A stretch of DNA of 40,555 nucleotides from Singulisphaera sp. GP187 (GTDB lineage: Bacteria > Planctomycetota > GCA-002687715). Below the pieces are notes generated by a model. The model was not told the origin of the DNA and made no database searches. It saw nothing but the letters and a program-made list of their open reading frames with translations. This document shows, piece by piece, positions 1 to 40,555 of this stretch. The first letter of the stretch is position 1; every line of letters starts with the position of its first letter. A program made the position numbers and the translations under genes. The stretch spans positions 1-40,555 of the forward strand of contig CAMDTN010000021.1 of the NCBI GenBank assembly GCA_945907755.1, read 5' to 3'.

Positions 1-2
1 CC

Positions 3-212
3 ACGCGCCGGCGGAAGAGGCGCTGGTGCCAGAAGAGCCCAAAGCCTGAAAGCGCCAGCAGCAAGAGGAGAAAGCAATTCGGCGGCATGCAACTGCAAGA
101 AGCGAAGCGACTGAAGGCCATGGAGAAGGAAAACACGCAGCTCAAGAAGCTCGTTGCTAACCAAGCTCTCGACATCGCCATGCTGAAGGAGATCGCCCGG
201 GGAAACTTCTAA
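3..212 (+). pseudogene. IS3-family transposase OrfA, C-terminal remnant
   Basis: From about base 66 the frame reads RRKQFGGMQLQEAKRLKAME and continues into a leucine-zipper-like stretch (ENTQLKKLVANQALDIAMLK), ending at the TAA at 210-212. This is the usual end of the small OrfA protein of IS3-family elements: the tail of the helix-turn-helix domain followed by the coiled coil used for dimerisation. Upstream of the FGG motif the frame stays open but no longer resembles OrfA, so the DNA-binding part is either decayed, joined to other DNA, or cut off by the window edge. Not expected to be functional. Confidence 0.7.
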
Positions 213-322
213 GCCCGGAGCGCAAACGCAAAGCTGTCGATCATCTACAGAAGGGCCTCGAAGCATCGGAGCGTCGATCCTGTGAGGTGATCGTGACCTG
301 CCCCCCGAAAAGTGGTCCATGA
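209..322 (+). pseudogene. IS3-family transposase OrfB, severely truncated start
   Basis: A -1 frame overlapping the OrfA stop reads LSPERKRKAVDHLQKGLEAS followed by ERRSCEVI. This matches the opening of IS3-family OrfB (the integrase-core protein normally made by frameshifting from OrfA). After about 28 codons it runs straight into the element end and stops at 320-322. The whole DDE catalytic core is missing, so an internal deletion has joined the start of orfB to the terminal repeat. Confidence 0.65.
294..319 (+). mobile_element. Probable right terminal repeat of a deleted IS3-type element
   Basis: The 26 bases read TGACCTGCCCCCCGAAAAGT followed by GGTCCA. They begin with TG and end with CA, as IS3-family ends do, and resemble terminal repeats I know from such elements. 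The sequence directly abuts the broken orfB start. The left end lies outside the window, so neither a matching inverted repeat nor a target duplication can be checked here. Confidence 0.5.
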
Positions 323-405
323 GTTATGAGAGTCACCAGCCCCAGAAGGGGCAAGGAGTCTCTCTTGAAGAAGCGCAAACGCCGTTGGCACAAAGCTGCG
401 CCGCT

Positions 406-1836
406 TTAGTCGCGCGGCGCGCGGTCCAGCACCAAAACCACTTCGGTGTGCGGCGTGTGCGGGAACTGGTCCAGCAGCGTCACGCGCGTGAGTTGCCAAC
501 CACGCGCGACCAAGGTTTTTATTTGGCCGATGCTGGCACGCAAATCGCAAGCCACATACACCAAGCGCCGCGCCGCGCTGTTGCATGCGGCCTCCAGTGC
601 CGCAGGAGGAAGCCCAGCGCGCGGAGGGTCCAGCACAAGCATGTCCACTGCGGTCGCGCACGAGGTACTGACGACAGCAATGTCGCCTGCAACGAATTCG
701 GCGGGCAACGCGTTGGCCAACGCATTGACACGCGCATCCTCCACGGCACCCGCAGAAATCTCGATTCCTAAGACCCGCGGCACGCCCGCCTTGGCCAACA
801 CCAATGCGAAGAACCCTGCGCCGCAGCACCAATCTTGAACGTGCTGCGCGTTCACTTCTTGCGCCGCGGTCACCACCAACCGCGCCAGAACTTCGGCCTG
901 CGCCGTGTTGGTCTGAAAAAACGAACGCGGCTGAATGCGGAAGCGCACGCCCGCAACAACTTCGCTGATGACACCAGTGCCCAGCAAAACAGTGCGCCGC
1001 GCATCGGCCCCCACCGCGTCGTTCATGCCTTGGTGCACCACATGCGTCATGGTGCTCACCCACGGGCATTCTTGCGCCACGCTTTGCGCGACGCGCTCGG
1101 CGCGCGCGTCATCGCTGCCGTCACTGACCAGCTCCAGCAGAATCTCGCCGGTATTCACACCCTTGCGCAACAACAACATGCGCAACAGCCCACGGTGCGG
1201 TAGAGAATCGTGCGCGCTGGCTTGGTGCGCGCGCGCCGCTGCGCGCGTGGCTGCGAGCAGCGCATCAGTTTCCGGAAAAGCCAGCAAGCATGCGTTGATG
1301 TCCAGTACGCGGTCGAAGCGCCCCGCCGGGTGCATGCCCAGGGCAAAAGTGCGGTCGACACCATCGGGTTCGTCGCCACTCACCCACCGCGTGGCACCGA
1401 ATGAAAACTCCATGCGGTTGCGATAGCGCTCGCTCGCGGGTGCTGGAATGCTGTGCAGTTTTTGCGGCGCGAGTCCTGCGCCGCGCAATATGGCTTCGAT
1501 GCCCGCCGCTTTCGCTGCGAGCTGCCCCGCATAAGCGGTTTCTTGCCAGCGGCAGCCACCGCACACACCGAAGTGCGCGCAAGGAGCCTGCACATGAGCG
1601 GGCCCAAGTTGCAGCGTGCTCACTCGTCGTGCTTCCCAGACACCACGGCGTTTGCGCAACAGATCTGCATCCACCACATCGCCGGGGCTGCCGGCATCCA
1701 GAATCACGGGACGCACATCAGCCTCTAACGGTGGCAACAAGCGCCCCATGGGGCGTCCCCGCTCGTCGAAACCAACCACCTGCACCGCTGCGGGTTTGCG
1801 GCGCGCTCTGTCAGTAGCTGCTGGACCATCAGCCAT
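406..1836 (-). CDS. rlmD: 23S rRNA m5U methyltransferase, RlmD/RumA family
   Basis: SAM-dependent RNA (uracil-5-)-methyltransferase of about 476 aa. An N-terminal TRAM-like beta domain is followed by an iron-sulfur ligand set C-x5-C-x2-C (CAHFGVCGGC), with a fourth cysteine in the INACLLAF region. Then come the FQTN motif, the SAM-binding loop DWCCGAGFFA, the DPPRAG motif, the nucleophilic cysteine in YVACD (about residue 430) and the general base Glu in HTEVVLVL near the C-terminus. All key residues of the family are present. A GTG at 1842 also opens the frame, but a GGGAG ribosome site at 1845-1849 sits 8 nt from the ATG at 1836, which I prefer. TrmA or RlmC specificity cannot be excluded from sequence alone. 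Confidence 0.92.
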   Translation of the reverse strand: MADGPAATDRARRKPAAVQVVGFDERGRPMGRLLPPLEADVRPVILDAGSPGDVVDADLLRKRRGVWEARRVSTLQLGPAHVQAPCAHFGVCGGCRWQETAYAGQLAAKAAGIEAILRGAGLAPQKLHSIPAPASERYRNRMEFSFGATRWVSGDEPDGVDRTFALGMHPAGRFDRVLDINACLLAFPETDALLAATRAAARAHQASAHDSLPHRGLLRMLLLRKGVNTGEILLELVSDGSDDARAERVAQSVAQECPWVSTMTHVVHQGMNDAVGADARRTVLLGTGVISEVVAGVRFRIQPRSFFQTNTAQAEVLARLVVTAAQEVNAQHVQDWCCGAGFFALVLAKAGVPRVLGIEISAGAVEDARVNALANALPAEFVAGDIAVVSTSCATAVDMLVLDPPRAGLPPAALEAACNSAARRLVYVACDLRASIGQIKTLVARGWQLTRVTLLDQFPHTPHTEVVLVLDRAPRD

Positions 1837-1859
1837 GAGCACTGCTCCCGCAAACAGGT

Positions 1860-1882
1860 GCGGCCGCCGAAATGGCGGCCGC
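1860..1882 (-). terminator. GC hairpin between tRNA-Val and the methyltransferase gene
   Basis: A perfect 9-bp inverted repeat (1860-1868 and 1874-1882) with loop GAAAT lies 9 bases beyond the 3' end of tRNA-Val, in its direction of transcription. No T tract follows, so it may be a weak terminator, a tRNA 3'-processing structure, or a partial read-through site into the downstream gene. Confidence 0.5.
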
Positions 1883-1891
1883 GTCCGGGGT

Positions 1892-1965
1892 TGGGCGACA
1901 CTGGGCTCGAACCAGTGACCTCCGCTGTGTGAGAACGGCGCTCTAACCAGCTGAGCTAGTCGCCC
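1892..1965 (-). tRNA. tRNA-Val (anticodon CAC)
   Basis: The minus strand folds as a full cloverleaf of 74 nt: acceptor GGGCGAC/GTCGCCC with discriminator A, D-arm GCTC/GAGC, anticodon stem CCGTT/AGCGG (one G-U) with loop CTCACAC giving anticodon CAC, and T-arm ACTGG-TTCGAGC-CCAGT. CAC reads the valine codon GUG. The CCA tail is not encoded. Confidence 0.95.
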
Positions 1966-1976
1966 CGGGGTCCGGC

Positions 1977-2005
1977 TTTGTACGCATCCACGGAGGGGTC
2001 GTCAA
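1977..2005 (-). promoter_or_regulatory. Sigma70-type promoter of tRNA-Val
   Basis: On the minus strand TTGACG (2000-2005, 5/6 to consensus) and TACAAA (1977-1982, 4/6) are separated by exactly 17 bp and end 11 bases before the mature tRNA 5' end. Spacing and position fit a housekeeping promoter with a very short leader. Confidence 0.6.
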
Positions 2006-2043
2006 GTTTGCCCGTGTACGATCTAACCCCCGAGAGGCCTTTC

Positions 2044-3114
2044 ATGCTGCAAAAAACCATTGCCCTACTGTTCTTCATTTTTTCGGCCGGGTTCGCTCAA
2101 GAAGCGGCACCCACTGCACCTGCTGCGGGCCCCTACGCGCCGTACACACTGGAGCTGGAACTGTGGCGCCAGCCCGCGTTGGACCAAGGTCGCACCGGCA
2201 CTTGCTGGTCGTTCGCCACCACTTCGTTCATGGAATCGGAATACAAGCGCATCCACAAAGAGGATGTGGACCTTTCTGAAATGTGGTTCATGCGCGGTGC
2301 CGCCATCGAGAAGGCGCGGCGCCATTTGGCCACCAAGGGCCGCACACGCTTTGATGAAGGCGGCCTCAGCCACGATGTGCCTTTCATCGTGGCGCGCCAC
2401 GGGCTGCAATCGGCCACAGCTTTCAGCGGCCTCACCGCGGATGCCAAACGCCACAACCACGCCAAGCTGTGGAAAGACATGCACACTGCCGTGGATGCAT
2501 GGCAGAAGGCCGGCGAAGAACTGACCCCGGCCAACGAAAAGGAATTGGCCAAGATCTTGGAAACACACTTGGGTGCGCCCGAGAAAGCGGGAAAGGCGCC
2601 GCAGGAATACGCCGCAGGCTTGAAGCTGCCTTTCGCAGACTATGTGGAAGTGATGTCCACCACCGGCATTCCGTTCGGTGATCGCGGCACTCTGAAGGTT
2701 CCGGACAATTGGCTCGAAGACACGAACTATTTGAATATGAAGTTGGATGCCATGGTGGACGCGATGGACCGCGCCCTGCGTGCGGGCTTCACAGTGGCAC
2801 TAGACATTGACGTGAGTGAGCCGGGCTTCGGCCCAGGCGGCGTGGCCAAAATGTCTGCAGAAGAAGAGCTACCTGGTGCGATCACTCCAGAAATTCGCGA
2901 AGCCATGTTCAAAGACGGCCGCACCACTGACGACCACTTGATGCATGTGGTGGGCTTGCTGCGCGACACCGACGGCAAGCGCTGGTACTTAGTGAAAGAT
3001 TCCGGTGGCGAGAAGCGCTGGCGTTGGAAGGGCAACATGGCCATTTCCGAAAACTATGTGCGCGCCAAGGGCCTCGGTTTCATGGTGCACAAGGCCGCAC
3101 TGGCCCTGCCTTGA
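2044..3114 (+). CDS. Exported C1-family (papain/PepC-like) cysteine peptidase
   Basis: The protein is about 356 aa. The first residues, MLQKTIALLFFIFSAGFAQE, form a signal peptide with likely cleavage after FAQ or nearby. The mature part opens with QGRTGTCWSFATTSFMES, the classic oxyanion Gln and nucleophile Cys (C54) of papain-fold peptidases, and is most like the bleomycin-hydrolase/PepC branch. A histidine in DDHLMHVVG (about H298) is the likely second triad member. Where the family normally has NSWG, this protein has KDSGG, so the triad Asn is replaced by Asp (about D319) and the Trp is missing. GAGAGG at 2032-2037 lies 6 nt before the ATG; an upstream TTG at 1978 would push the signal peptide inside the protein and was rejected. 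Substrate unknown; activity is uncertain because of the changed motif. Confidence 0.85.
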   Translation: MLQKTIALLFFIFSAGFAQEAAPTAPAAGPYAPYTLELELWRQPALDQGRTGTCWSFATTSFMESEYKRIHKEDVDLSEMWFMRGAAIEKARRHLATKGRTRFDEGGLSHDVPFIVARHGLQSATAFSGLTADAKRHNHAKLWKDMHTAVDAWQKAGEELTPANEKELAKILETHLGAPEKAGKAPQEYAAGLKLPFADYVEVMSTTGIPFGDRGTLKVPDNWLEDTNYLNMKLDAMVDAMDRALRAGFTVALDIDVSEPGFGPGGVAKMSAEEELPGAITPEIREAMFKDGRTTDDHLMHVVGLLRDTDGKRWYLVKDSGGEKRWRWKGNMAISENYVRAKGLGFMVHKAALALP

Positions 3115-3124
3115 GGCGCTGCGC

Positions 3125-5635
3125 TTAGGGGCGCTGCTGCAATTCGCGTTCGGCTTCGGCCATCACTTCGGCGGACAGCCGAATGCGAATCACCTGCTCT
3201 GCTGTGGCATCCAGAACTTCAAACGGCGCCAGCGCAGCGGAGCGCAACCCCACTGCTGCATCGCTGCCAATGCGTGTCAGCGTGAATTGCGCGCGCCAGC
3301 GACCGCCCTTCGACAACGCTGTTTGCAGCACACCCGTGGCGTCGAAGGCCGGTGCGCTCAGCCCGCCGGCACTCGCCCGGCGCGGCCACACGCTGGCATT
3401 CTCGTCTGGCACCAGAGTTGCGTGCAGGCGCATACCCTTGGGCGGCAAGTCGGCCAGTTCCAAACGCACACGCACGCCCTGAGGCAAAGTGAAGCGCGTG
3501 TCCGCAATCACGCCTTCGCGGCGCATGCTGCGCAAACCGGGCGCTTCGGCGGTCAGCGTCAGTGGCGCCGTGCCCAGCAACACTTCCAAGTGCCCGTCGC
3601 GCGCGCGGCGCCACGCACCGCGCCCGACAGCGGCCACATGCACCCACGCATCATCCACCGCCACGCCAGCCTCGTTCAACACATCCACCACAATGCTGCG
3701 GCAGCGCCCTCGCAAGTCGATGCAAGCGAGGCGCGGATCATCGCCATCTGCTTTCACCACCACATCAGGAATGACCACCAACTCACTGTGCCCACCCTCT
3801 GCGGTGACGACACAGCGCCAAGTGCCTTGGGGCACATATTCGATAAAAAAGTGCCCGTCGGCCCCGGGACGGGCCACAGCTACTGGCACGCCGCCAGTTT
3901 GCGGCTCCAAAGCGATCTCGATGTGGCGCGGATCCACCGTGGTGTCGGCGATGACTTGGCCCACCACCGAACTCAGCCGCTCTAAGACCAAGCGCACTCC
4001 GGAACTGCCCGGCACAAAAGGCGCGGCTTCCAGTAAGCGCCAGCGCTCGCGCTGGACTCGCAGTCGCAACGGAGCGGCGGGCGCGGGGCCGCGAATCTCG
4101 AAGGTGCCATCGATTGCGGATTCGCCGCGCAATTCATGGGACACCAGCCACGCACCGCTCGCGCTGCGCAATTCCACTTCCACCAGCGTGCCACGCATCG
4201 CTCGCCCGTCGCTGTCCAACACAATTCCGGACACCACCCGCGGCGCACTCTGTAAGACCAACGTGCCAAGGTCGCAAGTTCCTGCCGGGCTTTCCTCAAG
4301 CAGCGGCGCGAACGCCATCGCTTGCACGCTGCCGCTGTCGCGCTGGATGCGCGTTATCTCCAGACGCTTGCAACGCACCCCTTCCAGCGGGCGCAGGTCG
4401 CAACGGAAGCTCCCTGCTTTGTCGGTGGCCAAATTGAAGCTGCGTACGGGCAGCCCCTGTTCGTTCAGCACATGAGCACTGAAGATTTGCAACGCGGAGG
4501 GCGTTCCGTTTTCTTCGACCACAAAACCGTGCAGCGCGGGCCATTCGGCAACGAACCGCATGACAGCAGTAGCCACTTCACCAGGTGCTGTAGGGCCGGC
4601 ATGAGCCACCACGCACGGGCGCCAATGCTCGCTTGTATGCGCACGCAGTTGCAAGGCGCTTCCCACGGCCAGTGCCGTGATGGTCGCAACGCCATCGACT
4701 ACGGGCACTGACAATTCTCCTTGGGCGCCATCGCGGCTCGTGACAGTCACAAAGGTGCCGCGCGGCAAGGCGCTCGCATCACTGCACTCCACGCGCACAA
4801 CAAGACTTCCTAACGGTGGCAGCGTGAGCCGCAGCGGCACCGCGAGATCGCTGCGCAAATCCACCGCGCGCACAAACTCCAGACCACACGGAAAACCAGG
4901 TGCCAACTGCAAGCTGCCTTCCAAGCGATCTTGCTGGGCCACGTCGCCTACATGCTGAATCGAAGCAAGCCCGTTGGCATCGCTGATGCCACGCCACAAA
5001 TCCATGCTCTCGGCGCCACGCACAGAACGCAGCGTGATCGGTGTGTTACCCGCTGGGCGACCAGCAGCATTCACCACTTCGATGTGCAAGGCCGGGCTGC
5101 TGCGCAGCACCAACTGCACCGGGCCTTCCATGCCCTGGCGCAAGTCGAGCATGCTCCACAAGTCACCATGTCGGGCCGCGACACTGGCCATGACTTGAAA
5201 GCGTGGCAAGCGCACTTCACCAGCGGCATCAGTGAGCAGCAATTCGCCGTGGCGTTCCAGCAACGGGATGCGATCCCACCCGCTAGCCAGCATGGCCTCG
5301 CGCAGCAGTTCTTCGCCATCGACATCAGCGGCCATGAAGCGAACCTCAGCCGCTTCCAACGCGCGCTGGTCTGCACCAACCACGCGCAAGGTCAGCCCGT
5401 CACCGACGAGCCGCGCGCGTGCGCCCTCGCGAAAACGGCGTGCGTCAATCCCCGTGGCGGTGGCTGCGGTGTCGCTCTCGGTGTTCTCGCTAGCAACTGT
5501 GGCCAGATCTCCTGCAGAGCCACCCGGCTCCGGCAACATGTTCCAAGCAGCGGCCACAAGCACCAATGCCAACACAACAGAAGCAGTCCACAGAAGTCGG
5601 TTCAATTGGTCTCTTTCGCTGATGTCATGGAGCAC
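3125..5635 (-). CDS. Membrane-anchored protein with carboxypeptidase-regulatory-like repeats
   Basis: Large protein of 836 aa with a short cytoplasmic N-terminus and one hydrophobic segment (about residues 14-32, LLWTASVVLALVLVAAAW), then an extracytoplasmic region made of beta-sandwich repeats. Stretches such as VSGIVLDSDGRAMRGTLVEV followed by DGTFEIRGP have the G-x-V-x-D-x-x-G pattern of carboxypeptidase regulatory-like (CarboxypepD_reg) domains, and several others (near LHIEVVNAAGRPAGNTPITL and SIVVDVLNEAGVAVDDAWVH) look like diverged copies. No catalytic domain is visible. Such proteins are commonly surface or periplasmic scaffold proteins, but no function can be assigned. The start is a GTG with no clear ribosome site, so the exact N-terminus is uncertain. 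It is divergent from the pilin operon. Confidence 0.75.
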   Translation of the reverse strand: MLHDISERDQLNRLLWTASVVLALVLVAAAWNMLPEPGGSAGDLATVASENTESDTAATATGIDARRFREGARARLVGDGLTLRVVGADQRALEAAEVRFMAADVDGEELLREAMLASGWDRIPLLERHGELLLTDAAGEVRLPRFQVMASVAARHGDLWSMLDLRQGMEGPVQLVLRSSPALHIEVVNAAGRPAGNTPITLRSVRGAESMDLWRGISDANGLASIQHVGDVAQQDRLEGSLQLAPGFPCGLEFVRAVDLRSDLAVPLRLTLPPLGSLVVRVECSDASALPRGTFVTVTSRDGAQGELSVPVVDGVATITALAVGSALQLRAHTSEHWRPCVVAHAGPTAPGEVATAVMRFVAEWPALHGFVVEENGTPSALQIFSAHVLNEQGLPVRSFNLATDKAGSFRCDLRPLEGVRCKRLEITRIQRDSGSVQAMAFAPLLEESPAGTCDLGTLVLQSAPRVVSGIVLDSDGRAMRGTLVEVELRSASGAWLVSHELRGESAIDGTFEIRGPAPAAPLRLRVQRERWRLLEAAPFVPGSSGVRLVLERLSSVVGQVIADTTVDPRHIEIALEPQTGGVPVAVARPGADGHFFIEYVPQGTWRCVVTAEGGHSELVVIPDVVVKADGDDPRLACIDLRGRCRSIVVDVLNEAGVAVDDAWVHVAAVGRGAWRRARDGHLEVLLGTAPLTLTAEAPGLRSMRREGVIADTRFTLPQGVRVRLELADLPPKGMRLHATLVPDENASVWPRRASAGGLSAPAFDATGVLQTALSKGGRWRAQFTLTRIGSDAAVGLRSAALAPFEVLDATAEQVIRIRLSAEVMAEAERELQQRP

Positions 5636-5764
5636 GAGTGCAGCAACATGAAGAACCTAAACCCGGCGCGCAGAAGAGGCTAATCATCTTCGGCGCTTGT
5701 TCCGATACAAAAAGTACCAAATCCACACGCCGGGTCCGACCGGCACTCCCTTCGCCCCTACCGC

Positions 5765-6217
5765 ATGACAACCGCCACTGAAGTTCTTCATCCCCTCGTG
5801 AGGCCGTACGCGCTTAGCTCGCCCAAGCGTTTGCGGCGGATGCAGGGCACCACGCTGCTGGAATCACTGCTGGCAATGACGGTGTTTTTCGTGGCCATGA
5901 TCATTCTGTATGCCTGCTTGCTGACCAGCCAATCGCAAAGCGAAGTGAACAAGGACCGCCACAGAGCTTTGCAGGATTCGCGCGCCTTGCTGGAGCAGAT
6001 GGCCACCATCCCCATCATGAACCTCGGTGATGTGTTTCCTCACGACACATGGATCCCAGAATTCAACGACCTCCATGTGCGCAACCAGCGCGTGAAGGTG
6101 CGTTATGCCAACGGCGACACTGAAGCAGTGCCACTCGCCTATGAAGTGGTGAGCCTCTGGAGCACCGCCCACGGGCGCGAGTCGCAAATGGTTCTTAGCG
6201 GAGCGCGCGCACGATGA
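5765..6217 (+). CDS. PilV-like minor pseudopilin
   Basis: 150-aa prepilin-like protein. A basic leader ends in RRMQG, followed by TTLLESLLAMTVFFVAMIIL: cleavage after Gly by a prepilin peptidase would expose a residue followed by the obligatory Glu at position +5 and a hydrophobic helix. This is the type IV pilin/type II secretion class-III signal, and the TLLESLLAMTVF form is typical of PilV/GspI. The leader is long (about 28 residues); an internal ATG at 5840 would leave almost no leader and was rejected. First gene of a three-gene unit whose stop overlaps the next start (ATGA). The products are probably minor pilins that prime or cap a pilus or secretion pseudopilus at the inner membrane. 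Confidence 0.8.
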   Translation: MTTATEVLHPLVRPYALSSPKRLRRMQGTTLLESLLAMTVFFVAMIILYACLLTSQSQSEVNKDRHRALQDSRALLEQMATIPIMNLGDVFPHDTWIPEFNDLHVRNQRVKVRYANGDTEAVPLAYEVVSLWSTAHGRESQMVLSGARAR

Positions 6218-6975
6218 AGCTGCAGCGCAAACGCCAGAGTGGCATCACCCTCGTGGAAGTGACAGTGAGCATGATGTTCACCATGATGATCTTCGGCATC
6301 TATGCCACCGCTGTAGTGGACAGCGTCGATGCTTCAGCATCAAACATTGGCGGCGCCAGCTTGCACGAGATCGGGCGCCGCACTCTGGAGACCATCGCGC
6401 GCGATTTAAGCCGTACCGGCAACGCCATGGATGTGACTTGGGGCATTCAGTTCCCTCATGTTTTTAGTAACGGCCAGCCCGACCCGGCTCTCGCTGGCGG
6501 CTGGGAACACGACACTGCGGAACTCGCTGCCATTGTGGCTGCATTTCCGCCGGGGCCGCCGCCACCGCCTGAACCGCTGAATCCGCCGCCCTTCGTTGCG
6601 CCAGGCTTCGAACTCACTCCTATGGGCATTCGCGAAATCGTCTTTCGCCTGCCTGAAGACTTAGATGGTGACGGACGCATCCTCGTCGCGGACAACACCA
6701 TCGAATGGAGCAAGAGCACCACGGGCTACATCATGCGGCCCAACGACAAAGGCAATCTGTCTTTGGTGCGCCGCTCCATCAACGCCACGAATGTCGTTCG
6801 CGAAGCCACTATATGCACGGATGTCGAAGCACTCACTTTCGATTCGGTAGAAACCAAGAACATCCTGCCCATGGATGCCATCGAAGTGCACTTGCATTTG
6901 AAACGCCAGGATGTGCGCGGCCGCATCCAGCGCTTGCACTTGACCACAACCATGGTCATGAGGAACAGCCAATGA
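6214..6975 (+). CDS. PilW/GspJ-like minor pseudopilin
   Basis: 253 aa. Basic leader MKLQRKRQSG, then ITLVEVTVSMMFTMMIFGIY: a class-III signal peptide with Gly at -1 and Glu at +5. The remainder is a soluble pilin-like domain resembling PilW (pattern RTLETIARDLSRTGNAM after the helix, and FRLPEDLDGDG in the middle). A proline-rich patch, FPPGPPPPPEPLNPPPF (about residues 110-126), is unusual and probably forms an exposed linker. The ATG overlaps the previous stop (ATGA) and its own stop overlaps the next ATG in the same way, so the three proteins are likely made in a coupled fashion. Confidence 0.82.
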   Translation: MKLQRKRQSGITLVEVTVSMMFTMMIFGIYATAVVDSVDASASNIGGASLHEIGRRTLETIARDLSRTGNAMDVTWGIQFPHVFSNGQPDPALAGGWEHDTAELAAIVAAFPPGPPPPPEPLNPPPFVAPGFELTPMGIREIVFRLPEDLDGDGRILVADNTIEWSKSTTGYIMRPNDKGNLSLVRRSINATNVVREATICTDVEALTFDSVETKNILPMDAIEVHLHLKRQDVRGRIQRLHLTTTMVMRNSQ

Positions 6976-8879
6976 AAACTGCCCCCGGTTCTCAGCGCGG
7001 CGCGGCCATGATCGTCGCGCTTGTGTCCTTGACTGTTGTGTCCATCTTCAGCGTCACGGTGCTGACCACCGTGGTCGAAGAAGGCCGCGGCGTGAACATT
7101 GACTTCGATCGCTCGCAGGGTTTGAAGACCGCTGATGGACTTGTGGACATTGGCGAGCAACAGTTGGTGCACGCCGTGGCCAACTTCATCCCCTTCACCG
7201 CGCCGCCGGTAGGTAAACCGTGGTTGGTTCTGACTGGCACGTACGCCATGGACAACATCGACGGCACTTGGGATGTCCACCACGCTACGAGGTTGCAGGG
7301 CGGCGTCGCGGTGCCCATTCCCAACGGAAGCGATGTCGATCCGATTTCCGGCCTCACGCGCATCCTCGAGTACTACAGGATTGAAGCCGTGGTGAATCAC
7401 CGCTCCAGCCGTGTGCGCGTGTCGCGCGAAGTGCGCGTCAGCAAGATCCCGATTTTCCAGTTCCTCGCCTTCTACGACGACGATCTTGAAATCTTGCCGG
7501 GCCCGGCGATGAACTTGAACGGGCGCGTGCACAGCAACGGCGATCAATACCTCGCGCCTGGCACCAGCCTCACCGTCGACAGCAAGTACCTGCGCACCGC
7601 CGGCTCGCTGTTCCGCAAACGCAAGGATTCCACCTCACTGCCGACGGGCTGGATCAAAGTGCGCGACGCCGCCGCAGGCGGTCCGCTGGACACGCTGTGG
7701 TCTAAGGCCGACTTGACTAGCATGGGCATCGGCAGCATCAACGGCCTCGATAGTCGCTTCACCGGCTGGGACATCGATGGCAACTTCGTGTTCAACCTCC
7801 CGGGCGAGATGGATCCGTTCAAGTCTGAAGTGACGCAGATCTTCAACGGCTCGGTGCAGACTGGCGAGCACGGGGTGCTGCCCATCGCGCACCCTCAAGT
7901 GGGTTCGTTGCAACCCTATGAATCATTCGTCGGCGGCGATTTCGTGGCAGGAGCCATCGCTGGGACCTACACGCCCGTTCCCGCTGGCACAGGCACCCAC
8001 CGCAAAGGTTATTTCCACGACAACGCCAGTCTCATCATCAATGGCAATAATGTCTACGACACGAACGGCAACGACATCACAGCCCTGCTGCCCGCAACTT
8101 TCCGCACCACGCAGACAGTGTGGGACCAGCGCGAAGGCAAGTGGTCGACCACCACGCGCTTGAACCTCGCACGGCTGTGGGACATGGATGGCAACACCAG
8201 CACACTCGATCCATCGCCCTACCGCCCGCTGAACGGACTGATCTACGCCACGCGTAGCGAATCTACAAGCAGCACGCCCAACGGCATCACCGTGAGCGCT
8301 GGGAGTCAGATCAACATCCCCGACAAATGGAACACCGCCAACTATGGCGGCACCTCACCGAAGTACCCTGGCTCGCCGCCCGTGGGCGCCTACAGCTTCG
8401 GGCCTGCGGAGAACACCGGCATCAGCGTGGTCAGTAACTGCCCCATGTATGTGCACGGCGACTTCAACACCATCAACAAGAAGCCAAGTGCCGTGATCGC
8501 CGACACGGTCAGCCTCTTGAGCAACGCGTGGAATTTCACCAAGGGCCCTGGCCAGACCGTTACCGCTAGCAACACCACCTACAACCTCGCCATGATCACA
8601 GGCAACAAGGCCACTGCTGGCAGCGCTTACAGCGGAGGCTTTGAAAACTTGCCGCGCTTCCATGAGAATTGGACGGGCAAGACCGCCACCATCAAGGGTT
8701 CATTCGTGTGCACTTGGCGCTCGCAGATTGCAATCGGAGCGTGGGTGTACGGCGGCGCCTATTACAGCGCACCCACCCGCACTTGGAGCTACGACACCGT
8801 CTTCGACGCAGGTCAGCTTCCGCCCTTCACGCCCATGGTGATCGAGACCGACCGCCTCTCCTACTCCTTGTCGCTGTAA
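6972..8879 (+). CDS. PilX-like pilus assembly protein, unusually large
   Basis: 635 aa from the ATG that overlaps the preceding stop. The N-terminus, SQRGAAMIVALVSLTVVSIF, is the PilX/GspK-type prepilin-like segment, with Gly before the helix and no Glu at +5, as is typical for that tip subunit. A beta-rich exodomain of nearly 600 residues follows, including FYDDDLEILPGPAMNLNGRV and HSNGDQYLAPGT, which I associate with PilX-like proteins of planctomycetes and other environmental bacteria. PilX of Neisseria or Pseudomonas is below about 200 aa, so the exodomain here is a large elaboration, perhaps an adhesin or tip domain (inference). The frame is open further upstream, but that part lies within the PilW-like gene. 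Confidence 0.78.
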   Translation: MKTAPGSQRGAAMIVALVSLTVVSIFSVTVLTTVVEEGRGVNIDFDRSQGLKTADGLVDIGEQQLVHAVANFIPFTAPPVGKPWLVLTGTYAMDNIDGTWDVHHATRLQGGVAVPIPNGSDVDPISGLTRILEYYRIEAVVNHRSSRVRVSREVRVSKIPIFQFLAFYDDDLEILPGPAMNLNGRVHSNGDQYLAPGTSLTVDSKYLRTAGSLFRKRKDSTSLPTGWIKVRDAAAGGPLDTLWSKADLTSMGIGSINGLDSRFTGWDIDGNFVFNLPGEMDPFKSEVTQIFNGSVQTGEHGVLPIAHPQVGSLQPYESFVGGDFVAGAIAGTYTPVPAGTGTHRKGYFHDNASLIINGNNVYDTNGNDITALLPATFRTTQTVWDQREGKWSTTTRLNLARLWDMDGNTSTLDPSPYRPLNGLIYATRSESTSSTPNGITVSAGSQINIPDKWNTANYGGTSPKYPGSPPVGAYSFGPAENTGISVVSNCPMYVHGDFNTINKKPSAVIADTVSLLSNAWNFTKGPGQTVTASNTTYNLAMITGNKATAGSAYSGGFENLPRFHENWTGKTATIKGSFVCTWRSQIAIGAWVYGGAYYSAPTRTWSYDTVFDAGQLPPFTPMVIETDRLSYSLSL

Positions 8880-9048
8880 TCCATCGCGGGCTGCGCACGG
8901 GCATACGTCGGCGGCGGCGGAGTGTGCTCCATGAGCGCGGCAGCCGGTCGTCTTCGCCCGACCGGCCGAGCGCCCATGGGCAACACGGAACCACGCCTGC
9001 AAGCGCAATGCGCGACGAGCCGCGCGGAGCGCGGGATAGAGTGCGGGC

Positions 9049-9510
9049 ATGCGCCACTGGATCGATGGCTACAACCTCTTGCGCCATTTGCAGCTCGAAA
9101 AGGGCCGCTCGCTGGAGCAAGCGCGCGCGCGCTTGGTGGGGCTGGTGAGCGGCGCGGGAGTGCGCATTTATTTCGACGCCCAAGGCGGTGGCAAAGAACA
9201 ACGCGCTGGCGTTGAAGTGGTGTACAGCGAAAGCCAAAGCGCCGACGATCGCATCGTGGCGGATTTGCGCAGCGGTGGTGGCGGCGGCATCACGGTGGTC
9301 ACCAACGACCGTGAATTGACCAACCGCTGCAAGCAATTAGGTGCTGCTGTCATCGGATGCAGCGATTACTTGCAACGCGAGAGCAAGCCGCGCAGCACGC
9401 GCTCTCAGCTTGCGCCAGACCCCGCGCGCCCTTCCGGCGTGCGCACCAAAGTTGAACTGGACGAATGGCTGCGGTTGTTTGGCGAAGACCCCACGAAACC
9501 TCCAGCCTAA
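9049..9510 (+). CDS. NYN-domain (YacP/Rae1-like) putative ribonuclease
   Basis: 153 aa. The N-terminus MRHWIDGYNLL is the signature of the NYN/YacP subclass of PIN-like nucleases, in which the first Asp (D6) binds a catalytic metal. Further acidic motifs follow at IYFDAQG, ESQSADDRIV and VVTNDREL, matching the four-acidic-residue PIN site. The family includes Bacillus Rae1, which cuts mRNA on the ribosome; the target here is unknown. The last about 30 residues are polar and linker-like. The stop codon TAA (9508-9510) overlaps the stop of the convergent methyltransferase gene. Confidence 0.85.
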   Translation: MRHWIDGYNLLRHLQLEKGRSLEQARARLVGLVSGAGVRIYFDAQGGGKEQRAGVEVVYSESQSADDRIVADLRSGGGGGITVVTNDRELTNRCKQLGAAVIGCSDYLQRESKPRSTRSQLAPDPARPSGVRTKVELDEWLRLFGEDPTKPPA

Positions 9511-10526
9511 GGCACGAAACGCCCTTTGCTGAACGGCTTGCACGCGTGATACCACGCGTCGAGCTCGGGGTGAACGGCGCGCCCATCAGTGGCGGCCCAG
9601 TGCAGCAAGTTGCTCATGGGTGCTTCGTTGCTCGGCAATAAATCTGCCGGCCTTTCGTAACGCGCTTGCAGCGCAGTATCGCGCTGCCACAGATGCAACA
9701 GCGGCGCTGGCAACAGAGTCTCGCTGCCTTCGGGTTGTTTGGTACCGAAATAGGTCACCGCAGCGGCGATGCGTTGCGCATCCGCTTGAGCAAAGCGTGC
9801 ATCGAAGCTGCGCAGCGGGTGATGGCGCAAGTTCTTCAACGCTTCCGCGAAACGCAGCTCCTCTGCGCTCTCCGCTTTGAAGAAGCGCAGGTATTCGCCC
9901 AGCACAGTTTCGATGGTGAACGACGGCATCTGCCACGGCGCTGCCATCACCTGCAATTCGGTGAATTGGCAGAACAGCCGGCGCAATCCTTCCGCGGATG
10001 CATTGAAGTACACCGCTGGAAAACCGTGGAACGGAAACACAAAATTGCAGTCCACCAGCGCGTAGCCGCCCGGTTTCAGCACACGCCAGATTTCTTGCGC
10101 CGCCACCCACGGCGAATGCAAATGTTCGAACACAGCAGTGGCGTACACCATCCCGATGCTGTTGTCTTTGAAGGGCAACGCGTGGGCATCGGCCACCACA
10201 TCCACATGCGCTGTCAAGCAGATGTCGCTGCGAATGATGCGCGGGTTGTCCAGCGCGCGGTTGCCCGAGCCAAGATCGAGAATGACCTCGTTCGGCGGCA
10301 ACGAATCCAGCATGAAAGCGATGGTGGGTTCGTAGCCCGACCACACTTCCAATGGGCCTTCGTGGCGCACTTCGCCGCCACTGGTGTCGCGCAGGATGGG
10401 CACGCCATCCAGCAGTGGGTAACGCAACCCCTCGGCGGATTGCAGAGCATCGCCTACGCGCGAAAGAGGCGACTTGCTCTTCGGGCACACCAAAAGATCG
10501 AGTAGTGCACACTCTTGTTGCAGCAC
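9507..10526 (-). CDS. SAM methyltransferase with Trm112-like N-terminal domain
   Basis: About 339 aa. Residues 10-50 (DLLVCPKSKSPL, then GLRYPLLDGVPILR) resemble the small Trm112/UPF0434 zinc-ribbon domain, but only one cysteine of the usual CPxC pair remains, so zinc binding is probably lost. The rest is a class I methyltransferase (type 11): VILDLGSGN binds SAM, followed by VVADAHALPF, then VFEHLHSPWVAAQEIWRVLK and PGGYALVD. Substrate unknown; similar proteins modify small molecules or sugars. A TTG at 10532 is also open, but GGAG lies 9 nt from the GTG at 10526, which I prefer. Convergent with the NYN gene, sharing CTAA. Confidence 0.8.
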   Translation of the reverse strand: MLQQECALLDLLVCPKSKSPLSRVGDALQSAEGLRYPLLDGVPILRDTSGGEVRHEGPLEVWSGYEPTIAFMLDSLPPNEVILDLGSGNRALDNPRIIRSDICLTAHVDVVADAHALPFKDNSIGMVYATAVFEHLHSPWVAAQEIWRVLKPGGYALVDCNFVFPFHGFPAVYFNASAEGLRRLFCQFTELQVMAAPWQMPSFTIETVLGEYLRFFKAESAEELRFAEALKNLRHHPLRSFDARFAQADAQRIAAAVTYFGTKQPEGSETLLPAPLLHLWQRDTALQARYERPADLLPSNEAPMSNLLHWAATDGRAVHPELDAWYHACKPFSKGRFVP

Positions 10527-10667
10527 GCCCAACTGCTCCGCGGTCTGACCAGACCCGCATACAGCACGCGCAGGATATCAGCAGAGCAACCGCAACTGCA
10601 AAACGATCATGGAAATAGGCCGCGATGGTGAAAGCGCACTAATGCTCTGCCGACTACGCTCAGCGCC

Positions 10668-13487
10668 ATGTCAAGAACATGGCTTCGCTGCAGCCTCGTG
10701 GCCGTTATCGCATTCCTCGCGCTTGCCGCTAATTCAATGCTGGCACAGGCCCCAACATCCATCGATGCCTACGAGGTGGTTTGGCGCTCTCCCAGCAACG
10801 ACGCCTCTGGCTCGATGCCCATCGGCAACGGCGAAGTCGGTTGCAATGTCTGGTGCGATGCAGAGGGGTTTCTGAATCTCCTTGTGTCCCGCACCGACAG
10901 CTTCAGTGAAGCGTCGCGCCTGCTGAAACTGGGAACGATCCGCATCAAGCTGGGGCACGACATCAAAAGCACCTTCTTTGAGCAGCGCCTTTGCCTGCGC
11001 GAAGGCTGCATCCGCGTGGTCGTGGGCGATGGCGCACAACGCATTGCGCTGAAGGTGTTCGTTGACAGCGCGTCGGACCTCATCTGCATTGTTGGCGAAG
11101 GTGAGAACAAGGGCGGCAGGGCGATATCTGGGCACTCGTGGCGCACGCAGTCCAAACACTTAGTGGGCGAAGAATTGCGTTCCAGTTGGACCATGCAGGA
11201 AGCACCGCCTGAAATGGAAGTGCGCGAAGCAGCGGACAACATGGTCGTCCTTCGCGACCCCGCGCGCGCCGGGTTTTTCCACCGCAACGAAACTTCCGTG
11301 GCACCGTTCACTCTCGCGCGCCAAGGCCTATCCACAGCAGACGCGCCACCCCTTGCAGACCCGTTGCTGCACCGCAGCTTTGGCCTTCTTTTCGGCGGGA
11401 AGGGATACATGCCCGGTCCCGTGCATGCTGACCGAATCGACCCTGAAGTGATCTTTAACTCCGGTCGGCCCGTCGCGCATGTCATCGCTGCGCCCTGCGT
11501 GCAAAGCTCCGACAAAGATGCGTGGCTCAAGTGCGCCACCGATTTGCTTGCGAAAGCCGATGTGAAGGCCGCCGAGCAACGTACCGCGGCGTGGTGGGCG
11601 GCATTCTGGGAGCGCTCCTCCATCTTTGTCAGCGGCGACAGCGCTCACGCGATTCCTGCGAATGCTCATCCGTTGCGCATTGGTGCCGACAGCAGCGGCG
11701 GCAACATTTTCGGTGGCAGCATCGACTGGGTGCGCGTGGTGGGGCGCGTGGAATCCACAAGTTTGCTGCTCAGCAAGAAATGGGATTTGTCGGCATCCGA
11801 TGCGCCAACAGATGCCGCCACTGCGATGAGTGCCCAACCGAAGGCGCAACTGCCGCTGCTGCTGCCGCAGGCTGCTGCGCTGGACCTCACCCGCGGCTTG
11901 ACCGTGCGCGCGGTGGTGCGTCAGAGCGCAGCCACCCCCATCGGCCGCATCGTCGACAAATGCACGGCCGGCAGCAGCGACGGGTTCTTGTTCGACACCC
12001 ATCCTGGCCGCGCGCTGCGCTTCATCGTCGGTGCGCGCATATTGATTGCCGAGAATGCGCTGTCGCCGGATCAAACACACTCAGTGGCCGCCACTTTCGA
12101 TCCAGCAACAGGACGCATGGCGCTGTACTGCGATGGGGTTCTGCTGAAAGCCAGCGACGAACCCCTCGAAGGGCAGCCGCCTTCGCGCATCACAGAAGCA
12201 CTGCTGTTGCAACGCTGGATTCAGGCCTGCGGTGGCCGCGGCCGCTTTCCCATCAAGTTCAACGGCTCGATTTTCACGGTGGCACCGAAGTTCACTCAAG
12301 GCCAACCGCACAACGAGGACTGGCGCAAGTGGGGCGATTGTTTCTGGTGGCAGAACACGCGACTGCCTTATTACCCCATGCTGGCACAAGGCGATTTCGA
12401 AATGACCGACCCGCTGTTCCGGCTGTACAGCGACACTCTCGCTGTGGCCCGCGAACGCGTGCGCTCGTGGTATGGCGGTAAGGCCGAAGGCGCGTACTGG
12501 CCTGAAACCATGTCGCCATTCGGCTCTCACGCCAACAACGATTACGGCTGGAAGCGCGACGGCTTGCCCTTCAGCAAGGTTCTGTGCCCGTGGTGGGAAT
12601 ATGTGCGCAATCAAGGTCTGGAGTTGTTGGCACTGATGTTGGAGCGCTGGGATTACGAACGCGACCCAGCGTTTTTGAAAGAGCATGTATTGCCGTTGGC
12701 TGTTCCGATCCTGGCGTGGTTCGAAACGGCCTATCCGCGCGACGAACAGGGGCGCTTGAAGATCACTCCAACGCAATCGCTGGAAACTTTCTGGCACGGC
12801 GTGCAAGACGACATGCCGACGGTGGCGGGTTTGCACTGGGTGCTGCCACGATTGCTGGAATTGCCCGCCACGGCATTGGATGAATCCCTGCGCGAGCGTT
12901 GGCGCAAACTGCACAGCGCGGGGCCACCGATGCCGCTGCGCGATCAAGATGGCGTGCGCGTGCTATCTCCAGCCGGCGCTTTCGACCCGCGCAGTTCCAA
13001 TTGCGAAAACCCAGAGCTCTACGCCGTGTTCCCCTTCCGCCACTACGGGCTGGGCAAACCCGATTTGCAAATCGCGCGCGACAGTTGGAACAAGCGCGCG
13101 CACCGCATCAACAACGGTTGGCCTCAAGACGGCCAAATCGCAGCACTCCTTGGATTAGTGCCCGACGCCCAAAATATCCTGTTGGCCAAAGTGCAAAACC
13201 ACAACCGCGCACACCGCTTCCCTGCCATGTGGGGCCCCAACTTCGATTGGTGCCCGGACCAATGCCACGGCGGCAATTTGCTGGACATGACGCAACGCAT
13301 GTTGCTGCAGTGCGACGGCGATGCGATCCGCGTCTTGCCTTGCTGGCCGAAGGAATGGGATGTCAGCTTCAAGCTGCACGCACCACAGCGCACCACGGTG
13401 GAAGTGGTGTGGCGCGACGGCAAAATCGAGAAACTCGAAGTGACTCCGAAGGCGCGCGCCAAGGATGTGATCATCGGCCAGAACTGA
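10668..13487 (+). CDS. Exported DUF5703/GH95-like glycosidase with embedded LamG-like region
   Basis: 939 aa with a signal peptide (about residues 1-28, ending SMLAQA). The opening YEVVWRSPSNDASGSMPIGN followed by GEVGCNVW is the N-terminal beta-sandwich of DUF5703 proteins, related to GH95 alpha-fucosidases and allies. From about residue 505 the protein resumes with LLLQRWIQACGGRGRFPIKF, then an (alpha/alpha)6-barrel region (WGDCFWWQNTRLPYYPML, YWPETMSPFG) and a closing beta domain (LPCWPKEWDVSFKL). Between about residues 325 and 500 lies a LamG-like segment (HPLRIGADSSGGNIFGGSID, later HSVAATFDPATGRMALYCDG) that interrupts the usual junction after FWERSSIFVSG. It probably acts on plant or algal polysaccharide outside the cytoplasm; substrate unproven. 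It converges on an oxidoreductase gene that may share the pathway. Confidence 0.8.
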   Translation: MSRTWLRCSLVAVIAFLALAANSMLAQAPTSIDAYEVVWRSPSNDASGSMPIGNGEVGCNVWCDAEGFLNLLVSRTDSFSEASRLLKLGTIRIKLGHDIKSTFFEQRLCLREGCIRVVVGDGAQRIALKVFVDSASDLICIVGEGENKGGRAISGHSWRTQSKHLVGEELRSSWTMQEAPPEMEVREAADNMVVLRDPARAGFFHRNETSVAPFTLARQGLSTADAPPLADPLLHRSFGLLFGGKGYMPGPVHADRIDPEVIFNSGRPVAHVIAAPCVQSSDKDAWLKCATDLLAKADVKAAEQRTAAWWAAFWERSSIFVSGDSAHAIPANAHPLRIGADSSGGNIFGGSIDWVRVVGRVESTSLLLSKKWDLSASDAPTDAATAMSAQPKAQLPLLLPQAAALDLTRGLTVRAVVRQSAATPIGRIVDKCTAGSSDGFLFDTHPGRALRFIVGARILIAENALSPDQTHSVAATFDPATGRMALYCDGVLLKASDEPLEGQPPSRITEALLLQRWIQACGGRGRFPIKFNGSIFTVAPKFTQGQPHNEDWRKWGDCFWWQNTRLPYYPMLAQGDFEMTDPLFRLYSDTLAVARERVRSWYGGKAEGAYWPETMSPFGSHANNDYGWKRDGLPFSKVLCPWWEYVRNQGLELLALMLERWDYERDPAFLKEHVLPLAVPILAWFETAYPRDEQGRLKITPTQSLETFWHGVQDDMPTVAGLHWVLPRLLELPATALDESLRERWRKLHSAGPPMPLRDQDGVRVLSPAGAFDPRSSNCENPELYAVFPFRHYGLGKPDLQIARDSWNKRAHRINNGWPQDGQIAALLGLVPDAQNILLAKVQNHNRAHRFPAMWGPNFDWCPDQCHGGNLLDMTQRMLLQCDGDAIRVLPCWPKEWDVSFKLHAPQRTTVEVVWRDGKIEKLEVTPKARAKDVIIGQN

Positions 13488-13525
13488 GCGCGGCGCGGCA
13501 ACGGGCTGCGTGCGTCACGCCGCGC
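13488..13525. terminator. Inverted repeat filling a convergent intergenic gap
   Basis: GCGCGGCG at 13488-13495 pairs with CGCCGCGC at 13518-13525 across a 22-nt loop. The pair spans exactly the gap between the stop of the hydrolase gene and the stop of the convergent oxidoreductase gene. There is no T tract, so a bidirectional terminator role is only suggested by position. Confidence 0.35.
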
Positions 13526-13526
13526 A

Positions 13527-14804
13527 TCACTCCATCCAGCCCGGGCGCACCGGGCGCGCCAGCAGCGCGTTGGCCGCATCGTCATCGATGCAGCGCGCCT
13601 TGGCGGCGTCCCAACGAATGGTGCGCTGCGTGCGGAAGGCCACATTCCCTAACAGCACCGCTTCGGTCAGGCGGCCTGAATACGAAAACGGGCAACTCGT
13701 GGGTGTGCCGTCGCGAATGGCATCCAGCCATTCTTGATGATGTCCCGGCGAGCGCTGCAGCGTGCGCTGCGGCACCACGACTTTCTTGCCCACCGCTTCG
13801 GGCAGCACTTTCCAGCGGTCGTAATCCGCCACCAACATGCCTTGATCGCCTTCGAACAGAATGCCGTTGCCGAAATCGTCGCACCCGAGTGCGCGCAGCC
13901 GCGGCGCGGGGCGGTCGCTGCCTCCATGCCACAACACTGTCACTTCGCCGTTCGGAGTCGGCGCGCGCCATTCGCAACGCAGCCACGCCGGCGCACCATG
14001 CGCATCTGGCAACGGGCCCGTGGCACTAATGCTGTGCGGCGCGCCGATATCCAGCGCCCACCACGCGAGGTCCAACCAATGGCAAGCCATGTCCGCCAAA
14101 CCACCGCCGCCGAAGCGCCAGTAGCGCCGCCACGCAGCCGGGTGATAGGCCTTGCTGAACGGTGTTTGTTCCTCGGGCCCAAGCCACAAGTCGTAATTCA
14201 AACCAGAAGGCACCGCGCCTGCGTGCGGCGCTGCGAGCGGCGCTGCAGTGGCCGACCAGTCGGTGCCCACCCACGCGGTCACGCGCGTGATTTTGCCGAT
14301 GACACCCGCGCGCAATAGCTCCACCACTGCGTGATAATTCTCGCCAGCATGGATCTGCGTGCCCATCTGCGTGGCCACGCCCGCAGTGGCCGCCGCCACG
14401 ATGACAGCGCGGCATTCGGCGAGTGTGTGCGTGAGCGGTTTTTCCACATACACAGGGATCTTCCTGCGCAAAGCCCACAGCGTCGGCGCCGCATGCGTGT
14501 GGTCTGGCGTGCTGATCACGACACCGTCAAGTTTTTCGGTGGCCAACAACTCGCGCCAGTCTGCGTAACACTTCGCGTCGCCATGCCGTGCCGCGACACT
14601 CTTCAAATATCCCGCATCGACATCGCACAGCGCCGCGATCTGCTCGCCCGAAACGCCCTCCAAGTTCGCACCGCCGCGATTGGCCACGCCAATCACACCA
14701 ATGCGTAATTTCTCGCGCCGTGGCAAGCGCAACACGCTGGGAAAACCAAGCGCCGCAGTGACTGCAATGCTGGCTCCAAGAAACTGCCGTCGTGTAACGC
14801 GCAT
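13527..14804 (-). CDS. Tat-exported Gfo/Idh/MocA-family oxidoreductase
   Basis: 425 aa. The N-terminus VTRRQFLGASIAVTAALGF is a twin-arginine signal. The Rossmann fold begins LRIGVIGVANRGG, and the catalytic lysine motif is EKPLTHT. The downstream GTDWSATAAPLA to YWRFGGGGLADMACHWLDLA region is typical of the exported sugar oxidoreductases of Planctomycetes and Bacteroidetes. It probably oxidises or epimerises a sugar derivative with NAD(P) in the periplasm or paryphoplasm; substrate unknown. An upstream extension to 14882 would bury the Tat motif and was rejected. Its ATG overlaps the stop of the DUF3500 gene (TGATG), indicating coupled translation. Confidence 0.9.
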   Translation of the reverse strand: MRVTRRQFLGASIAVTAALGFPSVLRLPRREKLRIGVIGVANRGGANLEGVSGEQIAALCDVDAGYLKSVAARHGDAKCYADWRELLATEKLDGVVISTPDHTHAAPTLWALRRKIPVYVEKPLTHTLAECRAVIVAAATAGVATQMGTQIHAGENYHAVVELLRAGVIGKITRVTAWVGTDWSATAAPLAAPHAGAVPSGLNYDLWLGPEEQTPFSKAYHPAAWRRYWRFGGGGLADMACHWLDLAWWALDIGAPHSISATGPLPDAHGAPAWLRCEWRAPTPNGEVTVLWHGGSDRPAPRLRALGCDDFGNGILFEGDQGMLVADYDRWKVLPEAVGKKVVVPQRTLQRSPGHHQEWLDAIRDGTPTSCPFSYSGRLTEAVLLGNVAFRTQRTIRWDAAKARCIDDDAANALLARPVRPGWME

Positions 14805-15829
14805 CAGCGCTTCTCCCCGTGGTGCTCGCGCAAGTGCTGCTCCAACAAATCGGCGCCGTGGTCGCGAGTGCCATCGCGCCACACCAAGTGCGCATGCCCG
14901 CTGCCGGCTTCGCGATTGTCAAACTCCAAAACGCTGGTGACGGTGCGGAGACGCCAAGCACAGGCCTGCCGTGGTGCAACAGTGCCCCACCAAGCGAAAC
15001 GCATTGCGGCCAGATCGCCATCGAAGATGCGCTGCTCTGCGGCGGCGGCCTCCGCCGCTGGAAAATTGCCCGTGAAGGCGCGCACCAATTCGCGCAGCAA
15101 GGCCATGTCGTCGGCTTCCATCTGCGCCAACGGCAAACCCTTCGGTTCAATGTCGGCCACCCCACGCGCGGGCCCCGCAAAAACATCCCCAGGCACTGCG
15201 CCGGGCATAGTGGCTGCGGCACGCTCTTCCGCATCCAAGTGCTGCATCAATTGAATCGCGACATCTTCCTCACGCCCGAGAATGCGCAAACCTGCGGAAG
15301 GGCCGCTTTGTATTTCCGCTGGGTGCGTGCCCAAGAACATTGGCGTCAACGCCACCCCGCTGCCCACGCTGGTGAAAGTGATGACCACATGATGCCCTTC
15401 CATACGCCAGCCCCAAGGCTTGGCGGATGACGGCTGCCCAAACACGGCGAAGGCATATTGCTCGGCATCGCGCGCGGCGCCGTTGCCCCCCGCTGCAATT
15501 TCCATCTGCGCCAAGACTGGCTCCAGCGCCATGATGCTGGTGACTTTCAAATAACCCTGCGACGACAACAGCGAACGCATCAGCGTGTGCGCTGCGCGGC
15601 GCGCAGCAGCATCCATGTCTTTCAAGCGCAGCCCTGCGCGAGCGCCGGGCAGATAACTCCACTTCAAGCGCGTGGCATCGTCAAAGGCAAAGCACAGCTT
15701 CGTGCGCTGCTCTGTTGCCAAAGCATCGACCAACGCTTGCGCGTTGGTCTCCATGTCGGTGGCACTGCGAGAGCGCACCAGCGTGGCCAAGAGCAACCCA
15801 AGGGCTAAGTGGTGCAGGCGCGCTTGCAT
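14804..15829 (-). CDS. Exported DUF3500 protein
   Basis: About 341 aa. MQARLHHLALGLLLATLVRS is a signal peptide. The mature sequence has the DUF3500 pattern: a run of FDDATRLKWSYLP, LRLKDMDAAARRAAHTLMRS and LLSSQGYLKV, then WGWRMEGHHVVITFT and FLGTHPAEI. The family's biochemical role is unknown to me; members are exported and often sit near hydrolases. An ATG at 15847 (MPYHPPMQ) is an alternative start, but then the start codon would overlap the divergent gene's ATG. Neither has a strong ribosome site. The unit with the downstream oxidoreductase suggests a shared substrate (inference). Confidence 0.8.
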   Translation of the reverse strand: MQARLHHLALGLLLATLVRSRSATDMETNAQALVDALATEQRTKLCFAFDDATRLKWSYLPGARAGLRLKDMDAAARRAAHTLMRSLLSSQGYLKVTSIMALEPVLAQMEIAAGGNGAARDAEQYAFAVFGQPSSAKPWGWRMEGHHVVITFTSVGSGVALTPMFLGTHPAEIQSGPSAGLRILGREEDVAIQLMQHLDAEERAAATMPGAVPGDVFAGPARGVADIEPKGLPLAQMEADDMALLRELVRAFTGNFPAAEAAAAEQRIFDGDLAAMRFAWWGTVAPRQACAWRLRTVTSVLEFDNREAGSGHAHLVWRDGTRDHGADLLEQHLREHHGEKR

Positions 15830-15845
15830 GGGAGGATGATAGGGC

Positions 15846-16493
15846 ATGAATCGCGACGCAATGCAACCTGTTTCTGGCGCGGAAGTGCAGCAGGTCTTGG
15901 AGCGCCTCGTGCAGCAGGCACCTTCGGCCTTCGATGTGGACGCTGCAGATCGCGCGGCGGTAGAGGCCAAAGCCGGGGCCCAAGCATCCACTTATGGCGA
16001 AGTGCTGCCTGCTGGCATCGCACCGCTGGCGCGCGCCCTCGGTGTGCAACGCGATTGCGTTTTCGCCGACCTCGGTTCGGGTTCTGGCTTGGTGGTGTTT
16101 GGGATGGCGCTGCTGCACCCGCTCGCAGCGTCGGTCGGCATCGAACTGTCACGCGCGCGCCACGCAGCGGCGCAAGCGAGCCTCGCGCAACTCAAACAAG
16201 ATGCACCCACAGTTTTGCTGCCACGCCTCGAATCCGTGCGCTTGTTGCAAGGCGACTTACTGGACTGCGACTGGCACGGCTGCACTCACGCATTTGTGGC
16301 CGCCACCTGTTTTCCGCCCGCGCTGTTGCACGCACTGCTGACCAAAGCCCGCAGCACGCCGACACTGCGCCGCATCGCGCTGACGGTGCCGCTGCCCGAC
16401 GCATGGCGCCCGGCCTTCAGCAGCGTGGGGCATCTGCCCTTGCCCATGACTTTCTCGCCCCGCGTAAAGGTGCACCTGTACGAACCGCGCTAG
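15846..16493 (+). CDS. DOT1-like class I methyltransferase
   Basis: 215 aa. The sequence has the layout of the DOT1 (histone H3K79 methyltransferase) fold: YGEVLPAGI (compare YGEL/F in DOT1), FADLGSGSGLVVFGMAL as the SAM loop, VGIELSRARH as the acidic motif II, GDLLDCDW, then THAFVAATCFPPALLHAL where DOT1 has its N-N-F-A-F-type active-site strand. Bacteria lack H3, so the substrate must differ (another protein, RNA or lipid). GGGAGG at 15830-15835 lies 10 nt from the ATG. It is divergent from the DUF3500 gene with only 16 bp between the chosen start codons, so each promoter must lie inside the opposite gene. Confidence 0.7.
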   Translation: MNRDAMQPVSGAEVQQVLERLVQQAPSAFDVDAADRAAVEAKAGAQASTYGEVLPAGIAPLARALGVQRDCVFADLGSGSGLVVFGMALLHPLAASVGIELSRARHAAAQASLAQLKQDAPTVLLPRLESVRLLQGDLLDCDWHGCTHAFVAATCFPPALLHALLTKARSTPTLRRIALTVPLPDAWRPAFSSVGHLPLPMTFSPRVKVHLYEPR

Positions 16494-16527
16494 CATTGCG
16501 GGCATCGCGCGCTGACACAAACGAACA

Positions 16528-16553
16528 CGGGCCGCGGCATCAGCCACGGCCCG
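16528..16553 (-). terminator. Hairpin downstream of tRNA-Ala
   Basis: CGGGCCG and CGGCCCG form a 7-bp stem extended by an inner GGC/GCC around loop ATCA, starting 4 bases after the tRNA 3' end. The minus strand then reads GTGTTCGTTTGTG, moderately U-rich. A likely terminator or processing hairpin, parallel to the one after tRNA-Val. Confidence 0.55.
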
Positions 16554-16557
16554 CGAG

Positions 16558-16630
16558 TGGAGCAGATGGGGATCGAACCCACTACCTCGTCGTTGCGAAC
16601 GACGCGCTCTCCCAGATGAGCTACTGCCCC
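16558..16630 (-). tRNA. tRNA-Ala (anticodon CGC)
   Basis: The minus strand gives a 73-nt cloverleaf: acceptor GGGGCAG/CTGCTCC (one G-U) with discriminator A, D-arm GCTC/GAGC, anticodon stem CGTCG/CGACG with loop TTCGCAA (anticodon CGC, alanine codon GCG), and T-arm GTGGG-TTCGATC-CCCAT. CCA is not encoded. Confidence 0.94.
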
Positions 16631-16643
16631 AAGGATCGGCGCG

Positions 16644-16672
16644 ATCCTACGAGCGCCGCCGTAGCCGCTCAA
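16644..16672 (-). promoter_or_regulatory. Sigma70-type promoter of tRNA-Ala
   Basis: On the minus strand TTGAGC (16667-16672) and TAGGAT (16644-16649) are 17 bp apart, 13 bases before the mature tRNA. Each matches 4 of 6 consensus bases. The -10 box lies on the edge of a perfect AGGATCG-GCG-CGATCCT inverted repeat (16632-16648), which would form in the short leader. Confidence 0.5.
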
Positions 16673-16722
16673 GACCACGGGCGTCAGCCCGAACGCCATC
16701 CGAGCGCGGGTAAGCTACGCCC

Positions 16723-17460
16723 ATGCCCGAGCAAATCGAAGTGAAGCATGACTTCGAGAAGACGCCGCTGACCCGGCCCGAGTACATCGCCGCCCTCGTG
16801 CACCTTTACCGCGGCGAAATGCACCGCGCCCTTACTTGGCGGCAACGCCTGGACAACAGCACCAATTGGGCCATTGTCTCCACCGGCGCCTTGCTTTCGT
16901 TCTTGTTCACCAACACGCAGCACGAAACCCATGTGGTGGCCATCTTGGCCATCTTGCTGGCCTTCTTCATGCTCTGCTACGAAGCTCGGCGCTTTCGCTA
17001 CTTCGATGTGTGGCGCGCCCGCGTGCGCAAGCTGGAAGAAAACTTCTATGCACCGCTGCTGCGCCGCGACCTCACTTCGCCTATTGAAAACTGGGGCTTC
17101 CTTGTGGCCGAGGACCTAACCACACCGCGCTTCAAGATTTCGTACATCACCGCACTGCGCGCGCGCCTGATCCGCAACTACATTCCCATCTTTTTCGTGC
17201 TGTATGGCGCGTGGGTGACGAAGCTGATTCTGCATCCGCACCCGCTGGTGCCCAAAGACGAAAGCGGCCACGCCGCATCCTTCGGCACCATCTTCACGCA
17301 CCTGAATGTTGGGCCGATGCCCACTGCCCTCGTCTTGGCGCCCGCCGTGGCATTGGTGCTGTTTCTAATTTATGTGCTCGTGTTCGGACGCGCAGAGCGC
17401 ACGAAGGACGCCGAGTGGTGGTCCAACGACGCTGGCGATTCCGTCGACGAAATCTCGTAA
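16723..17460 (+). CDS. DUF2270 integral membrane protein
   Basis: 245 aa with four predicted membrane helices: about residues 50-66 (WAIVSTGALLSFLFTNT), 70-88 (HVVAILAILLAFFMLCYEA), 150-170 (NYIPIFFVLYGAWVTKLIL) and 205-225 (ALVLAPAVALVLFLIYVLVF). The soluble opening LVHLYRGEMHRALTWRQRLD and the post-helix RRFRYFDVWRARVRKLEENF are hallmarks of DUF2270. The family is conserved but of unknown function. It stands alone between tRNA-Ala and a convergent operon. Confidence 0.88.
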   Translation: MPEQIEVKHDFEKTPLTRPEYIAALVHLYRGEMHRALTWRQRLDNSTNWAIVSTGALLSFLFTNTQHETHVVAILAILLAFFMLCYEARRFRYFDVWRARVRKLEENFYAPLLRRDLTSPIENWGFLVAEDLTTPRFKISYITALRARLIRNYIPIFFVLYGAWVTKLILHPHPLVPKDESGHAASFGTIFTHLNVGPMPTALVLAPAVALVLFLIYVLVFGRAERTKDAEWWSNDAGDSVDEIS

Positions 17461-17480
17461 CCCCGCACCGCAAGCGCAAG

Positions 17481-17837
17481 TCAATCGTTGGTCAGCGCTT
17501 CCTCCCATGCCGCGGCGTTGAAACCAACCAGCAAAGCGCCGCCAACTTTCAAAGTGGGCGCCCTGAGATTCCCCGAGGGGCCGCACAGCAGCGCAACCAA
17601 GTCTGCATCTGCTGGGCGTTCGCGGCCCTTCAGCGAAAAGTTGCTGGACTTGGCGCCACGAGAAACCACCAACTGGTTCATGCCATGCAGCGCCTTCAAC
17701 GCAGCAGGCCCCTCGAAGCGCGTGGTCTTTGCATCCACCACCAGACTGGCGGTGAGGCCGCGCTTCGCAAGGAAAGCGTCGGCCTTGGTGCAACTCACTC
17801 AACCCTTGCGGCGGTAATACCAAGCAGGTGTGGTCAT
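17481..17837 (-). CDS. ArsC/thioredoxin-like selenoprotein with in-frame UGA (Sec13)
   Basis: Read from the ATG at 17837, the protein is M-T-T-P-A-W-Y-Y-R-R-K-G, then UGA (17799-17801), then V-S-C-T-K-A-D-A-F-L-A, in total 118 aa including the UGA-coded residue. The UGA falls exactly at the first position of the C-x-x-C-like redox motif of the ArsC/Spx thioredoxin fold, giving U-V-S-C. The rest matches the family: about 90 more residues ending GPSGNLRAPTLKVGGALLVG and FNAAAWEEAL, where RAP precedes the cis-Pro strand. An AAGGA site (17846-17850) lies 8 nt before the ATG, and the ATG overlaps the stop of the upstream methyltransferase gene (ATGA), so translation clearly begins before the UGA. 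The alternative GTG start at 17798 would delete the first strand and the resolving residue. I recall homologues annotated as ArsC-family (seleno)proteins in planctomycetes, but this was not checked. It is probably a redox enzyme; arsenate reduction is not proven. Confidence 0.8.
17756..17784 (-). promoter_or_regulatory. Candidate bacterial SECIS hairpin after the UGA
   Basis: Beginning 14 nt after the UGA, the mRNA can form GGCCG (17784-17780), a bulged A, and CGCTT (17778-17774), closing on AAGCG (17765-17761) and CGGCC (17760-17756), with apical loop UCCUUGCG. That is 10 base pairs with one bulge, and the loop begins 25 nt from the UGA, within the range usual for SelB-binding hairpins. The common G in the first two loop positions is absent, so the fold is a candidate only. 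Confidence 0.5.
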
Positions 17838-18676
17838 GATGGAGTTCCTTCGCGGCATTGTGCCCGCAAAATCAAAGTGACATCGCCGCAGCCAGCAGGC
17901 AACGGAAGGGGCACTAATGGCCAACCATCGTCGCGCATGGCGCGGACTTCGATCAACGCGAAACCGCTGGCTGCCAGCATGGCCAGCAGCGTGTCGCGCT
18001 GGAACAGCAACAACTGGTACTCATCGGTACTTTGTTCCGGCACACCGGGCACGCCGTGCGCTAACAACAAGATGCGAATGATCTCGCGCCCCGTGGCAGC
18101 ATCGATACCTGCGCTTTCATAATGCACTGCGGCCACGCCACCGCCAGGAATGGGTGTCGGAGGCGTTTGCAGCAACACCTCCCCCGCTTCCAGTGGCACT
18201 CCAAGTTCCTGCACTGTGAGCCCAAGGAAATACAGCCCACCGGGTTCCAGCAACTGCTGCACGCGGCGCAGGTGTTGCTCCACCGCCGCAAAGTCCGGCA
18301 AGTGCGCCACGCTGCTGTACAGGTTCAGCGCGAGGTCGAAGGGCCCGCTGTGAAGCGGCAAGTCGCGCATGTCGGCCAGCACGATTTCGCTCTCATAGCG
18401 CCACAGCAGCTTCTGCGCCTCGTCCACCATGCCGGGCTGGATGTCTACACCCGCCACCGCAGATCCTTGCACCGCGAAAGGCAGCAGCCACTTGCCGGGC
18501 CCGCATGCGGGGTCCATCACTCTGCGCGGGGCGTGGCCCGAATGCTGCTGAGCCCACTCCTGCACGGCTGCCACCAAGGCCGTTTCAGGGTTCACCAACG
18601 TGGCGTAAATCAACGGGTATGAATAGATGCCCACGCGCCCCCATCGTGAGCAGCGCAGCGGCGCGACGCAAGCCAT
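17834..18676 (-). CDS. Class I SAM-dependent methyltransferase
   Basis: The core begins YSYPLIYATLVNPETALVAA, then VMDPACGPGKWLLPFA (SAM loop), VAGVDIQPGMVDEA (motif II), VLADMRDLPL and FDLALNLYSSVAHLP, typical of small-molecule methyltransferases of the type 11/25 kind. The C-terminal half (GGGVAAVHYESAGIDAATGR, then FQRDTLLAMLAASGF) is the usual substrate-side lobe. The start is unclear: ATG 18676, GTG 18634 or ATG 18724 are possible, and the frame stays open beyond them only as overlap with the divergent adaptor gene. Its stop TGA (17834-17836) overlaps the ATG of the selenoprotein gene, so the two are an operon; substrate unknown. Confidence 0.8.
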   Translation of the reverse strand: MACVAPLRCSRWGRVGIYSYPLIYATLVNPETALVAAVQEWAQQHSGHAPRRVMDPACGPGKWLLPFAVQGSAVAGVDIQPGMVDEAQKLLWRYESEIVLADMRDLPLHSGPFDLALNLYSSVAHLPDFAAVEQHLRRVQQLLEPGGLYFLGLTVQELGVPLEAGEVLLQTPPTPIPGGGVAAVHYESAGIDAATGREIIRILLLAHGVPGVPEQSTDEYQLLLFQRDTLLAMLAASGFALIEVRAMRDDGWPLVPLPLPAGCGDVTLILRAQCREGTPS

Positions 18677-18722
18677 GCGCAGCGCTGGAAGGCGCAAGTT
18701 GTGCCCGTAAGATTGCCCCGAC

Positions 18723-20150
18723 ATGAGCGGACCCAAAGATTCAGATTTCTCCTCTCTGCGCATCGAACGGGAGCCCGAAGCGGCCCCGAAGAAGCACGGT
18801 AAGCCGCGCCGCCAGGCACCCCGCATCGTCGGGCCCCTGGTCACCCTCGCCATCTTGGGCGTGGCGGCTTGGTTCGTGTGGCCCATGGTGGCCCCCAAAC
18901 TCGAAAGTTGGCGTGCACCAACAGTGGAAACATCCATCGTGGTGCGCACGCGTGCGGGTGGCGCAAACGAAATCACCATTGCGGCGGGCTATGTCGTGGC
19001 CCGCACCCGGGCTGCCTTGGCAGCGAAAGTCCCCGGCAAGCTGGTGGAACTGAATGTCGACAGCGGCTCGCTGGTGAATAAAGGCGATGTCATCGCGCGC
19101 ATCGACCCATCAGGTTTTGAAGCGCAGCGCGACCGCTCATTGGCAAGGCTGGAACAAATGAAGGCCGAAGTGGTGGCTGCCGAAGTGCGCGTTGGCATCA
19201 GCAAGAAAGCGGTGACGCGCGTAGATCGCTCTATCGAACAAGCCCAAGCCTCTGAACAAGAGTCACAGATTGACATCATCGAGGCCGAACGCGTGCTGGC
19301 CTTGGAGAACCGCCTGCAAGAACGCGGTGCTTCGACCGAAGACGCCGTGAAGCGCGCCGCATCGGCGTTGGCGCGGCTGCGCGCCACGCTGACGCGCCAA
19401 AAGGCTGGCATTCAAGCGCTGCTGGCAGAGCAAGATTCCACCAAGGCCGAAGTGAAAGGTGCCGAAGCCCGCGTTCAAGTGGCGGCGCAGCAAGTGCTGG
19501 AGGCCGAAGCCGGATTGCGCGCGGCCGCCACCGACCTTGCCGACTGCGCCATCCGCGCTCCGTTCAGCGGCATCGTGTTGCGCAAAGAAGCCGAAGTGGG
19601 CGAAATTGTGGTGCCCGCATTGGCCGGCGGCGGCAGCAGCCGCGGCGCGGTAGTGACCATGGCCGACACCGCTTCGCTGGAATTGGAAGTGGATGTGTTC
19701 GAGCGCGACATCGGCGAGATCAAAGACGGCGCGCCCTGTGTCATCACGCTGAACGCATGGACGGGCGTGAGCTTCGCCGCACATGTGCGCCAGAAGATGC
19801 CGACAGCGGATCGCACCAAAGGCACCGTGCAAGTGAAAGTGGCGTTCGATGTGCCCGATGCGCGCGTGATGCCAGAGCTGGGCGGCAAGGCCACTTTCTT
19901 GCGCCAACGCGAAGTTGTTGCTGCGCCGGCTGAAGTGCAAGTTCTTGCCAACGCCCTCACGGAGCGCGACGGACAACGCGGTGTGTTCGCATTAGAGCGC
20001 GGTCGTGTGCGCTTCGTGCCCCTTGAACTTGGCGAGCGCCGCAACGACCGCGTAGTGGTGCGCCGCGGCCTCGAAGGCGGCGAGTTAGTCATCGTGAACC
20101 CCGAACTGGCCCTCAGTGATGGGCTGTTGGTGCAGACCAAAGACCCGTGA
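18723..20150 (+). CDS. HlyD/MacA-type periplasmic adaptor of an ABC exporter
   Basis: 475 aa. The proline/lysine-rich cytoplasmic N-terminus is followed by one membrane helix (about residues 35-55, VGPLVTLAILGVAAWFVWPM). The lipoyl-like half (AALAAKVPGKLVELNVDSGS, then LVNKGDVIARID) and a long coiled-coil hairpin (residues about 135-270, rich in A/E/K/R) lead to the second half (DCAIRAPFSGIVLRKEAEVG) and a beta-barrel (LELEVDVFERDIGEIKDG). This is the membrane-fusion protein of a MacAB-like system, linking the ATPase and permeases encoded next to outer layers of the envelope. No outer-membrane TolC partner is in the window. Start codons of this gene and the divergent methyltransferase lie within 50 bp of each other. 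Confidence 0.88.
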   Translation: MSGPKDSDFSSLRIEREPEAAPKKHGKPRRQAPRIVGPLVTLAILGVAAWFVWPMVAPKLESWRAPTVETSIVVRTRAGGANEITIAAGYVVARTRAALAAKVPGKLVELNVDSGSLVNKGDVIARIDPSGFEAQRDRSLARLEQMKAEVVAAEVRVGISKKAVTRVDRSIEQAQASEQESQIDIIEAERVLALENRLQERGASTEDAVKRAASALARLRATLTRQKAGIQALLAEQDSTKAEVKGAEARVQVAAQQVLEAEAGLRAAATDLADCAIRAPFSGIVLRKEAEVGEIVVPALAGGGSSRGAVVTMADTASLELEVDVFERDIGEIKDGAPCVITLNAWTGVSFAAHVRQKMPTADRTKGTVQVKVAFDVPDARVMPELGGKATFLRQREVVAAPAEVQVLANALTERDGQRGVFALERGRVRFVPLELGERRNDRVVVRRGLEGGELVIVNPELALSDGLLVQTKDP

Positions 20151-20180
20151 AGCGCGCCTGGGCGCCGGAGCAGAGAACTC

Positions 20181-20882
20181 ATGAGCAGCGAAAACCTAGT
20201 GCACTTCGAAGGTGTCGACAAAATCTATCGCCGTGGTGGTGAAGAACTGCATGTGTTGTCGGGGCTAAACCTCGATGTGCGCCGTGGCGAATTCTTGGCG
20301 CTGATGGGCCCTTCAGGCTGCGGCAAGAGCACCATTCTCAATCTCGCTGGCGGATTAGATGTGCCCGATTCAGGCGTGGTCTCATTCAACGGCGAAGACA
20401 TTGGTGCCATGAGCGAATCCAGCCGCGCAGCTTGGCGTGCGCGCAACGTGGGATTCATCTTCCAAGCCTACAACCTCATTCCCGTGCTCACTGCGCGCCA
20501 GAATGTGGCGCTGCCTTTATTGCTGACGCCACTGTCGTCAGCGCAGCGCAAGGTGCAAGCGGCGAAGGCCTTGCAGTTGGTGGGCTTGGAAGATCGCAGC
20601 GAGCACTACCCCAATCAGCTATCGGGCGGCCAAGAGCAGCGCGTCGCCATCGCGCGCGCCATCGCCACCGACCCAGCAATGCTGCTGGCCGACGAACCCA
20701 CGGGCGACCTTGATGCTGCCAGCGCCGAAGCGGTGCTGAAGTTGTTGAAGGGTCTGTGCCGCGAAATGGGCAAGACCATCGTCATGGTGACCCACGACCC
20801 GAAGGCCGCAGAGCAAGCCGACCGCACACTCAAATTGGACAAGGGCGTGTTGGTGCAAGCGACGCACGGAGCGGCGCACTGA
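20181..20882 (+). CDS. ABC transporter ATP-binding protein (MacB/LolD type)
   Basis: 233 aa. Walker A GPSGCGKST, Q-loop FIFQAYNLIPVLTARQNV, signature LSGGQEQRVAIARAIA, Walker B MLLADEPTGDLD and the switch His in MVTHDPKAAE are all intact. The AYNLIPVLTA region and the D-loop form are typical of the MacB/LolD/FtsE class that drives mechanotransmission rather than classic pore transport. Here a glutamate replaces the usual Gln/Arg after GGQ (GGQEQR), a minor variation. Its stop overlaps the start of the first permease (TGATG). Confidence 0.95.
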   Translation: MSSENLVHFEGVDKIYRRGGEELHVLSGLNLDVRRGEFLALMGPSGCGKSTILNLAGGLDVPDSGVVSFNGEDIGAMSESSRAAWRARNVGFIFQAYNLIPVLTARQNVALPLLLTPLSSAQRKVQAAKALQLVGLEDRSEHYPNQLSGGQEQRVAIARAIATDPAMLLADEPTGDLDAASAEAVLKLLKGLCREMGKTIVMVTHDPKAAEQADRTLKLDKGVLVQATHGAAH

Positions 20883-22042
20883 TGCCCCGCATTCCGTTCC
20901 GCTTGATCCTCGCCCACGCCCGCAAGAACAAATTGCGCGCGCTGCTCACCGTCGGCAGCGTGTTCATGGCCGTGATGATCTTCGGCTTCCTGCGCACCTT
21001 CATCGTGGGCATGGAAACCAGCCTCAACGAATGCAATGCCGCCCGCGTTGTGACGGGCAGCCGCTTGTCGCTGTTCGCGCATGTGCCCATCAAACTCCAA
21101 CCAGAATTGAAAGCGCTGGCTGAAGACAAGGCTCTCGGCATCACGCACTTCACATGGTTCGGCGGCATCTATCTGAACTCAGACCCCGAGCACTATTGGG
21201 GCCGCTTCGGCGTCGATGTTGAGAGTTTTCGCGTTGTCTATGGCGGCGATCTGAACATGCCGGAAGGGCAGTGGACCAAATGGTCTGCAACGCGCCAAGG
21301 CTGCATCATCGGTGCGGACCTCGCCAAGGATGAGCAACTGACCATCGGCAGTCGCGTGCGTGTCAGCGGCAACATCTTCCCTGGCGAACTCGATTTGGAA
21401 GTGCTGGGCATCTACACATCCAAGGTGCGTTCGTTCGACCAGAAGACGATGTTCTTTCACTGGGACTACATGAACGAACTCAGCCGCAAAGAGGGCGGCC
21501 GCGCGGATGTTGTTTCTACCTTCACGATGCTGTTGAAGTCGCCGCAAGACGCCGCACCACTGTGCAGCAAGGTCGATGCGGAATTCGAAAGCAGCCCGCA
21601 CCGCACGCTCACTATGACCGAGCGCATGTTCCAAGCGCAGTTCAACGCCATGTGGGGCAACTTGCCTTTGTTCTTCGGCATCCTTGGCGGCGTGGTGCTT
21701 TTCGCGTGTTTGATGGTCACCAGCAACACCATGATGCTGAACGCGCGCGAACGCGTGCAAGAAACAGGCGTACTGAAAACGCTTGGGTTCACAGCGCCGA
21801 TGCTCTTGTGCATGACCATGGTGGAAAGTTTGTTGCTGTGCTTGTTGGGTGGCGGGCTGGCCATGCTGTTGGTGCAAAGCGTCGACGGCAAAATGCTGAT
21901 GTTCGTCATTGCGAGTGTGCCCCCGAGCACGGTGTGGACGGGCCTCGGAATCGCTGCGTTGTTAGGCGTGCTCAGCGGCCTCTTCCCTGCGCTCATGGTT
22001 TCGCGCTTGCAAATTGTTGAAGCGTTGCGGAGGAGAGCGTGA
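20882..22042 (+). CDS. FtsX/MacB-type ABC permease, first subunit
   Basis: 386 aa. One N-terminal helix (LLTVGSVFMAVMIFGFLRTF), a large extracytoplasmic domain (about residues 45-260) and three C-terminal helices in an FtsX domain (LPLFFGILGGVVLFACLMV, then ARERVQETGVLKTLGF, the typical cytoplasmic coupling segment, MTMVESLLLCLLGGGLAM, TGLGIAALLGVLSGLFPAL). The closing ALMVSRLQIVEALRRR is the family's characteristic end. Start at the ATG overlapping the ATPase stop. Forms a heterodimer with the next gene product, by inference from order and coupling. Confidence 0.9.
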   Translation: MPRIPFRLILAHARKNKLRALLTVGSVFMAVMIFGFLRTFIVGMETSLNECNAARVVTGSRLSLFAHVPIKLQPELKALAEDKALGITHFTWFGGIYLNSDPEHYWGRFGVDVESFRVVYGGDLNMPEGQWTKWSATRQGCIIGADLAKDEQLTIGSRVRVSGNIFPGELDLEVLGIYTSKVRSFDQKTMFFHWDYMNELSRKEGGRADVVSTFTMLLKSPQDAAPLCSKVDAEFESSPHRTLTMTERMFQAQFNAMWGNLPLFFGILGGVVLFACLMVTSNTMMLNARERVQETGVLKTLGFTAPMLLCMTMVESLLLCLLGGGLAMLLVQSVDGKMLMFVIASVPPSTVWTGLGIAALLGVLSGLFPALMVSRLQIVEALRRRA

Positions 22043-23274
22043 TGCCCGTACCCATCCAATACAACTTGCGCAGCCTCTTCTATCGCAAGACCGCCACCTT
22101 GCTGACGCTGATGGCTGTGACACTCACCGTCGGCATCCTCTGCGTGCTGCTGGCCGTGGCTCAAGGCTTCAAGGCTTCGCTCACGGGCACTGGCCGTGTT
22201 GACAACATCATCGTGCTGCGTTCTTCAGCCAACAGTGAAGGCGAAAGCACTCTCGGGCGCGGAGATGTCACCGTACTCAGCGCTGTGCCTGGGATCGCCA
22301 AGGATGCTGCTGGCCGAGCACTGGTGTGCGGCGAGCTGTACGCGGCTTTGCTGCTCGAAAAGGAAGGCGCCGCTGTCATGGGCGGCAACAGCACCAATGT
22401 GGCGCTGCGCGGTGTGCAACCCACCAGCTTCGCCATCCGCGATTCCGTGCGGATCACCGAGGGCTCTTGCTTCAAGCCGGGTGCCCGCGAAGTGGTCGTG
22501 GGCCATTCACTGGTCGGGCGCATCCGCAACTGTCGTTTGGGCGGCTTCGTGCGCATCGCCAACGAAGACTGGGCCATCGTCGGCGTGATGAACGCCGGAG
22601 GCAGCGCCTTCGACAGCGAGATTTGGGGCGATGTCGATTTGCTGATGCAAGTGTTCGACCGTTCCTTCTTCAACTCTGTCATCATTCGCGCTGAATCGGT
22701 GGCCGGCGTGGGTGAGCCCGCGCTGTACGAAGGCAATTTCATCGGACGCAAACAAGTGCGCGCAGGCGCAGGCATGTTGGGTTGGATCACCGACCGCGTC
22801 TCGGGAGTGCAGGCCGTTTGCGAACGCACTTATTTCGAGAAACAGGCCGGGTTCCTTGGCGGCTTCCTCACTTTCGCGTCATTCTTCTTGATCACATTGA
22901 TGAGCTTGGGCGCGCTCGCAGGCCTCACGAACACTTTCCTCGCAGCGGTTTCTGGACGCACGCGCGAAGTGGGCGCGCTGTTGGCCATCGGCTATCGCCC
23001 TTGGCAAGTCTTCTGCGGCTTCCTGTTGGAATCCGTAACTCTGGCGCTCATCGGCGGCGTGCTGGGTGTGTTGTTGGCCTGGCCGGTGAACGGCCTCCAA
23101 ACGGGCACCACCAACTGGGGCACTTTCACTGAACAGGCCTTCGCCTTCACCATCGACAGCACTGTGGTGCTCTCCGCGCTGAGCATGGCTTTGGTTGTCG
23201 GCGTCTTGGGCGGCGCGTTGCCTGCATGGCGCGCGGCGCGCTTAAAGCCCGTCGACGCGCTCCGCCGCGGCTGA
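22042..23274 (+). CDS. FtsX/MacB-type ABC permease, second subunit
   Basis: 410 aa with the same architecture as the first permease: N-terminal helix (LLTLMAVTLTVGILCVLLAV), periplasmic domain, and C-terminal FtsX helices (FLTFASFFLITLMSLGALAG, then GRTREVGALLAIGYRPWQVF, LLESVTLALIGGVLGVLLAW, VVLSALSMALVVGVLGGALP). Ends PAWRAARLKPVDALRRG. A strong GGAGGAGAG precedes the ATG, whose A is the last base of the preceding stop (TGATG). The adaptor, ATPase and two distinct permeases suggest export of a peptide, lipid or lipoprotein, or envelope signalling; cargo unknown. Confidence 0.9.
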   Translation: MPVPIQYNLRSLFYRKTATLLTLMAVTLTVGILCVLLAVAQGFKASLTGTGRVDNIIVLRSSANSEGESTLGRGDVTVLSAVPGIAKDAAGRALVCGELYAALLLEKEGAAVMGGNSTNVALRGVQPTSFAIRDSVRITEGSCFKPGAREVVVGHSLVGRIRNCRLGGFVRIANEDWAIVGVMNAGGSAFDSEIWGDVDLLMQVFDRSFFNSVIIRAESVAGVGEPALYEGNFIGRKQVRAGAGMLGWITDRVSGVQAVCERTYFEKQAGFLGGFLTFASFFLITLMSLGALAGLTNTFLAAVSGRTREVGALLAIGYRPWQVFCGFLLESVTLALIGGVLGVLLAWPVNGLQTGTTNWGTFTEQAFAFTIDSTVVLSALSMALVVGVLGGALPAWRAARLKPVDALRRG

Positions 23275-23297
23275 CACGCTGCGCTACATTCGGTTTT

Positions 23298-23954
23298 ATG
23301 CGTTCCGAACTAGTCTGGTCCGAATCTGCGCTCGCGGGGTGGCTCATCGCTGCTCCGTTAGGCGAGCACACTTTGGATGCGGCCGCCATTGCTGGCGAGC
23401 GGCCCTTGGAAATCGAAATCGGTAGCGGCAAGGGCGCGTTCTTGCTGGCCGCTGCGCAGGCGCGGCCCGACACTGTTTTCTTAGGGTGCGAATTGAAAAA
23501 ACTCCATGCGCACTTCGTGGCCTCGCGCTGCGCCAAGCGTGGCTTGAACAACGCTCGCGCAATGCAGGTCGATGGCTTGCGCCTGTTGCAAACGCTGCTG
23601 CCTGCTGCCTGCGCGCAAGCGGTGCATTTGTATTTCCCAGACCCCTGGTGGAAACGCGCGCACAAGAAGCGCAAGGTGTACACGCCGCTATTTTTCGCCG
23701 CCGCTGCGCGCGTGCTGCGGCCTGATGGTCTGCTGCACACCGCCACTGATGTGCCCCATGTCGCCGCAGAGATCGACGCTGCCGTCAACGCAAGTGGCTG
23801 CTTTGCGGCCTTGCCGCCGCCGCCCCTCGACGCCGCGGCGCCACGCTCTAATTTCCACGAAAAAGCACTGCAAAATGGCCATGTCATTGAGCGCCGCTTG
23901 TTCCGGCTTGATGCAGCGCGCACTGCGCAGACAATCTCCCCATGCCCACGCTGA
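23298..23954 (+). CDS. trmB: tRNA (guanine-N7-)-methyltransferase TrmB
   Basis: 218 aa. LEIEIGSGKGAFLLAAAQ is the SAM loop; FLGCELKKLHAHFVASRCAK is motif II; LYFPDPWWKRAHKKRK is the diagnostic TrmB motif that holds the target G46 of tRNA. The C-terminal TDVPHVAAEI is also typical. Makes m7G46 in the variable loop of tRNAs. The ATG at 23298 is chosen because the protein then begins 40 residues before the SAM motif as usual; the frame extends upstream only into the permease gene. Overlaps the next gene by 13 bases. Confidence 0.92.
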   Translation: MRSELVWSESALAGWLIAAPLGEHTLDAAAIAGERPLEIEIGSGKGAFLLAAAQARPDTVFLGCELKKLHAHFVASRCAKRGLNNARAMQVDGLRLLQTLLPAACAQAVHLYFPDPWWKRAHKKRKVYTPLFFAAAARVLRPDGLLHTATDVPHVAAEIDAAVNASGCFAALPPPPLDAAAPRSNFHEKALQNGHVIERRLFRLDAARTAQTISPCPR

Positions 23955-24574
23955 TCCTGATCCCCACGGTGCTCGAAGCCAAGCTGCTGTTCCCCAAGCC
24001 TGTGACGGGCCAAGTGCGCATGGCGCTGTGTGGGTTTTCTCTGGCCATCGCAGGCACGCGCGCGGCGGAATTATTGAGCCGCGAAAAATATGAGCGCGTG
24101 TTGCTGTTGGGCATCGCAGGCAGCTTGGATGTGGATGCCGCTCCGATTGGCAGTGCGCATAGTTTCAGCAGCGTGCGCGTGGATGGCCTCGGTTGCGGCG
24201 AAGGCGCGCGCTTCGAAGATGCCCGCGCATTGAAGATGCCGCTGTTCACTGGCGAAGACGGCGCCGACAAAGAACCACTGTTCGACGAACTCGCCTTGGC
24301 AGGCCCGGGCGCTGCGGCGCTGCTGAGTGTGGCCAGCGCAGCAGGATCGCCAGAAGAAGCGCTGCGCCGGCGGCGGCGCCATCCCACTGTGATCGCAGAA
24401 GACATGGAAGCCTTCGCGGTGGCTTTCGCCTGCGCGCGTGCGGGCGTGCCGCTGCATGTGGTGCGCGGCATTTCCAACATTGCTGGCGAACGCGACAAAG
24501 ATGAGTGGCGCGTGAAGCCTGCTTTGGAAGCCGCGAAGAGCACGGCTCTCGGCCTGCTCGGGCTGGAAAGGTGA
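23942..24574 (+). CDS. mqnB: Futalosine hydrolase MqnB
   Basis: 210 aa, of the nucleoside phosphorylase/hydrolase fold. The N-terminus ILIPTVLEAKLL, the purine-binding GIAGSLD and the ribose-site EDMEAFAVAFACARAGVPLH with VVRGISNIAGERDK match MqnB, which cleaves futalosine to dehypoxanthine futalosine plus hypoxanthine in the alternative menaquinone pathway. The next gene, mqnD, supports this over MTA/SAH nucleosidase. Starts inside the end of trmB (13-base overlap). Confidence 0.9.
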   Translation: MPTLILIPTVLEAKLLFPKPVTGQVRMALCGFSLAIAGTRAAELLSREKYERVLLLGIAGSLDVDAAPIGSAHSFSSVRVDGLGCGEGARFEDARALKMPLFTGEDGADKEPLFDELALAGPGAAALLSVASAAGSPEEALRRRRRHPTVIAEDMEAFAVAFACARAGVPLHVVRGISNIAGERDKDEWRVKPALEAAKSTALGLLGLER

Positions 24575-24575
24575 C

Positions 24576-25394
24576 ATGCGCACTTTGAGCCTCGGCATTT
24601 CTCCTTGCCCCAACGACACCTTCATCTTCCACGGATTGTTGACCGAAGCGGTGCGCCCTGAAGGCTTCAAACTAGCGCTGCACATCGCGGATGTTGAAGA
24701 ACTGAACGCGGGCCTGATCAACGGCGACTTAGATGTGGCCAAGGCATCCTTCCCCGCTGCCGCAGAAGTTGCGAGCACGCATGTCACCTTGCCTTGTGGT
24801 GGGGCGATTGGTTTCGGTGTTGGCCCTGTGCTGCTGGCCCCTGCAGAGCCCGACACACGCAGCACCCAACGCCCACGCGTGCTGCTACCTGGCAAGCACA
24901 CCATGGCCACACTGCTCTGGCGCACTTTCCACAGCGACATTGGGGCAGAAGAAATCCAAGTACGCTTCGACCGCATCATGCCCATGCTGCAAGCGCGGGA
25001 GGCCGAGTATGGCGTGTGCATCCATGAGGGGCGCTTCACCTATGGACGCTACGGGCTGACGCTGCTGGAAGACTTGGGCACGCGCTTCGAAGTGCGCTTC
25101 AAGCAGCCGCTGCCCCTTGGCGGCATCTTCGCCAAAGCGGCGCTAGGGCGTGAAATCCACAGCGCGCTCATCAGCGCCATCCGCGCTTCGTTGGCACTGG
25201 CGCAAAGCGCGCCGGATGCGGCCCTTGCAACGCAACGCCGCCATGCGCGCGAGCTGGATGACGCGGTGATCCGCGAACATGTGCGCTGCTATGTGAACCA
25301 GTATTCCGAGAAGCTCGACGGTGCTGGCCTCGCCGCGCTGGCTGGCGTCGAAGCGTTGCTGCGCAAACCGCTGCCGCCCTTGGCCGGCGCATAG
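24576..25394 (+). CDS. mqnD: 1,4-dihydroxy-6-naphthoate synthase MqnD
   Basis: 272 aa, periplasmic-binding-protein-like fold. The opening LGISPCPNDTFIFHGLLT and the following HIADVEELNAGLINGDLDVA with KASFPAAAEV are the signature of MqnD, which converts cyclic dehypoxanthine futalosine to 1,4-dihydroxy-6-naphthoate. GPVLLAP and the later GVCIHEGRFTY are also family motifs. One base separates it from mqnB. Other pathway genes (mqnA, mqnC, mqnE) are not in the window, so the pathway is split across the genome. Confidence 0.93.
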   Translation: MRTLSLGISPCPNDTFIFHGLLTEAVRPEGFKLALHIADVEELNAGLINGDLDVAKASFPAAAEVASTHVTLPCGGAIGFGVGPVLLAPAEPDTRSTQRPRVLLPGKHTMATLLWRTFHSDIGAEEIQVRFDRIMPMLQAREAEYGVCIHEGRFTYGRYGLTLLEDLGTRFEVRFKQPLPLGGIFAKAALGREIHSALISAIRASLALAQSAPDAALATQRRHARELDDAVIREHVRCYVNQYSEKLDGAGLAALAGVEALLRKPLPPLAGA

Positions 25395-25412
25395 AGCGCG
25401 GCTGCAAACGCT

Positions 25413-25429
25413 GCGGCGCATCACGCCGC
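25413..25429 (+). terminator. Small GC hairpin after mqnD
   Basis: GCGGCG and CGCCGC form a 6-bp stem with loop CATCA, 19 bases after the mqnD stop and 37 bases before the dehydrogenase start. There is no T tract, so the terminator role is tentative. Confidence 0.3.
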
Positions 25430-25465
25430 GTGGTGGTGCGCGGGTCGCGGCGTAGACTGGCCGCC

Positions 25466-26980
25466 ATGAAGGACATCCTCAACGCACTGGGGCTCGCGGC
25501 CATCAATGAAGGCGCTCACGACGGCGAAAAATCGCTTGCGTGTTCCGGCAGCGTGCTGCAATCGCTGAACCCCACCACTGGCGAGCCCATCGCAGCAGTG
25601 CGCTTGGCCACCGCTGTCACTTTGGAAGAGCTGACCGTGGCCACCCAACGCGCGTTCGAGAAATGGCGGACCGTGCCGGCGCCCCAGCGCGGCGAAATCG
25701 TGCGCCGCATCGGCGACGCCTTGCGCGCGAAGAAGGAACCGCTGGGCAAACTTGTCAGCTTAGAAATGGGCAAGATTCTGTCTGAAGGTTTGGGCGAAGT
25801 GCAAGAGATGATCGATATCTGCGATTTCGCCGTCGGGCTGTCGCGGCAATTGTGCGGTTCCACCATGCACAGCGAGCGCCCCGGCCACCGCATGTACGAA
25901 CAGTGGCATCCCCTAGGGCCAGTGGCGATTATCACCGCCTTCAATTTCCCAGTGGCCGTGTGGTCGTGGAACAGCGCGTTGGCTGCAGTATGCGGCGACA
26001 GCGTGCTGTGGAAGCCATCGATGAAGACGCCGCTGTGCGCCATCGCGGTGCAGAACCTGATCGCACCGATTGTCAAAGAGGCTGGCCTCGCTGGTGTGTT
26101 CAGCATGGTTCTCGGCACCGACAGCGATGTGGGCGAACGCGTGGTGGCCGATAAGCGTTTCCCGTTGGTGAGCGCCACCGGTTCGTGCCGCATGGGCCGC
26201 CGCGTGGGCAGCGTGGTTGCGCAGCGCTTCGGGCGCTCGCTGCTGGAACTCGGCGGCAACAACGCCATCACTGTGCTGGAAGACGCAGATTTAGACCTCG
26301 CGCTGCGCGCCATTGTGTTCGGCACCATCGGCACAGCGGGCCAGCGTTGCACCACCACGCGGCGCCTGCTGCTGCACGAGAAGATCCACGATCAAGTAGT
26401 GGAACGCTTGGTGAAGGCCTGCGGGTCGGTGCGCATCGGCGACCCGCTGGAACGCGGCACGCTGATGGGCCCACTGATCGACGAAGACGCGGTGCGCGGC
26501 TATCTGCACGCAGTGGCCACTGCGGAGAAAGAAGGCGGGCGCAAACTCTGCGGCGGCGCACGCATCGAGCGCGCTGGGTGTTTCGTGCAACCCACAGTGA
26601 TCGCAGCTAATACCACCATGCACATCTGGCGCGAAGAAACCTTCGCCCCCATCGTGTATGTGTTCAAAATCAAAACCCTCGCTGAGGCCATCGAACTGAA
26701 TAATTGCGTGGACCAAGGGCTGTCCAGTTCTATCTTCACGCGCGATTTGCTGGCAGCGGAATCTTTCCTTGCTGCCACAGGATCCGATTGCGGCATCGCC
26801 AATGTGAACATCGGCACCAGTGGCGCAGAAATCGGTGGTGCCTTCGGTGGCGAGAAAGACACCGGCGGTGGTCGCGAAGCGGGTTCCGATTCTTGGAAGG
26901 CCTACATGCGCCGCCAAACCAACACCATCAATTGGTCGAAATCGCTGCCGCTCGCCCAAGGCGTCACCTTCGATCTCTGA
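25466..26980 (+). CDS. ALDH7-type aldehyde dehydrogenase (aminoadipate-semialdehyde-like)
   Basis: 504 aa. The sequence is very close to the antiquitin/ALDH7 group: AIITAFNFPVAVWSWNSALA (NAD site), RSLLELGGNNAIT with the general base Glu, the nucleophile Cys295 in GTAGQRCTTTRRL, and the diagnostic C-terminal stretch SGAEIGGAFGGEKDTGGG followed by REAGSDSWKAYMRR. ALDH7 enzymes oxidise alpha-aminoadipate semialdehyde (piperideine-6-carboxylate) in lysine breakdown and also other aldehydes. No other lysine-degradation gene lies next to it, so the physiological substrate is not settled. Start at ATG 25466; a GTG at 25430 would only add 12 atypical residues. Convergent with transketolase, with 8 bases between the stops. 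Confidence 0.92.
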   Translation: MKDILNALGLAAINEGAHDGEKSLACSGSVLQSLNPTTGEPIAAVRLATAVTLEELTVATQRAFEKWRTVPAPQRGEIVRRIGDALRAKKEPLGKLVSLEMGKILSEGLGEVQEMIDICDFAVGLSRQLCGSTMHSERPGHRMYEQWHPLGPVAIITAFNFPVAVWSWNSALAAVCGDSVLWKPSMKTPLCAIAVQNLIAPIVKEAGLAGVFSMVLGTDSDVGERVVADKRFPLVSATGSCRMGRRVGSVVAQRFGRSLLELGGNNAITVLEDADLDLALRAIVFGTIGTAGQRCTTTRRLLLHEKIHDQVVERLVKACGSVRIGDPLERGTLMGPLIDEDAVRGYLHAVATAEKEGGRKLCGGARIERAGCFVQPTVIAANTTMHIWREETFAPIVYVFKIKTLAEAIELNNCVDQGLSSSIFTRDLLAAESFLAATGSDCGIANVNIGTSGAEIGGAFGGEKDTGGGREAGSDSWKAYMRRQTNTINWSKSLPLAQGVTFDL

Positions 26981-26988
26981 CAGCGCCG

Positions 26989-28989
26989 CTACCGTCCAAG
27001 GGCGGTGCGCACGGCGGCGGCGGCCGCTTCAGCGGTAATGCCGAACTCTTTGTACAGCCGCTCCGCGGGCGCTGACGCGCCGTAGTGATCCAGCGTGATG
27101 TAAGAGCCAGCATCGCCCGCCCACCGTTCCCAGCCGAAGCGCGTAGCAGCTTCCACCACGACGCGCACTTTCAGCGAACGAGGCAGCACTTGATCGCGCC
27201 ACGATTCCGGCTGCCGCGCGAACAGCTCCCAACTGGGCATGGAAACCACTCGTGCACGGAGGCCTTCCGCAGCCAAGAGCTCGCGGGCTTTCAATGCCAC
27301 GGACACTTCGGTGCCGGTAGCGATGATGACCGCTTGCGCTGCCCCGCCTTCTGCTTCCGCGAGGATATAGGCGCCACGGTGGAGGCCATCGGCGGCGCCG
27401 AGTTTGGTGCGGTCCAGCGTGGGCGCGTTCTGACGCGACAACACAATGCAAGCAGGCCCGTCGCTGCTGAAGGCTGCGATGTACGCCTCGCGCACTTCGT
27501 TGGCGTCGCAAGGGCGCAGCACCAACATGCCCGGCATCGCGCGCAGCGCAGCCAAGTGTTCCACGGGTTGATGCGTGGGGCCGTCCTCGCCCACGCCGAT
27601 GGAATCGTGAGTGAAAATGTGACGCACCGGCAGCTTGCACAGTGCCGCCAAGCGCAGCGCGGGGCGCATGTAATCGGTGAATACAAAGAAGGTGCTGCCG
27701 TAAGCGATGACGCCGCCGTGCAAAGCCATGCCGTTGACAATGGCGCCCATGGCGTGCTCGCGAATGCCGTAGGCGATGTTGCGCGGGATGCCATCGCCCG
27801 AACCGAACGCGGGCAAGTGTTCCATGGCAGTGAAGTTCGATTCTGCGAGATCCGCCGAACCGCCCACCAATGCGGGCGCCACTTTCGCCAACGCTTGCAA
27901 CACTGCTTGGCCCGCCTTGCGCGTGCCCATGCCCTTCGCGTCCGCTGGGAATGTTGGCAGCGCAGCTTCCCAACCCCGCGCCAACTTGCCGCGCGAAGCG
28001 TCTTCGAACTCTTCCGCCAATGCGGGATGCGCCGTGGCATAAGCACGCCAACGCGCGCGCCACGCTTCGTGATCTGCGCGCCCACGCGCAACCACTGCGG
28101 CCCTGTGCGCTTCCACTTCCGGCGGCACAAAAAACGCTGGCTCTTCCGGCCAACCCATCACGCGCTTGGTGGCCTTCACTTCGTCCGGGCCTAGTGGTGC
28201 CCCATGCGCTTTGGATGAATCTTTCTTGCCCGGCGAGGGCCAACCAATGATGCTGCTGACGCGAATGAAGCTGGGCCGCGCATCGGCGCGTGCTGCCGCG
28301 ATGGCCACGCGCAGAGCCGCGAGGTTTTCTGCCGAATCCACCGACTGCACATGCCAGCCATACGCCGCGTAGCGCGCGCACACATCTTCAGTGAACGTGA
28401 TGTCCGTGCGCCCATCGATGGTGATCTTATTGTCGTCCCAGAAACAGATCAGCTTGCCCAGCTTCAAGTGCCCGGCGAGGGAACTGGCTTCGGCGCTGAC
28501 GCCTTCCATCAAGTCGCCATCAGAAACGATGCACCAAGTGGTGTGATCGACAATGGTGTGGCCTGGACGATTGAAGCGCGCGGCGAGATGCACTTCCGCC
28601 AGCGCCATGCCCACAGCGTTGGCCAAGCCTTGGCCCAGCGGGCCCGTGGTCACTTCCACACCCGGAGTGTGCTTCACTTCTGGATGGCCAGGAGTGAGGC
28701 TGCCCCACTGGCGAAAGTTTTTCAGGTCGTCAATGGAAACTTCGTAGCCGCTCAAGTGCAGCAGCGCGTACTGCAACATCGAAGCGTGGCCGCAAGACAG
28801 CACGAAGCGGTCGCGGTCGGGCCAGTGCGGCATGTGCGGGTCGTGTTTGCGCTCTTCGCTGAAGAGCAACCACCCCAACGGCGCCAAGGCCATGGGCGTG
28901 CCCGGATGGCCAGAGTTCGCGGCCTGCACCGCGTCCATGCTCAAGGCCCGCACCGCATCGACAACCACCGCAACCGAGTCTCGGGTCAT
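26989..28989 (-). CDS. tkt: Transketolase
   Basis: 666 aa. The TPP-binding core is complete: [58 protein letters not shown], and [20 protein letters not shown] with WDDN for the diphosphate/Mg site. The pyrimidine domain has [20 protein letters not shown] with the catalytic Glu; the C-terminal domain begins after about residue 530. Transfers two-carbon units in the pentose phosphate pathway. The ATG at 28989 is preceded by GAGGAG at 7 nt; a start at 29052 is possible in frame but has no support. Confidence 0.96.
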
Positions 28990-29066
28990 TAGCAAGCTCC
29001 TCGCGCGCTGGCGTTGTATCAGAGGCACACGCCTGCGGCAGCCCCGTGCCATAGACTCTGCGGGCC

Positions 29067-30542
29067 ATGCACTTTCGCGTTCTTGCTGCCACCGCCACCA
29101 CTCGCACTTTTGCGACGCGGCTGCCCTTTCGTTTTGGGGCGGTGACCATCACAGAACTGCAACGCGTCCTGCTGCATCTGCGTGTGGTCGGACCCGATGG
29201 CCGCGAGGCCGATGGCTTCGCCGCAGATTTCATGGTGCCCCGCTGGTTTGACAAACGCGCGGAAGGAACGCCTGCTGATGATGTGCGCGCGCTCGAAGAA
29301 TCGTTGCGCATCGCGGTGCAGCGCCTGCTGCGCCCCAACGGGAACACGGTCTTCGCCCAGTGGCTGGCTCTTGAACGCGCCACTTTCGAAGGTCTCCGTG
29401 ACGACCCCGACGCAGCGTTGGTGGCGGGCTTCGGGCTGGCACTTGTTGAACGAGCACTGATGGACGCCGCCTGTCGTTGGGCTGGCATCAGTTTCCATGC
29501 GGCATTAGTGCGCAACCTCTTCGCCTTCGACGCGGGCCAAGTAATCGCCGAGTTGGGCAGCTGGCGCGTGGAACTGAATCTTCCAAACAATCCCGCCCGC
29601 ACGGTGCGCTTGCGCCACACGGTGGGCTTCCTCGACGCTTTGCGGCGCACGGACGCAGCCGCCGTGGCCATGCCGATCGACGAGCGGGCTTCCATCGCTA
29701 CAGCGCTGCAAGCGGAAGGCCTGCCCAACGACGGCCTGCCCGCAACGCTGGAGGACGCCATCGACCACTATGGGCTGACGGCCTTCAAAGTGAAGCTGAG
29801 CGGCGACACCACGCGCGACCTTTCGCGTTTGCTGGCTGTGGCCAACTTGCTGGTGGACCGCGTGCCGCGTGCAGCGCTGCGCGTGACACTGGATGCGAAC
29901 GAGCAGTACGCAGACCTCGACGCTCTTGGATTAGTGCTCGATCGACTGACCGAAGACCCAGCGGGGCGGCGCTTTCTTTGCGCACTCGCATTTGTTGAGC
30001 AACCGTTGCCGCGGCGCCTGTGCTGCGCGCCAGAAACCGCTGCGGCCATCCAGCGCTTCGCGCGCCACGCACCGCTGCTGTTGGACGAAGGTGACAGCGA
30101 CACGCTCGCTTTCGCGCGCGCCAGAAGCCACGGTTGGAGCGGCGTGTCAGTGAAGCCTTGCAAGGGAGTGTTTCGAGCATTGTTGAACCGCGGTTTGGTG
30201 GAGCGCAGTAACGGAAAACTCTTCCTGTCCGCGGAAGACCTCACTTGTCCACCAACCACCGCGCTGCAACAAGACCTCGCCTTGGTAGCCAGCCTTGAAT
30301 TGCCGGATGTGGAAAAGAATGCGCACCATTATTTCCGCGGGCTGGATGCGCTGGGTGATGAAGAGCGCAGTGGCGCGCTGCGCACGCATCCGCATTTGTA
30401 TGAACGCAGCGGCGCCATGGTGCACCTTGCTGTACGCAAGGGCCTGTTGAACTTGAGCGACATGGACAGCGTTGGCTTTGGTGCTGGCGCAGACCCGCGC
30501 AACAGCGCGGATGCGATATTGCTTCGCATGGAGGCGCCATGA
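29067..30542 (+). CDS. Enolase-superfamily enzyme (mandelate racemase/MLE-like)
   Basis: 491 aa, longer than the usual 350-400. The barrel metal and lysine motifs are present: [11 protein letters not shown] (the K-x-K acid/base), VTLDANEQY (first metal Asp), [10 protein letters not shown] (second metal Glu), LLDEGDSDT (third acidic position), then [20 protein letters not shown] in the region of the opposite-face lysine. The N-terminal capping part ([20 protein letters not shown]) is typical. It probably abstracts the alpha-proton of a carboxylate (dehydratase, racemase or cycloisomerase); substrate unknown. The coupled oxidoreductase (ATGA overlap) suggests a catabolic pair. Confidence 0.82.
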
Positions 30543-31996
30543 GCACAAACGGCGAAGACAATAAGGCCAGTCCGAGCGTTAGCCCGGGCGGCAGTCCGAG
30601 CGTTAGCCCGGGCAAGGTCCGCACCTTCACCCAATTCGCCGCGCAGTGGGCGCAAGCGGCGCCAGAACGCTCTTTGGTGGAACACCCGCAATTGGGCGCG
30701 GGCCCCTTGGCGCAATCCATCACCGTCGAAGGAAAGCAATTGCCCAATCGATTCGCTATTCACCCCATGGAAGGTTGGGATGGCACTGAACAAGGCGCGC
30801 CCAGCGAATGGACATTGCGCCGTTGGGAGCATTTCGGTCGCAGCGGTGCCGCGCTGATTTGGGGTGGCGAAGCTTTTGCAGTGGTGCCCGAAGGCCGCGC
30901 GAATCCGCGACAACTTTGTCGCCATCCGCAAACAGACAACGCCGCGACGCTCGCGAAACTGCGCGCTGCTGTGTTGAAAGGCCGTGCGCAAGCAGGCTTC
31001 ACGGACCAACCATTCCTGCTCGGCTTGCAGCTCACTCATTCCGGTCGCTTCAGTGTTCCGCTGCCCGGAGCGCCAGCACCGAAGCCAGCGCAACGCAACC
31101 CGCTGTTGGAGCAGCGCTACCCACATCACGCCACCGCAGCGCTGATCAGCGACGCAGAACTTGAAGACCTCATTGGTGCCTACGCCGCCACCGCGAAGCT
31201 CGCCTGGAATGCGGGCTTCGATTTCGTGGATCTGAAAGCCTGTCACGGCTACTTGGTGCACGACCTACTTGGTGCGCACACGCGCAGTGGCCCCTTCGGT
31301 GGCAGCTTCAACAATCGCACACGCTTCTTGCGCATGCTGGTGGAAGCGGTGCGCGCAGAATGCATGGGCCTCGGCATCGGCGTGCGCCTGAGCGCGTTCG
31401 ATTGCGTGCCGCACGAAGCAGACCCCGCAACAGGCATTGGTCGGCCAATGCAACACGAATTGCCATGGCGCCACAGCTTCGGAGTGAACCAACAACACCC
31501 CGAGCGCGCCGACTTCAGCGAGCCGCGCGAATTAGTGCGCGCGTTGGAACGCATGGATGTGCGTCTGTGGAATGTGTCCGCAGGCTCTCCCTACTGGTGC
31601 CCGCATGTGCAGCGGCCCGCAACCTTTCCGCCCTCGGATGGATATCTGCCCCCGCGCGATCCGCTCTGCGAAGTGGCTGCACTGTTCGCCGCTGCCGAAG
31701 CCGTGCGCAGCGCGGCCACTGGCATCACCGTGGTGTCCACAGGCGCCACCTACTTGCAGGAGTGGCTTCCCCATGTGGTGGAGGCAGAGATCGCGCGTGG
31801 CGCCACAGATTTCGTGGGCCTCGGGCGCATGGTCCTTTCGGACCCTGACTACCCGCGCCGCCTGCTCCAAGAAAACCGCATCGACCGTCGCCTGCTCTGC
31901 CGCACCTTCAGCGAATGCACCAGCGCGCCACGCGCAGGCCTCATCAGCGGCTGCTATCCGCTGGACCCTGACTACAAGAACCTGCAAGGCCCTTGA
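30539..31996 (+). CDS. Old-yellow-enzyme-like NADH:flavin oxidoreductase
   Basis: 485 aa. A 24-residue low-complexity opening with SPSVSPGGSPSVSPG precedes the barrel. FMN-barrel motifs follow: NRFAIHPMEGWDG, GLQLTHSGRFS, FDFVDLKACHGYLVHDLLGA, then HTRSGPFGGSFNNRTRF, and VVSTGATYLQEWLP with GATDFVGLGRMVLSDPDYPR for the phosphate site. The active-site pair normally reads H-G-A-H-G-Y; here it is K-A-C-H-G-Y, so one His/Ala step is changed. No C-terminal Fe-S/FAD domain follows, so this is the short single-domain OYE form. It reduces activated alkenes or a related substrate with NAD(P)H; the substrate is unknown. Confidence 0.85.
   Translation: MSTNGEDNKASPSVSPGGSPSVSPGKVRTFTQFAAQWAQAAPERSLVEHPQLGAGPLAQSITVEGKQLPNRFAIHPMEGWDGTEQGAPSEWTLRRWEHFGRSGAALIWGGEAFAVVPEGRANPRQLCRHPQTDNAATLAKLRAAVLKGRAQAGFTDQPFLLGLQLTHSGRFSVPLPGAPAPKPAQRNPLLEQRYPHHATAALISDAELEDLIGAYAATAKLAWNAGFDFVDLKACHGYLVHDLLGAHTRSGPFGGSFNNRTRFLRMLVEAVRAECMGLGIGVRLSAFDCVPHEADPATGIGRPMQHELPWRHSFGVNQQHPERADFSEPRELVRALERMDVRLWNVSAGSPYWCPHVQRPATFPPSDGYLPPRDPLCEVAALFAAAEAVRSAATGITVVSTGATYLQEWLPHVVEAEIARGATDFVGLGRMVLSDPDYPRRLLQENRIDRRLLCRTFSECTSAPRAGLISGCYPLDPDYKNLQGP
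30569..30616 (+). repeat. Two 24-bp tandem copies inside the oxidoreductase gene
   Basis: AGTCCGAGCGTTAGCCCGGG plus four more bases occurs twice in direct succession (30569-30592, 30593-30616); the first 21-22 bases are identical. It encodes SPSVSPGG then SPSVSPGK, in frame, just after the start codon. Whole-codon unit length means copy-number changes would not break the gene. Confidence 0.85.
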
Positions 31997-32030
31997 AGTG
32001 ATAGCCACTTCCGCTCGCCGCAAACTCGGA

Positions 32031-33110
32031 TCATGTCACGCGAGCCGCAGCGGCAAGGGCGCGCAGAGCGGCGTAGTGCGCGGCGTCGCGTTGCAACTCT
32101 TGGTGATTGAGCAGCATGGGGTTGGATTGCCAGCCGTTGAGACAACTCAAGTACGCAATACCCGCTTTGTAATCGCCCACTGGTGGTTCAAAGAGCTTGC
32201 GGCTCAAAGCTTCGAGCGGTGCCATGCGCGCCATCCAACCAACAGCGTCGTTAGTCTGCAAGCAATGGAGTGCACTGCTTAGCGGAGCTGCGATCACATC
32301 CAACACTCCCAGCAGCGCGTGAGAAAAATCGCCGAGCGCAACGCGGCGCGCACCAAAGTGCGTGAAGCCGGTGATGGCACCCACTTGTTGCGCCGTGCCG
32401 CACATCAACGCAGGGAAGTTCCAGTCATCGCCGGTGAGCACAAATTGTTCGCGGGGCAGCAATTCTCGGCGTAGCGCCACTTCTGCTTCGGGATCCAGCA
32501 GCGACCACTTCACAGCGCGGATGGAATCGGCGTGGTCTTTCAAAATGCGCTGAAAACTGTCGCCCGGAAAATCGTGCCGCAGTTGCGGCTGAAACACCGC
32601 GCCCAATCGATGCAAGATCAGTGGCGCGCCCAGTTCTCTCGCGATGGCGCCAAAGACTTCGCAGTAGGTTGCCTCACTCGCCTGTGCCAGAGCCAGCGTT
32701 GTCAGCGGCAGCAACGCCACTTCGCCGCCGTGGGCACGAATCCAGCGCCCTTGCTCCACCACCGCATCCACGATGCGCGCTACTTGTACGCTGTCGCCAA
32801 CTTGTTCCGCCCCAGCCCCCGCTACAAAACCGTGCTGCAGATTCTGCGCCGCGGTGCGCGCGATCAGTTCCTTCGCGAGTGGCCAACCCAAGGACTGCCG
32901 CTGGGCCGTGTCCATTGCTTCGGCGATGGTCATGCCCGCGTCGGCCAGCCGCGTGCGCACGCGCGCAGTGCCCGCCCAGTCGATGTGCGCGGCAAGCTCT
33001 GCTGTGCCACCCGGTCGAGCAGCACTGTGCGCCACACCCGCATAGTTGTCGTGCACAACGACGTGGGCCGCAGCGCAGCACCACCGAACAGCGACCCCCT
33101 TCGCAAGCAT
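32031..33110 (-). CDS. DUF993 (dihydrodipicolinate-synthase-like) protein
   Basis: 359 aa. The opening AAAHVVVHDNYA, followed by IDWAGTARVRTRLADAGMTI and AEAMDTAQRQSLGWPLAKEL, is characteristic of DUF993, a class I aldolase-like (DapA superfamily) TIM-barrel family. Later motifs fit as well: LILHRLGAVFQPQL, RAVKWSLLDPEAE with a candidate Schiff-base lysine (K in AVKWSLL), FVLTGDDWNFPALMCG and LGDFSHALLGVLD. The physiological reaction of the family is unknown to me. It is convergent with the oxidoreductase gene and has no ribosome site visible before the ATG. Confidence 0.82.
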   Translation of the reverse strand: MLAKGVAVRWCCAAAHVVVHDNYAGVAHSAARPGGTAELAAHIDWAGTARVRTRLADAGMTIAEAMDTAQRQSLGWPLAKELIARTAAQNLQHGFVAGAGAEQVGDSVQVARIVDAVVEQGRWIRAHGGEVALLPLTTLALAQASEATYCEVFGAIARELGAPLILHRLGAVFQPQLRHDFPGDSFQRILKDHADSIRAVKWSLLDPEAEVALRRELLPREQFVLTGDDWNFPALMCGTAQQVGAITGFTHFGARRVALGDFSHALLGVLDVIAAPLSSALHCLQTNDAVGWMARMAPLEALSRKLFEPPVGDYKAGIAYLSCLNGWQSNPMLLNHQELQRDAAHYAALRALAAAARVT

Positions 33111-33308
33111 GAGCGGAGCCTATCCGCACGCACGCACATGCCGCGAATCAGTATCTGCGTGACCCAAAATCACACCATGGAAATTTCATCCGTCCTGTGC
33201 TTTAATACCTCCACGGCTGTTTCAAAAGCAGTTTGTGTCGGAGGCGCTGGCCCACATTTCCCTATTAGTTCATGTGTCGGGCCCGCTCTCAGGAAAAAGG
33301 AGAACATC

Positions 33309-36203
33309 GTGGTCACTCGCTTCATTCCCGCGTTCTTGTTGCTCAGTTCACTGGCACTCGCCCAGTGGCCTGCAGCCCCAACCGATGGCTCGCAACCGCG
33401 ACACGAAGTTCAAGCGCACTTGAAGCGCTTGGGCGTCGATCTGCGCGTCACCAAAGAGGTGGACCCCTTCACCGGGGTGGTCACCTCGCGTGCGTACGAC
33501 CGCAACGGCTTGGCGGTGGACTACCCCGCATTGCTGAAGATGGAGCGCGAGCTGGGCGCTGTGCCGGCCAACAAGCTGCACGGCAAACTGCCGCAACGCT
33601 TGGGCCAAGGCGCCACCGATGCCCTCGACATTGTGGTGTGGTTGAACTTCGATCCCGCCACCACGGAACACCGCGACGCCTTTATGGCAGCACTTGCGGC
33701 AGGCACTCCACTGGCCACAGCCCAAGCAGAAATGCGCCAAAAGGTGGCGAACGCCAACCGCGTCACTGTGGCCCCGGCCGAAGCGTTGCTCGCCAGCATG
33801 GGCTTGAAGGTGCGCTATGCGGCGCAGTATGCGCCGGTTCTGTTCACCACCGCCAACGCGGCCCAAGTGATGGAACTCGCCAACAACCCGTTGGTGGACA
33901 CGCTTTATTTGGAAAACAAAGAAGGCTCGCACGAAATCGACAATGCTGTGGCAACCCACCGTTGGAACCGCGTGCATGATTTCGGCATTCGCGGCGACGG
34001 CATGCAGGTGGCGATTGTTGAAGACGACGGCGTCTCCAACACCCACCCGGCCATCAACCACGCAGGGTTCTTCAACGCTGGGTCGCCCAACTTGGGCGAA
34101 CACGCCACCACTTGCGCGGGCATCGCTGGCTCCAGTGACGCCACTTATGCCGGACACGCGCGCGGAGTGCAGATTCTTTCGGGCAATGCGCAAACCTACA
34201 GCGATGCCAACCTCACCGCTGCGACGGATTGGTCCATCGCGCAGGGCGCCGATGTGGTGAACATGTCGTTCTTGGTCAGCAACACACTGATCATGGTGTA
34301 CCTCGACCGCTATGTCGATTACCAGATCCGCGCCACAGCCACGACCTTCACTAAGTCCGCTGGTAATCAAGCCAACGGCTGCGGTGTTGGCAGCGGGCCT
34401 TGCACTTCGCCAGGCCTCGCTTGGAACATCATTGCCACCGGCAATGTGAATGACCAAGGCAACGCAGACTGGGATGGTGACACCATGAACACCAGTTCGT
34501 CATGGGACGACCCAGTGTCCGCCAACGGCGACCGCCAGAAGCCGGAGCTGTCCGCAGTGGGCACTTCGGTCATCGCGCCCAACCTTGCTGGTGGTTTCAT
34601 GAACCAAGGCTCGGGTACTTCGTATTCGGCCCCTGCCATCGCAGGCATGTGCGCTGCGCTGATGCAAGCCAACAACACGTTGGCCGGTTGGCCCGAAGCG
34701 ATGAAGGCCCTGATGATGGCCGCCTCGTGGCACAACATTGAAGGCGCAAGCCGCCTCTCTGAATGCGACGGCGCTGGTGGCATCAACGGCCTCGCCGCCT
34801 ACAACATGGTGGTGGACGGCAACTTCAGGACCGGAAGTTTCACACCTGCATCGTTCAACAACAACGGTTGCTACACCACCAACATTTGGTTGCAGGGTGG
34901 CGACAAGACCCGCGTGGTGCTCAGTTGGGACAGTCTCGCTAACAACACCTACACCACCGATGTGCTGAATGCAGACCTCGACCTCGCCATCTACGCGGGT
35001 GCGGGCGTCACCACGGGCTCCGGCCTCGCCTTCTCCAGCTCGTTCGACAACTCCTACGAAATCGTGGAGTTCTGCCCGGCGACAACGGGCTGGTACACGG
35101 TGCGCGTTAACGACTTCCGCTTCGATGGTGGCAGCGAGTTCTACGGCATCGCTTGGTCGCAGCATGTGCAGAACCGCTATGCGCGCTTCCGCCCTTGGCT
35201 ACCGGACGTCACGGCCAATGACCTCGCTGGTCCGTCTCTCGGCAACAGCTCTTTCTGGATCGATCCCATCGACTCGGTGAACCCGTCGCACGCCTTCGTG
35301 CTGATGGCCAGCGTCGGCACTTCTACGGGCTTCGATTTCCCCGCCGCGTGCCGTCACAGCTATGGCGATCTTGATGCGCTCACCTACCTCTCCCTCGACC
35401 CGGCGAATCCGTATTTCCTCGGCTTCAGCGGCACCTTCGATGGCTCCGGTACGACCTTCGGCTCGCGCATCGCGGTGCCGGACATCGCGGGCATCGAAGG
35501 CTTGGGCATCTACCTGTCCCAATTCACCATCGACCCCGCGGCACCAGAGTCCATCAAGGAGTTTGGCGTGGTTGAGAAAGTGACACTTTGGAACCACGCA
35601 ACGACGGTGGGCCCATGCGATGACTGCTCGGTCAATGTTGCTTTGCCCTTCGCATTCCCCTTCTATGGCGGCAGCCACAACTTTGTGTGGGTCAATGCCA
35701 ACGGGAACCTCTCGTTCATTACACCACATGGAACTTTCAGCGAATCCGTTGTGGGGCTGCTCCAGGGCGTACCCAAGATCTGCGCCTTCTGGGACGACAT
35801 GAATTCCAACATCGGCGGCGTCATTCGCCACCGCGTGTCCTCCAATCAGTTGGTGGTGGAGTGGGTGAATGTGCCCGAGTTCGGCACCGCAGCCACCAAC
35901 AACAACTCCGTCATCTGCATCTTGAATGCTGATGGCACCATCGAGTTCAAGTTCAACGATTGCGACCTGATCGACGGCATCGTGGGCATCAGCCCCGGTG
36001 GTGGCGCGCTGGGAACGGAGCTGGACTTGTCTCACGGCTTCAAGACGGTGACCGGCAGCCAAGCGCTGTACGAACACTTCTTGGGCACTGGTGGCGCCGA
36101 AAACTTCGACCTCGGCATCTCCTCCAGTTACCGCCACACCGTGCGCTTCACGCGCACCAGTTCCAGCAGCTACCGCATGACGGTGGACGGCGCGAACTTC
36201 TGA
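33309..36203 (+). CDS. Exported subtilase (S8) with C-terminal NIDO-like module
   Basis: 964 aa from a GTG preceded by AAGGAG with 6 nt spacing. Signal peptide VVTRFIPAFLLLSSLALAQW; a propeptide-like region runs to about residue 215. The catalytic triad is intact: Asp239 in AIVEDDGV, His265 in GEHATTCAGI, Ser438 in GSGTSYSAPAIAG, with the oxyanion Asn in KSAGNQANG. A beta domain with LDLAIYAGAG and WYTVRVNDFRF follows (PPC-like). The last about 200 residues (from CDDCSVNVALPF) form a separate module also found in the next protein. A longer frame opens at 32532, but it lies antisense to the DUF993 gene and would hide the signal peptide. Probably a cell-surface or secreted protease; target unknown. 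Confidence 0.9.
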   Translation: MVTRFIPAFLLLSSLALAQWPAAPTDGSQPRHEVQAHLKRLGVDLRVTKEVDPFTGVVTSRAYDRNGLAVDYPALLKMERELGAVPANKLHGKLPQRLGQGATDALDIVVWLNFDPATTEHRDAFMAALAAGTPLATAQAEMRQKVANANRVTVAPAEALLASMGLKVRYAAQYAPVLFTTANAAQVMELANNPLVDTLYLENKEGSHEIDNAVATHRWNRVHDFGIRGDGMQVAIVEDDGVSNTHPAINHAGFFNAGSPNLGEHATTCAGIAGSSDATYAGHARGVQILSGNAQTYSDANLTAATDWSIAQGADVVNMSFLVSNTLIMVYLDRYVDYQIRATATTFTKSAGNQANGCGVGSGPCTSPGLAWNIIATGNVNDQGNADWDGDTMNTSSSWDDPVSANGDRQKPELSAVGTSVIAPNLAGGFMNQGSGTSYSAPAIAGMCAALMQANNTLAGWPEAMKALMMAASWHNIEGASRLSECDGAGGINGLAAYNMVVDGNFRTGSFTPASFNNNGCYTTNIWLQGGDKTRVVLSWDSLANNTYTTDVLNADLDLAIYAGAGVTTGSGLAFSSSFDNSYEIVEFCPATTGWYTVRVNDFRFDGGSEFYGIAWSQHVQNRYARFRPWLPDVTANDLAGPSLGNSSFWIDPIDSVNPSHAFVLMASVGTSTGFDFPAACRHSYGDLDALTYLSLDPANPYFLGFSGTFDGSGTTFGSRIAVPDIAGIEGLGIYLSQFTIDPAAPESIKEFGVVEKVTLWNHATTVGPCDDCSVNVALPFAFPFYGGSHNFVWVNANGNLSFITPHGTFSESVVGLLQGVPKICAFWDDMNSNIGGVIRHRVSSNQLVVEWVNVPEFGTAATNNNSVICILNADGTIEFKFNDCDLIDGIVGISPGGGALGTELDLSHGFKTVTGSQALYEHFLGTGGAENFDLGISSSYRHTVRFTRTSSSSYRMTVDGANF

Positions 36204-36219
36204 TGTAACCCTCGCAGTT

Positions 36220-36238
36220 CCGCGCCACTTAGGCGCGG
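36220..36238 (+). other. Stable hairpin after the subtilase stop
   Basis: CCGCGCC-ACTTA-GGCGCGG is a perfect 7-bp stem with a 5-nt loop, 17 bases after the stop and 6 bases before the intrinsic terminator. It may protect the 3' end or assist termination. Confidence 0.55.
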
Positions 36239-36244
36239 GCCAAA

Positions 36245-36282
36245 GACTCTCGGGCGCATGACGCTCGAGAGTCCTTTTTTTT
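36245..36282 (+). terminator. Strong intrinsic terminator
   Basis: GACTCTCGGGCG pairs with CGCTCGAGAGTC (12 bp, one G-U) around loop CATGA, followed by a C and eight Ts (36275-36282). This is a textbook rho-independent terminator for the subtilase gene and separates it from the next gene. Confidence 0.93.
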
Positions 36283-36337
36283 GCGCGCTTGACCCCGGCC
36301 GCCGGGTACGCTCTCAAGCCTCAATCCCGGAGAAACT

Positions 36338-38512
36338 ATGCGCGCTTTTATTGCAGTCCTTGCGTTCAGTTGTGGCCTCGTTGCTCAGGCTGTTGGCCCC
36401 GATGTCATCGTCGGCGATCTCACGACGCCCGATAACTACGGCACCGTCGGCGGCTTGTCCGCCTTCGCCGTTGGCACCACTTCTTGCAACATCGGCAACA
36501 CGATTTTGCAGTGGCAAGCGAACAACCCGAACCATCCAGTGATCGGCCAAACGCTGTATCGCTTGAAGGATGGAAAGTTCGAACAAATCGGCACCGCTTG
36601 GATGAAGCATGGCTTCTATGCGCTGCAAGATTCTCTGTGCCAGGTCTGCACTCCGCATCCCAACGGTTCGGCACTGGGTGTCGGCTGCTCCGACCCTTAT
36701 GTCGCCTCGCTGAACGGAGCACAGAACGGCCTTGGCGCGCGCTCAGAGATCAACGCCGCGAACGGATCGTTCCCCTATCCGCCAATCCTCAACCCAGCGA
36801 TCACCAATTTGGCCAGCCGCCGCTTGCAGGCGCCGAACGCCGACTTGGACCCAGCGCTGAATATGGGCGCGCTGTATTTCGCCGAAGCGCAGTACATCAC
36901 AGCCGATGATGCAGCCGCCGGCAACGACAACAACAATGCGAGCTACCGACGCATGAACATCATTCCCGTCGGCGCAGGTTGGGGCATCACAGAGACGGGC
37001 CCCACCGTGCGCGAATTGTCAGCGTTGCATGCGTGGGTTGCGACGGACCCGGGCGTTGCGCTGCAGAACATCGATATCGTCGGCGATGGCCGCTTCGAGT
37101 TGGGCGTGAAGGTGACCGATCTCGGCGCTGGCATGAAGCAGTTGGAATATGCGTTGCACAATCTGAATAGCGACCGCAGCGCGAGCAGCTTCACACTCAA
37201 TTTCCCCGCAGGCACCACGACGAACACCATCGGCTTCCACGATGCTGGTTACCACAGCGGCGAGCCGTACAGCGGCACCGATTGGGCTTCCAGCAGCGGT
37301 CCGGGCAGCGTTGGCTGGGCCTCGTTGCCCTACAGCACCAGTGTCAATGCCAACGCGCTGCGCTGGGGCCACACCTACAATTTCCGTTGCATCGCGTCGC
37401 AATTGCCTTCCAACATCACCATCGGCCTCTTCAAGCCGGGCGTGCCCACCAGCGTGACCATTGGTTCGCCAGTCATGCCGGTGCCGCAATGGCAAGTGAA
37501 CACTGCCACTGCGTCGATGAGCATCGATGGCGCCACGAACAACGGCTTCGTTGGTCCCATCACGGTCACGCGCATTCCTGGCACCACCAGCACGCTCTCC
37601 GTTGGGTCAAGCGCCGTTGGCAGCCCGTGGGAACTCGTCGTGGTGCCAGAGCTCGCGCTGCCGACCGTGGCTGTCGGGCCTCAAGGGCAGATCTTGAACA
37701 TCAACATCGCGAACCCCGCAAGCATCATGCTGAACGGTGGTTTCGCCAGCGTGTGGTCGGCACCGTTGTGGATAACGAGTTTGGTTGCGCCGCCAGTTGC
37801 GCTCACCTTGAGTGCGCAGTTCGCGGTGATCACGCCCACCGGAGGCGGCTTACTATCGTTGAGCGCAGCGAATGAATACCTCGTAGTGCCATGCAGCGGA
37901 GGCACGCAGCCGCTAACACTCGGCGATGACGATTCCGTTTCCGTAGCGCTGGGCTTCCCCAACCACTGCAGTGTCAACGCCGTCACTTTCTACGGCACCA
38001 GCTACACCACGCTGTTCGTCAATTCCAACGGCTCGGTCAGCTTCATTCAAGGCACGGGCGACTTCAGCCCCACGGCGGCTGCGTTCAATTCGCAGATGCC
38101 GCGCTTGGCAGGGCACTGGTCCGATCTCGAACCAAACGCCGCCGGCACTGTGACAGCCACATCCAGTCTCGCAGGGGTGTTCAAGGTGTCGTTCGTGAAT
38201 GTCCCCGAGTGGGGCTCTGGCAACACCAAGCAATGCACTTTTGACATTGCTTTCGACACCGTTGCCGGCAACTGCGCTGTGCAGAATTACGGCCACAGCG
38301 GCGGTGCTTGGTCATCCGACACCCTCGTCGGCATTTCCCCCGGCAGCGCGCCGACTTCAACATCCGTTGCATTCTCGTCCTTCTTAGGGCTCGGTGCGCA
38401 GAACGGTGCCGCGACGCGTTCCATCTATCAACTCACGCCTGGTGCAGCGCCACAAGGATTCAGCAGCATCACCTTCCCCAGTGCGAACGGAGCAGCATTC
38501 CTCGTGCAGTAG
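36338..38512 (+). CDS. Secreted planctomycete-type protein with C-terminal NIDO-like module
   Basis: 724 aa; GGAG lies 5 nt before the ATG. Signal peptide MRAFIAVLAFSCGLVAQAVG. The N-terminal half has PDVIVGDLTTPDNYGTVGGL, SAFAVGTTSCNIGNTILQWQ, HPVIGQTLYRLKDGKFEQIG, WMKHGFYALQDSLC and GVGCSDPYVASLNGAQ. I associate this cysteine-bearing pattern with a large secreted family of some Planctomycetota, function unknown. The middle is beta-rich. The last about 195 residues, from DDDSVSVALGF through FYGTSYTTLFVNSNGSVSFI to DTLVGISPGSAP, match the subtilase C-terminus in layout. Probably an extracellular or surface protein. Confidence 0.85.
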   Translation: MRAFIAVLAFSCGLVAQAVGPDVIVGDLTTPDNYGTVGGLSAFAVGTTSCNIGNTILQWQANNPNHPVIGQTLYRLKDGKFEQIGTAWMKHGFYALQDSLCQVCTPHPNGSALGVGCSDPYVASLNGAQNGLGARSEINAANGSFPYPPILNPAITNLASRRLQAPNADLDPALNMGALYFAEAQYITADDAAAGNDNNNASYRRMNIIPVGAGWGITETGPTVRELSALHAWVATDPGVALQNIDIVGDGRFELGVKVTDLGAGMKQLEYALHNLNSDRSASSFTLNFPAGTTTNTIGFHDAGYHSGEPYSGTDWASSSGPGSVGWASLPYSTSVNANALRWGHTYNFRCIASQLPSNITIGLFKPGVPTSVTIGSPVMPVPQWQVNTATASMSIDGATNNGFVGPITVTRIPGTTSTLSVGSSAVGSPWELVVVPELALPTVAVGPQGQILNINIANPASIMLNGGFASVWSAPLWITSLVAPPVALTLSAQFAVITPTGGGLLSLSAANEYLVVPCSGGTQPLTLGDDDSVSVALGFPNHCSVNAVTFYGTSYTTLFVNSNGSVSFIQGTGDFSPTAAAFNSQMPRLAGHWSDLEPNAAGTVTATSSLAGVFKVSFVNVPEWGSGNTKQCTFDIAFDTVAGNCAVQNYGHSGGAWSSDTLVGISPGSAPTSTSVAFSSFLGLGAQNGAATRSIYQLTPGAAPQGFSSITFPSANGAAFLVQ

Positions 38513-38533
38513 ATGCCGCGCACCGCGGTCGGT

Positions 38534-38564
38534 TGTGGCGCAAGCTGTGATAGGCTGCGCCACA
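38534..38564 (+). other. Intergenic hairpin before the lipoprotein gene
   Basis: TGTGGCGC pairs with GCGCCACA, continued past a bulged A by AGC/GCT around loop TGTGATAG. It lies 21 bases after one stop codon and 20 bases before the next start. No T tract follows, so it could be an attenuator, a stabiliser or a protein-binding site in a two-gene transcript. Confidence 0.55.
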
Positions 38565-38584
38565 TCCCAACTGCGGAGACGCGC

Positions 38585-40444
38585 ATGTTCAATGGTCGCC
38601 TAGTGCAAAAAATATCGCTCGCATTCGTGGCTGCTGTGCTCTGCGCATGCACTGCTAGAGAAGACGATGCGCCGCCGCCGGTGGGGCCGCAGAACTTTGT
38701 GGTGAACTACAGTTGGATCGGCAATGTCGACCTTGCCGCAGACGCCGCGCACGGGCTGGTAGCCGGCGCAGTTGATGGGTTCACCCTTGTGCCCCAGACC
38801 GCTGTTACCACCACAGCGGGCGGGGTGGTGACGGTGCTGGCCGACGGCGCGTTCAACTACAGCGCCCCGCACTTGTTCACTGGCACCGACACTTTCACCT
38901 GCGTGCGCGCCGACAATGGCGGCGTGGGCACAGTCACCATCAGCATGCTCTCAAGAGCTTGGTTCGTGGATGCCGATGCGCTGATCAGTGGCGACGGCAC
39001 TATCAACGAGCCGTTCGACATCCTCGCTGCTGCTGAAGCCGCTTCTCTGCCCGGCGACACCATTGTTGTGCGCAATGCCACTCCAGCAGTCGTCGGCAGC
39101 ATCGCACTGAAGGCAAATCAAACGCTGATCGGTGAAGGTGTGGCCTTCGAGCGTGCTGGCATCACCATCATCCCAGCGGGCACGAAGTCTGGCATTACTT
39201 CCGCTGGCGTCGCTATCACCGCTGCCGCTGGTTGCAGCATCCGCGGATTGGAATTGTTAGTCGGCACCACCACGGGGCTGCTGATCGATCTGCCAGCGCC
39301 CGGCGGCAGTGTCAGCGTCGATTCAGTGGCCTTCTCAGCCAACACCATTGCTGGCGTCTCGGCCGCATGCGACACGGGCACGGCGCTCACTCTCGCTCTA
39401 ACGAATTGCCAGTTCACCGACTGCAACGATGGTGTCTCCATGGCCACCGTCGGCGCCAGCACAGTCACGCTTGGCAACACTTCCTTCTTGAACAACATCG
39501 GCACAGATGTGAGCGCTGCGTGGATTGGCAACTCTTCGAGTTCGCTTGCCATCACAGCTTGCACCTTCCCCAGTGGAACATTGGGTGCCTTGACGGCGAC
39601 CGCGGCAGATGCGGCGGCGGTCAATGTGACCTTCGACGACTGCCCACTTATTGGCGGTCCTGGCATGTCTCCCATCTCATGCAGCGCTGCTGGAACATCG
39701 CAATTAGTGTTGATGGTCCAAGACAGTGGCCTCGACACGATGCTCTTTGAGGGCGCAGATGCTCTTGTCCGTTGCGACGCTGTGGGCAGCGCCACACTCA
39801 CCACCATCATCGTGGGCTGCACACTCGCAGCGCAATCCAGCACTGGCGTCATCCTCACCAGCAGCAGCGGCGCGCTGGCGGCTTCGTGGTTAGACAATTG
39901 CACCTTCGCTGGCATGCAAACCGGTGTGTTTGCAGCGGCCGGCGGCGCTTGGAACGCCACCATTCACAATTGCAGCTTCACGCAACTGCAAGCTGCTGTG
40001 ATCTTGGCGCGCCAGTCGGGTAACCATGGGTTGATCATCGACGGCTGCACCATGACAGGCATCGCTGGGAACAGCGTGTTAGTCACGGGTCTTGGCGGCC
40101 ACATGGCCCTTGGGCTGCTGAATACGACCGTCACTGGCTCCGGTGCCGCGCTCGCATTCCTCGATCAAAGCAGCACCTCCGCACTCACCGTTAGCGGCTG
40201 CACTCTGGTCAACAACGGCCCCATCGCACTGAATGCCATTCATTCCACTGGCGCAGCCTGCGTCAACATCAGCGGCACCACCTATGGCCGCAACGACGGT
40301 TTCCCCTCGGTCCTCATGCTGCAAAACAACAACTCTGTCGGCGTCAGCATGACGCTGAGCCCGCCCACCACGCCCAATACGGCCATGCCGGGTTCGCAGA
40401 TCTTCGCCATCGGCAACGTGGTCAACGGCCCCTGCGGCAACTGA
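38585..40444 (+). CDS. Beta-helix lipoprotein
   Basis: 619 aa; GGAGA lies 5 nt before the ATG. MFNGRLVQKISLAFVAAVLC-AC is a lipoprotein signal peptide with probable lipid attachment at Cys22. Next comes an Ig/cadherin-like repeat (GGVVTVLADGAFNYSAPHLF then TGTDTFTCVRA), then WFVDADALISGDGTINEPFD, the usual opening of parallel beta-helix proteins. Repeated turns rich in N-C-x-F and A-x-T-x-G (for example ALTNCQFTDCNDGVSM, AASWLDNCTFAGMQTGVFAA) run to the end. Such proteins bind or cleave polysaccharides or act as surface scaffolds; no catalytic residues are obvious. Part of a run of three exported proteins. Confidence 0.85.
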   Translation: MFNGRLVQKISLAFVAAVLCACTAREDDAPPPVGPQNFVVNYSWIGNVDLAADAAHGLVAGAVDGFTLVPQTAVTTTAGGVVTVLADGAFNYSAPHLFTGTDTFTCVRADNGGVGTVTISMLSRAWFVDADALISGDGTINEPFDILAAAEAASLPGDTIVVRNATPAVVGSIALKANQTLIGEGVAFERAGITIIPAGTKSGITSAGVAITAAAGCSIRGLELLVGTTTGLLIDLPAPGGSVSVDSVAFSANTIAGVSAACDTGTALTLALTNCQFTDCNDGVSMATVGASTVTLGNTSFLNNIGTDVSAAWIGNSSSSLAITACTFPSGTLGALTATAADAAAVNVTFDDCPLIGGPGMSPISCSAAGTSQLVLMVQDSGLDTMLFEGADALVRCDAVGSATLTTIIVGCTLAAQSSTGVILTSSSGALAASWLDNCTFAGMQTGVFAAAGGAWNATIHNCSFTQLQAAVILARQSGNHGLIIDGCTMTGIAGNSVLVTGLGGHMALGLLNTTVTGSGAALAFLDQSSTSALTVSGCTLVNNGPIALNAIHSTGAACVNISGTTYGRNDGFPSVLMLQNNNSVGVSMTLSPPTTPNTAMPGSQIFAIGNVVNGPCGN

Positions 40445-40480
40445 AGGGCGCAACTTGCCCCCTACTCGGGCACATTGACA

Positions 40481-40508
40481 CATAGGGGTTGCGTTGCAGA
40501 ACCCTATG
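40481..40508 (+). terminator. Imperfect hairpin after the lipoprotein gene
   Basis: CATAGGG(G)TT pairs with AACCCTATG (9 bp, one bulged G) around GCGTTGCAG, 37 bases past the stop. No T tract follows. A TTGACA box directly precedes it (40475-40480) without a good -10 partner. The terminator call is tentative. Confidence 0.3.
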
Positions 40509-40555
40509 CGGGCATGATGGAGCCAGTGCCGCAGCGGTTCGCCTGACTTCCGCAG

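Follow-up and report, generated by a model that had tools for sequence, protein, structure and literature searches.

The question raised by this locus is whether a UGA lying in frame near the 5' end of a small gene of Singulisphaera sp. GP187 terminates translation or is decoded as an amino acid; judging from the sequence and its homologues, it almost certainly encodes selenocysteine, and the gene product is almost certainly a small thioredoxin-fold redox protein with a predicted Sec13. In the window (the whole stretch of 40,555 nucleotides that was analysed) the full-length gene occupies positions 17481-17837 of the minus strand, where its frame opens with an ATG (17837-17835), contains one internal UGA (17801-17799, codon 13), closes with a second UGA as its stop (17483-17481) and comprises 118 residues. 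Mechanical ORF finding picks instead the GTG at 17798, immediately 3' of the internal UGA, and yields 105 amino acids, so that a standard ORF caller cuts the gene off at its active site. When the UGA is read through, the N-terminus becomes MTTPAWYYRRKGUVSC, as the original prediction had maintained, and the UGA (17799-17801, minus strand) falls, in the homologue alignment, on residue 13, the first of the U-x-x-C motif U13-V-S-C16.

The 5' end of the longer frame has the attributes that had been ascribed to it. A probable ribosome-binding site of its own, AAGGA (17846-17850, minus strand), can be read directly from the sequence 8 bases before the ATG, and this ATG overlaps, in an ATGA, the stop of the preceding ORF (17834-18979, minus strand), which encodes a SAM-dependent methyltransferase (PF13649, 3.2e-15). 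A methyltransferase ORF 57% identical to the latter is found also directly upstream of the homologue in a member of the same genus; it was not found beside more distant homologues within 1.5-kb flanks, and once close relatives and artefactual antisense frames were set aside, comparison of such flanks across the phylum revealed no shared neighbour. On the other side, the gene of a DUF2270 membrane protein (16723-17460, plus strand) is convergent with the selenoprotein gene, the two stops being ~20 bases apart; a TAT-signal GFO/IDH/MocA protein is also encoded among the window genes, a gene content that would fit Planctomycetota.

The read-through protein scores 109.7 bits with NCBIfam NF041106 (ArsC_rel_Se_1, "ArsC family (seleno)protein"), whose curated cut-off is 85; the match extends over residues 6-110, and the protein carries the residues that this family demands, Sec or Cys in the first and Cys in the fourth position of the motif. 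It falls short of the gathering score of PF03960 (ArsC; 17.1 vs 24 bits) and, by far, of the cut-off of TIGR01617 (Spx/MgsR; 19.2 vs 75.05 bits). In a PDB search with the family profile the nearest structures were Spx and uncharacterised ArsC-related proteins; a search of genome contigs with the single protein gave a distant ArsC relative as the sole match. The initial description of the gene as "ArsC/thioredoxin-like" thus stands as far as the fold relationship is concerned and does not extend to membership of the ArsC family proper.

To obtain homologues, the NF041106 cut-off was applied to 294 sampled genomes of the phylum and was exceeded by 64 matches, 54 with one in-frame UGA and 10 with none; 42 members were then read out in detail. 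At the aligned codon 13 these have UGA in 33 cases (32 besides the present gene), Cys in eight and Asp in one, so that 41 members have Cys or Sec as residue 13, and Cys16 is invariant. The search for Cys or UGA at this codon, proposed at the outset as a check, therefore found both. Asp is carried by L017 (G054:C12:140623-140940), a paralogue with D-A-T-C at the Sec position, in which the redox residue has seemingly been lost; the same genome also has a UGA form. One genome of the same genus (G001, ~90% complete) has selA and no NF041106 member was found in it, which reflects either loss or an assembly gap.

That the UGA is a genuine stop, and that the functional protein begins at GTG 17798 and does without the first strand, is what the 105-residue ORF returned by a standard ORF finder would suggest at face value, but this reading is very improbable. 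The WYYRRKG segment preceding the UGA is conserved among the homologues, W6, Y8 and R10 being nearly or wholly invariant in the members read out, and W-Y-Y-x-R is retained even in the Cys forms, which read straight through the site. Furthermore, between the present gene and its same-genus homologue three of codons 6-12 have changed, all synonymously, and a start at GTG 17798 would sit right after a codon that is Cys in others. Homologues starting after the UGA and devoid of WYYRRKG would have spoken for a stop; instead, the homologues begin 5' of it. In the AlphaFold model, finally, the first strand consists of residues 6-9, and it is this strand that the shorter frame loses, in keeping with the initial claim.

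An error of sequencing or assembly, or a recent nonsense mutation turning TGC or TGT into TGA, could be entertained insofar as the non-Sec forms have at this site a Cys codon, one base away from UGA. Such an accident is, however, scarcely credible given that this gene contains one in-frame UGA in 53 further genomes and that in the 33 UGA members read in detail, 32 of them other than the present gene, it lies without exception at the identical codon; the argument that chance would hardly produce this was already part of the original prediction. Moreover, the UGA form tracks selA: selA is present in 52 of the 54 genomes having the UGA form and in two of the nine having only a non-UGA form (Fisher p = 2.2e-6, a guide rather than an exact probability since the genomes are interrelated). 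The two genomes with a UGA form and no selA match are G008 (77% complete) and G263 (91%). Taken together, the shared UGA codon, the co-occurrence with selA and the purely synonymous changes in codons 6-12 leave a stop, an assembly error and a chance mutation unable to explain the data.

Decoding as selenocysteine presupposes a dedicated machinery, and the search for selA, selB, selC and selD in the same genome, suggested in advance, recovered all four. The gene for tRNA-Sec (78.2 bits; anticodon UCA) lies ~70 bases from selA, whose match scores 498 bits; that of selB (325 bits) runs with its 3' end into a contig end and that of selD (242 bits) reaches contig ends, the gene being seemingly split across two of them (L042, G000:C26:33664-34227, and L043, G000:C71:4-357). 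The remaining selenoproteome was sampled by family searches. SelD has an in-frame UGA of its own (TGA) in GGGUASKIG, and four AhpC/TSA-family matches (G000:C6:36528-36905, C38:13369-13719, C22:4458-4811 and C28:3565-3867), with one in-frame TGA each, are probably further selenoproteins; selenocysteine is therefore evidently used in this genome. For FdhA there was only a below-cut-off match, without an in-frame UGA.

These data bear also on the idea that the UGA is read as some other residue, through near-cognate readthrough or a changed code. The frame does stay open whichever residue is inserted, yet the gene's own terminator is UGA, which consequently also serves as a stop in this organism, the Sec machinery is complete, and the homologues that dispense with UGA have Cys at the site and not Trp or Gly; we accordingly hold this explanation to be most unlikely. 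The status of probable selenoprotein initially assigned to the gene is thus supported by the machinery, the family score, the conservation of the UGA and the co-occurrence with selA.

Insertion of selenocysteine would be aided by a signal downstream of the codon. RNA folding predicts a hairpin, probably a bSECIS, at 17755-17785 (minus strand), with its apical loop at 17767-17772; it spans 16-46 bases from the start of the UGA and has an MFE of -19 to -21 kcal/mol, with z = -3.4 relative to synonymous-codon controls of this gene. The published bSECIS rule calls for a loop of 3-9 nt, a stem of 4-16 bp, a distance of 16-37 nt from the UGA, an MFE of -7.5 kcal/mol or lower and a G within the first two bases of the apical loop, and a subset of selenoprotein genes departs from this model (PMC13188914). 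The loop of 6 nt, the upper stem of 6 bp, the spacing of 26 nt and the energy of the present hairpin lie within these ranges; the G is missing, the loop of the best fold being CCUUGC, and no G-bearing alternative was found within 3 kcal/mol.

Within the family, a hairpin conforming to the rule, loop G included, is possible in 20 of the 33 Sec members, mostly with an AGUU-type loop; the other 13, among which is the present gene, have none, and several of them display a CUU-type loop. The mean hairpin z is -2.0 in the 33 Sec members and -1.4 in the nine non-Sec members, a difference that is not significant (Mann-Whitney p = 0.23). The absent loop G, this lack of a difference and the two UGA-form genomes with no selA match weigh against the selenocysteine reading. 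At one stem position, pairing among the Sec members reaches 0.742, against at most 0.702 in 200 synonymous controls. It is conceivable, though doubtful, that one family makes use of two kinds of hairpin, the AGUU type and the G-less CUU type of this gene; if this were true, the SelB of these bacteria would recognise a different class of SECIS, with a CUU-type loop. As a side observation, L028 (G028:C217:7830-8138), an ArsC/Spx-like gene that is distantly related and does not reach the NF041106 cut-off, likewise has a UGA, here within a UTSC motif; it may represent a second Sec lineage of the ArsC/Spx superfamily.

The AlphaFold model, built from 35 family members (pLDDT 95.3), places residue 13 between a strand (6-9) and a helix (14-25), which is the active-site place of the thioredoxin fold and agrees with the predicted location of the UGA at the first redox position. 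Foldseek retrieved the same proteins as the profile search (Spx, ArsC-related), its scores being modest (best E = 2.3e-3, TM ~0.5). As a whole, we conclude with high confidence that the gene specifies an NF041106 selenoprotein of the ArsC/Spx superfamily with a thioredoxin fold, in which UGA 13 would be decoded via SelB and Sec13 and Cys16 would perform redox chemistry. Sec-tRNA(UCA) would be delivered by SelB to codon 13 with the assistance of the downstream hairpin, a step for which the machinery genes, the hairpin and the conservation of the UGA speak. Both the fold and the U-x-x-C motif suggest that Sec13, situated at the N-terminal end of helix 1, would then attack the oxidised substrate and Cys16 would resolve the intermediate through a selenylsulfide.

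As to the substrate, sequence considerations make a thiol/selenol disulfide reductase likelier than a true arsenate reductase, and the disulfide of a protein or small thiol, or some related oxidised species, a likelier substrate than arsenate, since the cut-off of the ArsC family was missed and the ORFs of the window that were scanned include no arsenic gene. We considered the name "arsenate reductase" and decided against it, ArsC denoting here a fold relationship only.

How does the protein compare with those already described? With the other NF041106 members it shares the UxxC motif, the position of the UGA and a full-length match above the cut-off; it differs from most of them in having R9 in place of H9, and from the 19 of 33 Sec members read out that have an AGUU-type loop in the CUU type of its hairpin. 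With Spx/MgsR (TIGR01617) and the YffB-type ArsC-related proteins it has in common the ArsC/Spx fold, the CxxC position and the "LRxP" and "VGF/Y" elements, Sec taking the place of their Cys. The fold and the position of the catalytic residue are likewise those of glutaredoxin-linked ArsC (PF03960) and of the UxxS selenoprotein forms, the latter having UxxS where the present protein has UxxC.

The family is listed in reviews as "Arsenate reductase-like protein", UxxC (PMC9312934, PMC13188914), the second of which names NF041106, and the Global Ocean Sampling study (PMC2398784), which lists UxxS and UxxC types separately, contains an "Arsenate reductase 2" (cd03032, UxxC) that probably corresponds to this family or to a neighbouring one. 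Since a UxxC "arsenate reductase-like" family is thus already on record, the gene is a further member of the catalogued family NF041106 and a known kind of selenoprotein. Such a protein is ordinary for bacteria possessing a Sec system and leaves the understanding of selenoproteins unchanged; what this case contributes to the family is an intact Sec form and strong co-occurrence statistics linking the UGA form to selA.
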